Source: Mesoterricola silvestris
GTDB lineage: Bacteria; Acidobacteriota; Holophagae; Holophagales; Holophagaceae
Length of the DNA stretch: 64,000 nt
Direction of reading: 5' to 3'
NCBI RefSeq assembly: GCF_030295405.1
Contig: NZ_AP027080.1
Coordinates: 1,178,001 to 1,242,000 of the forward strand
Shown: one piece after another, positions 1 through 64,000 of the stretch
Layout of the letters: each line of letters opens with the position of its first letter
Numbering within the stretch: the first letter of the stretch is position 1
Made by a program: the position numbers and the translations under genes
The notes under the pieces: model-generated
What the model was told of the DNA's origin: nothing
What the model saw: the letters and a program-made list of their open reading frames with translations, nothing else
Database searches by the model: none

Positions 1-2495
1 GGCCTGGGCAGGGACGTGGCCAGGTCCATGACCTCCTTGTGGCGCCCGGCCCGCCAGAGGACGATGAGGAGGTTGGTGTTGGAATCCTCGACCTTGAGGT
101 CCGCCCGCAGTTGGCGGTATTCCCTGGCGGCCGCCTCCAGGTCGGCGCCGGGGCCGTACCGGAGGCCCGCGGGGTTGTACTCCAGGAGGATGGCCAGATT
201 CCTCCGGCTGAGCGCGTCCTTGGGATCCAGTTCCTTGGCCTTCCGGAAGGCGGCCACGGCGCCCGCGAAGTCCCAGCCCGTGTGATAGGCCCGGTTCACC
301 AGGTCGTGCTGCAGCACCCAGCCCAGGGCCCGCTGGGCATACATGCTCGTGGGATCCAGGGCGCAGGCCCGGCGCGCGGCGTCCCGGGCGGCTTCGCCCA
401 TGCCCCCCCGGAGGAGGGCGATGGCCAGCCGGCTGAGGGGAACCGCCTTGCCGGGCTGGGCGGTGGTCTGGGACCGGAAGGCCTGGATCGCCTCCCGGAT
501 GCGGCCCGCCGCCAGGTGCCCCTCGCCCACCTGGTCGAAAATGATCCGGGGCGGGGGCGCCTGCCCGAAGGCTTCGAGGCCCGCCCGGGCCTTCTCCACC
601 TCGGCGGCGGTCCAGAGGGCCTTGCCGGAATCGAAGCGGAAGGTGGCCAGGATTTGCCCTTCGGGGCTCCGGGCGTAGGTGCGGGTGAGGCTGGCCGGGC
701 CGAAGTCCAGGCGCCCGGATTCCGGCAGGGGCCGCGCCTCGAAACCGGCTGGGGCCACGATGCGGTAGCGCCATTCGATGGCATGGGGTTCCGGGAGGAG
801 CAGGGCCTGCTTGCGGGTCGTCGGGGCTTCCTTCTCCTTGAGGTCATAGGAGGTGGGCACGAATTTTCGGATGCGGGACGTCATGGCCCAGGCGTTGAGG
901 GTGACCACGGCGTCCACGTCCGAAGTGACGGCCATGGCGCAGTCCTTGGCCTCCAGGCGCAGGGTGTAGGGCCGCTCCAGGTCCGAGGGGTCCCCGGTGT
1001 CGATGTCGCCCAGGTCTCCGGCATTGTAGATGCCCTGCACGTACCGCTTCAGGTTCTCCCGGAGCTGCTTGGGGTCCGAGGGCCTGAAGTCATGCCGCAG
1101 GATCATCTCCGCCAGGCCGGAGGGGTGCGAGGTCTCCACGATGCGGGCCTTGCCGGGCTCGGGCAGGAAGACCTCCCGGGTCTCCAGGGTCAGGTTGTCC
1201 CCGGAGGCCGCGGCGGGGGTGCGCACCAGGGCGGTGGTGGCGCCGTCCACCACCAGGGCCCACCGGCCCTGGTCCGGGAAGGGGAGCTCCCCGGCCCGGG
1301 CGTAGGCGGCGGTGGGGTCGATCCAGAGGGGCTGGGGCCCCGGCACGACGACGATGGCATGGTCGAAATGATTCAGGCCAGGAAGTTCGGGATCGATGTC
1401 CCGGCCGGGCCCGGTCCCCAGCAGGGCCAGCCGGGCCGGGATGCCCACCTCCCGCAGGAGGGCCACCAGGAGGGTCGCCTGGTCCTTGCAGTCGCCGAAC
1501 CCCCGCTTCAGGGTCTCCGCGGGCGTGCGGGGGACGATGCCCGCCTCGGCGAATTCCACCCCGGTGTAGCGGATCGAGCGGTGCAGGCGGCCCAGGATCC
1601 GGTTGATGCGGGCGCGCGGCTCCGTGGCGTCCCCGGCGGCCTCCCGGGCCCAGGCGCCCACGTCGGCCCCTTCCAACTGGCGGTTGGCGATGGCCGAGTA
1701 GGCCGAGGCGGCCGCCGCCCAGGAGGTGACGGTGGAGAGCCTGAGCTCCGGCCGGGGGCTGGCTTCCGGATCCATGGCCGGTTCCCGTTCCTCCGGGGGT
1801 TCCATGGGGCCCAGATCCAGGGCCAGGCGGACCATGCCGCCCTCCCGGGCGAGCTGGGGCTGGATGGGGCCCAGGCCGTCGATCTTCCACCGGAAGGGCA
1901 GGGCCTCGGGGACCTCCACCTGGACCCGGGTGCGGAGGACCTGCACGGGCTGGTGGAGCGACAGGTTGAGCAGGGTGCCGGAAGCATGGACGGGAGCCGT
2001 CTCCCGGGTGACGATCTCCACCTCCGCCACCGAGCCGACGCTCAGCTGGGGCAGGGGCGCGGCCAGGCGTTTGCGGTCATCGTAGAGGGTGGTGTCGTCC
2101 TCGTTGACGGGGAATTCGCCCAGGGTGGCCCCGTCCAGTTCATGGGCCCGGCCGTCGGGGGTGATGACCCGCGCGCGGATGCGGGGCCGCTCCTGGTGCC
2201 AGGGGACCCACACCGTCCCGACGTTCCGCCAGGACCGGATCGCGGATTCATGGTCCACCCGGAACACGTACCGGTAGTGCGTCGTCCTCCGCCCCTGGGC
2301 GTCGAAGGCCACCCGGGTGTCCTCCAGCAGCTCGAGGATGCCCTGGCCTTCCCGGACCTTGTGGGCGGAGGCCGCCTTCAGGAGGAGGGCCGGATCCGCG
2401 GAAAGGGCCGGCAGGAGGTGCCAGTCCGTTTCCGCGGGCGCGGCCAGCACCATGGCGCAGGGGAGGGAAGCGGCAAGGAAGGGACCGATGCGCAT
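1..2495 (-). CDS. Secreted DUF3857/transglutaminase-like protein with C-terminal TPR-like repeats (3' end cut by window edge)
   Basis: Reading from the ATG at 2495 the frame stays open to the left edge (over 830 residues). It starts with a signal peptide (about residues 1-19). A beta-rich DUF3857-type region follows, then a transglutaminase-like core around residues 300-400 with Cys336 in a GDCKDQ motif, His379 in HFDHA and Asp393 in WIDP, the usual Cys-His-Asp triad. The last 200 residues are Ala/Arg-rich helical repeats resembling TPRs. A GGAG motif 5 nt upstream supports the start. Such periplasmic proteins are common in Bacteroidota and Acidobacteriota, but their substrates are unknown. 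The gene stands alone upstream of a short-chain dehydrogenase on the same strand, 106 bp away. The domain call is firm and the biological role is not known. Confidence 0.85.
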   Translation of the reverse strand, partial: MRIGPFLAASLPCAMVLAAPAETDWHLLPALSADPALLLKAASAHKVREGQGILELLEDTRVAFDAQGRRTTHYRYVFRVDHESAIRSWRNVGTVWVPWHQERPRIRARVITPDGRAHELDGATLGEFPVNEDDTTLYDDRKRLAAPLPQLSVGSVAEVEIVTRETAPVHASGTLLNLSLHQPVQVLRTRVQVEVPEALPFRWKIDGLGPIQPQLAREGGMVRLALDLGPMEPPEEREPAMDPEASPRPELRLSTVTSWAAAASAYSAIANRQLEGADVGAWAREAAGDATEPRARINRILGRLHRSIRYTGVEFAEAGIVPRTPAETLKRGFGDCKDQATLLVALLREVGIPARLALLGTGPGRDIDPELPGLNHFDHAIVVVPGPQPLWIDPTAAYARAGELPFPDQGRWALVVDGATTALVRTPAAASGDNLTLETREVFLPEPGKARIVETSHPSGLAEMILRHDFRPSDPKQLRENLKRYVQGIYNAGDLGDIDTGDPSDLERPYTLRLEAKDCAMAVTSDVDAVVTLNAWAMTSRIRKFVPTSYDLKEKEAPTTRKQALLLPEPHAIEWRYRIVAPAGFEARPLPESGRLDFGPASLTRTYARSPEGQILATFRFDSGKALWTAAEVEKARAGLEAFGQAPPPRIIFDQVGEGHLAAGRIREAIQAFRSQTTAQPGKAVPLSRLAIALLRGGMGEAARDAARRACALDPTSMYAQRALGWVLQHDLVNRAYHTGWDFAGAVAAFRKAKELDPKDALSRRNLAILLEYNPAGLRYGPGADLEAAAREYRQLRADLKVEDSNTNLLIVLWRAGRHKEVMDLATSLPR

Positions 2496-2601
2496 GGATT
2501 CTCCGGGTAGCCCCTGGACCGGCCGGGCCCGGGCCCAGGGGGTGGGCCGGAACGCGGGGTGTCTGGGGGGTGGAATCCCATGATAGCCGATGTGGGTACG
2601 G

Positions 2602-3537
2602 CTAGACCGGGTAAGCCACCCGGGTGAGCCGCTCGGAAACCCTCCAGAGCCGGGCCTGGACCTCCTCGTCCCGGGCGCGGACGCCGGGCTGGACCCGCAC
2701 GGGGGGGCCGACCAGTTCGGAATATTGGGCGGGACCGTAGTAGGCCGAACCTTCCGCCTCCGGATCCACGGCGGCCCGCAACAGGGGCAGGGCGCCCTGG
2801 GCGGCGTCCTGGCTGAAGAAGGGGGCGAAGGCGGCCATGAGGAACCGCATCACCGGGTTGCGGGTGGCGTGGCGCTGCAGCTCGGTGCGGGACCAGCCGG
2901 GGTGCGCGGCCACGGCCAGGGTGCCGCTTCCGGCCCGGGCCAGCCGGCGCTGCAGCTCGAAGGTGAACATGAGGTTGGCGATCTTGGACTGGGCGTAGGC
3001 GGCCCAGGCCCGGTAGCCCCGGGCGAAATGCAGGTCCTCGAAGCGGATGCGGCCGACGCGGTGGACGCCGCTGCTCATGGTCACCACCCGGGAGCCCGGG
3101 GTGGCCTGGAGCAGGGGCAGCAGGTGGCCGGTGAGGGCGAAGTGGCCCAGGTGGTTGGTGCCGAACTGCAGTTCGAAGCCCTCGGAGGTGCGCCCGTAGG
3201 GGGGGATCATCACGCCGGCGTTGTTGATGAGGAGGTCCAGGCGGCCGTGGCGCTTGAGCACGGTGCGGGCGGCCTCGCCCACGGAATCCAGGGAACCCAG
3301 GTCCAGTTCCACGCGCTCCAGGGAGGCCCCGGGGTGGGCGCTGAATATGGCCTGCTCGGCGCCCAGGGCCCGCTCCAGGCGGCGGCAGGCGAGGATGACG
3401 TGGGCGCCGCGGCCCGCCAGGGCCTTGGCGGCCTCCAGGCCCGTGCCGGAATTGGCGCCGGTCACCAGCGCCACCCGGCCGGTCTGATCGGGGATGTCCT
3501 GCACGCTCCAGGCCCGGGGGATTCCCTTGGAAGTCAT
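2602..3537 (-). CDS. Short-chain dehydrogenase/reductase (retinol-dehydrogenase/WWOX-like)
   Basis: A 311-residue NAD(P)-dependent oxidoreductase of the classical SDR superfamily. The Rossmann dinucleotide motif TGANSGTG is at residues 26-33, the NNAG strand motif near 107, and the catalytic Tyr181-x3-Lys185 lies in YAQSK. Substrate cannot be told from sequence; the closest-looking groups are the retinol dehydrogenase-like SDRs. AAAGGATGAACC precedes the ATG, a good ribosome binding site. It is divergent from a TetR-type regulator, with an 83-bp shared region that contains a perfect 8-bp inverted repeat, so repression by that regulator and induction by an aldehyde, ketone or related small molecule is likely. 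Confidence 0.9.
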   Translation of the reverse strand: MTSKGIPRAWSVQDIPDQTGRVALVTGANSGTGLEAAKALAGRGAHVILACRRLERALGAEQAIFSAHPGASLERVELDLGSLDSVGEAARTVLKRHGRLDLLINNAGVMIPPYGRTSEGFELQFGTNHLGHFALTGHLLPLLQATPGSRVVTMSSGVHRVGRIRFEDLHFARGYRAWAAYAQSKIANLMFTFELQRRLARAGSGTLAVAAHPGWSRTELQRHATRNPVMRFLMAAFAPFFSQDAAQGALPLLRAAVDPEAEGSAYYGPAQYSELVGPPVRVQPGVRARDEEVQARLWRVSERLTRVAYPV

Positions 3538-3586
3538 GGTTCATCCTTTCTTGACGTTTTAACGAAAATTGTCACCGCGTTCAAGA

Positions 3587-3611
3587 TTGACATTCCTTCA
3601 GAAAATGTCAA
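3587..3611. promoter_or_regulatory. Probable TetR operator in the SDR/TetR divergent promoter
   Basis: Perfect inverted repeat TTGACATT (3587-3594) and AATGTCAA (3604-3611) with a 9-nt spacer. Each arm also supplies a consensus -35 hexamer TTGACA, one in each direction. A weaker TGAC/GTCA pair lies just to the left (about 3552-3573). The position, 10 nt before the regulator ATG and between divergent genes, fits autorepression plus repression of the dehydrogenase. This is inferred from symmetry only. Confidence 0.6.
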
Positions 3612-3620
3612 CTCTTGGGT

Positions 3621-4172
3621 ATGGCCAAAGAAAGGGATCAGCAGATCATCGAGGCGGCGACCTCCGTCTTCCTGCGGTACGGCTTCCGCCGCACCACCAT
3701 GGGGGACATCGCCGAGGCCGCGGGCATCTCCCGGCCCGCCCTCTACCTGAGGTTCTGCAACAAGGAGAAGATCTTCGAAGGCTCCATGGGCGAATTCATG
3801 GCCCGCACCCTGGCGGAGATCGAGCGGGGCCTGCCGGAGCGGGAGACCCCCCTGGAGCAGCTGCGCTTCGCCTTCGAATGCTGGATCATCCAGCCCTTCC
3901 TCATGATGCAGGGATCCCCCGACGCCCGGGATCTGGCCAGCTGCGGCCTGGCCTTCGCCGAGGACGTCAAGGCCAGGGGCTTCGCCGCCTTCGAGGCCCT
4001 CCTGGTCCCCATCCTGGCCCGCGTCCCGTCCCACGCGGCCCGGGACGCCGCGGCCCTGGCGGGCATCGCCCGGGTGCTGGCGGCCTCCGCGCGGGGCTTC
4101 AAGGCCGAGGCCCGGGACGAGGCGGAACTGAGGTCCATGATCGGCACGCTCCTGGAGCTGGCCATTCAGTGA
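3621..4172 (+). CDS. TetR/AcrR-family transcriptional regulator
   Basis: A 183-residue one-domain repressor with the N-terminal TetR helix-turn-helix (AATSVFLRYGF, then TTMGDIAEAAGIS and ALYLRFCNKE, about residues 10-55) and a variable C-terminal ligand-binding region. I start it at the ATG at 3621; a TTG two codons upstream is possible. It is divergent from the SDR gene, which is its probable target. Its 3' end overlaps the convergent MFS gene by 7 bp. Ligand unknown. Confidence 0.88.
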   Translation: MAKERDQQIIEAATSVFLRYGFRRTTMGDIAEAAGISRPALYLRFCNKEKIFEGSMGEFMARTLAEIERGLPERETPLEQLRFAFECWIIQPFLMMQGSPDARDLASCGLAFAEDVKARGFAAFEALLVPILARVPSHAARDAAALAGIARVLAASARGFKAEARDEAELRSMIGTLLELAIQ

Positions 4173-5722
4173 AGCATCGGGCGGTGCCCGCCGTCGCTCC
4201 TGAAATGCCGCATGAGGAGTACCAGGGGCAGGGCCACCGCGAGGCTCGCGGCCAGGAACGCGAAGATGTCGATGAAGCTCAGGAGGTAGGACTGCCGGTT
4301 CACCTCGGCTCCCACCAGGCCCGCGGCGAGCCCGGGCATGGAGGCCGGGTCGAGGCCGGCCCTGGGGAAGAAGCCCCGCACCAGGGCGACGCCGCGGTGC
4401 TGCAGCTCGGGATTGAAGGCCGTCACGTGCTCGGCGATCCGCGCGTGGTGGAACTGGGCCCGCTGGGCCAGCACCGTGGTGCACAGGGCGATGCCCACGC
4501 TGCCGCCCTCGTTGCGCATGAGGTTGAACATGCCCGTGGCGGTGCCCACCAGCTGCGGGGGGATCCGCCGGATGGATTCGCTGCCGATGGGCACCAGCAC
4601 GAGCCCCATGCCGAAGCCGAACATGCACATGGCCAGGGCCAGGAAGGCCACGTCCGTGGCGAGGCTGATGCGGGTCAGGAACCACACGCCCGCGCTCATG
4701 GACGCGAACCCCGCGCCCACGAGGATCCGCACGTGCACCTTGCCCACCAGGAACCCCGCCAGGGCCATGGCGAGCATGGAGCAGGCGCCGGCCGGGGCCA
4801 GGACGATCCCCGCCCAGGTGGGGGTGAAGCGCAGGAACGTCTGCACGAAGATGGGCACGCAGATGAAGGTGCCGTACATGCCCATGCCCGCCACGAAGAT
4901 GAGCGCCATGCCGCCCGAGAATTCCGGCAGGGCGAAGATGCGCAGGTCCACCAGGGGGTTCTCCGCGGTCAGGGAGCGCCAGATGAAGAGCGCGATGCCC
5001 AGCGCCGCCAGGCCCAGGAACACCTGGACGACGGGGCTCGCGAGCCAGTCGTAGCGTTCGCCCCGGTTGAGGAAGAGTTCCAGGCAGCCCAGGCCCACGG
5101 CGATGAACAGGAGGCTCCAGTAGTCCACCTTGCCCTTGGGCCTTTCCAGGTACGAGGGATCCTTCACGAAGGTCATGGCCGCCACGAAGGCCACGAGGCC
5201 CACGGGGATGTTGATGTAGAAGATCCAGGGCCAGGACCAGTTGTCGGTGATCCAGCCCCCCAGCAGGGGCCCCAGGATGGGGCCGCAGATGGCCCCGATG
5301 CCGTAGATGGCCGCGGCGTACCCCTGCTCCTCCGAGGGGAAGGCCTCGAAGGTGATGGCCTGGGACAGGGGCACCATGGCGCCCCCGGCCAGGCCCTGGA
5401 TCACCCGCATGAGGATGAGGAAGGACAGGGACTGGGCCGCGCCGGAACCCAGGGAGGCCAGGGTGAAGATGGCCAGGCAGGTGAGGTAGAGGCGCTTGCG
5501 GCCGAAGAAATTGCCCAGCCAGCCCGTGATGGGCAGGATGACGGCGTTGGCCACCAGGTAGCTGGTGATGACCCAGGTGACCTCGTCGGTGCCGGCGGCG
5601 AAGGAGCCCTGGATGTTGGAAAGGGCGACGTTGGCCACGGAGGTGTCCAGCACCTCCATGAAGATCCCCAGCAGGCAGGTGAAGCCCACCAGCCACTTGG
5701 TGGAACCCCCCGGGCCGGTCAT
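4166..5722 (-). CDS. DHA2-family (EmrB/QacA type, 14-TMS) MFS drug efflux transporter
   Basis: A 518-residue inner-membrane drug:H+ antiporter. The N-terminus carries the MFS motif C-like signature LDTSVANVALSNIQ, followed by WVITSYLVANA, typical of EmrB, and later by the QGLAGGAMVPLSQA and IGAICGPILGPLLGGW stretches of the 14-TMS DHA2 group. It starts at ATG 5722, overlapping the stop of the upstream MarR gene by 4 bp (ATGA), so the two are translationally coupled. No EmrA-type membrane fusion partner is present here, so it may work alone or with a partner encoded elsewhere. Substrate unknown; a phenolic or hydrophobic toxicant is a reasonable guess given the MarR neighbour. Confidence 0.92.
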   Translation of the reverse strand: MTGPGGSTKWLVGFTCLLGIFMEVLDTSVANVALSNIQGSFAAGTDEVTWVITSYLVANAVILPITGWLGNFFGRKRLYLTCLAIFTLASLGSGAAQSLSFLILMRVIQGLAGGAMVPLSQAITFEAFPSEEQGYAAAIYGIGAICGPILGPLLGGWITDNWSWPWIFYINIPVGLVAFVAAMTFVKDPSYLERPKGKVDYWSLLFIAVGLGCLELFLNRGERYDWLASPVVQVFLGLAALGIALFIWRSLTAENPLVDLRIFALPEFSGGMALIFVAGMGMYGTFICVPIFVQTFLRFTPTWAGIVLAPAGACSMLAMALAGFLVGKVHVRILVGAGFASMSAGVWFLTRISLATDVAFLALAMCMFGFGMGLVLVPIGSESIRRIPPQLVGTATGMFNLMRNEGGSVGIALCTTVLAQRAQFHHARIAEHVTAFNPELQHRGVALVRGFFPRAGLDPASMPGLAAGLVGAEVNRQSYLLSFIDIFAFLAASLAVALPLVLLMRHFRSDGGHRPMLH

Positions 5723-6144
5723 GGCCTGCCCGCCAACCGGTTCGTGACGGCCTCGATGGTGCGCAGGGTGATCTCCAGGTCCCCGGGGCTCACCTCCCGG
5801 GTGATGGCTTCCATGTACCCCTTCAGATTGGCCTTGATGAGGGGCTGGAGGTCCCGGGCCTTGGCCGTGGAGAAGACGATCTTGGCGCGGCGGTCCCGGC
5901 TGGACGGGGACCTTTCGATGTAGCCGGCCCGCTCCAGGGATTTCATGGCCTTGGCCGTGGCGGACTTGTCGATGGTCAGCAGGGCCGACAACCGCTCCTG
6001 GTTGATCCCCTCGTTGGCGAGGACGAAGAGCAGGAAGATGCACTCCACCGCGCTGATATCCAGTCCCCGGGCGAAGCCCGCGATGTGGTCCAGCGAATGC
6101 CGGTGGAGGACGCCGAAAACCCTGCAGATCTGCTCTATTTCCAT
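5719..6144 (-). CDS. MarR-family transcriptional regulator of the adjacent efflux gene
   Basis: A winged-helix regulator of 141 residues from ATG 6144; the longer reading from ATG 6177 gives 152. The MarR DNA-binding segment is clear: LSALLTIDKSATAKAMKSLE followed by the wing RSPSSRDRRAKIV. I prefer 6144 because a 21-bp palindrome (6157-6177) and a plausible promoter (TTGACT at 6203-6198, 17-nt spacer, AAGATG at 6180-6175) would put the transcription start at about 6168, after the 6177 codon. It is the first gene of a coupled two-gene operon with a DHA2 efflux pump, the arrangement known from emrR-emrAB and many phenol-responsive MarR systems. Confidence 0.85.
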   Translation of the reverse strand: MEIEQICRVFGVLHRHSLDHIAGFARGLDISAVECIFLLFVLANEGINQERLSALLTIDKSATAKAMKSLERAGYIERSPSSRDRRAKIVFSTAKARDLQPLIKANLKGYMEAITREVSPGDLEITLRTIEAVTNRLAGRP

Positions 6145-6156
6145 GGCAGGCCCCGG

Positions 6157-6177
6157 ATGGTTGACTGTGACAACCAT
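6157..6177. promoter_or_regulatory. Probable MarR operator
   Basis: Perfect inverted repeat ATGGTTG (6157-6163) and CAACCAT (6171-6177), spacer 7 nt. It sits over the predicted start of transcription of the marR-efflux operon, where binding would block RNA polymerase. Inferred from symmetry and position. Confidence 0.55.
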
Positions 6178-6348
6178 CTTAGCGATTTGGTGGTTCGAGT
6201 CAACGATCCCTTCCCGGGAATCCCCGCTATCCTTAAACAGTGGGCCGGAATCCGGGTCTAAACCCGGGACGGCCTGCCCCGAAGACCCAAGGGGGGCCGG
6301 GCCCCCTAGAGCATCAATTCACGAGGCACCGATCTTCCTGAGGTTTTC

Positions 6349-7080
6349 ATGACCGACTCCCCCCTCATCCGGCTCAAGGACATCAAGAAGTACTACCAGA
6401 TGGGAGATATGGAGGTGCGCGCCCTGGACGGCGTGTCCCTGGACATCCGGCGGGGGGAGTACGTGGCCATCATGGGACCTTCCGGATCCGGCAAGTCCAC
6501 CATGATGAATGTCATCGGGTGTCTTGATACGCCCTCGGCAGGTCATTACGAGCTTAATGGAAAGCTGGCCTCGTCCATGTCCGACGACGACCTGGCCAAG
6601 ATCCGCAACGAGGAGATCGGGTTCGTCTTCCAGACCTTCAACCTCCTGGCCCGCACCACGGCCCTGCAGAACGTGGAGCTGCCCCTCATCTACGGCGGGG
6701 TCAAGAGCAAGGAGCGCCACGCCCTGGCCACCCAGGCCCTGGAGGCCGTGGGCCTGGGCCCCCGGTCGGACCACATGCCCAACCAGCTTTCCGGCGGCCA
6801 GCGCCAGCGCGTGGCCATCGCCCGGGCCCTGGTGAACAACCCCTCCATCCTCCTGGCCGACGAGCCCACCGGCGCCCTGGACACCCGCACCAGCGTGGAG
6901 ATCATGGCGCTCTTCGAGGAGCTCTACCAGAAGGGCAACACCATCATCCTGGTGACCCACGAGGAGGACATCGCCCGCCACGCCCACCGCATCATCAAGC
7001 TCCTGGACGGACAGGTCATCCACGACGAGCCCAACGAGCCCATCTCCAGCGCGCAGCACCTGGCGCATCTGAGGATCTGA
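6349..7080 (+). CDS. ABC transporter ATP-binding protein (MacB/LolD-type)
   Basis: A 243-residue ATPase subunit. Walker [10 protein letters not shown] is at residues 43-51, the signature LSGGQ at 147-151, Walker B ILLADE around 167-172 and the H-loop in VTHEED. The insertion before the Q-loop and the [18 protein letters not shown] stretch are typical of the MacB/LolD/FtsE-like group that couples to FtsX-type permeases for lipoprotein, peptide or macrolide export. No permease or membrane fusion gene follows it in this window, so it is an orphan ATPase here. It is transcribed away from the MarR operon and followed by a palindromic repeat. Confidence 0.9.
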
Positions 7081-7096
7081 GCGGGGGATGCCGTAG

Positions 7097-7263
7097 GGCT
7101 GATCCCCTTCATCCTGGGCATCCGATGCATCCCTGTTTCGACAGGGCAAGCGATGGGATGGGGTGGCGCGCAGTTGATCTGCATGCGCCGACCCATCCCA
7201 GGGCGGGCCCTGCGGAAACAGGGATGAATCGGATGCACAGGATGAAGGGGATGAACAAGCCCC
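7097..7263. repeat. Dispersed palindromic repeat, copy 1 (REP/MITE-like)
   Basis: About 167 bp with strong internal dyad symmetry. The outer arm GATCCCCTTCATCCTG pairs with CAGGATGAAGGGGAT. An inner arm near CCCTGTTTCGACAGGGC corresponds to GCCCTGCGGAAACAGGG, and the central loop contains CATGCGCCGACCCATCCCA. A second, clearly homologous copy lies at 59050-59219. It has no coding potential and no transposase. It separates the ABC ATPase gene from the toxin-antitoxin pair. Confidence 0.85.
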
Positions 7264-7266
7264 ATA

Positions 7267-7315
7267 CTATCCTTAGATAGGATAGGGTAGCCCTCTTACC
7301 CTCTGAGGGTATACT
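7267..7315 (+). promoter_or_regulatory. Promoter and tandem palindromes upstream of the toxin-antitoxin pair
   Basis: Two perfect inverted repeats precede the antitoxin gene: CTATCC/GGATAG (7267-7272 and 7280-7285) and TACCCTC/GAGGGTA (7297-7303 and 7305-7311). A third partial pair, GGGTA/TACCC, links them. The second overlaps a -10 like TATACT (7310-7315). Antitoxin or toxin-antitoxin complex binding here would give the usual autoregulation. Function inferred. Confidence 0.6.
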
Positions 7316-7334
7316 TTGGGGTGTGGAGGCTCCC

Positions 7335-7598
7335 ATGATGCTCGTTCCTGACAACCGCCGGCGGGTCACGCTGCCGCCTGCCTTCAAGGCGGGTCAGCCG
7401 GTTGAGCTTGAGGCCTTGGAGGATGGGACGTTCCGGCTGGTGCCCATGGTCGCCATTCCTGCGCATCAGCTTTGGGCCTGGCGTCCGGAGGTTCAGGCTT
7501 CCGTTGAGAAATCCCTGCAGGAAAGGCGGGATGGGGAGGGGATCGCCATCAATAGCCCGGAAGGGCAGGAGTTCCTGCGGAAGCTGGCGGCTGAATGA
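7335..7598 (+). CDS. AbrB/MazE-like antitoxin
   Basis: An 87-residue protein whose N-terminal half has the SpoVT-AbrB pattern (VPDNRRRVTLPP followed by alternating hydrophobics), the swapped-hairpin DNA-binding fold of MazE-type antitoxins. The C-terminal half is charged and probably helical, and would wrap the toxin. ATG 7335 is chosen because GGAGG ends 5 nt before it; an in-frame GTG at 7323 lies on top of that motif. The stop overlaps the next gene by ATGA, so the pair is co-translated. The antitoxin call rests on fold pattern and gene context. Confidence 0.7.
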   Translation: MMLVPDNRRRVTLPPAFKAGQPVELEALEDGTFRLVPMVAIPAHQLWAWRPEVQASVEKSLQERRDGEGIAINSPEGQEFLRKLAAE

Positions 7599-7882
7599 AC
7601 GTCGTTTGCCAGCCCCATTTCGTTCGGGAAGCGCTCTCGCAAGCGGGTCCCGTCCGTGAGGGGCTGTCCAAGCTGATCCGGATTGCCGGCGAACTTAGCT
7701 TTTCCCAGCTACTGAACCATCAGGGGCTCCACCTGGAAAAGCTGCAGGGCAAGCTCGATCCGGACTCGAAGAAACCTCTGTACTCCCTTCGGGCGACCCG
7801 TGCGGCTCGGGTCATTGCCACGGTTGACGGGGATTTTCTCATGCTGCTTGCCATTGTGCCGGACCACGACAAGGCCTACTGA
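7595..7882 (+). CDS. RelE/ParE-like toxin of a type II toxin-antitoxin pair
   Basis: A 95-residue basic protein coupled by a 4-bp overlap to the AbrB-like antitoxin. The C-terminal pattern YSLRATRAARVIATVDGDFLML, ending in an HDKAY-like tail, is that of the RelE/ParE superfamily beta-sheet. The expected activity is ribosome-dependent mRNA cleavage (RelE) or gyrase poisoning (ParE); sequence alone does not decide. GC content and codon use are slightly less biased than in neighbouring genes, compatible with acquisition by transfer. Confidence 0.65.
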   Translation: MNVVCQPHFVREALSQAGPVREGLSKLIRIAGELSFSQLLNHQGLHLEKLQGKLDPDSKKPLYSLRATRAARVIATVDGDFLMLLAIVPDHDKAY

Positions 7883-7938
7883 AAGAAGCAGCCATGAACC
7901 TGGACGGCCGGATCCCTCGAGCCGCGATCGGAGCCGGG

Positions 7939-8577
7939 TCAGGGCCTTGCCAGGTATCCGGCGCCGTCCACCTGGGAGCCCCGGGCCGGGATGGCGGTGA
8001 GGGCGTCGTTCCAGCGGTTGAAGCGGGGCATCTCCAGGCCGAAGACGTCCAGGACCTTGCCGATGATGTGGCGGGTCATGTCCTCGATGGTGGCGGGGTG
8101 GTTGTAGAAGGTGAGCACCGGTGGCAGGAGGATCACGCCCATTTCCGTCACGGCCTGCATGTTGCGCAGGTGCACGGGGCTGAGGGGGGATTCGCGGGCC
8201 ACCAGGACCAGTTTGCGCCGCTCCTTGATGACCACGTCGGCGGCGCGCAGGAGGAGGTTCTCGGAATAGCCCGTGGCGATGCCGGCCACGGTCTTCATGC
8301 TGCAGGGGACCACCACCATGCCGGCGGTCCTGAAGGTGCCGCTGGCCACGAGGGCGCCCACGTCCTCGATGGGGTGCATGCGGGTGGCCAGGGCGGCCAC
8401 CTCCTCCATGCTGTAGGGGGTCTCGTGGGCGATGGTGCGGCGGCCTCCGTTGGAGACGACCAGGTGGGTCTCCCAGTCGGGGAAGCCCTGCATGGCCTTC
8501 AGGAGGTCGATGCCCAGGATCGCGCCGCTGGCGCCGCTGATGCCCACGACGAGGCGCTTCTTTTCGTTGGATTCCAT
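7939..8577 (-). CDS. ubiX: UbiX flavin prenyltransferase (hydroxyarylic acid decarboxylase subunit B)
   Basis: A 212-residue UbiX/BsdB homologue that joins dimethylallyl phosphate to FMN to make prenyl-FMN, the cofactor of UbiD-type decarboxylases. It has the N-terminal flavin-binding GISGASGAILG motif, the VVVPCSMKTVAGIATGYSENLLLRAADV segment in the middle and the conserved REXPLXXXHLRNM element, here RESPLSPVHLRNM. It is the second gene of a minus-strand operon, 62 bp after the anion symporter, with GGGAG before the ATG. The divergent operon beyond the LysR gene carries the UbiD-type catalytic subunit and subunit D, so the classical B-C-D set is present but split over two transcripts. Confidence 0.93.
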   Translation of the reverse strand: MESNEKKRLVVGISGASGAILGIDLLKAMQGFPDWETHLVVSNGGRRTIAHETPYSMEEVAALATRMHPIEDVGALVASGTFRTAGMVVVPCSMKTVAGIATGYSENLLLRAADVVIKERRKLVLVARESPLSPVHLRNMQAVTEMGVILLPPVLTFYNHPATIEDMTRHIIGKVLDVFGLEMPRFNRWNDALTAIPARGSQVDGAGYLARP

Positions 8578-8639
8578 GGGGCTCCCGGAGGGAAGGGGGC
8601 CTTCCCCCGGGAGGGGCTCCCGGGGGAAGGCGCGCGTCC

Positions 8640-10079
8640 TTAGATCAGGTGGATGAGCTTCCACCAGGTGATCTCCACGAGGACCGTGGTGATCAGCACG
8701 ATGACGGTGAGGGGGACGCCGAACTTGATGACGTCCATGTCGCCGTACTTGCCGCCGGAGTCGCCGGCGCCCACCAGGACATTCATGTGGTGGAAGGGCA
8801 GGATGAAGTGCATGCCCACGGCGGTGTACACCAGGAGCGCGGGGACCAGGGGATTGAGGCCCGTGCCGGCGGTGAACGCGATGATCGTGGGCGTGACGAT
8901 GCCCATGACGGCCAGGACGCTGCCCAGGCACATGTGGATGAGGACGGCGAAGCAGGTGATCATCAGGGCCAGCAGGTAGATGTTGTGGGGCACGGAGCTG
9001 GGCAGGAGGACCCCGGCCAGCCACTTGTTCATGCCGGTCACGGCGCCCACGGAGCCGATGCCCAGGGCCGCGGTGAGGAAGAACAGGGTCCCCAGGCCGA
9101 ACTTGCTCCAGTCGGGGGCCTTGAGCACATCGCCGATGCGGGGCATGGAAAGCAGGATGCCCGTGCCCAGCGCCACCCAGCCCGGGTGGATGTGGTGGAG
9201 GAAATCGGTCGCCCAGAGCACCAGGGCGATGGAGACCCAGAAGGTGACGCGCTTCTCGGCGCCGGACATGCCGCCCAGGCCCTTGAGCTGTTCGCGGATC
9301 TCGTCCTTCTCGATCCTGAAGTCCGCGGGGGCCTTGAAGAGGGTGATGTGCATGAAGAACGTGAGCAGGCTGGCGATGACGCCGGGGACGCCCATGTACA
9401 GGAGCCACTTCAGCCAGCTGGCTTCCTGGCCCGCGAAATTCAGGGCGATGGTGTTGATCATGCTGTCGCCGGTGAGCAGGATCATGGAGACGGGCACGGA
9501 ACTGGCGAAGACCGACAGGCCGATGGAGGCCGCGTACTTGGCGGGAAGCTTCGTCGCCTTGATGATGATGCCCATGACGGCCATGATCATGAACGAGCGC
9601 GGCCAGGGATGCGGGATCATGACGCTGAGGATGAAGCCCAGGATGTAGCCGGCGGCCACGATGCTGGTGAAGCTGTTCACGTACTTCAGGATGAAGTGGT
9701 AGGCGATGCGCTTGCCCAGGCCGGAGTTCTCCACGGCGGTGGCGATCATGTAGCCGCCCACGACGATGTAGATGAGCGGCGTGGTCCAGAGGCGGAACAC
9801 GACGCTGGGCTCGGCGGTCTTGGTGAGGACCCAGGCCAGCAACAGGAACAGGGCGCTGAAGCCGGGGTGGGCCACGCCCATGGCCCACCAGATGACGGCC
9901 AGGAGGCTGAGGGCGAGGCAGTGGCGGCCCTGGGGGGTGAGGCCGGGGCCCGCGGGCATGGCGAACCACACCAGGAGACAGACCACGATCCCCAGGATGG
10001 CGCCGATTTCGCGTTTGTAGCGCGTGAAGAACGAGGGCGGAGCGGGGGGCGCTCCAGCCGTTGCGGGGTCATTTGCCAC
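8640..10079 (-). CDS. DASS/SLC13-family anion:Na+ symporter (probable aromatic or dicarboxylic acid uptake)
   Basis: A 479-residue inner-membrane transporter with about 12 hydrophobic segments. The SLC13/CitT signature regions include LLTGDSMINTIALNF after VPVSMI and a C-terminal half with the MGIVTPTIIAFTAGTG helix-hairpin pattern. The family carries di- and tricarboxylates or sulfate with Na+ or in exchange. Being co-transcribed with ubiX and divergent from the LysR and decarboxylase genes, it most likely imports the carboxylic acid consumed by the decarboxylase, or exchanges it. That assignment is inference. Confidence 0.88.
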   Translation of the reverse strand: MANDPATAGAPPAPPSFFTRYKREIGAILGIVVCLLVWFAMPAGPGLTPQGRHCLALSLLAVIWWAMGVAHPGFSALFLLLAWVLTKTAEPSVVFRLWTTPLIYIVVGGYMIATAVENSGLGKRIAYHFILKYVNSFTSIVAAGYILGFILSVMIPHPWPRSFMIMAVMGIIIKATKLPAKYAASIGLSVFASSVPVSMILLTGDSMINTIALNFAGQEASWLKWLLYMGVPGVIASLLTFFMHITLFKAPADFRIEKDEIREQLKGLGGMSGAEKRVTFWVSIALVLWATDFLHHIHPGWVALGTGILLSMPRIGDVLKAPDWSKFGLGTLFFLTAALGIGSVGAVTGMNKWLAGVLLPSSVPHNIYLLALMITCFAVLIHMCLGSVLAVMGIVTPTIIAFTAGTGLNPLVPALLVYTAVGMHFILPFHHMNVLVGAGDSGGKYGDMDVIKFGVPLTVIVLITTVLVEITWWKLIHLI

Positions 10080-10503
10080 GGTGGGACTCCTTCATGGATT
10101 GGGGGAGAAATTCGGGCATTGCGGGGGAAGGGCGCCGGGAAGGGTTCACGTTCTGCATCCATGAACGGGTTTCCGGGCGCCGGGGTGGAGCATGGAATTG
10201 CCGCCGGCGCGGAGGGGGCGCGCGGCGCACATCACACGATCAGCAAGGGTCCTGACTTTGGTTCCGGGCCGTGCCGCAGGGGCACGGGCCAGCATCGCGG
10301 AGAGGAAGCACATCCTCCCGGGTTTCCGGGTATGTAAGGCACGATGGGCGCAGGCCGCCTGGTCGTCCAATAGGAATTTGATGGTTGATTGATACAAAAA
10401 ACCGATCATGCTCCTTTTCCCCTGGGAAACCAGGACCATGGCCTAAGATAAAAGATTCAGAACCCCAGCCTCGGGATGAATCGAACATCCATCACGGTGA
10501 GTC
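10080..10503. promoter_or_regulatory. Divergent regulatory region between the symporter-ubiX operon and lysR
   Basis: No gene is seen in these 424 bp. Visible structure includes CTGCATCCATGAAC (10153-10166), repeated exactly at 11478-11491 before the decarboxylase operon and nested here in a GTTCA/TGAAC inverted repeat on the minus strand. There is also a 7-bp hairpin CCGTGCC/GGCACGG (10269-10287). Near 10378-10397 a degenerate TTGAT-rich element resembles the LysR-type site at 11405-11425. These are candidate binding sites for the LysR protein, unproven. Confidence 0.5.
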
Positions 10504-11388
10504 ATGGAACTCAGACAGCTGAAGTACTTCGTCGCCACCGCGGAAGAGCTTCATTTCCGAAAGGCGGCCGAACGGGTCCACGTGGCCCAGCCCGCCCTGA
10601 GCCAGGCCATTCACCAGCTGGAGGAGGAGATCGGGACGCTGCTCTTCGAACGCACCAACCGCAAGGTGATCCTCACGCCTGCGGGCAGGGTGTTCTACGC
10701 GCGGGCCAAGGTGATGGCGGACAACGCGTGCATGGCGGTGCGCGAGGCCCGCGGCGTGGGCCGGGGCGACGCGGGCACCATCGCCATCGGGTTCATCAGC
10801 ACCGCGGCCCTGAAGGTGCTCCCCGCCGCGCTCCGCCATTTCAAGGACGTGATTCCCACCGCCCAGGTGGAACTGTGCGAACTGGGGCCCGGCGAGCAGA
10901 TGGATGAACTGGCCCGGGGCCACCTGGACATCGGCCTCACGATCTCCGAAGTGCTGGACGAGGGCTACCGGGTGCTGGAGATCTGCCGGGAACCGCTCAT
11001 CGCGGCCCTGCCGGATACGCCCGCCTTCGCCGCCCTGGAACGCGTGGATCTCAGGGCCGTGTCCGGCGAGACCGTGATCACGCCGCTGCGGCACCCCCGC
11101 CGCGGCTACTACGAGACGGTGGCGGACGCGTACCGCAGGGCCGGCGTGAAGCCCGCGAACATCCAGTGCGTGCGCATGATCCAGACGGGCCTCATGCTGG
11201 TGCAGGCCGGCCTGGGCGTGTCCCTCATCCCGGAGTCCTTCACCCAGATCCAGCTCAAGGGCGTCATCTACCGCCCCCTGGTGGATCCCGCGCCGGAGAT
11301 CGCGGTCAGCGCCGTGTGGCGCCAGGACAACGAGACGCCGCTCCTGCAGAAGTTCATCTCGGAATTCATCGAGGTCTTTCCGCGCTGA
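10504..11388 (+). CDS. LysR-family transcriptional regulator of the decarboxylase locus
   Basis: 294 residues. The N-terminal winged helix has the classic LysR pattern (MELRQLKYFVATAEELHFRKAAE, then QPALSQAIHQLEEEIG and LFERT, residues 1-50). The effector domain follows from about 90 to 294 and contains GFISTAALKVLP, as in BenM/CatM-like proteins that bind aromatic acids. It lies between two operons with related functions, divergent from the symporter-ubiX pair and 205 bp before ubiD on the same strand. A T-N11-A palindrome in the downstream gap is the likely operator. The effector is probably the hydroxyaromatic acid itself (inference). Confidence 0.92.
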   Translation: MELRQLKYFVATAEELHFRKAAERVHVAQPALSQAIHQLEEEIGTLLFERTNRKVILTPAGRVFYARAKVMADNACMAVREARGVGRGDAGTIAIGFISTAALKVLPAALRHFKDVIPTAQVELCELGPGEQMDELARGHLDIGLTISEVLDEGYRVLEICREPLIAALPDTPAFAALERVDLRAVSGETVITPLRHPRRGYYETVADAYRRAGVKPANIQCVRMIQTGLMLVQAGLGVSLIPESFTQIQLKGVIYRPLVDPAPEIAVSAVWRQDNETPLLQKFISEFIEVFPR

Positions 11389-11404
11389 ACGCGCCGCGGC
11401 GCCG

Positions 11405-11425
11405 TTGATCGTAATTGGTGATCAA
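11405..11425 (+). promoter_or_regulatory. LysR-type operator upstream of ubiD
   Basis: Perfect inverted repeat TTGATC (11405-11410) and GATCAA (11420-11425), spacer 9 nt, containing the T-N11-A core that LysR proteins recognise. It lies about 170 bp before the decarboxylase ATG and directly after the lysR stop codon. An A/T-rich stretch just downstream (CAAATATGTATTGG) could be the promoter. Confidence 0.65.
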
Positions 11426-11593
11426 TCGGTCCGCAAATATGTATTGGACGCTCCGGCACCCCGGGCCAATTCTTGTCCTGCATCCATGAACAGCAGGGCT
11501 GAGTTCCCAGGAGGGCCCCCGGAGATCCAGGGGGGACGTTCGTCGAAAAACGGATCGACTCGCAAACCAATAGCCAGAAATGGAGAACCTTCA

Positions 11594-13072
11594 ATGTCTG
11601 AAGCCGGTGTGAAAGATATCCAGGTCCCGTCGGGCAAGACGGGCACCACCAAGGCCTACCACGACCTCCGCAGCTTCCTCGCCACCCTCGAAGCCGAAGG
11701 GCAGCTGGTCCGCGTCAAGAACGAAGTGGACCCCGAGGAGATCGGCGCCGCCGGGCGCGCCTCGGCCAACCTCAAGAACGGTCCCGCCGTCTTCTTCGAG
11801 AAGGTCAAGGGCTACAAGAACCCCGTGGTGACCAACGTCCACGGCAGCTGGGCCAACCACGCCCTCATGATGGGCATGGACAAGGACACGCCCGTCAAGG
11901 AGCAGTTCCTCGAACTCTCCCGCCGCTGGGATCTCTATCCCGTGGCCCCCAAGCGCGTGCCCACCGCCCCGGTGAACGAGAACACCGTCACCGAGAACAT
12001 CAACATCTTCGACATCATCTCGCTGTACCGCATCAACACCTACGACTCCGGGTGCTTCCTCTCCAAGGCCTGCATCGTCTCCGCCGACCCCGAGGATCCC
12101 ACCAGCTACGGCAAGACCAACCTCGGCACCTACCGCATGCAGGTCAAGGGCAAGGACAAGCTGGGCATCCAGGCCCTGCCGTTCCATGACATCGGCCTCC
12201 AGCTGAGCAAGGCCGAGGCCCTGAACCAGCCCGTGCCCATCGCCATCTGCCTGGGCTGCGACCCCATCACCACCTTCATGGCCTCCACCCCCATCCGGTA
12301 CGACCAGTCCGAGTACGACTACGTCGGCGCCCTGAACAACGGCGTGCCCATGGAGATCACCAAGTCCGCCACCCTGGGCCTGGAGATCCCCGCCGGCTGC
12401 GAGATCTGCATCGAGGGCTACATCGAGCCCCGCCTGCGCGAGTGCGAAGGCCCCTTCGGCGAGTTCCCCGGCTCCTACTCCGGCGCCCGGCTCCAGGCCG
12501 TGGTGCGCATCACCGCCATCTCCCACCGGAACAATCCCGTCTTCGAGAACCTCTACCTGGGCATCCCCTGGTCCGAGATCGACTACCTCATGGCCCTGAA
12601 CACGTCCGTGCCCCTCTACAAGATGCTCAAGGACACGTTCCCCGAGGTGCAGGCCGTCAACGCGATGTACACCCACGGCATCGGCGTCATCGTCTCCACC
12701 AAGGTCCGCTTCGGCGGCTTCGGCAAGGCCGTGGCCATGCGCCTCCTGACCACGCCCCACGGCATGGCCTACAACAAGATCATCATCGTCGTGGACGAGT
12801 TCGTCGATCCGTTCAACCTCGAGCAGGTGATGTGGGCCATGACCACCCGCGTCGACCCCGACAAGGACGTGAGCGTCATCAAGAACTGCCCCGGCATGCC
12901 CCTGGACCCCTCCTCCAACCCTCCGGGCATGCACAACAAGCTCATCATCGACGCCACCACGCCCAAGGCCCCGGAGATCGTCTCCCGCGAGACCGAGCTC
13001 CTCACGCCCCCCGCCGGCACCGAGAAGTGGGAGGAGATCATCTCCCAGCTCGTCAAGGCCGCCCGCAAGTAG
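11594..13072 (+). CDS. bsdC: UbiD-family non-oxidative hydroxyarylic acid decarboxylase, catalytic subunit C (4-hydroxybenzoate/vanillate type)
   Basis: 492 residues, near the 470-490 of BsdC/VdcC/ShdC enzymes. It removes CO2 from a hydroxylated benzoate using prenyl-FMN and a divalent metal. The paired active-site glutamates are in EGPFGEFPG (the E-x4-E motif matching Glu277/Glu282 of fungal Fdc1), and the metal/cofactor region in NLGTYRMQV is intact. The ATG at 11594 is supported by GGAG 8 nt upstream. Subunit D follows at 36 bp and ribBA after that, with UbiX on the divergent operon. The presence of subunit D points to the BsdBCD-type phenolic acid decarboxylases rather than to ubiquinone synthesis. 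Candidate substrates are 4-hydroxybenzoate, vanillate and protocatechuate; sequence does not choose between them. Confidence 0.93.
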   Translation: MSEAGVKDIQVPSGKTGTTKAYHDLRSFLATLEAEGQLVRVKNEVDPEEIGAAGRASANLKNGPAVFFEKVKGYKNPVVTNVHGSWANHALMMGMDKDTPVKEQFLELSRRWDLYPVAPKRVPTAPVNENTVTENINIFDIISLYRINTYDSGCFLSKACIVSADPEDPTSYGKTNLGTYRMQVKGKDKLGIQALPFHDIGLQLSKAEALNQPVPIAICLGCDPITTFMASTPIRYDQSEYDYVGALNNGVPMEITKSATLGLEIPAGCEICIEGYIEPRLRECEGPFGEFPGSYSGARLQAVVRITAISHRNNPVFENLYLGIPWSEIDYLMALNTSVPLYKMLKDTFPEVQAVNAMYTHGIGVIVSTKVRFGGFGKAVAMRLLTTPHGMAYNKIIIVVDEFVDPFNLEQVMWAMTTRVDPDKDVSVIKNCPGMPLDPSSNPPGMHNKLIIDATTPKAPEIVSRETELLTPPAGTEKWEEIISQLVKAARK

Positions 13073-13108
13073 CCCCCACCCGAAACCCCGAATCGAAAGG
13101 AAACGATC

Positions 13109-13333
13109 ATGATCTGCCCGCGCTGCGATACCGACAAGGTCGAAGTCATGGCGACGTCGCCCGTCGGCCACGTCTGGGAGCTGTACCTGTGCAAGACCTG
13201 CACCTACTCCTGGCGCTCCACCGAGACCCCCAACAAGACCGATCCCAAGCTCTATAACCACAAGTTCAAGATCAAGCCCGAGACCATCCCCAGCATGCTG
13301 GTGATCCCCCCGGTGCCGCCCCTCAAGGCGTAG
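13109..13333 (+). CDS. bsdD: Hydroxyarylic acid decarboxylase subunit D (zinc-ribbon-like small subunit)
   Basis: A 74-residue protein that begins [15 protein letters not shown] and contains CPRC and CKTC pairs spaced like a zinc ribbon, the hallmark of BsdD/VdcD. These small proteins accompany the C subunit in the reversible 4-hydroxybenzoate and vanillate decarboxylases; their exact role is not settled. AAAGGAAACGATC precedes the ATG. Its presence is the best evidence that the neighbouring UbiD homologue acts on a free hydroxybenzoate. Confidence 0.92.
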
Positions 13334-13407
13334 GTTCCCATGACCGTCGCGGGCGGGGAGGCCTTCCGGCCCCCTGCCCGCGGCGGCCCCGCATAAGGCC
13401 AAGACCC

Positions 13408-14610
13408 ATGACTCTCTCGCGCATCGAGGACGCCCTCGCCGATATCCGCAACGGAAAGATGGTCATCCTCGTGGATGACGAGGACCGCGAGAACGAGGGC
13501 GACCTCACCATCGCGGCCGAGCACGTCACGCCGGAGGCCATCAATTTCATGGCCCGCCACGGCCGGGGCCTGGTGTGCCTGAGCCTGACCCGGACCAAGG
13601 CCGAATCCCTGGGTCTGGCCCCCATGGTCAGCGACAATTCCTCGCCCTTCCAGACGGCCTTCACGATCTCCATCGAGGCCCGGGAGGGCGTCACCACGGG
13701 CATCTCCGCCTTCGACCGCGCCACCACGATCCTCACGGCCGTGGACCCCGCGGCGACGGCTGAGGACCTCGTGCACCCCGGCCACGTGTTCCCCCTCATC
13801 GCCCGGGACGGCGGCGTGCTGGTGCGCACGGGGCAGACGGAAGGCTCCGTGGACCTGGCCCGCCTGGCCGGGCTGGCCCCCGCGGGGGTCATCTGCGAGA
13901 TCATGAAGGACGACGGCACCATGGCGCGCATGCCGGACCTGGAGGTCTTCGCCGCCGAGCACGGCCTGCGGATCATCTCGGTCAAGGACCTCATCGCCTA
14001 CCGCCTCCACAACGAGCGCAACATCACCCGCCTGGGCGAGACCGCCATGCCCCTCAAGGTGGGCACGTTCCGGGCCGTCGCCTACCACGACGGCGTCACA
14101 GGCGAGACCCACATCGCCCTCGTGAAGGGGCGCATCGACCCGGCCCAGCCGGTGCTGGTGCGGGTCCACAGCGAGTGCCTCACCGGCGACGCCTTCGGCT
14201 CCATGCGATGCGACTGCGGCGAGCAGCTCCAGTCGGCGCTGCGGCTCATCGAGGCGGAGGGCACGGGGATCCTGCTGTACATGCGCCAGGAGGGCCGGGG
14301 CATCGGCCTGGGCAACAAGATCCAGGCCTACGAGCTCCAGGACCGGGGCTTCGACACCGTCGAGGCCAACGAGAAGCTCGGATTCAAGGCCGACCTGCGG
14401 GACTACGGGGTCGGCGCCCAGATCCTCCGGGACCTGGGGGTGGTGGACCTGCGGCTCCTCACCAACAACCCCAAGAAGATCGTCGGGCTCGAAGGCTACG
14501 GCCTCCGGGTGGTTGAGCGCGTGCCCATCGAGGTGGAGTCCCGCACCAGCAACATCCGGTACCTGCGCACCAAGAAGCGAAAGATGGGGCACCTCCTGAA
14601 CATGGTGTAG
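13408..14610 (+). CDS. ribBA: Bifunctional 3,4-dihydroxy-2-butanone-4-phosphate synthase / GTP cyclohydrolase II (RibBA)
   Basis: 400 residues. The N-terminal DHBP synthase domain (1 to about 200) has the acidic [11 protein letters not shown] loop. The C-terminal GTP cyclohydrolase II domain has the zinc cysteines in [18 protein letters not shown], the catalytic [12 protein letters not shown] and the distal LLTNNPKK. Together they make both precursors of riboflavin, from ribulose-5-phosphate and GTP. The gene follows subunit D by 74 bp in the same orientation. FMN is the substrate UbiX prenylates, so co-expression would raise cofactor supply for the decarboxylase. No FMN riboswitch (RFN element) is visible upstream; only a GC-rich hairpin lies in the gap. 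Confidence 0.95.
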
Positions 14611-14645
14611 CCCCGATCCATCCGATCCCATTCGAGAGGAAACCC

Positions 14646-15896
14646 ATGAACCATCGAACCGCGTTCCGCGTGGCAGGCGCCCTGGCCTTCCCCGTGCTGC
14701 TTTCGGCCCAGGCCAGCCCCGTGCAGATCTACGGCACGCTCCTGCCCTTCCTGGACAACGTCCAGACCTCGGGCGCCACCGCTCCCGGGCTCTCCCCCGC
14801 CACGGGCGGCGCGAGCCTGGTGCCGGCCTCCGCCTACACGGGCATCAACCTTCCCAGCCGCAACCGCATCACCTCGGGCACCTCGAACCTGGGCTTCCGG
14901 GGCTCCTTCGCCATCACATCCGAGCTGAAGGTCGTGTTCCAGATCGAGAGCGCCGTGAGCCCCGACGGGGACGCCCCCAACACGCTGGCCGGGCGCAACA
15001 GCCGCCTGGGCCTGGAAGGCTCCTGGGGCACCGTCTTCTACGGCAACTGGGACACCCCCTACAAGTTCCCCCTCCTGGCCGTGGGCCCCCTGCGCGGCCT
15101 GAGCCCCTTCGACAACGCCCTCACCACCAGCCCCGGCTTCAACGTGCCCGGCACCACCACCCAGTCCGGGCGCGTCAACGGCAAGGCCGACGCTGCCTTC
15201 AACCGCAGGCAGGGCAACAGCGTCCAGTACTGGAGCCCCGACATGGGCGGCCTCAGCGTGCGCGTCGCCTATTCCGTCAACGAGGGGCGGACGGTGGCCT
15301 CCGCCACGGCCCCGTCCATCAGCCCCGATATCCTCTCCGGTCTGGTGTCCTACCGGAACGGACCCCTGACCCTGAGCCTCGGGTACGAGCGCCACAACGA
15401 CTACTTCGGCCTTTCGCAGCTGGGAGGCGCGGCCGGCGCCACCCTCACCAACGCCTCCTCCCACGACGAGGGCCAGGAGCTGGTGGCTTCCTGGACCTTC
15501 CCCACGGGCACCAAGGTCTCGGGCATCGTGGAGAACCTCACCTACGACACGGACGACACGGTCGTGGGCAACGTCAACCAGTACAAGCGCTTCGCCTGGT
15601 ACACCCTGGTCCAGCAGCGCTTCGGGCCCCACCAGGTCTTCGCGTCCTTCGGGCAGGCCTCCAACGGAAGCTGCACCCGGGTGGGGGGCGCGCCCGCGTC
15701 CACCGACGGCCTGGCCGGCAGGCAGTTCTCCCTGGGCTACACCTACGCCCTGAGCCGGACCGCGGATCTCTTCGTGTCGTACTACGGCATGAACAACGAC
15801 CGCTCCGCCTCGTACGCCGTCTTCCCCTCCCCGGGGACCGTCGCGCCCGGGGCCAGCACCAAGGGCTTCGGCATGGGCCTGCTCTACGCGTTCTGA
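14646..15896 (+). CDS. Gram-negative general porin (Porin_4/OmpC-like)
   Basis: A 416-residue outer-membrane protein with a cleavable signal peptide ending at LLSAQA, then VQIYGTLLPFLDNV, the typical first beta-strand of trimeric porins. NLGFRGSFAI, GRNSRLGLEGSWGTVFYGNWDTP and the final LLYAF also fit, with C-terminal Phe as the barrel-assembly signal. GAGAGGAAACCC precedes the ATG. It lies between ribBA and ribD in the decarboxylase operon and probably admits the aromatic acid across the outer membrane. Its TGA overlaps the ribD ATG by one base. Confidence 0.9.
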   Translation: MNHRTAFRVAGALAFPVLLSAQASPVQIYGTLLPFLDNVQTSGATAPGLSPATGGASLVPASAYTGINLPSRNRITSGTSNLGFRGSFAITSELKVVFQIESAVSPDGDAPNTLAGRNSRLGLEGSWGTVFYGNWDTPYKFPLLAVGPLRGLSPFDNALTTSPGFNVPGTTTQSGRVNGKADAAFNRRQGNSVQYWSPDMGGLSVRVAYSVNEGRTVASATAPSISPDILSGLVSYRNGPLTLSLGYERHNDYFGLSQLGGAAGATLTNASSHDEGQELVASWTFPTGTKVSGIVENLTYDTDDTVVGNVNQYKRFAWYTLVQQRFGPHQVFASFGQASNGSCTRVGGAPASTDGLAGRQFSLGYTYALSRTADLFVSYYGMNNDRSASYAVFPSPGTVAPGASTKGFGMGLLYAF

Positions 15897-17008
15897 TGGA
15901 AGGGCAGGGCGACCTGATCTGGAGCGCCGCCACCGGCGGACCCTGGCCTGATCCGGGCCTAGCCGGGGGCGACGCCCGTTTCATGGCCCTGGCGCTCCGG
16001 GCGGCCACGGCCGGGGTGGGGCTGTCCAGCCCGAATCCTCCGGTGGGATGCGTGCTGGAGCGGGACGGGCGGGTCCTCGGCACGGGGGTCCACCTCCAGG
16101 CCGGGGGCCCCCACGCCGAGGTGCTGGCCCTGGCCGACGCCCTGGACCGGGGCGAGTCGCCGGCCGGGGCCACCGCCTACGTGACCCTGGAGCCCTGCTG
16201 CCACCAGGGGCGCACGCCCCCATGCACCGCGGCCCTGCTCAGGGCCGGGGTGGCCCGGGTGGTGGTGGGCGTGCGGGACCCCAATCCCCGGGTGGCCGGG
16301 GGCGGCATCGCCGCCCTCAGGGGCCGGGGGGTCGCGGTGACCGAGGGCGTCCTGGGCGGGGCCTGCGCGGCCTTCCACGCCCCCTTCTTCAAGTTCATGA
16401 CCCGGGGCCTGCCCTGGGTGACCTTCCTCCTGGCGCCGCGGGAGCCGGGGCCCGCGTCCCGGCGCATCGGCCTCGCCCTGCGCCGGTGCGCCGACGCCGT
16501 CGTCATCGGCCGCAGGACGGCGGAGGTGCACGACCCCGATCTCCAGGACGGGTGGCCCGCCCCCGCTCCGCCCCACCGCGTCCTCCGGCGCGTGGTGCTG
16601 GATCCCGAAGCCCGCCTGGACCCCTTCCGCCGGGCGTGGCGCCCCCTGGAGGGCCAGCCCTCCCTGCGGGCCACCCTGGAGGTGGCCCAGGTCCTCCGCG
16701 GGGTGGAGGACCTCCGCCCAGGCCCAGGCCCCGGCGGACTCTGCCTCGACGCCCTCCTGCGGGGCCTGGCGGCCCGGGGCGCGGGGCGGGTGCTCTTCGA
16801 GGGGGGCGAGGAACTGGCGCGCACCCTCATGGCCCAGGGCCTGGTGGACGAATTCCACCGCTTCCGTCCCCCCGGCCCTCTGGAACCCCCCTACCGGGAC
16901 CCGCTGCTGCGCTGGGCGGGGAGGCCCCGGCTGAGGGTGGCGATCCCCGGGGGAAACTGGGAGATCCTAGGGCAGTACCCCCAGCTCCAGGCGGGACGGG
17001 TGTCCTGA
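15896..17008 (+). CDS. ribD: RibD-like riboflavin deaminase/reductase with divergent reductase domain
   Basis: 370 residues. The deaminase domain (about 25-145) is intact, with zinc ligands in HAEVLAL and PCCHQGRTPPC. The reductase domain should begin with a K-x-A-x-S-x-DG substrate and NADPH motif after PWVT; here that stretch reads LLAPREPGPASRR and the motif is missing, although GAGRVLFEGGEELA near the end is kept. So deaminase activity is likely and reductase activity doubtful. The start ATG overlaps the porin stop (TGATG), so translation is coupled. Its 3' end overlaps the convergent hydrolase by 42 bp. Confidence 0.85.
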   Translation: MEGQGDLIWSAATGGPWPDPGLAGGDARFMALALRAATAGVGLSSPNPPVGCVLERDGRVLGTGVHLQAGGPHAEVLALADALDRGESPAGATAYVTLEPCCHQGRTPPCTAALLRAGVARVVVGVRDPNPRVAGGGIAALRGRGVAVTEGVLGGACAAFHAPFFKFMTRGLPWVTFLLAPREPGPASRRIGLALRRCADAVVIGRRTAEVHDPDLQDGWPAPAPPHRVLRRVVLDPEARLDPFRRAWRPLEGQPSLRATLEVAQVLRGVEDLRPGPGPGGLCLDALLRGLAARGAGRVLFEGGEELARTLMAQGLVDEFHRFRPPGPLEPPYRDPLLRWAGRPRLRVAIPGGNWEILGQYPQLQAGRVS

Positions 17009-18754
17009 GCCGTACAGCACCTCCTGGTCCGCCTTCCGGAAATCCTCGGGACGGGCTTTGTAGATGTCGGTGAACACCTGGGGATTGCGGTCCATGAGGG
17101 GGAACCAGGAGCTCTGCACCTGCACCATCAGGCGGTGCCCCTTGAGGAAGGTGTGGCACACGTCGTTGAGGGCGAAGGCCACCCGCGTGGGCTGGCCGGG
17201 GACGAAGGGCTCGGGGCGTTCGAAGCTGTTCCGGAACTTGCCCCGCATCACTTCGCCGCGGAGCAGCTGCTGGCGGCCATCGGGCTGCACGTCGATGACC
17301 TTGACCACCCAGTCGGAATCCGTTCCGGTGGTGGTGACCCAGAGCTCCGCCCGCACGGGGCCGGCCACGGGGAGATCCTTGTCCAGGGGGCCCGTGCTGA
17401 AGGTGGCCACGTCGGGGCGGCCGTCCACGAAGCGCTGGTCGGCGGTCATGTACTCCCGGGGCATGCCGATGTCCACGCCGTCCCAGAACGGCACGGGGCG
17501 GGCGGGGTCGCTGACGTAGGCGGCTGCGCCATCGGGGCCGGGATCCCGGAAGCCCAGGCGGGCCTTGGCCTGGAAATAGAGGTTCACGGGCCGGGCCTCG
17601 GGGGGCGGCCAGCTCGCGAAGCGCCGCCACCGGTTGGAGCCCGTCTGGAAGACGTAGGCCCCGGGCAGGGCGGGGTCGGGGGCGCCCTTGAGGTGGTGCA
17701 TGAAGAAGGGGAATTCCACGCGGGTCTGGTAGAACTCCGAGGTGGCCGAGCCGAAGTCCATGGCCCCCAGGCTGCGGCCGGAGCTGCGGCCCCAGCCGCC
17801 GTGGAACCAGGGCCCCATCACCAGGCGGTGGTCGGTGCCGGGGCTCTGGCGGTCCAGGGCCCGGTGCACCTGCAGGGCGCCGTAGAGGTTCTCGGCGTCG
17901 AACCAGCCCCCCACGGTGAGCACCGCCGGGCGCACGTCCCTGAGGTGGGGCCGCAGATCCCGGGCCTTCCAGAAGGCGTCGTAGGTGCCGTGGGCCATCA
18001 CGTCGTTCCAGAAGGGGATGCCCCCCTTGAAGTGGAGCGCGTTGGCGTTGGAGAGGGGCCCCAGGGCCAGGAAGAAGGCGTAGCCGTCCCGGGTGCCGTG
18101 CTGGAAGGGCTCGGGACGGTGCTCGGTGGGGTGCGGACGGGGGCGGCCGAAGTCGGCGATGAAATTGAAGAGGTGGGGCAGCCAGAGCGCGCCGTTGCGG
18201 TGGAAGTCGTCCCCCATGAACCAGTCCGCGATGGGTGCCTGCGGCGACACGGCCTTCATGGCGGGGTGGGCGCCGGGAAGGGCGGCGGCGGCGTAGAAGG
18301 CCGGGTAGCTGATGCCCCACTGGCCCACCCTGCCGTTGGAGGGGACGTTCTTCAGGAGCCAGTCCACGGTGTCGCGGGTGTCGGTGGCCTCGTCCACCCC
18401 GGGCCCCCCGTCCAGGGAGGGGGTCAGGTCCACGAAGGTGCCTTCGCTGTGCATGCGCCCGCGCACGTCCTGGTAGACGAAGATGAATCCCTCCCGGGCG
18501 AAGAGTTCCGAGGGCCCCAGGGTGTCCGGAAAGGCCTCCGCGCCGTAGGGACCGGCTCCGTAGGGCGTGCGCTCCATGAGGACGGGAAGGGCGCCCTTGG
18601 CCGCGCGGGGCGTGTAGATCGCGGTGAAGAGCCGCACCCCGTCCCGCATGCGCACCATGGCTTCGCGCTTGACATAGTGGTCCCGGATCCAGGGCGTGCC
18701 CTGGCCGTGGGCCTGGATGGCCGCCAGGGCCAGGGCCGGGAGCCAGGGCCTCAT
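16967..18754 (-). CDS. CocE/NonD-family serine hydrolase (X-Pro dipeptidyl-peptidase S15-like), secreted
   Basis: 595 residues with a signal peptide (MRPWLPALALAAIQAHG). The N-terminal alpha/beta-hydrolase domain has the nucleophile elbow WGISYPAF (Ser within G-x-S-Y) and the oxyanion region MERTPYG. A C-terminal jelly-roll domain ends the protein, as in glutaryl-7-ACA acylases, CocE and bacterial X-prolyl peptidases. Likely a periplasmic ester or amide hydrolase. It is downstream of, and co-oriented with, a small secreted protein at 13 bp, so the two form an operon. The natural substrate is unknown. Confidence 0.9.
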   Translation of the reverse strand: MRPWLPALALAAIQAHGQGTPWIRDHYVKREAMVRMRDGVRLFTAIYTPRAAKGALPVLMERTPYGAGPYGAEAFPDTLGPSELFAREGFIFVYQDVRGRMHSEGTFVDLTPSLDGGPGVDEATDTRDTVDWLLKNVPSNGRVGQWGISYPAFYAAAALPGAHPAMKAVSPQAPIADWFMGDDFHRNGALWLPHLFNFIADFGRPRPHPTEHRPEPFQHGTRDGYAFFLALGPLSNANALHFKGGIPFWNDVMAHGTYDAFWKARDLRPHLRDVRPAVLTVGGWFDAENLYGALQVHRALDRQSPGTDHRLVMGPWFHGGWGRSSGRSLGAMDFGSATSEFYQTRVEFPFFMHHLKGAPDPALPGAYVFQTGSNRWRRFASWPPPEARPVNLYFQAKARLGFRDPGPDGAAAYVSDPARPVPFWDGVDIGMPREYMTADQRFVDGRPDVATFSTGPLDKDLPVAGPVRAELWVTTTGTDSDWVVKVIDVQPDGRQQLLRGEVMRGKFRNSFERPEPFVPGQPTRVAFALNDVCHTFLKGHRLMVQVQSSWFPLMDRNPQVFTDIYKARPEDFRKADQEVLYGSGHPSRLELGVLP

Positions 18755-18767
18755 GCCCCGCAGTTCC

Positions 18768-19643
18768 TCATGGGGCGGGGGTCTTGGAGGCGCCGGCGCC
18801 GGCGGGATCGTCCTCCTTCACCTCGACCTTGGCCTGGGCCCAGATGCCCATCACCGCAGGCAGCGCGGGCGCCGTGGTCTCCTTCGGGTTCCAGGTGCGG
18901 TCCACGGTGAGGGTGAAGGGGTTCTCCCGGGTGCCCATCCAGCCGGGGTCGTCCACGATGACGTAGACCGTGTTGGCCAGGTCCGCGGGGTTCGTGTAGG
19001 AGACCTCGGGGTTGCCCGTGGGGATGAGGTTCTGGAGCATGCCTTCGCGCAGCTGGCCCCAGCGGTCCACCATGGCCAGGCGGAACCACCCCTCGTTGCC
19101 GTGGTGGAGCCGCACATGGATCTTCTGCTTCGCCGGGACCACGAAGGCGTAGGCCCTCCAGCCCGCCGGGAAGTAGGAGAAGCCCTGGAACTCCGCCGCG
19201 TCGCCGCCCGGAGTCACGGGAATGAAGCCCCTGCGGGCCATGAGCCGGATCTCCTGGAAGAGGTCCCGGGTCTTCCAGTACGAGCTCTCCGGCCAGAGCC
19301 GGCACCTGGGCAGGGGACGGGGGGCCACGATCAGGTTGGAGGAGGGCGCGAACAGGGTCCTGGGGCGGTCGACGCGGGCCATGCCGGGGGGAGGGGGCGG
19401 CGGTTCGACGCGGATGTGGCGGGTGCCGTGGTGGGCTCCGCCTTCCCCCCGCATGGCGCCGGGCGGCAGGGCCCGGGGCGAATCCTGCGAGGCCGGCAGG
19501 GAGCGGAGCGGCGACGGGGTGGGCGCGGAGCTGGGTTCCTGGGTGCGCCTTTCCGGGCCGGGCCCGGATTTCTGGGCGGACAGGGCCGTCCCGGCCAGGG
19601 CCAGGGCGATAACGGCGAGTGCGGGGCGGGATGCGTTTCGCAT
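18768..19643 (-). CDS. Secreted Pro-rich hypothetical protein
   Basis: 291 residues from ATG 19643, preceded by GGGAG. The signal peptide ends at TALSAQ; a low-complexity Pro/Ser/Arg-rich linker follows to about residue 95, and then a folded domain with many aromatic residues (FSYFPAGWRAYAFVVPAKQKIHVRL) resembling a beta-sandwich. The C-terminal tail is charged. I recognise no family. It is the first gene of an operon with the CocE-like hydrolase and might assist that enzyme at the cell surface or in the periplasm, which is a guess from position. Confidence 0.75.
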   Translation of the reverse strand: MRNASRPALAVIALALAGTALSAQKSGPGPERRTQEPSSAPTPSPLRSLPASQDSPRALPPGAMRGEGGAHHGTRHIRVEPPPPPPGMARVDRPRTLFAPSSNLIVAPRPLPRCRLWPESSYWKTRDLFQEIRLMARRGFIPVTPGGDAAEFQGFSYFPAGWRAYAFVVPAKQKIHVRLHHGNEGWFRLAMVDRWGQLREGMLQNLIPTGNPEVSYTNPADLANTVYVIVDDPGWMGTRENPFTLTVDRTWNPKETTAPALPAVMGIWAQAKVEVKEDDPAGAGASKTPAP

Positions 19644-19768
19644 GGCATGCTCCCGGGCGGGGAATCGGGGGTGGGTCGGTTCCGGTTCCGGGTTAAAAGA
19701 TCCGCGGTTGGGTGCCATGGTTTACGTCCCTTGAAGGTATTCTGGAATATATCCGCAGGGAGTCGAAG

Positions 19769-21136
19769 GTGTTCGGGAAAATCCAGCATATCCATTTCGT
19801 GGGCATCGGCGGCATCGGGATGTCGGGCATCGCCGAGGTGCTCGTGAACCTGGGCTACCAGGTGAGCGGTTCGGACCTCCGGGAAAGCGCGGTGACCCAG
19901 CGCCTTTCCTCCCTGGGGGTCCAGGTGGCCCTGGGACACGATGCGAAATGCATCGAAGGGGCCCAGGTTGTGGTGATTTCCAGCGCCGTGAAGGGGGACA
20001 ACCCCGAGGTGGTGGCCGCCCGGGCGGCCAAGATCCCCGTGATCCCCCGGGGGGAGATGCTGGCCGAACTCATGCGCATGAAGTACGGCATCGCCATCGC
20101 CGGTTCCCACGGCAAGACCACCACCACCAGCATGGTGGCCCAGGTGCTCAGCCAGGGCGGCATCGACCCCACCATCGTCATCGGCGGCAAGCTGGGGGCC
20201 ATCGGCAGCAACGCCAAGCTGGGCAAGGGCCCCTTCCTGGTGGCCGAGGCCGACGAATCCGACGGCAGCTTCCTGCTCCTGTCCCCCACCATCGGGGTCA
20301 TCACCAACGTGGACCGGGAGCACCTGGACCACTACCGGGACCTGGGCGAGATCATGGACGCCTTCGCCCAGTTCGGGAACAAGGTGCCCTTCTACGGGTC
20401 GGTCTTCGTGTGCATGGACGATCCCAACGTGGCCATGCTGAGGCCCCGCCTCAAGCGCCAGGTGCGCACCTACGGCACCAACCCCCAGGTGGACATCCGG
20501 GCCCTGGATATCCGCATGGAGGGCTGGCGCGCCCTCTTCCGGGTGCGGGCCTTCGGGGAGGACCTGGGCGAATTCTCCATCGGCGTCCCCGGGCACCACA
20601 TGGTCCTCAACGCCCTGGCCACCATCGGCGTGGCCCTGGAACTGGGGGTGGAGCGGGACGTCATCCGCGCCAGCCTCGCCAGCTTCACGGGCGCGGACCG
20701 GCGCTTCCAGAAGAAGGGGGAGCGCAAGGGGGTGACGGTGATCGACGACTACGGCCACCACCCCACCGAGATCGCCGCGACCCTGGCCGCGGCCCGCAAG
20801 GGATTCCCGGACAAGCGCATCGTCGTGGCCTTCCAGCCCCACCGCTACTCCCGCACCCAGGCCCTCCTGGAGGAGTTCGGCCGGGCCTTCTTCGACGCGG
20901 ACGTGGTGCTGGTCACCGACATCTACGCCGCCAGCGAACCGCCGATCCCCGGCCTCACGGGGCGTTCGGTGGTGGACGCCATCCTGGCCCACGGCCAGCG
21001 GAACGCGGCCTACGTGCCCCGGGTGGAGGACCTGGCCGCGACCCTGGACGGGCTCACGGAAGCCGGCGACCTGGTGGTCACCATGGGGGCCGGGACGATC
21101 ACCACCGCGGGTCCCGCCTACCTGGCCCTGCCCTGA
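19769..21136 (+). CDS. murC: UDP-N-acetylmuramate--L-alanine ligase (MurC)
   Basis: 455 residues from GTG 19769, chosen because GGGAG lies 7 nt upstream and because MurC proteins begin just before IHFVGIGGIGMSG, the UDP-binding loop. The Mur ligase ATP site GSHGKTTTT spans residues 112-120, and the central EADESDGSF and NVDREHLDHY motifs and the C-terminal DDYGHHPTEI and QPHRYSRT motifs are all present. It adds L-Ala to UDP-MurNAc in peptidoglycan synthesis in the cytoplasm. Here it is away from any dcw cluster, standing alone between two secreted-protein genes, with an intrinsic terminator-like hairpin after its stop. Confidence 0.95.
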   Translation: MFGKIQHIHFVGIGGIGMSGIAEVLVNLGYQVSGSDLRESAVTQRLSSLGVQVALGHDAKCIEGAQVVVISSAVKGDNPEVVAARAAKIPVIPRGEMLAELMRMKYGIAIAGSHGKTTTTSMVAQVLSQGGIDPTIVIGGKLGAIGSNAKLGKGPFLVAEADESDGSFLLLSPTIGVITNVDREHLDHYRDLGEIMDAFAQFGNKVPFYGSVFVCMDDPNVAMLRPRLKRQVRTYGTNPQVDIRALDIRMEGWRALFRVRAFGEDLGEFSIGVPGHHMVLNALATIGVALELGVERDVIRASLASFTGADRRFQKKGERKGVTVIDDYGHHPTEIAATLAAARKGFPDKRIVVAFQPHRYSRTQALLEEFGRAFFDADVVLVTDIYAASEPPIPGLTGRSVVDAILAHGQRNAAYVPRVEDLAATLDGLTEAGDLVVTMGAGTITTAGPAYLALP

Positions 21137-21140
21137 AAAG

Positions 21141-21168
21141 GAGCGGCCCGCTTTTCAGCGGGCCGCTC
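21141..21168. terminator. Strong hairpin between murC and the convergent cytochrome gene
   Basis: Perfect 12-bp stem GAGCGGCCCGCT / AGCGGGCCGCTC with a 4-nt loop, 4 nt after the murC stop. Read leftwards it is followed by TCCTTTT, and rightwards by TCCCTTCTT, so it could terminate transcripts from both convergent genes. Confidence 0.75.
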
Positions 21169-21189
21169 TCCCTTCTTGTGGGTGGATGC

Positions 21190-21441
21190 CTAGCCCTTGT
21201 AGTCCTTGAGCCACTTGACGTCCACTTCGGCGGCCTTCCTGGAGGCCTTCTGGGCCATGAGCCACTTGCCCATGGCGGTCAGTTCGCCGCCCTTCTTGGG
21301 GGCGCCCACGTGGCAGGAGGCGCAGTTCTTGACGGAGTCGATGCCCGCAGCCTTGGCCGCCGCCACGAAGGGCATCTTGGCCTGGGAGGGGACGGCCACG
21401 GCCAGGACCGCGGCGGCGAGGAAGAGGGTGGATTTGCGCAT
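21190..21441 (-). CDS. Small periplasmic mono-haem c-type cytochrome
   Basis: 83 residues with a signal peptide cleaved about residue 21 (PSQA-KMPF) and one haem-binding motif CASCH at residues 40-44; Met23, Met56/Met57-region and other Met residues could provide the sixth ligand. The mature chain is about 60 residues, unusually short for a cytochrome c. No oxidase or reductase gene is adjacent. It is likely a soluble electron carrier. The molecule is small but the haem motif and signal peptide are clear. Confidence 0.8.
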   Translation of the reverse strand: MRKSTLFLAAAVLAVAVPSQAKMPFVAAAKAAGIDSVKNCASCHVGAPKKGGELTAMGKWLMAQKASRKAAEVDVKWLKDYKG

Positions 21442-21785
21442 GGTGCCTCCGTTGGGAATGTCGCCCCCCGTGCGGGCCGGGGTGGACCGGGTGAACAGGA
21501 TAGATGCTTTTTCGAGGTCCGCATCCTGATATCAGGTTATCAAGATCAATGCCAATCCAGGGATGAATTCCGGAGTGGATTGTCCTAAAATAATTATTTC
21601 CATTTAAAATTTTTGATGAAAAAAATATTCCATCCCGCAAAATGGAATCCATTCCCCCTTCCGCCTTTGCGATTCGTCCGCCCCTCTGCCTCATTCACGT
21701 TGCGGGTCCGGTTCGGAGTTCCTTCCAGGGGCTGGGTCCGGGGCCGGGATTTCGGAAAATCAATGGGGAAACCTTGGGAGGTCGC
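21442..21785. promoter_or_regulatory. Divergent promoter region with two palindromes (cytochrome / YfcC operon)
   Basis: No gene in these 344 bp. It is markedly A/T-richer than its surroundings around 21585-21630. Two perfect symmetries are visible: CCTGATATCAGG (21525-21536), and ATTCCAT/ATGGAAT (21627-21633 and 21642-21648, spacer 8). They are candidates for regulator sites controlling the transporter-peptidase operon or the cytochrome; the regulator is not identifiable. Confidence 0.5.
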
Positions 21786-23204
21786 ATGCACGGCGGACTG
21801 CTTCAGTCGCTGAAGAAGATGAAGATGCCCCACACCCTCGTGGTGGTGGAAGGGCTGGTGCTGCTGGTGCTGGTGCTCTCCTGGCTGATCCCCTCGGGGG
21901 AGTTCACGCGCATCGCCGTGAACGGCCGCATGGTGCCGGATCCCGCCACGTACCACGTGCTGGCGCCCAAGATCTACGTGAGCGCCTCCATGCTGCTGCT
22001 GGCGCCCATCCGGGGCTTCCTGGACGGGGGGCTCCTGATCGCCTTCCTCCTGGTCATCGGCGGGGCCTTCAATGTCCTCAACGAGACCGGGGCGGTGGAG
22101 TTCGGCATCAAGAAGCTCACCAAGGCCATTTCGGTGCGCCCCACCCTGGAGTTCCTGCTGATCCCGGTGCTCATGGTGGTCTTCTCCCTGGCCGGGAGCA
22201 TCTTCGGCATGGCGGAGGAGCTGATCCCCTTCGTCATCATCTTCATCCCCCTGGCCCGGAGCCTCGGCTACGACTCCATCGTGGGGGTGTGCATCCCCTT
22301 CCTGGGCGCGGCGGCGGGGTTCGCGGCGGCCTTCTTCAATCCCTTCACCGTGGGCGTGGCCCAGAAGCTGGCGGGGCTGCCGGTGAACTCGGGCCTGGGC
22401 TACCGGGTCTTCAGCTGGTTCATCGGCACCGCCGTGGTCACGGCCTACGTCATGGTCTACGCCCGCCGCATCAAGAAGGACCCCACCCGGAGCCCCGTGT
22501 ACGAGCTGGACAAGGCCCGGGGCCCCGTGGACCGCAACCCCGAGGCCGTGGAAGCCTGGACCTTCCGCCACCTTCTGGTGCTCCTGATCTTCGCGGGTTC
22601 GCTCGTGCTCCTGGTCTACGGCATCATGGCCCGGAACTGGGACATGGACGCCATGGCCGCCATGTTCCTGGGCATGGGCATCGTGCTGGGCCTGGCCTCG
22701 GGCATGGGCGGGAGCCGCATCGCCCAGTCCTTCGTGGCCGGCGCCAAGGACATGGTGGGGGTGGTCTTCATCGTGGCCTGCGCCCGGGCCCTCCTGGTCA
22801 TCGCCCAGGACGCGCGGATCCTGGACACCATGCTCTTCCACAGCAAGAACCTCATGTCCGTGCTGCCCCGGCCCGTCATCCCCCAGACCATGTTCCTCAT
22901 CCAGGCCGTCATCAACTTCTTCATTCACTCCGGCACCGCCCAGGCCGCGCTGACCATGCCCATCATGGCCCCCCTGGCGGACCTGGTGGGGATCACGCGC
23001 CAGACCGCGGTGTTCGCCTTCCAGCTCTGCGAGTTCGTGAACCCCATCCTGCCCACTTCCGCGGTCACCATGGGCGTCCTGGGCGCCGCCAAGATACCCT
23101 GGGAGAAGTGGGCGGGCTGGTTCCTCCCGCTCCTGGGCATCGTCCTGGTGATGGGATTCCTCCTGCTCGTACCTCCGGTCCTGTTCCACTGGGGCCCCTT
23201 CTGA
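21786..23204 (+). CDS. YfcC/DcuC-type C4-dicarboxylate or basic amino acid carrier
   Basis: A 472-residue inner-membrane protein with about 12 hydrophobic helices. The PHTLVVVEGLVLLVLVLSWLIPSGEF opening is diagnostic of the YfcC/ArcD-like family (C4-dicarboxylate anaerobic carrier superfamily), and later come GMAEELIPF and NFFIHSGTAQAALTMPIM. The start ATG has GGGAGG 7 nt upstream. It is the first of four closely packed genes: carrier, M14 peptidase, UbiX-like protein, alpha/beta hydrolase. Family members move amino acids or peptides; import or export of products of the peptidase is a reasonable inference. Confidence 0.88.
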   Translation: MHGGLLQSLKKMKMPHTLVVVEGLVLLVLVLSWLIPSGEFTRIAVNGRMVPDPATYHVLAPKIYVSASMLLLAPIRGFLDGGLLIAFLLVIGGAFNVLNETGAVEFGIKKLTKAISVRPTLEFLLIPVLMVVFSLAGSIFGMAEELIPFVIIFIPLARSLGYDSIVGVCIPFLGAAAGFAAAFFNPFTVGVAQKLAGLPVNSGLGYRVFSWFIGTAVVTAYVMVYARRIKKDPTRSPVYELDKARGPVDRNPEAVEAWTFRHLLVLLIFAGSLVLLVYGIMARNWDMDAMAAMFLGMGIVLGLASGMGGSRIAQSFVAGAKDMVGVVFIVACARALLVIAQDARILDTMLFHSKNLMSVLPRPVIPQTMFLIQAVINFFIHSGTAQAALTMPIMAPLADLVGITRQTAVFAFQLCEFVNPILPTSAVTMGVLGAAKIPWEKWAGWFLPLLGIVLVMGFLLLVPPVLFHWGPF

Positions 23205-23215
23205 AGGGCCGATCC

Positions 23216-25804
23216 ATGCGCATTCTGCCCGCGCTCGTCGCACTGCCGCTGGCGGCCCAGGTCCCGTACCCCGGCAGGGCCTACCGGCCCGAGGTGCCCA
23301 GGCCCCAGGTGGGCCGCGCCTACACCTCCGACGCCGCGCTGGCGGCGGCCCTGGAGGGCATCGCCTCGGCCCGGGACCGGGTGCGCGCCTTCACCTACAA
23401 CGTCACCGAGGAGGGCCGGCCCCAGGTGCTCCTGGCCATCTCCAGCCCGGAGAACATCGCGAGGCTCGACGCCCTGAAGGCCGACAACGCGCGCCTCGCC
23501 GATCCCCGCAGCCTCTCCGAGGCCGGGGCCCGGGCCCTGGCCGCCCGGAATCCCGCCTTCGTGTGGCTGGGGTACTCCATCCACGGCGCCGAACCCGCGG
23601 GCACCGAGGCCGCGCTGGCGGTGGCCTACCACTTCGCGGCCTGCCAGGATCCCGAGGTGCTCGAGCAGCTGGGGCGCACGGTGCTCCTCCTGGACGTGGC
23701 CCAGAATCCCGACGGCAGGGCCCGGCACCTCCAGGCCGTGGCGGAGGTGACCCAGGGCTCGAACCCCCCCGACCCCCAGGACGCCCAGAACCAGGCCCGG
23801 TGGCCCTCGGGCCGCTTCAATCACCGGCTCTTCGACCTGAACCGCGACTGGGCCTGGCAGACCCAGGGCGAGACCCGGGCCAAGGCCGCGCTCTTCCTCT
23901 CCTGGAACCCGCAGGTCCTGGCGGACCACCACGAGATGAAACCCGAGGGCAACTACTTCTTCCCGCCCGGCATGGCCCCCGTGCACCAGGGCCTGGGCGC
24001 GGCCTTCGGCGGCGCCTGGCAGAAGACCTTCGGCGACGCCCTGGGCCGGGCCTTCGACGCCCAGGGCTTCGCGTACTTCACCCGGGAGGTCTTCGATCTC
24101 TTCTACCCCGGCTACGGCGATTCCTGGGGCTCCTTCCAGGGGGCGGTGGGCATGACCTTCGAGTGCCCCAGCCCCGGGGGCCTGGCCTACCTGCGCAAGG
24201 ACGGCGACCTCCTGACCCTGGAGGCCCGGGTGCGCCGCCACTTCACCGCCAGCCTCGCCACGGTGTCGGTGGCCGCGGCCCGGCGCGAGGAACTGCTGCT
24301 GGACTACCAGCGGGTGCGGCGGGAGCGGCTCCAGGCCAAGGGCGCCTTCCTCCTGGCCGCCGGCGCCGACCCGGGCCGCGCCCTGGCCCTGGTGCGCACC
24401 CTGCGGCGCAACGGCATCGAGGTGCTCCGGACCACCGGGGAGGTCCCCGTGGCGGGGCTGGAAGCCGTCCTTCCCGGCGAACCCCCGGCCCGCATTCCCG
24501 CGGGCAGCTACCTGGTGCCCCTGGACCAGCCCCGGGGCGGGCTGGCCGAGGCCCTCCTGGAGCGCAGGGCGGCGTTCGGTCCGAAGCCCAGCTATGACGC
24601 CACCGCCTGGAGCCTGCCCCTGGCCTTCAACGTCCCGGCCTGGCGCGCCCCGGTGCGCCCCGCGGTGGGGACGGAGCCCCTGCGCGAGACCCCCGTGGCG
24701 CCCCTGCCCAGGGCCGGGTACGCGTACCTGGTGTCCTCGGGCGCCGAAGGCCGCGAGCGGGTCCTGGAGGGCCTCCTGAAGGACGGGTTCCGGGGCTCCG
24801 CCCTTCCCGAGCCCTTCGTGGCGGGGGGCCGCGCCTACCCCGCGGGCACCGCCGTCTTCACCCTCCTGCGCAACGACGCCTCCCGCCTCGAGGCCCGGGC
24901 CCGGGAACTGGCCGCCCAGGCCCCCGGGGTCCTGGGGACCGTGGATTCCAGCGCCGTGGATTCGGGGCCGGACCTGGGTTCGTCCCGGTCGCTGCCCCTG
25001 CGGGCGCCCCGGGTGGGCCTGGTCATGGACGCCCCGGCAGATCCCACCGCCGTGGGGGCCGTGATGCAGACGCTCCTGGACGCCGGCATCCCCTTCACCC
25101 AGGTGCGCGCCTCCCGCCTGGCCCAGGCCGACCTGCGCCGGTACAGCCATCTCATCCTGCCCGACGACAGCGGCCTGGGCGCCAAGTGGCAGGCCCTGCT
25201 GGGGCCCGCCGGCGCGGCCCGGCTCAAGGCCTACGCCCAGGACGGCGGCGTGCTCCTGGCCCTGCAGGGCGGCAGCGCCTACGCCGCGCGCGCCGGCATC
25301 AGCGAGGCCGGGGTGAGCTTCCTGGCCCGCAAGGACGAGGAGGCCCGCCTCCGGGAGAAGGACCCCAAGCGCGAGGCGGTGCCCCCGGCCCTTCAAGAAC
25401 GCGCCCAGGCCTGGGCCCAGCGGGAGGACCAGGCCCTGCGGGAAACCATCCCCGGCGCCATGCTCAGGGCCGAGATCGACGGCACCCACCCCCTGGGCTG
25501 GGGCCTCAACGCCACCGAAGGCGCCGTGCTGGATTCCAGCGACCCGGTGCTGGAACTGAGCCCCGGCGGGGAGAACCCGCTGCGCTTCGGCGGGGGCGAC
25601 CTGAACCTCTCCGGCCTCCTGCCCCGGCCCCTGGAGGCCAAGGTGCGCCAATCCGCCTACGCCCTGCGGGAACGCAAGGGCAGGGGCGCCGTCATCCTCT
25701 TCTCCGGGGATCCCGTGCACCGGGGCTGCGCCCCGTTCACCGCCCGCGCCTTCCACAACGCCCTGTTCTTCGGGGCCTACGCGCCCCAGGACGACGAGGA
25801 TTAG
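23216..25804 (+). CDS. M14-family zinc carboxypeptidase with C-terminal amidotransferase-like domain, secreted
   Basis: 862 residues with a short signal peptide (PALVALPLAAQ). The catalytic domain has the zinc motif H123-x-x-E126 in SIHGAEPAG, then LLDVAQNPDGRARH, RDWAWQTQGETRA and ADHHEMK, all typical of the large Acidobacteria/Bacteroidota M14 peptidases. A region from about residue 600 resembles class I glutamine-amidotransferase folds often fused to this group. It starts 11 bp after the YfcC-like gene. It probably trims peptides in the periplasm. Confidence 0.88.
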   Translation: MRILPALVALPLAAQVPYPGRAYRPEVPRPQVGRAYTSDAALAAALEGIASARDRVRAFTYNVTEEGRPQVLLAISSPENIARLDALKADNARLADPRSLSEAGARALAARNPAFVWLGYSIHGAEPAGTEAALAVAYHFAACQDPEVLEQLGRTVLLLDVAQNPDGRARHLQAVAEVTQGSNPPDPQDAQNQARWPSGRFNHRLFDLNRDWAWQTQGETRAKAALFLSWNPQVLADHHEMKPEGNYFFPPGMAPVHQGLGAAFGGAWQKTFGDALGRAFDAQGFAYFTREVFDLFYPGYGDSWGSFQGAVGMTFECPSPGGLAYLRKDGDLLTLEARVRRHFTASLATVSVAAARREELLLDYQRVRRERLQAKGAFLLAAGADPGRALALVRTLRRNGIEVLRTTGEVPVAGLEAVLPGEPPARIPAGSYLVPLDQPRGGLAEALLERRAAFGPKPSYDATAWSLPLAFNVPAWRAPVRPAVGTEPLRETPVAPLPRAGYAYLVSSGAEGRERVLEGLLKDGFRGSALPEPFVAGGRAYPAGTAVFTLLRNDASRLEARARELAAQAPGVLGTVDSSAVDSGPDLGSSRSLPLRAPRVGLVMDAPADPTAVGAVMQTLLDAGIPFTQVRASRLAQADLRRYSHLILPDDSGLGAKWQALLGPAGAARLKAYAQDGGVLLALQGGSAYAARAGISEAGVSFLARKDEEARLREKDPKREAVPPALQERAQAWAQREDQALRETIPGAMLRAEIDGTHPLGWGLNATEGAVLDSSDPVLELSPGGENPLRFGGGDLNLSGLLPRPLEAKVRQSAYALRERKGRGAVILFSGDPVHRGCAPFTARAFHNALFFGAYAPQDDED

Positions 25805-25820
25805 GTATCCTGAAGGTCCC

Positions 25821-26396
25821 ATGGAGAACCGGCGCATCATCCTCGCCATCACCGGCGCCACCGGCGCCGGGTTCGGCGTGGCCGTGGCCCGGCGCCTGGC
25901 GGCCAATCCGCTCGTCGGCCAGGTCTCCCTGCTGCTCTCCCCCACCGGGCGCCGCTGCCTGGCGGACGAATGCGGCCTGCGGGTGGAGGAGCTCACGGCC
26001 CTCTCCCCCAAGCTCCGCCACCTGGACGAACGCAACGTGGGCGCGGACATCGCCAGCGGCAGCCACCGCCAGGACGGCATGGCCGTGGTGCCCTGCAGCG
26101 CCGGGACCCTGGGGCGCATCGCCTCCGGCGTGAGCGACGGCCTGGTCACCCGGGCGGCCGACGTCTGCCTCAAGGAGCGGCGCCCGCTGGTGCTCTGCCT
26201 CCGGGAGACGCCCCTGAACCGCATCCACCTGGAGAACATGCTGCGGGTCCACGACGCCGGCGCCGTGGTGATGCCCATCATGCCCGGCTTCTACCACCGC
26301 CCCGACACCCTGGACGACCTGTTCCAGGCCTTCGCCACCCGGGTCCTGGACCAGCTGGGCCTGCCCGAAGCGGATGCCCGCCGGTGGGGCGGCTGA
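25821..26396 (+). CDS. ubiX: Second UbiX-family flavin prenyltransferase
   Basis: 191 residues with the UbiX flavin motif AITGATGAGFGVAVA, the VVPCSAGTLGRIASGVSDGLVTRAADV segment and RETPLNRIHLENML. It should prenylate FMN as the copy at 7939-8577 does, yet no UbiD homologue is next to it. Its neighbours are an M14 peptidase (16 bp upstream) and a YheT-like hydrolase (1-bp overlap). It may be the housekeeping enzyme for menaquinone or ubiquinone-type UbiD proteins encoded elsewhere, leaving the first copy dedicated to the hydroxybenzoate decarboxylase. Confidence 0.9.
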   Translation: MENRRIILAITGATGAGFGVAVARRLAANPLVGQVSLLLSPTGRRCLADECGLRVEELTALSPKLRHLDERNVGADIASGSHRQDGMAVVPCSAGTLGRIASGVSDGLVTRAADVCLKERRPLVLCLRETPLNRIHLENMLRVHDAGAVVMPIMPGFYHRPDTLDDLFQAFATRVLDQLGLPEADARRWGG

Positions 26397-27349
26397 TGAA
26401 CCTGGCCCGGCCCCCGCTGGCCTGCGTCCCCCCGCCCTGGGCCCGGGGCGCCCACCTGCAGACCCTCGCGGCCCAGTACCTCCCCAATCCCCTCCCGGAC
26501 CTGCCCTGGCAACCCCTGCGCCTGGACCTGGGCGACGGGGACGCCCTGGCCCTGCGGGCCCTGGACGGCACCACCGGCGTGGCCGTGCACCTCTTCCACG
26601 GGCTGGGCGGCAGCGTGGAAGGCCACTACATGCGAAGGCTGGCCGCGCGCCTTCACGCCCAGGGCCACGCCGTGCTGGCCGCCAACCACCGCGGCGCCGG
26701 GGAGGGTGCCGGCCTGGCCCGGCACACCTACCACAGCGGCGCCACCGCCGACATGGCAGCCGTGCTGCGCCTGGGCCGCCAGCGCTTCCCGGGCCAGCTC
26801 CAGGTGGCCGTGGGCTTCTCCATCAGCGCCAACATCCTGCTCCTCCTGGCCGGCCGCGACCGCCACCTGGACCTCCCCGACCGCGCCATCGCCGTGAACC
26901 CCCCCGCCGACCTGGAAGCCTGCTCCCAGCGCCTGGGCGTGGGCTTCAACCGCGTCTACGACCAGTACTTCCTCCAGCGCCTGCGCCGGGAGGTCCAGGG
27001 CCGCCCCGGCGGCGAAGCCGCCCGCGCCACCCGCACCCTGCGCGCCTTCGACGCCGCCTACACCGCCCCCCAGGCCGGCTTCCCCACCCGGGAGGCCTAC
27101 TACGCCCTCTGCTCCTGCGGCCCCCACCTGGCCGGCATCCAGGTGCCCACCGTCATCCTCACCTCCCGGGACGACCCCTTCGCCCCCGCCTCCGACCTCC
27201 TGGTCCGGCCGGTCCCGCCCTCCGTCCACCTCCACGTGGAGGCCACGGGCGGCCACATGGGCTACATCACCCGTAACCTCCCCGACCGCCGCTGGCTGGA
27301 CTACGCGGTTACCCACTACCTCGCGGCACTGGCCGCCTTCCGGCCCTGA
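26396..27349 (+). CDS. YheT-family alpha/beta hydrolase
   Basis: 317 residues. It has the family opening PPPWARGAHLQTLAAQY, the HLFHGLGGSVEGHYMRRLA oxyanion region, the nucleophile in VGFSISANILL (G-x-S-x-S), an acid in LTSRDDPFAP and a terminal His in TGGHMGY. These hydrolases (AB hydrolase 4/UPF0017) act on esters of unknown nature. The ATG overlaps the UbiX stop by one base (TGATG), so the two are translationally coupled. It is the last gene of the four-gene operon and is followed by a large palindrome. Confidence 0.88.
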   Translation: MNLARPPLACVPPPWARGAHLQTLAAQYLPNPLPDLPWQPLRLDLGDGDALALRALDGTTGVAVHLFHGLGGSVEGHYMRRLAARLHAQGHAVLAANHRGAGEGAGLARHTYHSGATADMAAVLRLGRQRFPGQLQVAVGFSISANILLLLAGRDRHLDLPDRAIAVNPPADLEACSQRLGVGFNRVYDQYFLQRLRREVQGRPGGEAARATRTLRAFDAAYTAPQAGFPTREAYYALCSCGPHLAGIQVPTVILTSRDDPFAPASDLLVRPVPPSVHLHVEATGGHMGYITRNLPDRRWLDYAVTHYLAALAAFRP

Positions 27350-27425
27350 AGCCCGCGGGTCTGCGCGGGGGCGGTAAGGGTGCTCGGCGGCGGGAACGTT
27401 GCGGTCTGTCCGACCCGTTCCTGCC

Positions 27426-27790
27426 GGTGGCCGCAGGTCCAGGCGGCCGGGTTTCGGATTCCCCCTTCGACCCAGCGGGGTTCCATCGGGTGGCGCCGAC
27501 CCACCGGTACCGTCGGATCCCAGTCCTCGCTTCGCTGCGGGCTGGATCCTCCGGTTAGCCGTAAGATGGGCGTCGGTGGATGGGGAGCCCCATTCCCTTT
27601 GGCTCGAAATCCCGACGCCCAATGCACCGATCCCGAGCTACGGCTAACCGGAGGATCCAGCCCGCAGCGAAGCGAGGACTGGGATCCGACGGTACCGGTG
27701 GGTCGGCGCCTTGGGTTGGGACACCGGTGGGCCGGGGGGTGAATCGGGGACACGGCCGGGGGAACCTGGGGCCACCGGCAGGGATCATCG
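27426..27790. repeat. Large palindromic element with perfect 72-bp inverted repeats
   Basis: The core arms 27492-27563 and 27639-27710 are exact reverse complements over 72 bp, starting and ending with GGCGCC. The 75-bp loop has a smaller symmetry, GGGCGTCGG/CCGACGCCC. Outside the core, degenerate arms continue: CTGCCGGTGGCC near 27421 matches GGCCACCGGCAG near 27770 in reverse complement, giving a total of about 365 bp. It carries no convincing coding frame. The gap 27350-27859 between yheT and sod holds nothing else. It could be a non-autonomous mobile element or a very strong bidirectional terminator. Confidence 0.85.
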
Positions 27791-27859
27791 GGGCCGTCCA
27801 CCCCCTTGGAAACAACGGCGCCGGGCCCCCGAAGGTGCCCGGCGCCCCATGGGTGCGAC

Positions 27860-28438
27860 CTACCGTGCGAACCGCTTGGAGACTTCGGCCCAGTTGATGT
27901 TTTCGTTGAACGCGTTGATGTAGTCCGGGCGCTTGATGCCGTAGTCCACCATGAAGGCGTGCTCCCAGCTGTCCAGCACCAGGAGGAGGTCCTGCTCGAT
28001 GGGCAGGCCCAGGTGGTGCTCGGCGATGAAGTAGGTGTGGAGCTTGCCGTCGCGGCGGTTGCGGGTGAGCAGGGCCCAGCCGGGGCCGGAGAGGGCGGTG
28101 GCCTTGAGGTCGGCGACGAGCTTGTCCTTGCCGCCCTGGGCGTCCAGGGCTTTCTGCAGCTCGGGGGAGATGGAGGCGTTGGCGCCCAGGTTCTCGAAGT
28201 AGAGCTCGTGGAGGAAGGAGCCGTTGAAGGCCACGGCCTCCCGGCGCTTGAGCTCCGTGTACTCGCTGAAGGAGTAGTTGGGCTTGGTGTTGTCGGCTTC
28301 GGCGAGCTTGGATTCGATCTCGTTCAGCTTGGCCACGTAGCCTTTGTAGAGGGTGAAGTGCTGGTCCAGCTGGCTGTCGCTGAAGCCTTTGAGGGCACCG
28401 CCCTTCAGGTGGTCGTAATTCTTGGGTTCATAAGCCAT
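27860..28438 (-). CDS. sod: Iron/manganese superoxide dismutase
   Basis: 192 residues. Expected metal ligands are visible: His in the LDQHFTLYKGYV segment, His in FNGSFLHELYFENL, and Asp and His in VLDSWEHAFMVDYG. The sequence is diverged: the usual HH-x3-Y near the N-terminus has a single His, and GPGWALLTRN replaces GSGWAWL. This matches the branch of Fe/Mn SODs seen in anaerobes and Acidobacteria-like genomes. GGAGGAATTC precedes the ATG. Expected role: cytoplasmic removal of superoxide, useful to an anaerobe that carries an oxygen-sensitive glycyl radical enzyme. Confidence 0.88.
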   Translation of the reverse strand: MAYEPKNYDHLKGGALKGFSDSQLDQHFTLYKGYVAKLNEIESKLAEADNTKPNYSFSEYTELKRREAVAFNGSFLHELYFENLGANASISPELQKALDAQGGKDKLVADLKATALSGPGWALLTRNRRDGKLHTYFIAEHHLGLPIEQDLLLVLDSWEHAFMVDYGIKRPDYINAFNENINWAEVSKRFAR

Positions 28439-28514
28439 GAATTCCTCCTCAACATGCGCGAGCGCATCGCGTATATCCTACCAAACAAGTCGGGAACGGA
28501 AAAAAACAAATTGC

Positions 28515-29060
28515 TCAAGCCTGGAAGCTGGCCGGCGGCTGGGTAAGCCATTGGCCCCCCAGCACCTGGGTGGTCACGGGCACCTGGGGGGTCTTGGGGC
28601 CCCGGTGGGACATGCAGGTGTGCACCGCCACCAGCTTCACGCCCCAGGCCGCGGGGCGCAGGTGGGTCTCCAGGGCCTGGGCGATCTGGTGGGTGAGGCG
28701 CTCCTGCACCTGGAGCCGGTTGGCGTAGCCCTGGACGACCCGCACCAGCTTGGAGAGGCCCACGGTGCCGCCCTCGCCGGGGAGGTAGCCGATGGTGGCG
28801 AAGCCCTCGAAGGGGGCCAGGTGGTGCTCGCAGGTGCTCACGAAGGGCACCCGGTCCAGGATCACGGGGCAGGGGGCCAGGACCCCGGGGAGGGGCTGGA
28901 GTTCCTGGGAGGGATCCTGCCCGTACCCGCTGAGGCGCTCCGCCCAGAAATCGGCGACCCGCTGGGGCGTCTCGGCCAGTTCGGGGGAAGCGGCATCCGC
29001 CCCGAAGGCCCTGAGAAGCTCCCCGACCGCCGCCGCCGCCCTCGCCGTGTCGAACGCCAT
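28515..29060 (-). CDS. folE: GTP cyclohydrolase I (FolE)
   Basis: 181 residues from ATG 29060, with GGGAGG 5 nt upstream; a GTG two codons earlier is possible. The zinc and catalytic residues are in STCEHHLAPFEG and HTCMSHRGPKTP, and VGLSKLVRVVQGYANRLQVQERLT is the typical core. It forms dihydroneopterin triphosphate from GTP for folate or related pterins. It is upstream of sod on the same strand, 76 bp away, with no other folate gene nearby. Confidence 0.95.
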   Translation of the reverse strand: MAFDTARAAAAVGELLRAFGADAASPELAETPQRVADFWAERLSGYGQDPSQELQPLPGVLAPCPVILDRVPFVSTCEHHLAPFEGFATIGYLPGEGGTVGLSKLVRVVQGYANRLQVQERLTHQIAQALETHLRPAAWGVKLVAVHTCMSHRGPKTPQVPVTTQVLGGQWLTQPPASFQA

Positions 29061-29091
29061 GGACACCTCCCGGTGTCCAGGGTGCCACCAA

Positions 29092-29679
29092 TCACGCCAG
29101 GAGGGTGAAGGTGTTGTTCATGGCGGCCAACTGAGCCGCCGCAGAGGCCTGGAGCAGGTAGGGCTGGGAGGTGGAGGTGCCCGCGCCGGAGGCGGCGTCG
29201 GCCTCGGAGGCCCCGGCGGCGGCCTGGGCCTTGGCGTCGGCCGTGAGGGTCCCGGAGCCGTAGGCCTTGCGGGCCTGGGCCGCCAGGAGGGCGAGGGTCG
29301 AACCGCTGGCGGTGGCCGCGTCGAAGCCCAGGAACCCCGAGGTGGCGTCCCCGAAGAGTTCGGAAAGGGAGGAGGAGCTGGAGGCGCTGGACAGGCCCGA
29401 GACCAACTGGGCCGTGTCGAGGCCCAGCAGCCCGGTGGCCTGGGTGGTCCCGTCGGCGGTGCCCGAGGCCTGCAGGGCCTTGCCCTGGGTGTAGATGGCC
29501 GAGACCAGGGGGGCGTTGTTGGCCTGGCTCACCAGGGCGGAGAGGGGATCCGAGGAGGTGGATTGGCTGTTGGAATAGGCCTGGGCCAGCACCTGGAAGA
29601 CCGCGTTCGCCCGGCTCGTGGTGGCCAGGGTGGACTGGTAGGCATAGGTGCCGAGGGCTGCGGTCGCGTCGATGGTCAT
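29092..29679 (-). CDS. Ala/Ser/Thr-rich low-complexity hypothetical protein
   Basis: 195 residues, unusually rich in Ala, Ser, Thr and Gly, without Cys or Trp, and with no signal peptide. The N-terminus (TIDATAALGTYAYQSTLATTSRANAVFQVLAQAYS) looks like an amphipathic helix of the kind found in flagellin or secreted filament proteins, but no family is recognisable. It sits 31 bp upstream of folE on the same strand and is divergent from purM. Codon usage matches its neighbours and the frame is open throughout, so a real gene is likely. Confidence 0.65.
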   Translation of the reverse strand: MTIDATAALGTYAYQSTLATTSRANAVFQVLAQAYSNSQSTSSDPLSALVSQANNAPLVSAIYTQGKALQASGTADGTTQATGLLGLDTAQLVSGLSSASSSSSLSELFGDATSGFLGFDAATASGSTLALLAAQARKAYGSGTLTADAKAQAAAGASEADAASGAGTSTSQPYLLQASAAAQLAAMNNTFTLLA

Positions 29680-29771
29680 GGTCCACCTGGTCTGTTCATC
29701 GGCAGGTCGGGGGCGTTCCTGTAGGCCTAATCCGGGCTTTCTTGTGGGATCATCGAAGCCGGGAGCGCTCC

Positions 29772-30809
29772 ATGTCTGAAGCCAAAGTCACCTACGCCGC
29801 CTCCGGTGTGGACATCAACCGCCAGGACGACGCCCTGGCCCGCATCAAGCCCCTGGTGAAGGCCACCCGGACGCCGGGGGTGCGCAGCGACCTGGGCCTC
29901 TTCGGGGGGCTCTATTCCGCGAAATTCGAGGAACAGGCGCCCATCCTGGTCAGTTCCATGGACGGCGTGGGCACCAAGATGAAGGTGGCCCGCCTCGCCG
30001 GGATCTGGGACACCGTGGGCGCCGACCTGGTGAACCACTGCATCAACGATATCCTCGTCCAGGGCGCGCGCCCCCTGTTCTTCCTGGACTACGTGGCCGC
30101 CCAGCGCCTGGAGCCCGAGGTCATCGAGCAGATCGTCAAGGGCATGGCGCGGGCCTGCTCCGAAGGGGGCCTGGCCCTCATCGGCGGCGAAATGGCCGAG
30201 ATGCCCGGCGTCTACGCCGAGGGCGAGGTGGACGTGGCCGGCACCATCGTCGGCGTGGTGGACGAGCCCCAGCTCCTGCCCCGCCTGGAGGCCATGGCCC
30301 CCGGCGACGTGCTCATCGGCCTGCGCTCCTCGGGCCTGCACACCAACGGCTACTCCCTGGCCCGGAAGGTCTGCTTCGAGCTGGCGGGCCTGGGCGTGGG
30401 GGACCTCCTCCCCGGCACGGACCGCACCGTGGCCGAGGCCCTGCTGGCGGTGCACCGCAGCTACCTGAAGCCGGTGCTGCCCCTGGTGCGCGCCGGCAGG
30501 CTCGTGGCCATGGCCCACATCACGGGCGGGGGCCTCACGGACAACCTTCCCCGGGTCCTCCCCTCCCACCTGGACGCGGCCATCGACACCGGCAGCTGGG
30601 AGATCCCGGCCCTCTTCCGGTTCCTCATGGACCGCGCGGGCCTGCCCCTGGACGATGCCCGCCGCTCCTTCAACCTGGGGGTGGGCATGGTGCTCGTCGT
30701 CCCCGCGGCCGGGGCCGCGTCGGTGCTGAAGGACCTGGCCGCGGCCGGCGAGGATCCCTGGGTGCTGGGCGAACTGGCGCGGGGAACCGGGAAGGTGACC
30801 TATCGCTGA
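29772..30809 (+). CDS. purM: Phosphoribosylformylglycinamidine cyclo-ligase (AIR synthetase, PurM)
   Basis: 345 residues. It has the PurM ATP-binding loop in SMDGVGTKMKVA, the NDILVQGARPLFFLDY segment, GGEMAEMPGVY and the C-terminal HITGGGLTDNLPRVL and FNLGVGMVLV motifs. It closes the imidazole ring to give AIR in purine synthesis. The start is ATG 29772, agreeing with the family's usual opening (YAASGVDI). No other pur gene is adjacent. The stop codon lies inside the 5' coding region of the acyltransferase that follows. Confidence 0.95.
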   Translation: MSEAKVTYAASGVDINRQDDALARIKPLVKATRTPGVRSDLGLFGGLYSAKFEEQAPILVSSMDGVGTKMKVARLAGIWDTVGADLVNHCINDILVQGARPLFFLDYVAAQRLEPEVIEQIVKGMARACSEGGLALIGGEMAEMPGVYAEGEVDVAGTIVGVVDEPQLLPRLEAMAPGDVLIGLRSSGLHTNGYSLARKVCFELAGLGVGDLLPGTDRTVAEALLAVHRSYLKPVLPLVRAGRLVAMAHITGGGLTDNLPRVLPSHLDAAIDTGSWEIPALFRFLMDRAGLPLDDARRSFNLGVGMVLVVPAAGAASVLKDLAAAGEDPWVLGELARGTGKVTYR

Positions 30810-30858
30810 GCCCTCCTCCAAGGCCCGGGTCGATTCCCTGGACATCTTCCGGGGCCTG

Positions 30859-31869
30859 ATGGCCTTCGCCGTGGCCATCTACCACTTCGCCAACTGGTAC
30901 CCCGTGTTCCCCGCGGGCCAGTTCGCCGCCTACACCACCAAGAAGGTGGGGGCCTACGGCGTGGAAGGCTTCTTCATCATCAGCGGGTTCTGCTTCTTCT
31001 ACCTGTACGGGGCGGAGACCCTGACGCGGCGGGGGTTGAGGGACTTCCACATCAAGCGCTTCCTGCGCATCGCGCCGCTGTACTACCTGGCCGTGGGCGC
31101 CAACCTCGTCTTCGGCCTCAACGCGGGGCCGCAGCACACCCTGCGCATGGTGGCGGAGAACGGCAGCTTCCTCTTCGGATTCATCCACCCCAATCATTCC
31201 CTGGTGACCGGGGGCTGGTCCATCGGGCTCGAGTACGTCTTCTACCTGGCCTTCCCGCTCCTGGCCTGGGCCGCGGCGCGGTGGAAGCCCTTCCTGGCCC
31301 TGGCGACCCTGGCCCTCCTGGCGCTCTCGGCGCCCTGGTCCTTCACGTACGTGCCCCAGGCCTCCTGGGCCGGGGACATGAAGTTCCACACCTACGTCCA
31401 CGTGGCCAACCACGCGTTCCTCTTCCTCCTGGGCGGCGTGGTGGCCCAGGCCCGGCTGGCCTGGAGGGGCCGGCTATCCACCCCGGTCTTCCTGGGGCTG
31501 TGCCTGGCCCTGGCCCTGGCCTTCACCCTGAGGTACCGCAACTTCTACGACGACTTCGTGATCATGGTGGGCTGGCCCCGCTACTACTTCTGCGCGGTGT
31601 GCTTCGCCGCCGTGGCCGTGTTCGCGTTCTACGATTTCCCCGATTCGTGGGTGAAGACCACCGGGAAGTTCCTGGGCGAGGTGAGCTACTCGGTGTACCT
31701 CCTCCACCCCCTGGTGCAGGAGGCCCTCCTCCACGCCGCCCCCGGAGGGCTGGGCCCCTGGACGGGCTTCTTCCTGGGCCTGGCCCTCACCCTCGGCCTC
31801 TCGGCCCTCACCTACCGTTTCATCGAAAAGCCCATGATGGGCCAAGCCCGCAGGCTCTGCCGGGCCTGA
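30859..31869 (+). CDS. Acyltransferase 3 family membrane protein (start codon probably upstream and non-canonical)
   Basis: 336 residues from the first canonical ATG, with about ten hydrophobic helices, the R-F-L-R-I-A-P-L-Y-Y motif of the family and EVSYSVYLLHPLVQE near the end. These inner-membrane enzymes transfer acetyl or other acyl groups to exported glycans or lipids. The characteristic N-terminal motif R-x-x-x-L-D-x-x-R-G, here RVDSLDIFRG, is encoded just upstream of that ATG, in frame, from about 30826. The frame is open back to 30799 but has no ATG, GTG or TTG there; ATC at 30802, behind GGGAAGG, is the likeliest initiator. That start would overlap purM by 8 bp. Confidence 0.8.
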   Translation: MAFAVAIYHFANWYPVFPAGQFAAYTTKKVGAYGVEGFFIISGFCFFYLYGAETLTRRGLRDFHIKRFLRIAPLYYLAVGANLVFGLNAGPQHTLRMVAENGSFLFGFIHPNHSLVTGGWSIGLEYVFYLAFPLLAWAAARWKPFLALATLALLALSAPWSFTYVPQASWAGDMKFHTYVHVANHAFLFLLGGVVAQARLAWRGRLSTPVFLGLCLALALAFTLRYRNFYDDFVIMVGWPRYYFCAVCFAAVAVFAFYDFPDSWVKTTGKFLGEVSYSVYLLHPLVQEALLHAAPGGLGPWTGFFLGLALTLGLSALTYRFIEKPMMGQARRLCRA

Positions 31870-31932
31870 AATCCGGGCCAACGCATGGTGGGCGTTATGT
31901 TTAATGTCAATCCTTGAAACCATTTCCTTTTG

Positions 31933-32080
31933 CTTTTCCCAGCGCCCCAGCGAGCCCTCAGCGCCCCAGCGTTTAATCTTTTCCTTGGGTTTCCGGCGCG
32001 ATTGTCCTAGTCGCGCCGAGGGAACCCAGAAAAAGAATAAACGCTGGGACGCTGAGGGCTCGCTGGGGCGCTGGGAAAAG
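31933..32080. repeat. 148-bp near-perfect hairpin element
   Basis: Arms 31933-31975 and 32038-32080 are reverse complements at 42 of 43 positions. Each arm contains a direct repeat of CAGCGCCCCAGCG. A second, inner stem (GGCGCGA/TCGCGCC with flanking TTGGGTT and AACCCA) closes a short loop, TTGTCCTAG. It follows the acyltransferase stop by 64 bp and has no coding content. Transcribed, it would form a very stable hairpin. It is unrelated in sequence to the other palindromes in the window. Confidence 0.85.
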
Positions 32081-32109
32081 AATGAACTGCTCTTTTGTTC
32101 AATTCCGGC

Positions 32110-32214
32110 TTACCGCACGACCAGGTCCACGATCAGCGCCAGCAGGATCCCCACCAGCGCCGCCAGGCCCCAGGCCCTTCGCCGGATCTGAGTCATGGGA
32201 ACCGAGGGAATCAT
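32110..32214 (-). CDS. Possible 34-residue single-span membrane peptide
   Basis: An open frame directly downstream of the TetR gene (6 nt after its stop) encodes MIPSVPMTQIRRRAWG followed by a hydrophobic stretch, LAALVGILLALIVDLVV, which could span the membrane with positive residues on the N-terminal side. A shorter start at 32196 gives 28 residues. No ribosome binding site is evident for either, so it may be chance. Confidence 0.3.
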   Translation of the reverse strand: MIPSVPMTQIRRRAWGLAALVGILLALIVDLVVR

Positions 32215-32220
32215 GTTCGG

Positions 32221-32784
32221 CTACTTGCCGTAGAACCTGATCAGTTCCCCCTTGATCAGCTCCCGTTCCTCCTCCGTGAACTGGACCAGGTTGAAGACGT
32301 CGATCATGGTGAGGCATTCCACGGCCAGGGTGACGATGGCGGTCCTGGCGAACCCGCCGGCGTCGCGGTTCCGGCGGCATCCCTCCAGGCGCCGGGCGAA
32401 GATCGCCCGCCAGGGATCCAGGAAGGGGGTGTCCTTGCGGAAGTCCGAACCGTAGAGCCGGATCATCCCCCGGGCCAGGTCCGCGGTGGCCTCCCGGCTG
32501 GCGGGCTCGAAGCCGGTGTCCACGTAGGCCCGCGTCTCCTCGGGCGTCCCGATCTCCGCGGATTGGCTCGCGTTCCGGGTGAGGGTGTCGTACTGGTGGA
32601 TGATCTCCGCCACCACCCCCTCGATGAGGGCGTCCTTGGTGGGGAAGTGATGCATCAGGCCGCCCTTGCTGACGCCCGAGCGCTTGACCACGGCGTCGAG
32701 GGTGAGGATGCCCTCCCCCTCCCGGAGGATCCCGATCGCCGCCTGGAGGATGAGGTCCCGGGTTCCGGTGCTCTTTGCATTCAA
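32221..32784 (-). CDS. TetR-family transcriptional regulator
   Basis: 187 residues. The helix-turn-helix is clear at residues 8-55 (LTLDAVVKRSGVSKGGLMHHFPTKDALIEGV), with the KGGLMHHF pattern of the TetR groups that regulate efflux or fatty acid genes. The effector domain is followed by TEEERELIKGELIRFYG. A symmetrical site of the common TetR type sits just upstream, so it is probably autoregulated. No obvious target gene is divergent from it; the tricorn-like gene upstream is on the same strand, 88 bp away, and ends there. Confidence 0.88.
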   Translation of the reverse strand: MNAKSTGTRDLILQAAIGILREGEGILTLDAVVKRSGVSKGGLMHHFPTKDALIEGVVAEIIHQYDTLTRNASQSAEIGTPEETRAYVDTGFEPASREATADLARGMIRLYGSDFRKDTPFLDPWRAIFARRLEGCRRNRDAGGFARTAIVTLAVECLTMIDVFNLVQFTEEERELIKGELIRFYGK

Positions 32785-32802
32785 GGGAGGCCTCCTGGCT
32801 AC

Positions 32803-32820
32803 AGACCGTCTAGTCGGTCT
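32803..32820. promoter_or_regulatory. Probable TetR operator
   Basis: Perfect inverted repeat AGACCG/CGGTCT around TCTAGT, 19 nt upstream of the TetR start codon. On the minus strand it reads AGACCGACTAGACGGTCT, closely resembling sites bound by TetR repressors of the ACCGACTAGACGGT type. Confidence 0.65.
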
Positions 32821-32872
32821 TGGTCAACATACCGCCCGGTTCATCCCGGGTCAAGGGACTTACCGGTTCCAT

Positions 32873-35800
32873 TCAGGGCTTCCCGGCCGCGGACTTGTCG
32901 GGGTAGGGCGGCACCTCGGGCACCTTCCAGGGGGAGGTGCGGATCCGCTCCTCCAGGTGGGCGACGGCGGCCTCCAGCTGGGCGTCCTTGCCCAGGAAGG
33001 TCGCGTGGGGCAGGTTCTCCACCACGATGTCCGGATCGACGCCGTGGCCTTCGATGAGCCAGGCGCCCTCGGGCCCGTAGACCCCGGTCTCCGCGGCGGT
33101 GGCGAGGCCGCCGTCGGCGAGGAAATTGTTGCCTTCGAGCCAGATCTCCCCGCCCCAGCTCCGGACCCCCAGGACCTTGCCCAGCCCCAGGCGCCGGAAG
33201 CCTTCGCAGAGGACCTCGCCGTCGGACATGGTCCAGGCGTCGCACAGGACCACCAGGTGCCCGCGGAAGGTCTCCGGCATGTTCGGATGGGGGCGGCCGG
33301 CGGCGGGCTTCCAGTAGAACCAGGCCCTGCGCAGGAGCTTCTCCAGGATCCAGCTGTCGATGTTGCCGCCCAGGTTGTGGCGGAGGTCCAGCACGAGGCC
33401 CTGCCGGTCGGAGACGGGGTAGAAGTCCTCGTACCAGCGGGCGATGTCGGAGGGTCCCATGGCCCGCAGGTGGACGTAGCCGATGCGCCCCCCGCCGAGG
33501 GTCTCGACCTTCCTGCGGCATCCGAGCTCCCATTGGGCGTACCGCAGGTCCGCGTCGGCCTGGGGGGTCATGGGGCGCACCAGGACCTCCCATTCCCGCC
33601 CCTTCCGGGCCACCCGCAGGAGGACGGGCTTGCCGGCCTTGTCCCGGAGGAGGCCGCCCGGATGCGGGAGCCCGTCCAGCGGCGCCCCGTCGATGGCCAG
33701 GAGCACGTCGCCCACCTGGAGCTCCACCCCGGGTTTCGCCACGGGGGCGAGGCTCTCGGGCAGATCGGGGTCCCCCTCGTGGATCCGTTCGATGCGCCAG
33801 CCCCCGGGGACCGGGGAGCCTTCGCAGCCCAGGCTCGCGGGCAGCACGTGGTCGGGGCCGGAGCGGAAATCGCCGCCCTTGACGAACATGTGGAGCGCCG
33901 AAAGCTCCCCGATCATCTGGCCCAGCACGTCGGACAGCTCCTCGCGGTCCGTCACGCGGTCCACCAGGGGCAGGTACTTGTCCCGCACCGCGGGCCAGTC
34001 CACCTTGTGCATGCCGCGGTCGTAGAAGTAGTCCCGCTCCATGCGCCACGCGTCGAGGTACATCGCCCGCCATTCCCGGGCCGGATCCAGGGGGAAGGTC
34101 CAGTCGCGCAGGTCCACCGCGGCCTTGGCGGGATCGGCGGGGCCCTTGGGGCCGGGCTCGAAGACCAGCAGGTCCCTGCCCCTGCGCACCAGCAGCTTGC
34201 GGGTGAGGTCGTAGCTGGCCACCTCCTCCAGGACGGTGTCGGGCCGGGCCGCGGGCGCGGTCTCCAGGGTCTGGAGGGCGCCCTTGCCGGAGTTCCCCGC
34301 CTCCTCGGCGATCCAGAAGAGGCGCTTGCCGCCGGCCGCCAGGTCCCGGTAGTTGCCGGGCTCCACGGGAACCTGGACCAGGCGTTCCCGGATGCCGTCC
34401 AGGTCCACCGCCGGGGCCCCGGCCGGGGTTTCCGGCGCGGGGTGGAGCTCGTCGGCGGGGAGGAAGGGGCTCCGCAGGCCCTTGCGGAGGGGCAGGGCGT
34501 AGATGCGGGTCTGGCGGTCGAAGAAGGGCTCCGGGTTCCGGAGGCCCCAGGGGGTCGGCACGAGGCTCCTGAAGGCGCGCGACGACAGGAAGTAGAGCCA
34601 GGATCCGTCGGGGCTCCAGGCCGGGCTCCAGCTGTCGTAGCGGTCGGAGGTCAGGGTCGTGACGGCGCCCGTGGCCAGGCGGAGAAGGCGGATGACGGGA
34701 AAGCGGTTGGCCCCCTCCTGCACGAAGGCCAGCCATGCGCCGTCCGGGGACCAGCGCAGGTCCGTGATCCGGCCCCATTCGGACCGGGCCGCCTCCCTGT
34801 CGATCCCCGTGGCGGGATCGAGGATCGAAAGCCGGTTGTCCTTGTCGGTGTGGGCGATGCGGGCGCCGTCGGGGGAAGGGACGCCCTCCCAGCGCAGGAC
34901 CGTCCCGTTCCTGGAGATCCGCTCGGATGGGCCGGTGCCGTTGGCGGGGAGGTTCCAGAATTCCACCTCTCCCGACGCGTCGGCGAGGGCCAGGAGGCGC
35001 TTCCCGTCGGGCATGAACAGGGCGTCCCGCACCCGGGCGCCGGCGAGGTCCCGGGAGGCCTCCACGATCCGGCCCTTCTCGGCGGGGAGGACGAAGGCCC
35101 TTCCCCGGGCGGTCACGGCGATCCGGGTGCCGTCGGGGGAGAGGCGGACCCGGGTGGCGTACTCCAGCGGGTTGCGGATCCACCGCTCCCGGAGGTGGTC
35201 GAAATCGGATTCCAGGCGCACCGGGACGGGGCTGTCGGTGCCCTTGGCGATATCGAAGATGCGCAGGTCCGCCCCCAGCTGGTAGGCGATGCGGCCTCCG
35301 GAAAGGGAGGCCCCGCGGATGTCCCAGCCCCTGTGGAAGGTGTGCTGCCGGAGGTCGCGGCCGGCCCCGTCCATGGACCAGAGGTTCTGGGTGCCGTCGC
35401 GGTCGCTGATGAAGTGGATGCGGCCCTCCCAGACCATGGGGTTGCGGCTGGTGCCGGGGTGGTCCGAGGTCAGGGGGCGGGCCTCGGCGTCCCCCGGGGC
35501 GAAGGCCCAGAGGTTCTGGACGGTGCCGCCCCGGTAGTTCTTCGTGAAGCTCCTCTGGGCCGCATAGCGCGTGAAGACGAGGCATCCGCTGTTCCAGGCC
35601 CCCTCCGAGGCCTGGGCCAGGGGGATCGGCCGGGTCGTCCCGGTGGCGGGATCCAGGTCCAGGAGCTGGGTTTCGGGAAGGGTGGACCGGCTCCGGGTGG
35701 CGATGAGGAGGTGGCCCTGGGGGGTCCATCCGGCGACGGTGGCGCCGCCCCCTTCGAAGGTCCTCCGCACCGGAAGGCCGCCCCCCAGGGGCATCGTGTA

Positions 35801-36058
35801 GACCTCCGAAGGCCCTTCGTAGGCTCCGTTGAAGGCCAGCCACCGCCCGTCGGGGGAGATGGCGGGATGGTCCTCGCTCCCGGGATGGGCCGTCACCCGC
35901 TGGGCGGTGCCGCCCGAAGCGTCCACGCGCCAGAGGTCCCCTTCGGCCACGAAGACGAGGGTGCTTCCGTGCAGGGCCGGTTGCCGGAAATACCCCCCGG
36001 GGCTTCCGGCGAGGAGGGCTCCGCCGGCGGCCAGGGTGAGGAGGAAGGGATTGCCCAT
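32873..36058 (-). CDS. Tricorn-like serine protease (S41), secreted
   Basis: 1061 residues. An N-terminal signal-like segment is followed by two successive WD40-like beta-propeller regions (many HPAISPDGRWLAFNG-type repeats, about residues 30-550), then a PDZ-like domain near 760-840 (GVELQVGDVLLAIDG) and the S41 catalytic domain. Catalytic Ser945 is in TMSDGE and His723 in SALHMF, as in archaeal tricorn protease and its bacterial homologues. It should digest peptides of intermediate length in the periplasm. It is divergent from an outer-membrane barrel and TonB-receptor operon, 204 bp away, with no clear operator in between. Confidence 0.93.
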   Translation of the reverse strand: MGNPFLLTLAAGGALLAGSPGGYFRQPALHGSTLVFVAEGDLWRVDASGGTAQRVTAHPGSEDHPAISPDGRWLAFNGAYEGPSEVYTMPLGGGLPVRRTFEGGGATVAGWTPQGHLLIATRSRSTLPETQLLDLDPATGTTRPIPLAQASEGAWNSGCLVFTRYAAQRSFTKNYRGGTVQNLWAFAPGDAEARPLTSDHPGTSRNPMVWEGRIHFISDRDGTQNLWSMDGAGRDLRQHTFHRGWDIRGASLSGGRIAYQLGADLRIFDIAKGTDSPVPVRLESDFDHLRERWIRNPLEYATRVRLSPDGTRIAVTARGRAFVLPAEKGRIVEASRDLAGARVRDALFMPDGKRLLALADASGEVEFWNLPANGTGPSERISRNGTVLRWEGVPSPDGARIAHTDKDNRLSILDPATGIDREAARSEWGRITDLRWSPDGAWLAFVQEGANRFPVIRLLRLATGAVTTLTSDRYDSWSPAWSPDGSWLYFLSSRAFRSLVPTPWGLRNPEPFFDRQTRIYALPLRKGLRSPFLPADELHPAPETPAGAPAVDLDGIRERLVQVPVEPGNYRDLAAGGKRLFWIAEEAGNSGKGALQTLETAPAARPDTVLEEVASYDLTRKLLVRRGRDLLVFEPGPKGPADPAKAAVDLRDWTFPLDPAREWRAMYLDAWRMERDYFYDRGMHKVDWPAVRDKYLPLVDRVTDREELSDVLGQMIGELSALHMFVKGGDFRSGPDHVLPASLGCEGSPVPGGWRIERIHEGDPDLPESLAPVAKPGVELQVGDVLLAIDGAPLDGLPHPGGLLRDKAGKPVLLRVARKGREWEVLVRPMTPQADADLRYAQWELGCRRKVETLGGGRIGYVHLRAMGPSDIARWYEDFYPVSDRQGLVLDLRHNLGGNIDSWILEKLLRRAWFYWKPAAGRPHPNMPETFRGHLVVLCDAWTMSDGEVLCEGFRRLGLGKVLGVRSWGGEIWLEGNNFLADGGLATAAETGVYGPEGAWLIEGHGVDPDIVVENLPHATFLGKDAQLEAAVAHLEERIRTSPWKVPEVPPYPDKSAAGKP

Positions 36059-36262
36059 GGGGACCTCGCTGTGCGTTTCGGATAAGTCAGCCTAAGGCAG
36101 GGCGGGACGGTGGAAACGCGCCAATGACGGGTGGCCCAGGGGAAATCTGCGAAGTGGTCCTTCACCGGGGACCGCCCCCGTGGAGAAATCTCCCCATCCC
36201 CGCGATCCCCCATCCAGCCTCCATCCCGGCCTGCCCAACGCCCCACCCACAGGAGAAAGCGA

Positions 36263-36997
36263 ATGAGCACATTCCATCGGCACTTGGCTACCCTCGCCCT
36301 GACCGGTCTCGCCCTCGCGCCGGGCGCTTTCGCGGCGGCCCCCGCGGAGGCTTCCCCCGTGGAGGTGCAGTTCAAGCTGCGCTCCGCCCTGGGCATCGCC
36401 CATTCCCAGGACCATCTCACCCGGAAAACCCTGGGCTGCGGCCTGGAGGTGGGCTTCAACACCTCCGCGGGCCGGTTCAGCGCCGAACTGGGCTACCAGT
36501 ACAAGCCCGGGGACCAGTACCGCGAGGACGTGTCCACGTTCCCCGTGGCCCCGGGGGCCAACCCGGCCGATCCGAAGGCTTCGGTGGACAGCCGCAAGAC
36601 CCAGCTCGATGGGCTCACGCTGCGCCTGGCCTACGGACGGGAGCTCCGGGGGGCCTGGGCCTGGCAGGCGGGTGTCCAGATCGGCGGCTCCCGGTTCCGC
36701 CAGGAGTACCTCGCCGATGTGGCGGACGCCAACTGGTCCACCTGGGAGGACACCTACCACGGCACCCTCACCCATTCCACGGTCTCCGTCTCCCCCTACC
36801 TGGGCCTGGTCTTCCGGGTGAATGAAGGGTCCAGCGTCGAGCTCAACCTCCTCGGCCTCCGGTACACGTCGGCCAACTACGTGCACGTGGGGGGCACCGT
36901 CCCCGGCTGGGGCGAGGGGCACACCGGGTCGGATTCCGTGGCCCTGAAGAGCCGCATGATCCCCCACGTCGAAATCGCCTACGCGATCCGCTTCTAA
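36263..36997 (+). CDS. Outer-membrane beta-barrel protein
   Basis: 244 residues from ATG 36263, after AGGAG with 7-nt spacing. The signal peptide ends at GAFAAAPAEA. Alternating hydrophobic/polar strands follow (VEVQFKLRSALGIAH, GRFSAELGYQYKP, LTLRLAYGRELRG, SVELNLLGLRYTS), and the C-terminal strand ends in IAYAIRF with the terminal Phe required for barrel insertion. The size fits an 8- to 10-strand barrel. No specific family is recognised. The TonB receptor starts 27 bp later, so they are co-transcribed. Confidence 0.8.
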   Translation: MSTFHRHLATLALTGLALAPGAFAAAPAEASPVEVQFKLRSALGIAHSQDHLTRKTLGCGLEVGFNTSAGRFSAELGYQYKPGDQYREDVSTFPVAPGANPADPKASVDSRKTQLDGLTLRLAYGRELRGAWAWQAGVQIGGSRFRQEYLADVADANWSTWEDTYHGTLTHSTVSVSPYLGLVFRVNEGSSVELNLLGLRYTSANYVHVGGTVPGWGEGHTGSDSVALKSRMIPHVEIAYAIRF

Positions 36998-37024
36998 GCC
37001 GACCCCCGACCCAGGAGATACCCC

Positions 37025-40000
37025 ATGCGCAGACATTGTTCGTTCGCCCAGCTCACCTCCGTCGCCCTGGTCCTCGCCACGGGCAGCTTCGCCTGGTCAC
37101 AGCAGGCCACGGGCCAGCTCACCGGCGAGGTGCGGGATCAGGCCGGGGCCCCGGTTCCCAGGGCCCGGATCATCCTCTCCTCCCCGGCGCTCTTCTCCCC
37201 CCGCACGCTCCAGGTCTCCCCCAAGGGGGAATGGCGCGCCGTGGGGCTGCCCCCCGGCACCTACCGCATCCAGGCCCTCGCCGACGGTTTCGTCGGCAGC
37301 GAGGCGCGGGATGTCCGCCTCGGCCTGGGCGCCAGCGTCTCCCAGAACCTCCAGCTCAAGGCCGTGGCCGCGGCGACGGCCACGGTGGAGGTGATCGAGG
37401 GCCAGCAGGAGCTGGACAAGAACGACACCAAGACCTACGTCAACTTCTCCGCCGACAAGCTGGAGGCCGTATCGGTGGACCGCGGGTTCGCGGGCGCGGC
37501 CAACCTGACCCCGGGCGTGAACCTGGGGGCCAACGGCTACTTCGCCGTGCGCGGCGGCACCACCATGGACACGGCCTTCCGCATCAACGGCACCGACATC
37601 CAGGACGACTACCAGGGTTCGGTGGTGGGCAAGTACTACATCGAGGACAACATCGAGGACGTCCAGGTGATGCTGTCCCCCCTCAACGCGCGCTTCGGGC
37701 GCAACACGGGCGGCGCGGTCAACGCCGTCACCAAGTCGGGCAGCAACACCTTCGCGGGATCCCTGCGGGCCACGGTCTCCAAGGCCAGCTGGAACGCCTC
37801 GAACCCCTTCACCTCCGCCAACCACACCCAGGAGGGCCCCACGAACCGGGAGTACCAGTTCACGGTCTCGGGCCCCATCATCCGGGACCGGCTCTGGTTC
37901 TCCCTGGGAACCATCGCCACCCCCGCCAGCACGGAGAGCGCGTCCTGGTCCGCCGTCACGCCCACCCCGGTCCTGCAGCGCACCCTGAACGCCAACATCG
38001 ACGGGGTCCTGGCGGCGGGGCCTTCGGCCCTCGGATCCGCCTCGGGGTACGCCCCCCAGATGTTCCCGGGCATCCACTTCTACAACCAGCAGACCAAGGA
38101 ATCCTATTACGACGGCAAGCTCACCGGACAGATCTTCGACAACCACACGCTGGAGGTCTCGTACGTCCGGAGGACCCTGGACATCTCCAACCGCGGGGCG
38201 TGGTGGTCGGACGTGCCCATCCTCCGCCGGGCCAACGCCACGACCCAGAAGGACAAGAACAGCGCCCTGAACGTGAACTACCGCGGCATCCTGTCCTCCA
38301 GCACCTTCCTGGAGGCCGGCTTCAACCAGAAGCTGTGGAGCATGACGCCGCCCCAGGGCGACCCCGCCTACGGCAACCAGGGCGCGCTGTACGTCTACGG
38401 CGACGCGCCCACCGGCTTCAAGCAGTACAACTTCCTGGGCGCGCCGTTCACCTACGGGACCGCCCCCAGGGAAGAGCGCAACAACAAGCACGTCTGGGCG
38501 AACCTGAACGCCTTCCTGGACGCGGGCACCAGCAAGCATGAACTGGACCTGGGGTTCGAGTACTACAACACCTCCCACGTGGAGGGAACCCAGTTCGGCG
38601 CCGACAACGTCATCGCCCGGGTGGGCGGGACCTACCAGCAGGCCGGAACCGAGAACTACCTCTTCCCGACCCTCATCTGGACGGGCACCAACCGGTTCGG
38701 CCAGAGCCCCAACGGCCGGATCGGGATCGCGCCCACGCTGCGCACCTACACCGGCAAGGACGGCACGAGCAAGAACGATTCCTATTCCGCCTACCTCAAC
38801 GACAACTGGACGATCAACGCCCACTGGCAGGTCATGGGGGGGATCCGGGTGGACGCCCAGCGGGTGTATGACATCGACGGGGCGCGCCTGGCTTCCGCCA
38901 CCGAGATCTCGCCCCGGTTCCAGGTGCGCTTCGACCTGGGCGGCGACAACAAGCGCCTGGTGACCCTCACCGCCGCGCGGTTCGGGGGGGACTTCACGAC
39001 GGCCTTCACCTCCGCCTTCGTGAAGAGCGCCAGGAGCGCCTACACGGGCTTCGGCTGGTCGGGCATCGGCAACCAGGCCCTGCCGGGGACCTCCGGGGAC
39101 CTGGTGAACGGGGCGCAGGCCTACGGCGTGCGCTTCGTGGATTTCGCGCAGATCATGAACCCGGCCAACTACACCGGCAACAACGGCGCCACCGCCTTCG
39201 AGGCCTGGGATTCCTCCAAGGTCTACAAGCTCGCGGACAACCTCAAGCCGTCCCACATGGACGAGATCACCCTGGGGTACCGCCGCAATTTCGACAACGG
39301 GGATTTCGCCCGCGTCACCGCCGTCTACCGCCAGTGGAAGCAGATCTGGGCCTTCTCCACGGACTACGCCGCCGATACGATGGTGGCCATCGAGGACCCC
39401 AGCGGCAGGCTGGCCACCCAGTACACCCCCAGGATCGACGTCTTCAACTCCAGCGACCTCTACCGCCGGTACACCGACCTGGAATTCGAATTCAAGCAGA
39501 CCCTTTCCCGGGTCTGGTCCCTGACCGGAAGCTACACGTACGGACGCCTCGTGGGCAATGCCGAGGACGGCCAGAGCTCCTCCTCGTCCTTCCGGGACAC
39601 GAGCACGACGGCCTACTATTCCCAGCGCCGGGCCCTGACGGCCATGGGGGTTCCCGAATCCCAATTCGCCCCCAGCGGGCGGCTGATGAACGACCAGAGC
39701 AACCGCGGCCGCCTGGTCCTCCTGGCCACCTACCCCGTGGGCAAGGGCACCGTGACCGCGTCGTGGGTGCTGCAGTACGACGCCGGCACCACGTGGTCGG
39801 CGACCAATCAGGCACCCCTCGCCGGCCTCATGCCCACCCCCGCCCACACCGTGGCGGCCCCCACGATCTACACCAAGTACTGGGACGGAAGGGGGGCCTA
39901 CACCAACAACGACTACTATTCCTGCAACTTCAAGCTCGGATGGTCCTTCCCCCTGGGCGCGGGGCTGCCGGTGGTCTTCGGGTCCGTGAGCGTGCAGAAC

Positions 40001-40174
40001 CTCTTCAATCACATCCTGCAGACGGGCTACGACTCCGGGAGCATCTGGTACTACTCCAATGGAACCAACGCCCTCTACGTGGACAACGCCAACTTCGGCC
40101 AGGCCAACCCGGCGGTTTCCAATTTCTGGAATGACGGTCGCTCCTATATCGGGACGCTTGGACTCCGGTTCTAG
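37025..40174 (+). CDS. TonB-dependent receptor with carboxypeptidase-regulatory-like N-terminal domain (Oar-like)
   Basis: 1049 residues. Signal peptide, then an Ig-like regulatory domain (GEVRDQAGAPVPRARIIL to about residue 110), a plug domain (YFAVRGGTTMDTAFRINGTDIQD, NTGGAVNAVTKSGSN) and a 22-strand barrel that ends in GTLGLRF. The organisation matches the Oar/CarboxypepD_reg receptors abundant in Acidobacteriota. I see no short TonB box near the N-terminus. Substrate unknown; with a tricorn-like protease and a papain-like lipoprotein as neighbours, peptide import is plausible. RBS AGGAGATACCCC. Confidence 0.92.
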   Translation: MRRHCSFAQLTSVALVLATGSFAWSQQATGQLTGEVRDQAGAPVPRARIILSSPALFSPRTLQVSPKGEWRAVGLPPGTYRIQALADGFVGSEARDVRLGLGASVSQNLQLKAVAAATATVEVIEGQQELDKNDTKTYVNFSADKLEAVSVDRGFAGAANLTPGVNLGANGYFAVRGGTTMDTAFRINGTDIQDDYQGSVVGKYYIEDNIEDVQVMLSPLNARFGRNTGGAVNAVTKSGSNTFAGSLRATVSKASWNASNPFTSANHTQEGPTNREYQFTVSGPIIRDRLWFSLGTIATPASTESASWSAVTPTPVLQRTLNANIDGVLAAGPSALGSASGYAPQMFPGIHFYNQQTKESYYDGKLTGQIFDNHTLEVSYVRRTLDISNRGAWWSDVPILRRANATTQKDKNSALNVNYRGILSSSTFLEAGFNQKLWSMTPPQGDPAYGNQGALYVYGDAPTGFKQYNFLGAPFTYGTAPREERNNKHVWANLNAFLDAGTSKHELDLGFEYYNTSHVEGTQFGADNVIARVGGTYQQAGTENYLFPTLIWTGTNRFGQSPNGRIGIAPTLRTYTGKDGTSKNDSYSAYLNDNWTINAHWQVMGGIRVDAQRVYDIDGARLASATEISPRFQVRFDLGGDNKRLVTLTAARFGGDFTTAFTSAFVKSARSAYTGFGWSGIGNQALPGTSGDLVNGAQAYGVRFVDFAQIMNPANYTGNNGATAFEAWDSSKVYKLADNLKPSHMDEITLGYRRNFDNGDFARVTAVYRQWKQIWAFSTDYAADTMVAIEDPSGRLATQYTPRIDVFNSSDLYRRYTDLEFEFKQTLSRVWSLTGSYTYGRLVGNAEDGQSSSSSFRDTSTTAYYSQRRALTAMGVPESQFAPSGRLMNDQSNRGRLVLLATYPVGKGTVTASWVLQYDAGTTWSATNQAPLAGLMPTPAHTVAAPTIYTKYWDGRGAYTNNDYYSCNFKLGWSFPLGAGLPVVFGSVSVQNLFNHILQTGYDSGSIWYYSNGTNALYVDNANFGQANPAVSNFWNDGRSYIGTLGLRF

Positions 40175-40176
40175 CG

Positions 40177-40806
40177 ATGGCGCCCCGCTCCCTTCCCGCT
40201 CGCCGGGCTCCCGGGATCCTGGCGGCCCTGCTCCTCCTTGGGGGAGCGGGGCTCCGGGCCCAGGAAACGGTGGAGGGCCTCTACGGGGCCCCTTCGCCCC
40301 GCATGGCTGAATGCCGGCGGGTGGCCCAGGCGGACCTGGAACGCCGGTTGGCCGGTACCGAGGCCTCCCGGGCCCGACTCCCCTTCGGGGTGCGGTCCGC
40401 CGGGGAACTCCAGGACGCCGCCCTGGGGTTCGGATTCGAGGTGTTCACCCTCTCCGCCCGGGCCCTGCGGGCCCGGGGCGGCGTGGAGGCCGCCCTGGAG
40501 TCCGCGGGGATCTACCGGTTCGCGGTGCTCGCCGGGGGCCGGACCGTGGGGCTCCTGACCGTGGCGACCGTGGAGGGCCGTCCGAAGGTGGTGGAGGTGG
40601 GGAGCGGAGCCCTGGCCGGCATCCTGGATTCCCTCGGCCGCCTCCACCTGGGGGATGGCACCTCCCGCCTGCGGTTCGTCCGGGTCCCCGAACTCCACCA
40701 GGATTTCCTGGAAGTGGCGCGGTCCGGGGCCGCGCCGGTCTATGAGCGGATCACGCCCCCGGGCAAGGCCATCACCGGGACCGAGCTCCGGAATCTCCTT
40801 CCCTGA
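40177..40806 (+). CDS. Secreted hypothetical protein co-transcribed with the TonB receptor
   Basis: 209 residues starting 3 nt after the receptor stop codon. The signal peptide ends near AGLRAQ. The mature part is mixed alpha/beta, with ELQDAALGFGFEVFTLSARALR and a repeated use of VVEVGSGALAGILDSLGRL. No motif that I recognise. The tight spacing indicates that it works with the receptor and the cysteine protease-like lipoprotein that follows at 27 bp. Confidence 0.75.
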   Translation: MAPRSLPARRAPGILAALLLLGGAGLRAQETVEGLYGAPSPRMAECRRVAQADLERRLAGTEASRARLPFGVRSAGELQDAALGFGFEVFTLSARALRARGGVEAALESAGIYRFAVLAGGRTVGLLTVATVEGRPKVVEVGSGALAGILDSLGRLHLGDGTSRLRFVRVPELHQDFLEVARSGAAPVYERITPPGKAITGTELRNLLP

Positions 40807-40832
40807 CGCAACCCGCCCTTTCGGGAGGATCC

Positions 40833-41477
40833 ATGGTCTTCTTCAGGAGGCTGGCCGCCCCGGCCCTGGCCCTCGCTCCGCTCATCCTGTCCCTCCACTG
40901 CGGCGGCGGCGCCAAGGACCCGGCCGCCCCTGCGCCCGGGCGCAAACAACTGGCGTGCGCCGAACGCATCCAGGAACACAGCGAATGGTGCTGGGCCGCC
41001 TCCAGCGCCAGCATCCTGACCTGCCTGGGGACGCCCGTCCAGCCCTGCGAGGTGGTGAACCAGGTCCGGAACATCACCTACGCCTGCGGGAACCCGACCT
41101 TTGCCTGGGCGGACACCACCGCCAACGGCCCGATCGAGGCCCTGTACGGGCCGGCCCCCAGCGTCTCCACCCTCATGGGCCACTACGGGCATCCCGGAAC
41201 CGGCCGGGCCTCGGCCCTCACCTTCGCCCAGGCCCAGGCGGAAATCGACGCCGGCCGGCCCTTCTTCGTCAATTGGGCCTGGTCGTCGGGCGGGGGCCAC
41301 ATCCTGGCGGGCATGGGGTGGGACACCTCGGCGGGGGAGGAGGAACTGATCCTCATGGATCCCTGGCCCAACGAAGGGATCAAGGTCGTCTCCTACGCCT
41401 GGGCGGTGTCCGGGGCGGACCCGGGCGGGGGCGGGGGAACCCACACCTGGAAATGGACCCTCACCGTGAATCCCTGA
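40833..41477 (+). CDS. Papain-like cysteine protease lipoprotein (AvrRpt2/C39-type fold)
   Basis: 214 residues. The N-terminus is a lipoprotein signal (LILSLHCGG, lipidation at that Cys). The catalytic core has Cys in EHSEWCWAASSASIL, His in SSGGGHILAGMGW and an acid in LILMDPW, the arrangement of papain-like peptidases of the AvrRpt2/Peptidase_C39_2 kind. It would be anchored to a membrane facing the periplasm. GGGAGGATCC precedes the ATG. It follows the TonB receptor and a hypothetical protein and may process the receptor's ligand or a secreted peptide. Its 3' end is 8 bp from the convergent MocR gene. Confidence 0.82.
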   Translation: MVFFRRLAAPALALAPLILSLHCGGGAKDPAAPAPGRKQLACAERIQEHSEWCWAASSASILTCLGTPVQPCEVVNQVRNITYACGNPTFAWADTTANGPIEALYGPAPSVSTLMGHYGHPGTGRASALTFAQAQAEIDAGRPFFVNWAWSSGGGHILAGMGWDTSAGEEELILMDPWPNEGIKVVSYAWAVSGADPGGGGGTHTWKWTLTVNP

Positions 41478-41484
41478 CCGGCGG

Positions 41485-42915
41485 TCAGCGCGCGGCCGCC
41501 ATGCGGCGGACGATCTCCTCCAGCTCGGCCTCCCTGTGGGAGGCGAATCCCAGGCGCAGGGCCTGCACCGGCTTGCCTTCGAACTGGTAGCGGGTGCCCG
41601 CCGAGAAGGCCACGCCGTGCTTGACCGCGCGCTCCGCCCAGCGCCCCACGTCCAGGCCGTCCCGCACCTGGACCCAGATGGCCATGCCCACCTCCGGCAG
41701 GACATGGCTCACGGCATTCCCCAGGTGCGCCTTCAGGGCGGCGTCCAGGGCGTTGCGCCGGGCCAGGAGGGTGGTCCTCAGCCGGGACAGGTGGCGGCCG
41801 AATTCGCCTTCCAGGTAGAGGCCCGTCATGGCCCCTTCGAAGACGGGATCCGCGCCCAATTCCCGGTGCCAGGGGCTCGCCTCCAGGTGGTCGATGAGGG
41901 GCTTGGGCCCCAGGATGAAGGCCAGGGGCAGGCCCGGGAAGAAGGCCTTGGTGAAGGAGCCCAGGTACACGACGTTGCCCCCCCGGTCCTCCCCCGCCAG
42001 GGGCATGGGGGCCGCGGCGCCGTACTGGATCCCCGATTCGGCGTCGCATTCCAGGAGCGCGGCCCCCTGCTTTTCCGCCCAGGCCAGCAGGGCCCGGCGC
42101 CGGGCGGGGGCCAGGGGCACCGTGGTGGGGTACTGGCACCGGGGCGACAGGAGGACGGCCCGGATGGGCAGCCGCGCCGAGGCTTCCTGGAGGGCCTCCA
42201 CGCAGAGGCCCCCGCCGTCCACCGGGATGGGTTCGAGCCGCGCCCCCGCCTGGCGGAGGATGCCCCAGTGCCGGCTGGACCCCAGGTCCTCCACGGCCAC
42301 CACGTCCCCCGGAGCCAGGATGGCGCTGGCCGCCATCTGGAGGGCCGCCTCGAAGCCCCCCGCCAGCAGGAGGTTGCCCGGGGCCCCCGCGAGGCCCAGG
42401 GTCTGTCCCAGGAGTTCCAGGATGCAGGTGCGCAGGTGGGCCTCGCTCACGGCGTCCCGCTGGCGGGGGCGGGCCGAGGCGCGGGATTCCATGGCCTTGC
42501 GGTAGGCCCTGGCCAGGGCCAGGGTGGGCAGCATGCGGGGGTCCACCTGCCCGGTGAGGCAGGTGAAGACCGTGTCCGGGAGGCGCTCGACCCGGGGCGC
42601 CTCGGGGAGGCTGAAACCCAGGCGCTCACCCCGCGGCGCGGCCCCCCGGTGGTCCGGGGGGAGCGGGTCGGCCACATAGCTGCCGCTGCCGCCCCGCCCC
42701 TGCATGAAGCCTTCCGCGGTCAGTTCCGCGTAGGCGTCCAGCACCGTGTTGCGGCTCACCCCGAGGCTCCCGGCCAGGGTCCGGGTGCTGGGGAAGCCAT
42801 CGCCGGGCTGGAGCCTGCCGTCCCGGATGGCGGCCTTGAGCCCGTCCACGATCTGGAGGGTGATGGGCTGCCCCGAGGCCGCGTCCAGGTTCAGGTCGAT
42901 CCGCTTGTTCCGCAT
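41485..42915 (-). CDS. MocR/PdxR-type regulator (GntR HTH fused to aminotransferase-like domain)
   Basis: 476 residues from ATG 42915. The N-terminal GntR winged helix (LKAAIRDGRLQPGDGFPSTRTLAGSLGVSRNTVLDAYAEL, residues 25-70) is joined by a linker to a class I aminotransferase domain. The pyridoxal-phosphate lysine is expected in GSFTKAFFPG and the cofactor Asp in LLECDAESG. Such proteins sense PLP or amino acids and regulate vitamin B6, GABA or taurine genes. The ATG overlaps the stop of the upstream kinase by one base (TGATG), so its translation is coupled to that of the kinase, an unusual pairing. Target genes unknown. Confidence 0.9.
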   Translation of the reverse strand: MRNKRIDLNLDAASGQPITLQIVDGLKAAIRDGRLQPGDGFPSTRTLAGSLGVSRNTVLDAYAELTAEGFMQGRGGSGSYVADPLPPDHRGAAPRGERLGFSLPEAPRVERLPDTVFTCLTGQVDPRMLPTLALARAYRKAMESRASARPRQRDAVSEAHLRTCILELLGQTLGLAGAPGNLLLAGGFEAALQMAASAILAPGDVVAVEDLGSSRHWGILRQAGARLEPIPVDGGGLCVEALQEASARLPIRAVLLSPRCQYPTTVPLAPARRRALLAWAEKQGAALLECDAESGIQYGAAAPMPLAGEDRGGNVVYLGSFTKAFFPGLPLAFILGPKPLIDHLEASPWHRELGADPVFEGAMTGLYLEGEFGRHLSRLRTTLLARRNALDAALKAHLGNAVSHVLPEVGMAIWVQVRDGLDVGRWAERAVKHGVAFSAGTRYQFEGKPVQALRLGFASHREAELEEIVRRMAAAR

Positions 42916-45900
42916 CAGGCCGCTCCCCGGGAGGCCGGGTCCAGCCACCGTTCCCAGGCCGGGTCCGGGAACAGGGCTCCGGCCATGACCGACCGCCGGG
43001 ACCCCAGTGCCTTCAGGGCGTCGATGGACGGCCGGTGGGGCCCCGGGGGGACCAGGCGGAAATGCGCGAGGCCGAATTCCGCGAGGCCCGTGCGGGCATC
43101 CACGGGCCACCGGCGCAGTTCCAGCGCCTGGAGGCGGTGGGCGGCCCAGGTGCCCTGGCGCGCGGCGGCGGAGGCGTCCAGGCCCCGCGGGAGGGCGTAC
43201 CGCACCTCCTGGACCGCCGCCAGGACGAGGGCGTAGAGGGGATAGCCCGCGTTGGCCCGCCCCATGGCCTCCCCCAGGGCCGCCCTCCGGCAGGCCCGCA
43301 AGGCGGGGCGGGGGTCCCTCCCCCGGCGGAAGGCCTGCTGGGCCTCCAGGAGGGCCCGGTGGCAGGGCAGGAACCGGGGGATGCGGTTGTAGGCGCTTTC
43401 CAGCTCGTTGCCGGGGATGCCGGCCACGTACGCGGCCGCCCGGTCCAGGGCCGGCCCCGGATCCCCGCCCGCGTCCGCATCGAGCTGGGCCTGGGCCAGG
43501 AGGTTCCAGGACCTCACGAAGGGGAGGCTCCGGAGGAGGCCCGCCTTCTCGTTCAGGCCCTCCAGCAGGGCCAGCCCCTCGCGAAGGGCCGCCCGCGCGG
43601 CCGCGGGGTCCCCCCACAGCCGCTCCAGTTCCGCGTGGTAGGTCAGGCGCTCCCCCAGTTCGCCCATCTCCGGGGCCCGGTCCCCCTGGGCCTGCTGGCG
43701 AAGGGTCTGGAGGTCCAGGGAGGCCCGCATGTGGGCGAGCATCTCCCGGGAGGCCGGCCGGGGATCGATTCCCGCCTCCTGCTGCAGGTCCACGGTGTTC
43801 CACAGGGAATAGGCGTAGGCCCGGTTCAGGTACGGATTGAGGGGATGGCGCTGGACCAGGTCGCGCAGGGCCCCGGTGGCCTGGGAGACGAGGTCCGGGA
43901 GACCGGGGCTCCGGCGCCGGAAGGCGTGCTCGGATTGGGTGTTCAGGGCCCAGCCCAGGGCCGCCTGGGTGATGCCCTGGCCGGGATCCAGGTCGAAGGC
44001 GTGATGGGCATCGGCCAGCATCCGGGCGATCTCCCCCTCCTGGTTCCGGGAGGCCTCGGCGGGATCCCGGTGGCTGATGAGCACGCAGCGGAGGAGGGAA
44101 CGTTCCGCGAAGACGCGGGCGTAGGCGGGATCGAGGCGGTCGGCCCGGTCGCACAGGGCGATGGCCTCCCGGAGGAGGGCGGGCGGGTGGGAACGGCCGT
44201 TCTCCACCTCGCGCCGCTGCAGGGTGCGGATGGCGAGGGCCTTCATGAGGAGGGGCTTGGGATCGCTGGGCGCGATCCGGCTGGCCTCTTCGAATTGCTC
44301 CATGGCCTTGCCCAGGAAGGCCTGCACGTCCTGGATGCGTTCGGCCCGCCACAGCCGGCCCAGCCAGACGCCGCCGATCTGGAGGTGGGCTTCGTACGCC
44401 CAGGGGGTCTGGCGGAGCGCGGATTCGCAGGCGGCGATGGCGTCGTCCTCCCGCCCCTCCAGGAGGGCGATCCGGGATTCCAGGAGAGGATTGGGGGTGC
44501 CGGGAATGCGGGCCTCCTTCAGGTAGCGGAAGGCCTTGGCCACGTCCCCGTCCCGGGCGAGGCTCGGCGGCCGCAGGGCGCCCTCCTGGTGCCGGGTCTC
44601 CAGCACCGCCTCGCCCAGGGCCTGGGCCACGAAGGGGGCCCTGAACCCCAGGCTCCAGGCCCGCTCCAGTTCCGCCAGGGCCTCCTGGGGCCGGTCCATG
44701 AGCAGGTGGGCCGATCCCGCGAGGTATTCGAAGGGACCCTGGGCGATGGCGCCTTCCCGCCCCGCCAGGCCCCGCATTTCCTCCATGCGCCCCCGGGCCC
44801 ACACCAGGTGGGGCGTGCGCTCGTGGGCCGGCATCATGTGCCCCAGGCGGAGGTGGTGCTCGATGAGCTGGGCCTGCATGGCGTAGCGCTGGGCCAGGAT
44901 CGTGCGCTCCCGGGCCACCCGCGCCTGGTTGAGGAAGGCCGCGGCCCCGGCCAGCAGCACCAGCGGTCCCAGCAGGGATAGGGCCGCGAGGGCCCGGTTC
45001 CGGGCGGCAAAGCGAAACAGCCGGTAGGCGAGGGTGGGGCGGCGGGCCCGGATGGGCTCTCCGGCCAGGAAGCGGTCCAGATCGTCCGCCAGCTCCCCGG
45101 CGCTGGCGTAGCGCCGGTGGGGCTCCACCTCCATGGCGTGGAGGATGATGGTCTCCAGGTCCGCGGGCAGGGCGGGGACCAGCGCGCGCGGCCGGGGCGG
45201 GGCCGCCGCGAGGTCCTCGAGGGCGGGAGGGCCGCCCCCGGGCGGGTCCTGGGAAAGCAGCCTGGGTTCGGAATCCAGGGGACCGGGGAAGGGCAGGGCG
45301 AGGAAGGGCGGCCGGTCCGTGGCCAGGGCGTACAGCACGGCCCCGAGGCTGTACACATCCCCCGGGGCGTCCAGGAGGCCGTTGCCGAGGACCTGCTCGG
45401 GCGCCATGTAGGCCAGGGTCCCCTCCACGGGGCCGCCCTGGCCGCCGCGTTCCTTGCCCCCGGTCCGGGCCAGGCCGAAGTCCGTCACGTAGGCGCGCAG
45501 GCCTTCGCCGTCCCGGTCATCCACCAGGATGTTCTCGGGCTTCAGGTCCCGGTGGATGAGGCCGGCGCGGTGAGCCGCCTGGACGCCCCGCGCCGCCCCG
45601 GAAAGCAGTCCCACGCGGACGTTCAAGGGCAGGGCGTCCTTCGCCCGCATCAGGTCCTGGCCGTTGATGTAGGCCATGACGATGCAGGCCCGCCCATCGA
45701 GGATCCCCACTTCGTGCACGGGCACGACGTTGGGGTGCTGGATGGCCGCCTGGCAACGCGCCTCCACCATGATCTGGAATTCCTGGTCGGGGTGATCCAG
45801 GCGGGGGAATTTCAAGGCGACTTGACGGCCGAGCTGATGATCCAGGGCGAGGTGGATCTCCCCCATCCCGCCCCGCCCCAGGAGGCCGAGGCGCTCGAAG

Positions 45901-45959
45901 CGGCTCGGCGGAAAGGTTACCGCGAGTGGGACTGCCGGATGGGAAGTCGTATCTACCAA
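42915..45959 (-). CDS. Serine/threonine protein kinase with TPR-like C-terminal region
   Basis: 1014 residues. The kinase domain (about 20-290) has the glycine loop GRGGMGEIH, Lys50 in VALKF, the catalytic loop HRDLKPEN (His136-Arg137-Asp138), DFG in VTDFGLA and GTLAYMAPEQ. A single transmembrane helix near residues 325-345 (ALSLLGPLVLLAGAAAFL) separates it from a 650-residue helical region made of TPR-like repeats, presumably periplasmic and sensory. Translation starts at TTG 45959; no ATG or GTG and no good ribosome binding site is near, so it may be weakly translated. It lies in a same-strand run TPR, DUF4125, DUF4037, kinase, MocR. Confidence 0.9.
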   Translation of the reverse strand: MVDTTSHPAVPLAVTFPPSRFERLGLLGRGGMGEIHLALDHQLGRQVALKFPRLDHPDQEFQIMVEARCQAAIQHPNVVPVHEVGILDGRACIVMAYINGQDLMRAKDALPLNVRVGLLSGAARGVQAAHRAGLIHRDLKPENILVDDRDGEGLRAYVTDFGLARTGGKERGGQGGPVEGTLAYMAPEQVLGNGLLDAPGDVYSLGAVLYALATDRPPFLALPFPGPLDSEPRLLSQDPPGGGPPALEDLAAAPPRPRALVPALPADLETIILHAMEVEPHRRYASAGELADDLDRFLAGEPIRARRPTLAYRLFRFAARNRALAALSLLGPLVLLAGAAAFLNQARVARERTILAQRYAMQAQLIEHHLRLGHMMPAHERTPHLVWARGRMEEMRGLAGREGAIAQGPFEYLAGSAHLLMDRPQEALAELERAWSLGFRAPFVAQALGEAVLETRHQEGALRPPSLARDGDVAKAFRYLKEARIPGTPNPLLESRIALLEGREDDAIAACESALRQTPWAYEAHLQIGGVWLGRLWRAERIQDVQAFLGKAMEQFEEASRIAPSDPKPLLMKALAIRTLQRREVENGRSHPPALLREAIALCDRADRLDPAYARVFAERSLLRCVLISHRDPAEASRNQEGEIARMLADAHHAFDLDPGQGITQAALGWALNTQSEHAFRRRSPGLPDLVSQATGALRDLVQRHPLNPYLNRAYAYSLWNTVDLQQEAGIDPRPASREMLAHMRASLDLQTLRQQAQGDRAPEMGELGERLTYHAELERLWGDPAAARAALREGLALLEGLNEKAGLLRSLPFVRSWNLLAQAQLDADAGGDPGPALDRAAAYVAGIPGNELESAYNRIPRFLPCHRALLEAQQAFRRGRDPRPALRACRRAALGEAMGRANAGYPLYALVLAAVQEVRYALPRGLDASAAARQGTWAAHRLQALELRRWPVDARTGLAEFGLAHFRLVPPGPHRPSIDALKALGSRRSVMAGALFPDPAWERWLDPASRGAA

Positions 45960-46010
45960 GGTGGGGCCCAGGGGTGGTCCCTTCCAATCTACATCACTTT
46001 GCCCCGGCCC

Positions 46011-46868
46011 TCAGCCCTCCAGGCCCGGATTCAGGGCCAGGAGGGCGCGGTCCAGGCCCCGTCGCAACTCCCGGGCGTGGGCCAGGAGGAAGGTGTCGCG
46101 GCTGGCGGTGAGGCCCCGCAGGCTCCCGATGAGCCGGGCCGCGGCGGCCTCCACCCGGGCGTCGTCGCCCCGGGCGATGGCCTCCAGCTCCCCGGCCAGG
46201 TCCCGGTCGGGCAGGGCCCGGTGCATCCACTTGGAGAAGGGCCGGTAGCGCCGGGCCAGGAGGTACGCGGCGCCCATGGCGTGGCGCAGGAAGGCGGCCC
46301 GGGCCAGGGCCGCGGCCACCGCGTCGCCCCGGCGCAGGGCCCGGGGGAGGTTGTACTGCCCGGACTGGGCCGCGGCCTCCAGGCAGGCCGCGAGCTTGTG
46401 GAGGCGCACGGGGCCGGGGTAGTGGGCCAGGAGCGCGGCGCGGTGGGCCGTGAAGGCCCCCGGGGGATCGGCGAATACCTCGCCGTTGGTGCAGGCCGCC
46501 AGGGCGTGCTCGGGGATGGCGAGCCATTCCGCCGCGGTTTCCGGAGGCCGCTCCAGGCCCGTGAAGCGGCGGTAGAAGGCGCCGGTCTCCAGCACCCCGG
46601 TGCGGCCCGGCGTGGCCCGCACGGGGAAGCCTTCGAAGGTGGGCGGGAGCTCGGCCAGGATGGCCTCCAGGGGGGCCGCGGGATCCTCCCGCCGGCGCCA
46701 GAGGCACAGGGCCGGGCCCCAGTCGTGGTCCCGGGACACTTCGTCGTCGAAGCCGAAGCAGTCCGAGCCCTCCCCCACGAGGCCCGCCGCCACGGGCAGG
46801 TCCCCCAGGCGGGGCGCCACTTCGCGCTGGAAGAGGCGCCGGGAGAGGCCGAGGCCTACTGGCAGCAC
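46011..46868 (-). CDS. DUF4037 protein (nucleotidyltransferase-like)
   Basis: About 285 residues if started at GTG 46868, which overlaps the end of the DUF4125 gene by 13 bp. The conserved GEGSDCFGFDDEVSRDHDWGP block is the defining motif of DUF4037 and resembles the G-S-x10-D-x-D active site of minimal nucleotidyltransferases. PGRTGVLETGAFYRRFTG and KWMHRALPDRD are further conserved pieces. DUF4037 and DUF4125 are adjacent or fused in other bacteria as well, so a joint function, perhaps transfer of a nucleotide to an RNA, protein or small molecule, is inferred. No experimental role is known to me. Confidence 0.85.
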   Translation of the reverse strand: MLPVGLGLSRRLFQREVAPRLGDLPVAAGLVGEGSDCFGFDDEVSRDHDWGPALCLWRRREDPAAPLEAILAELPPTFEGFPVRATPGRTGVLETGAFYRRFTGLERPPETAAEWLAIPEHALAACTNGEVFADPPGAFTAHRAALLAHYPGPVRLHKLAACLEAAAQSGQYNLPRALRRGDAVAAALARAAFLRHAMGAAYLLARRYRPFSKWMHRALPDRDLAGELEAIARGDDARVEAAAARLIGSLRGLTASRDTFLLAHARELRRGLDRALLALNPGLEG

Positions 46869-47410
46869 TTGAAGGCCTGGAGGCGGGTCTGGGCCTCCCG
46901 GGCCTCGATGTCGGCGTAGCCCATGCGCCGGAAGAGGTTCGCGAAGCGCTCCTCCACGAGGTTGCGCCCCGCGGCCAGGGCCTCCCGCACGCAGGCGGCG
47001 TAGGCCTCCAGGGTGGCCGGGGCGTAGGTCTCCAGGTCCGCCTCCAGGTAGGTGCGGAACGCATCGCCCTTGCCGGGGAAGGTGAGGGGGTAGCGGCGGT
47101 TGAGGGCCAGCATCCAGGCCTCCTCCGCGGCCACCACCTCGGCGATGAGGGGGCTGTCGCTCAGGGGCGGGATCTGGTTGGCCATGCGGGCGTACTTCTC
47201 GGTCATGAGGTTGCGCCCCTGGGCGGTGGCGGCTTCCAACTGGGCGGCCATGGGCTCCAGCACCTGGGGGGGCAGCACGGAATGGCTCATCCTGCGCATG
47301 GTGCGGAAGGTGCCCTCCGCCTCCTGGCAGGCGGCGGGTTCGCTGGCCTTGACGGAATGGAACATGGTCCATTCGAGGTCGATGATGTGGTCGATGAGGT
47401 TGGCGGTCAT
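46856..47410 (-). CDS. DUF4125 protein
   Basis: 184 residues, all-helical by eye. The opening LIDHIIDLEWTMFHSVKASEPAACQ with TFRTMRRMSHSVL, and the central AQGRNLMTEKYARMANQIPP, are the recognisable DUF4125 signatures. The C-terminal CCQ is notable. Its ATG overlaps the stop of the TPR gene by 4 bp (ATGA) and its end overlaps the DUF4037 start, so the three are translationally coupled. Biochemical function unknown. Confidence 0.85.
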   Translation of the reverse strand: MTANLIDHIIDLEWTMFHSVKASEPAACQEAEGTFRTMRRMSHSVLPPQVLEPMAAQLEAATAQGRNLMTEKYARMANQIPPLSDSPLIAEVVAAEEAWMLALNRRYPLTFPGKGDAFRTYLEADLETYAPATLEAYAACVREALAAGRNLVEERFANLFRRMGYADIEAREAQTRLQAFKCCQ

Positions 47411-48081
47411 GGGAGCTTCCCTTCGAGGAGCAGGATGAGGCGCCCGGCGTAGCTGGGCGCGAGGGTGCGCAGGAGGGCCTCCTGCCGGCGGGTCTCGCCG
47501 GGGTCGCCGGCCGCGAAGGCCAGGACGCCCAGGTGGAAATGAGGGGGCGGAAAGGCGGGGTCCAGTTCGATGGCCCGGCGCAGGGCGGCCATGCCCTCGC
47601 CGTGGCGGTCCCGCATGCCCAGGGCCAGGCCCAGGCCCCACAGGGCCGGCACGTGGTCCGGGTCCCGCTCCAGGGCGGCGCCGTAGGCCCCCAGGGCCTC
47701 CTCCACCCGGTCCAGGGAGCGCAGGGTGGTGCCCAGGTAGGCCCGCACCTCCGCCGAGGCCGGCAGGCGGCGCGCCGCCTCCTCCAGGGTTTCCAGGCAT
47801 GCCGGCAGGTCTCCGGTCTGCCCCTGGGCCAGGGCCAGCTTGACGAAGGCGTCCTCCCCCGGGAAGAGCTCCACCGAGCGGCGAAGGGGCGCCACCGCCT
47901 CGGTGAAGCGCCCCAGGCGGAAGAGCACGAGCCCGTGGAAATAATGGGCCGGGGCGTCCCCGGGGAAGGAACGGACGAGCTCCGCGAAGAAGGCCAGGGC
48001 CCCCTCCCGGTCGCCGGCGTTGTGGCGGCGCAGGCCTTCGGCATAGCGCGGAGGCGGGGCGGGTTTTTCAGTCTTCGGCAT
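47407..48081 (-). CDS. TPR-repeat protein
   Basis: 224 residues forming about five TPR units (for example YAEGLRRHNAGDREGALAFFAELVRSFPGDAPAHYFHG and YGAALERDPDHVPALWGLGLALG). No signal peptide, so probably cytoplasmic and a scaffold for the DUF4125 and DUF4037 proteins. It is the first gene of that coupled trio, divergent from the 4-hydroxyphenylacetate decarboxylase operon, with which it shares a 421-bp control region. Confidence 0.88.
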   Translation of the reverse strand: MPKTEKPAPPPRYAEGLRRHNAGDREGALAFFAELVRSFPGDAPAHYFHGLVLFRLGRFTEAVAPLRRSVELFPGEDAFVKLALAQGQTGDLPACLETLEEAARRLPASAEVRAYLGTTLRSLDRVEEALGAYGAALERDPDHVPALWGLGLALGMRDRHGEGMAALRRAIELDPAFPPPHFHLGVLAFAAGDPGETRRQEALLRTLAPSYAGRLILLLEGKLP

Positions 48082-48129
48082 GGGTGGGCCTTACCGGAAC
48101 AGATACCATATTGGTCACGGAGCGTAGCC

Positions 48130-48178
48130 ATTGCACTAAAATCGAGTGTAATAATTGCTGACATGTGCGTCAGCAATT
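48130..48178. promoter_or_regulatory. Tandem inverted repeats, probable enhancer sites for the sigma-54 activator
   Basis: Two adjoining symmetries. The right one is perfect over 10 bp: AATTGCTGAC (48153-48162) and GTCAGCAATT (48169-48178), spacer 6. The left one is ATTGCACT (48130-48137) and AGTGTAAT (48145-48152), matching at 7 of 8 positions, spacer 7. They lie 230-280 bp before the -24 element, a normal distance for upstream activating sequences bound by sigma-54 enhancer-binding proteins such as the one at 55437-57404. Confidence 0.65.
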
Positions 48179-48407
48179 GAGACGTTCATCCATCCGGGCC
48201 CCTGTAATGTGAATTTAAAAGTTTTGTTTACAATGTTTATATCGGAAAAATTCGATCCTGCCCTGGACTGGCGTCCGTCCCTGCGCGTTTTATTGGGTTC
48301 AATTTTCGTTACACATTTTCATTTCTGAGAGGCCATTCAGATCCGGGGCCCATGGGCATAGTTGATATCTATTTTTAAATACAGCAAATAGTGCGATTCG
48401 CGCGGGG

Positions 48408-48424
48408 TTGGCACAGGGCTTGCT
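48408..48424 (+). promoter_or_regulatory. Sigma-54 (-24/-12) promoter of the hpd operon
   Basis: TTGGCACAGGGCTTGCT matches the consensus TGGCAC-N5-TTGCW at every defined position: GG at 48410-48411 and GC at 48422-48423, 10 nt between. Transcription would start about 48435, giving a leader of about 68 nt before the hpdB ATG with GGAGG. This requires an ATP-hydrolysing activator, and one is encoded in the same cluster. Confidence 0.9.
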
Positions 48425-48502
48425 CCCATGGGGAGTTCCATTCCCATGCTTTTCCGGCCGATTCGCCGGCCAATCCCACATCCATCCCTATGGAGGCATC
48501 TG

Positions 48503-51217
48503 ATGCCCAAGAAACTCAAAGAGGTGCTGGTCGAAGCCGGCATTCCCATGGACTTCGAGTCGGGCGGCCATTCCCCGGCGAACCTCACGGACCGCGAGAT
48601 CGTCCAGGAGCCCCACGCCCGCGTGAAGGCCCTCAAGGACATCTTCATGCAGACGCTGTCCTCGGCCAACAACGAGTTCCCGTACTGGTATTCCCGGGAG
48701 TACTTCTCCCTGGATTCCGAGATCCCCGTCATCCGCCGCGCCCAGTCCCTGAAGACCGCCTTCAGCCACCTGACCCCGGTCATCTACCCCGGCGAGCTGC
48801 TGGTCATGCACAAGGCCCCCTTCTTCCGCGGGTCCTTCCCCATGCCCTGGCTGTCCGAGGGCTATTACATGGCCAAGGAGGACGAGCTCTACCAGGACGC
48901 CCTCAAGCGCGGTTCCGCCTCGGCCGACGAGCACTCCAAGTTCGGCACCGGCGGCGGCAACGTCACCAAGAGCTTCGGCAAGGTGGTTTCCCTGGCCGGC
49001 AAGTTCGGCATGCGCCAGGAAGAGGTCCCCGGCCTCCTGAACCTGGCCAAGAAGTGGGTGGGCAAGTCCGTGGACGACCTGGGCCACAAGTACGAGCAGA
49101 TGGTCCCCGACTACGAAGTGAAGGAAGCCCTCATGCGGAACATCTTCTGCATGTTCGATTCCGGCTACACCCTGCCCCAGGGCCGGGAAGTCATCAACTA
49201 CTACTACCCCCTCGAGTACGGCATCGATGGCCTCATCGCCATGGCCAAGGAACGCAAGGACAAGGTGGCGGGCCGCGCCGACGGCGACGGCATCAAGGGC
49301 ACCAACCGCCTGTTCAACTACGAGGCCATCATCCTGGTCCTGGAAGGCATCAGCACCTGGATCAGCAACTACGCCAAGGAAGCCCGCCGCCTGGAAGGCC
49401 TGGAGAAGAACGCCGCGCAGAAGCGGGAGTACAGCCAGATCGCCGAGCGCCTGGAGTACCTGGCCCACGGCAAGCCCCGGGATTTCCGCGACGCCATCCA
49501 GATGATCCTCACCTTCCACCTGGCCGTCCTCAACGAGGACGCCATCTCGGGCATGTCCCCCGGACGCATCGGCCAGGTGCTCTACCCCTACTTCGAGCAG
49601 GACATGGCTTCGGGCCGCATCTCCGAGGACGAGGTCATGGAGCTCCTGGAGCTCTATCGCCTGAGCATCTCCTCCATCGACTGCTTCGCCTCCGCGGGCG
49701 TAGTGGGCGGCGTGCTCTCCGGCAACACCTTCAACACGGTCAGCATCGGCGGCCTCAACAAGGAAGGCAAGCACGCCTGCAACCCGCTGGAGTACCTGCT
49801 CCTGAAGGCCGGCCTCACCAACGCCATGCCCCAGCCCACCCTGGCCCTGCTGTACGACGAGAAGCTCCCCGAGGACTTCCTCCTGCTGGCCATGGAAACC
49901 ATCAAGACGGGCGTCGGCTACCCCGCGTTCATGAACAACCAGAGCGCCATGACCTTCATGATGAACCAGTACGGCCCCGAGGGCATGACGCCCGAAGAGG
50001 CCCGCGCCTGGGCCATCGGCGGCTGCCTGGAGTCCTCCGCCTGCTGCTGGAAGCCCCTGCACCTGAACGGCAAGGAATACTTCATCCCCGGCGGCGCCGG
50101 CCAGCCCACCTCCGTGGGCGTGCACTTCCTGGCCCTGCCCAAGATCCTGGAAGCCGTCCTGTGGAACGGCGTGGACCAGCGCACCGGCCAGAAGGTCTTC
50201 GAGCCCCACAACCGCACGTTCAACACCTACGAGGAGCTGTGGGACCAGTTCAAGCTCTACTGGCAGAAGGCCGTTGACATCCTGGCCCTGACCAACAACA
50301 TCCAGCACGACATCTGGCGCAAGAACAACATGGCGGTCATCAACTCGCTCATGAAGCCCGACTGCCTGGACACCGGCCACCTCATCGACGAGAAGGGCTA
50401 CCGCTACAACGCCACCTACAACGTGGAGAGCGCCGGCACCATCACCGCCGTCAATTCCCTGGCCGCCATCAAGAAGCTGGTGTTCGTGGACAAGACCGTC
50501 ACCCTCGAGGACCTGAAGAAGGCCGTCAAGGACAACTTCGGCTTCAAGACCGCCAAGGAAGTGAACTCCTTCTCCCTGTCCGACCAGGAGAAGCGCGAGG
50601 ACGGCCCCAGCGCCTGGGACAAGCTGCACTTCATGTGCCTGCAGGCTCCCAAGTACGGCAACGACGAAGCCTTCGCCGACCAGATCCTGCTCGAGTGGGA
50701 AGAGTTCTTCTGCCCCGACTGCTCGAACTACGAGTCGCTGTTCGCCCATACGATGTATCCCTGCCAGATCTCCGTGTCCACACACGGCGCCATGGGTTCG
50801 GCGACCATCGCCTCCATGGACGGGCGGCTCGCCGGCACCACGTACGCCGACGCCTCCCTCTCCGCCTTCCCCGGCACGGACCGCAACGGCGTCTACGCCC
50901 TGCTGAACTCCGCCGCCATCTGGGACCACACCCAGTCCCAGAACTCCCAGCTCAACATCAAGATCCACCCCAGCGCCATCCAGGGCCCCAGCGGCTCCCG
51001 CAAGCTCCTGGACCTCTGCCAGGCCTACATGCGCAAGGGCGGCTTCCACATCCAGTTCAACGTCGTGGACACCAAGGTGCTCAAGGACGCCCAGGAAAAC
51101 CCCCAGAACTACCGCGACCTGATGGTGCGCGTGGCCGGCTTCACCCAGTACTGGGTCGAGATCGGCAAGCCCGTCCAGGATGAACTCATCGCCCGCACCG
51201 AATACGAAGGGATCTGA
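48503..51217 (+). CDS. hpdB: 4-hydroxyphenylacetate decarboxylase, glycyl radical large subunit
   Basis: 904 residues, as in clostridial HpdB (about 900). The enzyme converts 4-hydroxyphenylacetate to p-cresol and CO2 by radical chemistry under strictly anoxic conditions. Active-site Cys508 and Glu510 are in IGGCLES, the glycyl radical site Gly879 in VRVAGFTQY, and Ser349, His541 and Glu642 fall where the Clostridium scatologenes enzyme has Ser344, His536 and Glu637, a constant shift of five. The start is ATG 48503 behind GGAGG; upstream in-frame codons lack this. First gene of the operon, with the small subunit 2 bp downstream. Related aryl-acetate decarboxylases (phenylacetate, indoleacetate) lack a small subunit, so the HPAD assignment is strong. 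Confidence 0.95.
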   Translation: MPKKLKEVLVEAGIPMDFESGGHSPANLTDREIVQEPHARVKALKDIFMQTLSSANNEFPYWYSREYFSLDSEIPVIRRAQSLKTAFSHLTPVIYPGELLVMHKAPFFRGSFPMPWLSEGYYMAKEDELYQDALKRGSASADEHSKFGTGGGNVTKSFGKVVSLAGKFGMRQEEVPGLLNLAKKWVGKSVDDLGHKYEQMVPDYEVKEALMRNIFCMFDSGYTLPQGREVINYYYPLEYGIDGLIAMAKERKDKVAGRADGDGIKGTNRLFNYEAIILVLEGISTWISNYAKEARRLEGLEKNAAQKREYSQIAERLEYLAHGKPRDFRDAIQMILTFHLAVLNEDAISGMSPGRIGQVLYPYFEQDMASGRISEDEVMELLELYRLSISSIDCFASAGVVGGVLSGNTFNTVSIGGLNKEGKHACNPLEYLLLKAGLTNAMPQPTLALLYDEKLPEDFLLLAMETIKTGVGYPAFMNNQSAMTFMMNQYGPEGMTPEEARAWAIGGCLESSACCWKPLHLNGKEYFIPGGAGQPTSVGVHFLALPKILEAVLWNGVDQRTGQKVFEPHNRTFNTYEELWDQFKLYWQKAVDILALTNNIQHDIWRKNNMAVINSLMKPDCLDTGHLIDEKGYRYNATYNVESAGTITAVNSLAAIKKLVFVDKTVTLEDLKKAVKDNFGFKTAKEVNSFSLSDQEKREDGPSAWDKLHFMCLQAPKYGNDEAFADQILLEWEEFFCPDCSNYESLFAHTMYPCQISVSTHGAMGSATIASMDGRLAGTTYADASLSAFPGTDRNGVYALLNSAAIWDHTQSQNSQLNIKIHPSAIQGPSGSRKLLDLCQAYMRKGGFHIQFNVVDTKVLKDAQENPQNYRDLMVRVAGFTQYWVEIGKPVQDELIARTEYEGI

Positions 51218-51219
51218 AC

Positions 51220-51492
51220 ATGACGACCAAACTCAACCACCGCGACTGCCAGAACTTCGCCGCCATCGACGTGTCGAAGGGCATCTGCCACCTGACGAAG
51301 AACATCGTGCTGGCCGACACCGAGCAGTGCGAGGACTGCGCACCCCTGCGCAAGTGCTCGGGCTGCAAGCAGTTCTCCGCCACCAAGGGCGCGCTCGAAA
51401 TGGGCGTCTGCGGCGCCTCCAAGGCCGATCCCAAGTTCTTCGCCTATCCTGACATGGTCGCCACGACCTGCGAGATGTACCAGGGCCACTGA
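51220..51492 (+). CDS. hpdC: 4-hydroxyphenylacetate decarboxylase small Fe-S subunit
   Basis: 90 residues. Ligands for two [4Fe-4S] clusters are visible as His7, Cys10, Cys23, Cys40 and Cys46, Cys49, Cys64, Cys84. Spacing matches the structurally known clostridial subunit (His3-Cys6-Cys19-Cys36 and Cys42-Cys45-Cys60-Cys78) except for two extra residues in the last interval; Cys37 is additional. The subunit is needed for HPAD stability and regulation and is absent from other decarboxylating glycyl radical enzymes. GAAGGGATCTGAAC precedes the ATG. Confidence 0.95.
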   Translation: MTTKLNHRDCQNFAAIDVSKGICHLTKNIVLADTEQCEDCAPLRKCSGCKQFSATKGALEMGVCGASKADPKFFAYPDMVATTCEMYQGH

Positions 51493-51514
51493 TCCCAGGC
51501 GCCCCCACCCAGCC

Positions 51515-51555
51515 CCTTCCTGGCCTCCGCGGAAACCCCGCGGGCGCCGGGAAGG
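51515..51555 (+). terminator. Intercistronic hairpin between hpdC and the transporter
   Basis: Stem CCTTCC-GGC-CCGCGG pairing with CCGCGG-GCC-GGAAGG, short loop, no T-run. It may be a partial terminator or an mRNA-stabilising hairpin that lets the enzyme subunits be made in excess over the downstream carrier. Just before the carrier gene a second symmetry CAAATG/CATTTG (51582-51598) reaches the ribosome binding site. Confidence 0.5.
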
Positions 51556-51610
51556 TCTGCGGAAGGGGGTAAAATCGACATCAAATGCGTCACATTTGGG
51601 AGCAATCCAT

Positions 51611-53029
51611 ATGGAAGAGAAGAACGCACGATTCTACGGATGGTCCGTGGTGTTCGCATCCTGGCTGGCCGTGTTCTGCCTGTTCGGGTACCGCGCCACC
51701 TTCGCCATCCTCAAGGGCCCCATGGCCGTGACCCTGGGCTGGACCACCGCGGAAGTGACCCTGGGCTACTCGCTCATGATGGTCGTGTACGCCGTGGCCG
51801 CCTACTTCAGCGGCATGATCCTGGACAAGTGGGGCACCAAGCCCGTGTATGCCGTGGCCGCCGTGTTCGGCGCCCTGGGCTTCGTCCTCACGGCCCGCAT
51901 CGATTCCCACCTGGCCTACCTGTTCACCTTCGGCCTGCTGGGCGGCATCGCCACCGGCATGCTGTGGGTCACCTCCACCGTCTCGGTGCGAAAGTGGTAC
52001 ATCGGGAAGTCGTACGCCACCATGTGGGGCTTCGCCTTCGCCGGCGGGCCCATGGCCCAGTTCGTGCTGGCCCAGGTGGTCAAGCCCACCCTCTCCGCCA
52101 GCCAGGCCAAGCTGGACGGGGCCATCCGGCCCCTGGTGGAAGGCGGCGCGGCCCTGGCCCCCAAGCAGATGGCCCTGGCCGTCGCGGCCAAGCTCAAGGA
52201 TCCCGCCGTCCTGGCCCTGCCCGACGTGAAGAGCGCCCTCCAGGGCCTCGAGCATGCCTGGCGGTACCAGATGACCATCCTGGGCGTCATCGTCCTCATC
52301 GCCCTGGTGGTGGCCGTCCTCGTGGCCAAGCAGTCCCCTGAGCGGTACGGCCTGAAGCCCTTCGGCGCCATCCCCGCCGCCCCCGGCATCGCCGCCGCGG
52401 CGGAAGTGGACTGGACCGTCGGCGAGGCCTTCTCCAAGTACGCCATCTGGGGAGGCATCCTCACCTTCCTCACCAGCATGATGGGCGAATTCCTCATCTG
52501 GACCCAGGTCGTCAGCTACTGGACCCAGGACGTGGGCTACAACCTCAAGAAGGCCACCAACATCTACGCCCTCATCGGGCTGGTGGGCATCTTCTCCATG
52601 CCCATCATGGGCAAGGTGGCCGACCTGGTGGTGCAGAAGGTGGGCCTGGAGGCCAAGGGCCGCAAGATCATGCTCCTCGTGGGCCCCGCCACGGGCGTCA
52701 TCGCCTGCCTCCTGCTCCTGGCGAGCCCCTCGGGCGACATCTTCGCCTACATCGCCTGCGTCATCTTCGCCATCTACTGGGCCATCGTCCCCGGCGGCGT
52801 GGTGGGCTACACCGGCGCCATCTACGGCCGCAAGACCCTGGGCAAGATCTGGGGCCTGGCCACCATGATCGTCATGGGCATCGGGCCCTTCCTGGGTTCG
52901 TACATCGGCGGCTGGCTGAAGGACTTCTCCGGCAAGTACACGTACTCCATCTGGTTCGCCCTTTGCGCCTTCGCCGTCTCCATCCTCCTGGCGTCCACGC
53001 TGCCCCTGCGGGCCGAGAACCGCAAGTGA
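51611..53029 (+). CDS. MFS transporter (oxalate/formate antiporter-like) of the hpd cluster
   Basis: 472 residues with 12 predicted helices, the MFS motif A region in GMILDKWGTKPV and GKVADLVVQKV, and the TFAILKGPMAVTLGW start typical of the OFA/monocarboxylate group. The start is ATG 51611 with GGGAG 8 nt upstream. Being enclosed between hpdC and hpdA, it most likely imports 4-hydroxyphenylacetate or exchanges it, or exports p-cresol; which cannot be told. Confidence 0.88.
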   Translation: MEEKNARFYGWSVVFASWLAVFCLFGYRATFAILKGPMAVTLGWTTAEVTLGYSLMMVVYAVAAYFSGMILDKWGTKPVYAVAAVFGALGFVLTARIDSHLAYLFTFGLLGGIATGMLWVTSTVSVRKWYIGKSYATMWGFAFAGGPMAQFVLAQVVKPTLSASQAKLDGAIRPLVEGGAALAPKQMALAVAAKLKDPAVLALPDVKSALQGLEHAWRYQMTILGVIVLIALVVAVLVAKQSPERYGLKPFGAIPAAPGIAAAAEVDWTVGEAFSKYAIWGGILTFLTSMMGEFLIWTQVVSYWTQDVGYNLKKATNIYALIGLVGIFSMPIMGKVADLVVQKVGLEAKGRKIMLLVGPATGVIACLLLLASPSGDIFAYIACVIFAIYWAIVPGGVVGYTGAIYGRKTLGKIWGLATMIVMGIGPFLGSYIGGWLKDFSGKYTYSIWFALCAFAVSILLASTLPLRAENRK

Positions 53030-53068
53030 GCCAGCCAATCCCATGATTCCGCGCCGCAAGGAGGCAAG

Positions 53069-54019
53069 GTGAACACCCAGCACGATCCGTCCACGCCCAC
53101 CGGGCTCATCTTCGATATCCAGGCCCACTCGGTGCACGACGGTCCCGGAACGCGCACCACCGTGTTCCTCAATGGATGTCCCTTCGCCTGCGAATGGTGC
53201 TGCAATCCCGAAGGACTTCACAGAAAGCCCGTGGTCATGCACCGCGAACAGCGGTGCGGCCACTGCGGCAAGTGCATGGAGGCCTGCCCCCGGGGAGCCA
53301 TCTCCCTGGGGGCCGACGGCCTGGAGGTCTTCGACCGGAGCCTCTGCGAGACCTGCACGACCTACGAATGCGTCAGCACCTGCTACCACGAGGGCAATGT
53401 CCTGAGCGGCAAGCTCTACACCGTGGAGCAGATCATCACCATCGCCCAGCGGGACCGGCAGTTCTGGGGTTCGGGCGGGGGCATGACCTTCTCGGGGGGG
53501 GAACCCCTCCTCCAGCGCAACTTCATGCTCCCCCTGCTCCGGCGCTGCCGGGAGATCCGCATCAACACGTGCATCGAGACCACGGCCAGCCTGCCCTCGG
53601 ACTACTTCATGGAAGCCGCGTCCCTGCTCAACTGGATCTTCGTGGACATCAAGAACATGGACCCCGCCGCCCACAAGGCGAAGACGGGCGCCGACAACGC
53701 CCTCACCCTGAAGAACCTCCGGCTCCTGGGCGCCTCCGACCTGGACTGCTTCGTGGTGGTGCGCATCCCCGTGATCCCGGGCTGGAACGATTCGGAGGCC
53801 AATATCCGCGCCACCGCCCGGTTCGTCAAGGATTGCGGGCTGGAGGTGATCAACCTCCTCCCCTTCCACCGCCTGAGCGAATCCAAGTGGCGCCAGGTGG
53901 GACGGGAGTACGCCTTCAAGGACGTGCCCGGGATGCCCCGCGAGGAACTGGCGCCCCTCGCCCAGTGGGTGAGGGAAGAGGGCATCACCTGCTACACCGG
54001 CTGGGAGACCCCCTTCTGA
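53069..54019 (+). CDS. hpdA: 4-hydroxyphenylacetate decarboxylase activating enzyme (radical SAM)
   Basis: 316 residues from GTG 53069, with AAGGAGG 4 nt upstream. The radical-SAM cluster motif Cys37-x3-Cys41-x2-Cys44 (GCPFACEWC) is near the N-terminus. A ferredoxin-like insertion with [12 protein letters not shown] and [13 protein letters not shown] supplies two further clusters, as in HpdA, CutD and Bss[11 protein letters not shown] and [10 protein letters not shown] are conserved AdoMet-binding elements. It abstracts hydrogen from Gly879 of HpdB. In clostridia hpdA follows hpdC; here the carrier lies between them. Confidence 0.94.
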
Positions 54020-54048
54020 GCCGTCCCCCCGAATCCATTGGAGTGAAC

Positions 54049-55380
54049 ATGCGAATGTCATGCAGGACCTTTGTGACCGCTCTGTCGGCCACCCTCGCGC
54101 TGTCGGCCCAGGCCCCCAACACCCTGGACCTGGGCTTCGAGGAGCGCGTGAGGTCCGAGGAATGGAACAACATCACGGACCACAGCGACCGGATCAACGA
54201 CGGCCACCTCCACTACCGCATGCGGACCCGCCTCTGGGCCCAGTACAACATCGGCAAGGACCTGGAGCTGGCGGCGGGCATCGCCCAGGAGAACCGCAAG
54301 GTGGTGCGGCCCGACGTGGCCTACAACGGCCGCCAGATCTTCTTCGAGACCCTGTCCGTGAACTGGCGCTTCAGCCCGGGCTGGGCCGTGAAGGTGGGGC
54401 GCCAGGACATCATGCGGGGCGAGGGCTTCGTGTTCATGGACGGCAGCGCCCTGGACGGCTCCCGCTGCGCCTACATGAACGCCATCGATCTCACGCGGAA
54501 CCTGGGCACGGCCTCGAAGCTCGAATTCATCGCCATCTCCAATCCCCGCCAGGACAAGTACCTCCCCCGCCTCAACGATCCCAACGACCTGAACCTGGTC
54601 CAGCGGCTCACCGAGTGGGACGAGCAGGCCCTGGCCCTGTACTACACGGGCAAGGAGATCAAGGACTCGACGATCGACGCCTACGCCGTGTACAAGACCG
54701 AGACCAACGACTACCGGGCCCGCGCCAACGCCATGTTCCAGCCCGACCGGCACCTGGGCACCGTGGGCGGGCGCGTGGACCGCGGCTTCGGCGGCGGCTG
54801 GTCGGCCAACGCCGAGCTGGCCTACCAGTTCGGGACCCAGGCCGCCAACCCCGCCCAGAACGTCGGCTCCAAGGACATCGGCGCCTACGGCGGCTACGCC
54901 CGGGTGAAGAAGGCCTTCGAGGCCTCCTGGAAGCCCCGGGTGTCCCTGGGCTACACCGTCCTTTCCGGCACCGATCCCCATTCCAACAGGATCGGCGGCT
55001 GGGACCCCCTCTTCAGCCGCTGGCCCAAGTGGAGCGAGCTCTACATCTATTCCCAGCCCGCCGAGAAGGGCGTGGGCTACTGGACCAACACCGGCATGTT
55101 CGAGGCGGAGGTGCGCGTGACGCCCGTCCGCAATTTCGATCTGCGGGCCACCTACTACAAGATGTCCGCCATGGAGGCCCCCGCGGCCGTGGCCGGCCAG
55201 TTCGGCTCCGGCAAGGACCGGGGCGGCCTCGCGCAGCTGCGGGCCGACCTCAAGGTGAACGAAAGCTTCAAGGGCCACGTGCTCTACGAACGCCTGACGC
55301 CGGGCAGCTTCTACGGCGCCCAGGATCCGGGCTACTTCTTCCGCATGGAAGTGACCTACACGTTCAAGGCGCGGATCTGA
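54049..55380 (+). CDS. Outer-membrane channel (alginate-export/OprD-like porin) of the hpd cluster
   Basis: 443 residues with a signal peptide ([15 protein letters not shown]). The barrel opens with [16 protein letters not shown], and the long strands [22 protein letters not shown] and [14 protein letters not shown] are typical of the Alginate_exp family. It ends in the barrel strand [12 protein letters not shown], with Ile rather than Phe at the terminus. TTGGAG with 5-nt spacing precedes the ATG. By position it should pass the hydroxyphenylacetate substrate through the outer membrane. A companion like this does not occur in the Gram-positive hpd clusters. Confidence 0.85.
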
Positions 55381-55436
55381 GGATGGTTCCCGCCACGGGC
55401 AGGTGTTCCTTGAAGGGGGGTGGACGGACTGGGATA

Positions 55437-57404
55437 ATGGATCCCATGCCCATCCACTCCCCCCATGGGAAAGCGGCGTGCTTTCCCATGGTGTCCTGTG
55501 ATTGCGCCATGGACGAGGTCATCGAGCTCCTGCTGGTGAACGGCAGGACGTCGGTGACGGTGGCCGGGAGCGACGGGGGCCCCTGCGGGACCTTCGATCT
55601 CATGGCCCATCTCCTCCGCGTCCGCCAGGGCCTCGCCTGCGGTCCCGGCGAAGCCGTCGGCGGGCATCTGGAAGCCCCCGGGGAGGAGCCCCCGGCCCAG
55701 GCGGGAAGCCTCTGGCGGGAAGTGCTCCACTCCATGCTTTCGGGGACGGAAAAGCCCATGGTGGCGCTCACCGACGGCGCCGAACGCGTGCTCTTCGCCA
55801 ACGCGTCCCTGCGCGGCGCCTTCCCGGGCCTGTTCCCGGGACCCTCCGTCACCATCCCGGACCTCCTCCCGGGCCACCCCGTGGGCCGGGACGCGGACAA
55901 CGGGGCCGTGTCCTTCTGGTTCGTCCAGAACCAGCAGCGCGCCTTCATGGTCCTGCGGGTCCGGCCGGCCCTGGACGGCATCGGGGCCCTGGTGCTCTTC
56001 GAGCTCACTTCCCAGCTCAGCAAGGGCTACCAGGAGGCGCTGGACGAAGTGGACGTCCTCAAGCGGGTGCTCAACACCGTGGAGGGCCTCCAGGTGGTGG
56101 ACACCCGGGGCGTCATCACCCTGGTGAACGAGAGCTTTCTGAGGATCCACCACCTCACCCGCGAGCAGTCCGAGGGCCACCCCGTCACCGAGGTCATCGA
56201 CAACACCCGCATGCACATCGTGGCGCAGACGGGCGTTTCCGAGGTGGACGAGATCCAGACCATCGGCGGCCACGAGTACGTGGTGAGCCGCATCCCCATC
56301 TTCAAGGACGGCAAGTGCCTGGGAGCCGTGGGCAGGATCGTCTTCCAGGACTTCCAGGAGATCCAGCGCCTGGCCCTCAAGGCCAAGCGGCTCCAGATGG
56401 AGCTGGAGGCCCTGCGCAAGAGCAAGGGCAAGGCCCACGCCGACACCCGGTTCTCCTTCGAGGACATCGTCGCCACCTGCGAATCCAGCCTCCTGGCCAA
56501 GGAGCGCGCCATGATGGGCGCCCCCACCGCCTCCACCATCCTCCTCCTGGGGGAGAGCGGGGTGGGCAAGGAGGTGTACGCCCACGCCATCCACAACCTC
56601 AGCCCCCGGTACAGCAGGCCCTTCGTGCGGGTCAACTGCTCGGCCATCACCGAGTCCCTCATCGAAAGCGAGCTCTTCGGCTACGAGGACGGCGCATTCA
56701 CGGGCGCCAGGAAGGGCGGCAGGGCCGGCAAGTTCGAGCTGGCCAACACCGGCACCATCTTCCTGGACGAGATCGGCGACATGCCCCTTTCCGCCCAGGC
56801 CAAGCTCCTGCGCGTGCTCCAGGAACGGGAGATCGACAGGGTGGGGGGCGAAGGCACCATGCCCGTGGATATCCGGGTCATCGCCGCCACCAACCAGGAC
56901 CTGTGGGCCATGGTCGAGCAGAAGAAGTTCCGCCGGGACCTCTTCTTCCGGCTCAACGTCATCCCCATCGTCATCCCGCCCCTGCGGGACCGCCCGGGGG
57001 ACGTGAAGGCCCTGGCCAAGCTCTTCTGGGCCGACCTGCAGAAGACCCACGGCATCACCACCAAGTTCCTCACCGAAGGCGCCAAGCACCTTCTCCAGGA
57101 CTACCCCTGGCCCGGCAACATCCGGGAACTGCACAACGTCCTGGAACGCACCTTCACCATCGTGCGGGACAACCTCATCAGCGAGGACCAGGTGCGCATG
57201 ATCCTCCAGGGCGTGGGATCCAGCGCCGGCCACGTGTGCGAGAACGAGGACTGCCCCCTGGACGAGGTGGTGGAGAAGGCCGAGCGCCGCGCCATCGGCT
57301 TCGCCCTGGCCCGCACCAACAACAACAAGGCCCAGGCCGCCAAGCTCCTGGGGATTTCCCGCCCGCTGCTCTACCGGAAGATGCACCAGTACGACATTTC
57401 CTGA
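55437..57404 (+). CDS. Sigma-54-dependent enhancer-binding transcriptional activator with PAS domain
   Basis: 655 residues from ATG 55437; ATG 55446 is an alternative and neither has an ideal RBS. The N-terminal 180 residues are an unidentified sensory region, then a PAS domain around 205-310 ([23 protein letters not shown]). A AAA+ domain follows with Walker A GESGVGKE at 372-379, the sigma-54 contact loop GAFTGA at 419-424 and LDEIGDMP. A Fis-type helix-turn-helix ends the protein ([21 protein letters not shown]). It is expected to bind upstream of hpdB and open the -24/-12 promoter on sensing an aromatic compound. Confidence 0.93.
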
Positions 57405-57428
57405 ACCTGAACAATCTGGAGAAACCTC

Positions 57429-59015
57429 GTGTCCTCATTCCTGGATGGCCTTCGGCTTCGCTCAAAATTCATCCTGATCCTGGCCACCCAGGCCATCCTC
57501 CTGGTGTCGGTGGCGGCGCTGGCCTGGCGCAGCCTGGCCCAGCTCCACCAGAGCCAGGTGGTCCTTTCCGACAGCCTGGACAAGGCCTCCCGCATCACCG
57601 CCGCCATCGGCGACGCCAACAGGCTCCGGGTGCTGCACGTGGCCATGCTGGGCGCCGCCAGGTTCCCCGACCACACCGCGAAGCTCGCGGGCATGGCCGA
57701 GAAGGTCGACGCCCGCTTCGTCCAGGAACTGGCGGATCTGGAGGCCCAGGCCTGGGGCGCATCCGACCAGGCCAAGGTGCGCCGCCTGGTGGGCCTCCTG
57801 GGCACCTACCGCAGCGGTTTCGCGGGGGCCTTCGCCGAAGCCCGGCGGGATCTCTCCCGGCTGCCCGTGCTCATGGACATCGGTTCGGCGGAACTGGCCG
57901 AGGCCCGCACCCAGCTGGAGACCCTCCAGGAGGACCAGCGGCGCAAGGCCCAGGACATCGTGGTGCGCGACACGGCCTACGCCGCCACCCAGAAGGCCAT
58001 CGTCGCCGGCGCCGTGGTGCTGGCCCTGGTGCTGGGCGTGCTCATCACCCTGACCCTGAGCCACCGGGTGGAACGCGCGGCCAAGGACATCGGCGAGGCC
58101 ATGGACGCCCTGCGCACCGGGGACCTCACCCGGGTTCCCCAGGTGCGGGGCCGGGACGAACTGGCCTTCATCGCCCGGAGCCTGGGGGAGGCCCTCCGCC
58201 AGCTGCGGGAGGATCTCCAGGCCATCGCGGTCATCACCGACCGCTCCGCCTCGGGGGCCCTGGAGCTGTCCACCACCGCCACCCAGCTGGCCTCGGCCAC
58301 CACCGAGATCAGCCAGGGGGCGGAACGCCAGCGGGAGGAGGTGGACCAGTCCACCACCGCCGTGCGGGCCCTGGCGGCCTCCCTGGCCGAAGTGCAGGGC
58401 GTGGCCCTTTCCGCCAGCACCCTGGCCTCCACGTCCCTGGAGGCCAGCGCCCGGGGCCTGGGGGAAGTGGACGCCTCCGTGGAGGCCATGCGGGAGATCC
58501 TGGACAGCTCCGAGAAGGTGGGCCGCATCAACGGCGTCATTTCCGACATCGCCCGCCAGACCAACCTCCTGTCCCTCAACGCCGCCATCGAGGCCGCCAA
58601 GGCGGGCCAGCAGGGCAAGGGCTTCGCCGTGGTGGCCGAGGAGATCCGCAAGCTGGCCGAACGCAGCGCCACCGCCGCCAAGGAGATCCACGGCCTCATC
58701 ACGGAAAGCGGGGAGCGGGTGGAGGTGGGGTCCCAGGCGGTGCGCCGGGTGAGCGAAAGCCTGGGGACGATCGAAGGCAACCTGAAGGAGCAGGCGGATT
58801 CCGCCATGGGCGCCGTGCACGTGCTCAAGGCCCGCTCCGCCGAGAGCCAGGCCATCCTCAACGGCATGGCCTCCACCCTGGGCATCACGGAGCGCACCGC
58901 CACCGCCACGGTGCAGCTGGTCTCCAGCCTGGAGGAGACGGGGCGCACCATCGAGGACCTCTCCGCCGTGGCACAGGATCTCCGCCAGCGGCTCATCCGG
59001 TTCAAGTTCGCTTGA
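57429..59015 (+). CDS. Methyl-accepting chemotaxis protein of the hpd cluster
   Basis: 528 residues from GTG 57429, with GGAG 8 nt upstream. Transmembrane helices at about 12-33 and 190-212 bracket a roughly 155-residue periplasmic helical sensor domain. A HAMP segment follows, then the signalling hairpin with [18 protein letters not shown] and [22 protein letters not shown]. It starts 25 bp after the regulator stop, so it is in the same operon. Probable chemoreceptor for 4-hydroxyphenylacetate or a related aromatic; the ligand is inferred from position only. Confidence 0.92.
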
Positions 59016-59049
59016 GGAGCTCCTCAGCTGAGAACGGGCTGAGTTCGAC

Positions 59050-59219
59050 GGCTGATCCCCTTCATCCTGTCCATCCGATTCATCCCTGTTCCCGCAGGGC
59101 CAGCGATGAGATGGGGCGGCGCGCTGTTGATCTGCATGCGCCGACCCATCCCAGCTCTGGCCCTGCGGGAACAGGGATGAAAAAAGGATGAACAGGATGA
59201 AGGGGATGAACATGCCCCC
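59050..59219. repeat. Dispersed palindromic repeat, copy 2
   Basis: Homologous to 7097-7263 over nearly the full length, in the same orientation. It shares GGCTGATCCCCTTCATCC at the left edge, GTTGATCTGCATGCGCCGAC in the centre and AGGATGAAGGGGATGAAC at the right edge, with scattered differences and small insertions elsewhere. The arms form the same long hairpin, CCCTGTTCCCGCAGGGC with GCCCTGCGGGAACAGGG being exactly complementary here. It lies between the chemoreceptor gene and the convergent hydrolase gene. Confidence 0.85.
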
Positions 59220-59253
59220 AAGGTAGGCGGCACGTGGTTATGAACAATATTCG

Positions 59254-60057
59254 TTACTGGGGCTGGGCTTTGGGGTCTTCCGCGGGGACTTGCAGGGGGG
59301 CGGCTTTGGACGGGACGGCCACCGGGTGCCGGCCCAGGACTTCGCCGAACCAGCCGCCCAGGGTTTCCGTGAGCTCCGGCAGGTACGCGAAGCCGTGCTC
59401 CTTGCCGGGGCGGATGCGGGCGTAGACGCCGAAGACGCCCTTGAGGGCCTGGGCGTTGGCCAGGGCGATGGGATCCCCCTCGGCCGCGGCGACGAAGACC
59501 GAGGCCTTGGCCTGCTCCACGGCGCGGACCATGCGCGCCTCGGGCTTCTCGCCCCAGCCGCCGCCGGGGCTCAGGGCCAGCACGGCCACGGGCCGGACGC
59601 CGGGGGCGGCCACCAGGGCGGAGTAGGCGCCGATGCTGGCGCCCGCCAGGCCCACGCGGCGGCCGTCGATGCGGGGCTGCTTGCGGACCCACTGGGCGGC
59701 CTGGGCCAGGTCGCCGGGGATGAGGTCGAAACGCACGGCGGCGGAGGAGGCCGCGAAGTCGGTGGTGACGGCAACGGTGGCGTCGCCCTTGCGGGTGCTC
59801 TGGCCATGGCCGCGCAGGTCCAGGGCCAGGGTGGCGATGCCCCGGGCGTTCAGGTCCTCGGCGAGGGGCTTCCAGCCGGTGCGGTCGTAGCCGAACTGGT
59901 GGGCCAGGATCACCACGGGGCGCCGCCCGGCCTGGGCCGGCACCGTGAGGGTGCCCTTCACGGTGAACCCGTCGGGGGTGACGAGGCTCATCTCCCGCAC
60001 CGCGGGCTGGGCCGCGGCGAGCACGGCGGGGAGGGACAGGAGGAGGCCGATTCGCAT
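59254..60057 (-). CDS. Secreted alpha/beta hydrolase (dienelactone hydrolase-like)
   Basis: 267 residues with a signal peptide (LLLSLPAVLAAAQP). Catalytic elements: HQFGYDRTGWKPLA with the oxyanion loop, nucleophile Ser in LAGASIGAYSA (G-x-S-x-G), acid near AAAEGDPIALA and His in GKEHGFAYL. RGHGQST is the usual turn after strand 5. Likely a periplasmic esterase of unknown substrate. It is convergent with the chemoreceptor gene and 23 bp downstream of dnaJ, in the same orientation. Confidence 0.85.
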   Translation of the reverse strand: MRIGLLLSLPAVLAAAQPAVREMSLVTPDGFTVKGTLTVPAQAGRRPVVILAHQFGYDRTGWKPLAEDLNARGIATLALDLRGHGQSTRKGDATVAVTTDFAASSAAVRFDLIPGDLAQAAQWVRKQPRIDGRRVGLAGASIGAYSALVAAPGVRPVAVLALSPGGGWGEKPEARMVRAVEQAKASVFVAAAEGDPIALANAQALKGVFGVYARIRPGKEHGFAYLPELTETLGGWFGEVLGRHPVAVPSKAAPLQVPAEDPKAQPQ

Positions 60058-60080
60058 AGGAGCTCCTTTCTGGGAGGGTG

Positions 60081-61238
60081 TTACCGTTTCTTCTTCTTCT
60101 TGCCCTTGTCGGATCCGAAGACCTTGGCCAGGAAGCCTTCCTCCGCGGGCTGGCCGTCCACGCCGGGCTCCAGGAGCTGGCGCACCAGGGCCTCCTCCTG
60201 CGCCCCGAGCCGGGTGGGCACGGCCACCCGCAGGTGCAGGAACAGGTCGCCCCGGCCCTGGGACCGCAGGCGCGGGACGCCGGCGTTGGGGACCTTGATG
60301 ACCTTGTCCGCGGGGGTGCCCTTGGCGATCTTCACGGTCTCGGTGCCGTAGGGGGTCTCCGCCGGGAGGTTGCCGCCCAGCACCAGGAGGGGCCAGGACA
60401 CCTCCTGCTTGCGGTGCAGGTCGAAGCCGTCCCGCTCGTAGGCGGGGTCGTTCTCGATGTCGAAGAGGATGAACAGGTCCCCGGCCCCGCCGCCGCCGGT
60501 GCCGGCCTCCCCTTCGCCCTGGAGGCGCAGGCGCTGGCCCTGGTCCACGCCCGCGGGGATCTTGAAGCGGACCTTGGTGCGGCGGTTCACGCGGCCCGCG
60601 CCCCGGCAGGAGGGGCAGGGGCTGGGGATGATCTGGCCCCGGCCCTCGCAGCGGGGGCAGGTGACGGCCATCTGCAGGAAGCCCTGGCGCACCGCCACCT
60701 GGCCATTGCCCCGGCAGTTGGGGCAGACCTGGGCGCTGGTGCCCGCGGCGCAGCCGGACCCCTTGCAGGTGTCGCAGGCGTCCTGCCTCGGGATCTCGAT
60801 CTCCTTGTCCTCCACCCCGAAGATGGAGTCCTTGAAGGAGATGCGCATGTTGTACTGGAGGTCGGACCCCCGTTCCCCGCCCCCGGAGCGCCGGCGGCCG
60901 CCGCCCCCGAAGAGGTCCGCGAAGATCCCGCCGCCGCCCCCCCCGAAGAAGGACCCCAGCAGATCCTCGAACCCGGCGAACTGGTTGGGATCGAACTGGA
61001 AGTTCTGGCCCTGGCCCCCCTGGGAGGCGAAGCCGAACTGGTCGAAATGCTGGCGCTTCGCGGGATCGGAGAGAATCGAGTAGGCCTCGGCGGCCTCCTT
61101 GAACTTCTCTTCGGCTTCCTTGTTCCCGGGGTTCTGGTCCGGGTGGAACTGCATGGCCAGCCTTCGGTAGGCTTTCTTGATCTCGTCGAGGGTGGCTTCC
61201 TTGCCTACGCCCAGTACTTCGTAGTAGTCACGCTTCAT
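60081..61238 (-). CDS. dnaJ: Chaperone protein DnaJ
   Basis: 385 residues. J domain with HPD in [10 protein letters not shown] (residues 5-70), a Gly/Phe-rich linker with long glycine runs, four CxxCxGxG zinc repeats ([36 protein letters not shown]) and the C-terminal substrate-binding domain, finishing in a Lys-rich tail. It stimulates DnaK ATPase and delivers unfolded clients. It follows dnaK by 12 bp in a heat-shock operon. Confidence 0.96.
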
Positions 61239-61250
61239 CCGATCAGAATA

Positions 61251-63116
<1,866 letters not shown>

Positions 63117-63155
63117 TGCGTTACTCCCCTGAGGGCGGTGTGGGCATTAATGGAT

Positions 63156-63857
63156 TCAGGCGGGGGCCTGGGAGGGCTCCCCTTCCGGGTGGTTGTTGAC
63201 GATGACCCGGGCCGGGCGCAGCAGCTGGTCCCGCAGGAAGTAGCCGCGCTCGTAGACGGCGGCCACGGACCCGTCGGGGAGATTGGCCTGGCTGGTGGTG
63301 GTGAGGGCCTCGGCGTGCTGGGCGTCGAAGGGGTCGCCCACGTTCAGGGCCAGGGGCTCCACCCCCGCCTTGCGCAGGGCCTCCTGCATCTGGCGCTGGA
63401 TCAGCACCACGCCGCCGTGGAAATCCTCCAGGCTGGTGTAGGTGGCGTTGATGCACCGTTCGAAGCTGTCCAGCACGGGCAGGAGCTCCAGGAGCACCTT
63501 GCGCTCGGCCAGGGTCACCGCCAGCTGGGTCTCGCGGCCCACGCGGTTCCGGTGGTTGGTGAAATCCGCCATGAGGCGGTGGTGCTTGTCCTTGTGATCC
63601 GATTCGGCCTTCTCCAGGGCCTCCAGCCGGGCCCGGGCCTTGGCCAGTTCGCTTTCCAGGTCCTCCCGGCTCATGCCGGCCGTTGCCGGGTCCGCCGCGG
63701 CCGCGGGTGGCTCGTAGTCGCCGATCTCGTCCGCGAGGGCCTGCAGGTCGGCCCCCTCGCCAAATTCCTCGAGGGTCAGATCGACGGTCAGGTCGTTTTC
63801 CGGCGGCTGGGAATCGGCGGGGAAGTCCGGGATGGGAGGTTGGATTTTTTCGGTCAT
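63156..63857 (-). CDS. grpE: Nucleotide exchange factor GrpE
   Basis: 233 residues. An acidic, Pro-rich N-terminus and a long coiled-coil (DLESELAKARARLEALEKAESDHKDKHHRLMADFTNHRNRVGRE, residues 70-115) precede the C-terminal beta domain with VLDSFERCI and GYFLRDQLLRPARVIVN. It releases ADP from DnaK. It is second in the operon, 35 bp after hrcA and 39 bp before dnaK. No strong Shine-Dalgarno sequence precedes its ATG, so coupling to hrcA is possible. Confidence 0.94.
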   Translation of the reverse strand: MTEKIQPPIPDFPADSQPPENDLTVDLTLEEFGEGADLQALADEIGDYEPPAAAADPATAGMSREDLESELAKARARLEALEKAESDHKDKHHRLMADFTNHRNRVGRETQLAVTLAERKVLLELLPVLDSFERCINATYTSLEDFHGGVVLIQRQMQEALRKAGVEPLALNVGDPFDAQHAEALTTTSQANLPDGSVAAVYERGYFLRDQLLRPARVIVNNHPEGEPSQAPA

Positions 63858-63892
63858 TGAGTACTCGATAATGAAATGTTAGGGGAAATGCG

Positions 63893-64000
63893 TCAAACGG
63901 ATGTGGGTTTCCGCCGCTGGATTTCGTCGGACCACCACGCCAGGCTGCCCGCCACCTTCCGGTAGTCCAGGCGGAGGGGACCCACCAGGGCGAAGGTCAC
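63893..64000 (-). CDS. hrcA: Heat-inducible transcription repressor HrcA, C-terminal end (cut by window edge)
   Basis: The last 35 codons of a frame entering from the right edge, with ALVGPLRLDYRKVAGSL; the family ends in a VGP-x-R-M-x-Y motif followed by a helix. Its place directly upstream of grpE, dnaK and dnaJ supports the call. The regulator binds CIRCE elements, which would lie outside the window upstream of this gene. Confidence 0.85.
   Translation of the reverse strand: MTFALVGPLRLDYRKVAGSLAWWSDEIQRRKPTSV

Follow-up and report, generated by a model that had tools for sequence, protein, structure and literature searches.

The element TTGGCACAGGGCTTGCT, which lies upstream of hpdB in the 64,000-nucleotide stretch of DNA analysed here (the window), is probably the sigma-54 promoter of the hpd genes and would be worked by the HpdR-like activator encoded in the same cluster; judging from sequence, we put the probability of this reading at roughly 0.85. 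Directly established are the sequence elements, their conservation and their co-occurrence with the activator. A preliminary description of this DNA had paired the promoter with the cluster's own activator, and the pairing is supported by conservation across loci, by enhancer-like sites and by the activator's recognition helix.

The hpd Gene Cluster

The promoter element and the genes that follow it are:

48408-48424, + strand: sigma-54 -24/-12 element TTGGCACAGGGCTTGCT (pattern search, weight matrix, conservation)
48503-51217, + strand: hpdB, large subunit of 4-hydroxyphenylacetate decarboxylase, a glycyl radical enzyme, 904 aa (NF033715; 2y8n_A)
51220-51492, + strand: hpdC, small subunit of the decarboxylase, 90 aa (NF033716, above cut-off; 2y8n_B)
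51611-53029, + strand: MFS carrier (PF07690; adjoins hpdC in many loci)
53069-54019, + strand: hpdA, radical SAM activase, GTG start (NF033717; position)
54055-55380, + strand: outer membrane porin-like protein (PF13372, Alginate_exp)
55446-57404, + strand: sigma-54 enhancer-binding activator with PAS, AAA+ (with GAFTGA) and Fis-type HTH regions (PF00158, PF02954, PF13426)
57429-59015, + strand: methyl-accepting chemotaxis protein, an optional member (PF00015)

In a profile search the hpdB product scored 1552 bits against NF033715 (cut-off 1150). When aligned to 2y8n_A it retained the active-site residues and the glycyl loop, the residues kept being, in 2y8n numbering, Cys503, Glu505, Ser344, His536, Glu637 and Gly873. 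The best model for the hpdA product was NF033717 (HpdA), at 369 bits, under its cut-off of 420. The carrier presumably serves HPA uptake and/or product exchange. The chemotaxis gene begins 24 bp 3' of the activator gene and is kept in the loci L041 and L056, but not in L057; the receptor possibly mediates HPA or cresol taxis. No Rfam families were found in the cluster.

A domain search (PF00158, Sigma54_activat, 221 bits, plus PF02954 and PF13426) and alignment confirmed that the cluster contains a GAFTGA-bearing activator. Its gene, however, is not seven genes away, as had been stated, but the fifth after hpdB (following hpdC, the MFS carrier, hpdA and the porin), about 7 kb from the element. 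The start codon assigned, ATG 55446, is conserved in the close relatives L041, L056 and L057, whereas ATG 55437 is not.

A Candidate sigma-54 Promoter Precedes hpdB

A pattern search of the 64-kb window with TGGCACN5TTGC returned TTGGCACAGGGCTTGCT as the only exact match, and in the 4.99 Mb genome there were five exact matches, compared with one for the reversed pattern used as a control. With a weight matrix that is itself approximate, as are the E-values, the element scored 19.0 bits, the best of 20 first-order Markov shuffles of the whole window reaching 17.0; the positional p value for an element 40-130 bp before hpdB was about 0.001. The exact element reported at 48408-48424 is thus confirmed as the only such match in the window and one scoring above all shuffles. 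The statement that it fits the consensus at all defined positions held for the core TTGGCAC-N5-TTGCW, with GG at -24, GC at -12 and 10 bp between them, but not for the longer published sigma-54 consensus (TGGCACG...), since an A, not a G, follows the -24 core. The element lies 5' of its gene and is conserved in orthologous loci, and rpoN was found in the genome. On the comparative evidence it is very likely to function as a sigma-54 promoter.

Transcription is predicted to start at about 48435, which would give a leader of 68 nt to the hpdB ATG at 48503 (AUGGAGGCAUCUG AUG). This leader contains a genus-conserved GC palindrome (48454-48471, core CCGGC-N6-GCCGG), whose fold was not better than those of shuffled sequences. 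That no second -24/-12 element precedes the later genes was borne out by a weight-matrix scan of the + strand of the cluster, in which none rose above background; the only other + strand match to reach 11 bits near the cluster, at 52951 (11.1 bits), is inside the carrier gene and at background level. Elsewhere in the same genome, an exact -24/-12 match (locus L064, 4490-4506; G000:C1:4318490-4318504) lies divergent to a second activator gene and is likely a second activator-promoter pair (lactate or heterodisulfide-type oxidoreductase genes).

Conservation across hpdB Loci

We gathered a limited sample of hpdB loci, drawn from the family and phylum, other phyla and two additional orders. Of the 36 loci, 22 had a -24/-12 element scoring 9 bits or more at 57-130 bp before hpdB, most of them between -69 and -114; among 284 control genes taken from these loci the frequency was 2.5%, and no control element reached 16 bits. 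The loci bearing it include members of Acidobacteriota, Neisseriales, Desulfovibrionales, Telmatospirillum and others. Its sequence is GTGGCACGCGGCTTGCA in the same genus, TTGGCATCGGCCTTGCA in another acidobacterium (L054), TTGGCACAGCGATTGCT in Crenobacter and Craterilacuibacter, and TTGGCACGCGGCTTGCT in L079, of the Desulfovibrionales order. The element was found in 18 of the 22 loci with an adjacent activator, but in only one of 10 without (Fisher p 2e-4, related loci not being independent). Two acidobacterial hpdBCA loci that lack the carrier and the activator (L080 and L081) also lack the -24/-12 element and serve as negative controls. The Marinisporobacter locus has an adjacent related activator (44% identity), yet no recognisable -24/-12 element or upstream activating site (UAS). 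Among 250 sampled genomes of the order Neisseriales, no hpdB turned up beyond the loci already collected.

Several loci departed from this pattern in their own ways. In six (L033, L035, L044, L055, L076 and L078) the -12 box has GT instead of GC (TTGGCAYGCNNNNTGTA or close); these keep the activator and/or the -24 box, several have divergent activators, and they may represent a conserved non-canonical sigma-54 promoter. On a Coriobacteriia MAG contig (L032), an hpdB 85% identical to that of the window has no sigma-54 site, and either recent transfer or misbinning would account for it. The hpdB of L058 (5903-8613 and 13174-15870) is split by a frameshift, and the interval between the porin and activator genes of that locus holds a radical SAM gene and a gene resembling that of 4-hydroxyphenylpyruvate dioxygenase. 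Solidesulfovibrio has a second hpdB locus (L083, in G444), 58% identical, with a -24/-12-like element, CAGGCATGGCCCTTGCT, at -120.

The Activator and Candidate Enhancer Sites

In several genomes that encode many activators the hpdB-linked activator was also the best genome-wide match to the window's activator, i.e., in BRH_c32 (530 bits, runner-up 244), Telmatospirillum (488 versus 321), Solidesulfovibrio (481 versus 284) and Nitratidesulfovibrio (475 versus 255). It was the best by a small margin in Marinisporobacter and the second of two matches in Desulfobacterium; in Neisseriales the linked activator was again the best match, but at 267 bits only. The PAS regions of the Desulfobacterota, Telmatospirillum and BRH_c32 proteins are 44-51% identical to that of the window.

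Upstream of the promoter, the following features were considered as sites for this activator:

48147-48163, strand not assigned: UAS1, candidate enhancer dyad TGTAAT-AATTG-CTGACA, 261 bp upstream of -24 (genus conservation)
48153-48178, strand not assigned: perfect inverted repeat AATTGCTGAC-N6-GTCAGCAATT, overlapping UAS1 (near relatives, but not L057, keep the inner arms)
48308-48313, - strand: UAS2, candidate half-site TGTAAC (GTTACA on the + strand), 100 bp upstream of -24

The perfect repeat, with its 10-bp arms, was dropped as an enhancer because relatives keep TGTAAT-N5-CTGACA instead. Alignment within the genus revealed three conserved islands, i.e., TGTAATAATT(G/C)CTGACA at 48147-48163, TTCGTTACAC at about 48308, and the promoter. 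UAS1, kept in four genomes of the genus, fits TGTMAY-N5-RTKACA with one mismatch (background at most 0.02), and the pattern variant that admits it occurs three times in the genome. UAS2 lies in the island TTCGTTACAC, likewise in four genomes of the genus, and its position matches that of the second UAS of Desulfovibrionales loci. Paired TGTMAY-N5-RTKACA sites occur at -257 and -102 from the -24 box in L044, at -261 and -102 in L055, at -229 and -116 in L077 and at -237 and -114 in L078, and the window has a candidate dyad at -261 and a half-site only at -100, a geometry that recurs in Desulfovibrionales. At the level of sequence, then, candidate upstream activating sites are found 80-300 bp before the promoter. 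TGTMAC half-sites were strongly enriched in independent activator-group loci (for example, 5 versus a background of 0.24, 5 versus 0.27, 4 versus 0.23 and 3 versus 0.24), and none was found in five activator-less loci.

The best argument that the cluster's activator works the hpdB promoter is that these sites co-vary with its recognition helix. Most activators from loci with the enhancer-like sites have the helix GISR[PA]L[LF]Y[RK]K in common, and where the hpdB-linked activator has another helix, the sites are mostly lacking (L053, L054 and L042). In L079, whose activator also has another helix, a single dyad with one mismatch is nonetheless present, and L058, from the same family, has the promoter and no clear UAS.

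Transcript Structure

Two further features bear on how the cluster is transcribed:

51515-51555, + strand: strong intercistronic hairpin after hpdC, 17 pairs, no T-run (folding, sequence conservation in close relatives)
55410-55438, + strand: sigma-70-like extended -10 promoter TTGAAG-N17-GATAAT, before the activator gene (scan, genus conservation)

The hairpin had a z-score of -4.2, with none of 200 dinucleotide-preserving shuffles as stable; when the hpdC-MFS gap was shuffled by a Markov model, the z-scores were weak. A strong hairpin occupies the gap between hpdC and the carrier gene in 22 of 25 loci from several phyla, with a T-run in some (L037 and L038), which hints at attenuation or mRNA processing as a way of setting subunit ratios. 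The element at 55410-55438, which has the extended TG, is the sole + strand sigma-70-type match in 11 kb and is kept in L041 and L056 and partly in L057. Overall, the sigma-70 scan was near chance (2 matches versus 0.9 expected), as was the scan for intrinsic terminators (7 versus 6.5), so that the case for a promoter before the activator gene is one of position and conservation.

The preliminary description had taken the lack of a second -24/-12 element to imply one long transcript. Such a transcript, running unpunctuated from 48435 through the activator gene, is in keeping with that lack and with the arrangement of the cluster genes, which are all on the + strand with gaps of 2-118 bp, but we consider it unlikely. 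Because a sigma-54 promoter does nothing until its activator is present, a circuit whose activator gene is transcribed only from the target promoter itself could not start; a sigma-70-like promoter directly before the activator gene would solve this start-up problem. In many other genomes, moreover, the activator gene is divergent from hpdB and has its own transcript. Together with the hairpin and the conserved promoter-like element of the activator gene, this leaves the simple single transcript in doubt and the earlier claim unsupported. The sequence would fit better with hpdBC being expressed above the carrier and activase genes and with the activator coming, at a low level, from a source of its own.

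Other readings concern the promoter itself. Several sub-consensus matches to the sigma-54 pattern also occur in the window, but the chance that 48408-48424 is just another of these is close to negligible, its score being above that of all shuffles and the same placement being conserved across phyla. In C. difficile, a sigma-54-like sequence before hpdB was irrelevant in a sigL mutant (PMC7925072), and hpdB here might likewise be driven by a housekeeping promoter, with the sigma-54-like site inactive. This seems very improbable, because our scan gave no sigma-70-type match upstream of hpdB and because the C. difficile sequence has a 4-base rather than a 5-base spacer, whereas here the site and its spacing are conserved along with the enhancers and the activator. 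Only slightly less improbable is that the element is real but worked by another activator, the cluster's own serving other targets. The genome has 19 strong Sigma54_activat genes and cross-activation is possible; against this, synteny of the cluster activator with hpdB extends across phyla, the activator is usually the best genome-wide match, and the enhancer motif co-varies with its recognition helix.

Proposed Mechanism and Its Meaning

Under the preferred reading, i.e., sigma-54 control by the cluster's own activator, the HpdR-like protein would be made at a low level from its sigma-70-type promoter at 55410-55438, and its PAS domain would sense an inducer, probably 4-hydroxyphenylacetate. 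The activator would bind the TGTMAY-N5-RTKACA dyads about 260 and about 100 bp upstream of the -24 box, contact the sigma-54 polymerase with its GAFTGA loop as the DNA between them loops out, and use ATP to open the promoter at 48408-48424, with a start presumably near 48435. Transcription would yield hpdBC and then, through or past the hairpin, the carrier, activase and porin, and additional activator made by read-through would provide positive feedback.

The hpd genes, in this anaerobic soil-type bacterium as well as in unrelated bacteria of several phyla, thus appear to be switched on by sigma-54 and an adjacent dedicated activator. We are inclined to go further and to propose an old dedicated p-cresol regulator (HpdR-like, with TGTMAY-N5-RTKACA sites at about -260 and -100, and sigma-54) common to Acidobacteriota, Desulfobacterota, Alphaproteobacteria and a further lineage, with a related, weaker version in Neisseriales; the -12 box would have drifted to GT in part of these, with activator and enhancers kept, and the clostridial and Tannerella hpd genes would follow another logic. 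One enzyme would be controlled in two unrelated ways, depending on the bacterium. Formation of p-cresol matters both in the gut, where it is a uremic toxin precursor and a weapon of C. difficile, and in anoxic soils, and the analysis puts forward, for several non-clostridial phyla, a candidate regulator together with its DNA code and promoter.

Comparison with Known Systems

As far as the open literature shows, the architecture is a textbook one and the target is new. In that literature we found no paper on sigma-54 control of 4-hydroxyphenylacetate decarboxylase, and the main text of a recent broad survey of sigma-54 regulons names neither Acidobacteria nor this decarboxylase (PMC12316311). 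The activator's best NCBIfam match, at 424 bits, was NF041552 (PrdR, the sigma-54 activator of proline reductase in C. difficile), which likewise combines PAS, AAA and Fis HTH regions and serves an amino-acid-derived fermentation substrate. PrdR has a different target, however, and by the NF041552 cut-off of 795, far above this score, the two are not of the same protein family.

A glycyl radical enzyme under sigma-54 control has a precedent in the bss genes of Geotalea. The bss and hbs operons of Geotalea daltonii have a sigma-54 promoter and an adjacent enhancer-binding activator of the Fis family (PMC11497800), and like the window they join a glycyl radical enzyme operon of anaerobic aromatic metabolism to sigma-54. 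They differ in that the enzyme is of the benzylsuccinate synthase type, not a decarboxylase, and in that the activator gene is divergent there and inside the cluster here.

The hpdBCA genes of C. difficile encode the same enzyme as the window and share a palindromic upstream sequence, with induction by HPA in C. difficile (PMC7925072). A positive regulator was inferred for them, and they are transcribed from a sigma-A promoter (P1), an inverted repeat unlike those of the window, AAAAAG-N13-CTTTTT, being required for HPA induction (PMC7925072). The lack of any effect of the sigL mutation on them supports, as far as C. difficile is concerned, the earlier suggestion that the control logic proposed here differs from that of clostridial systems (PMC7925072).
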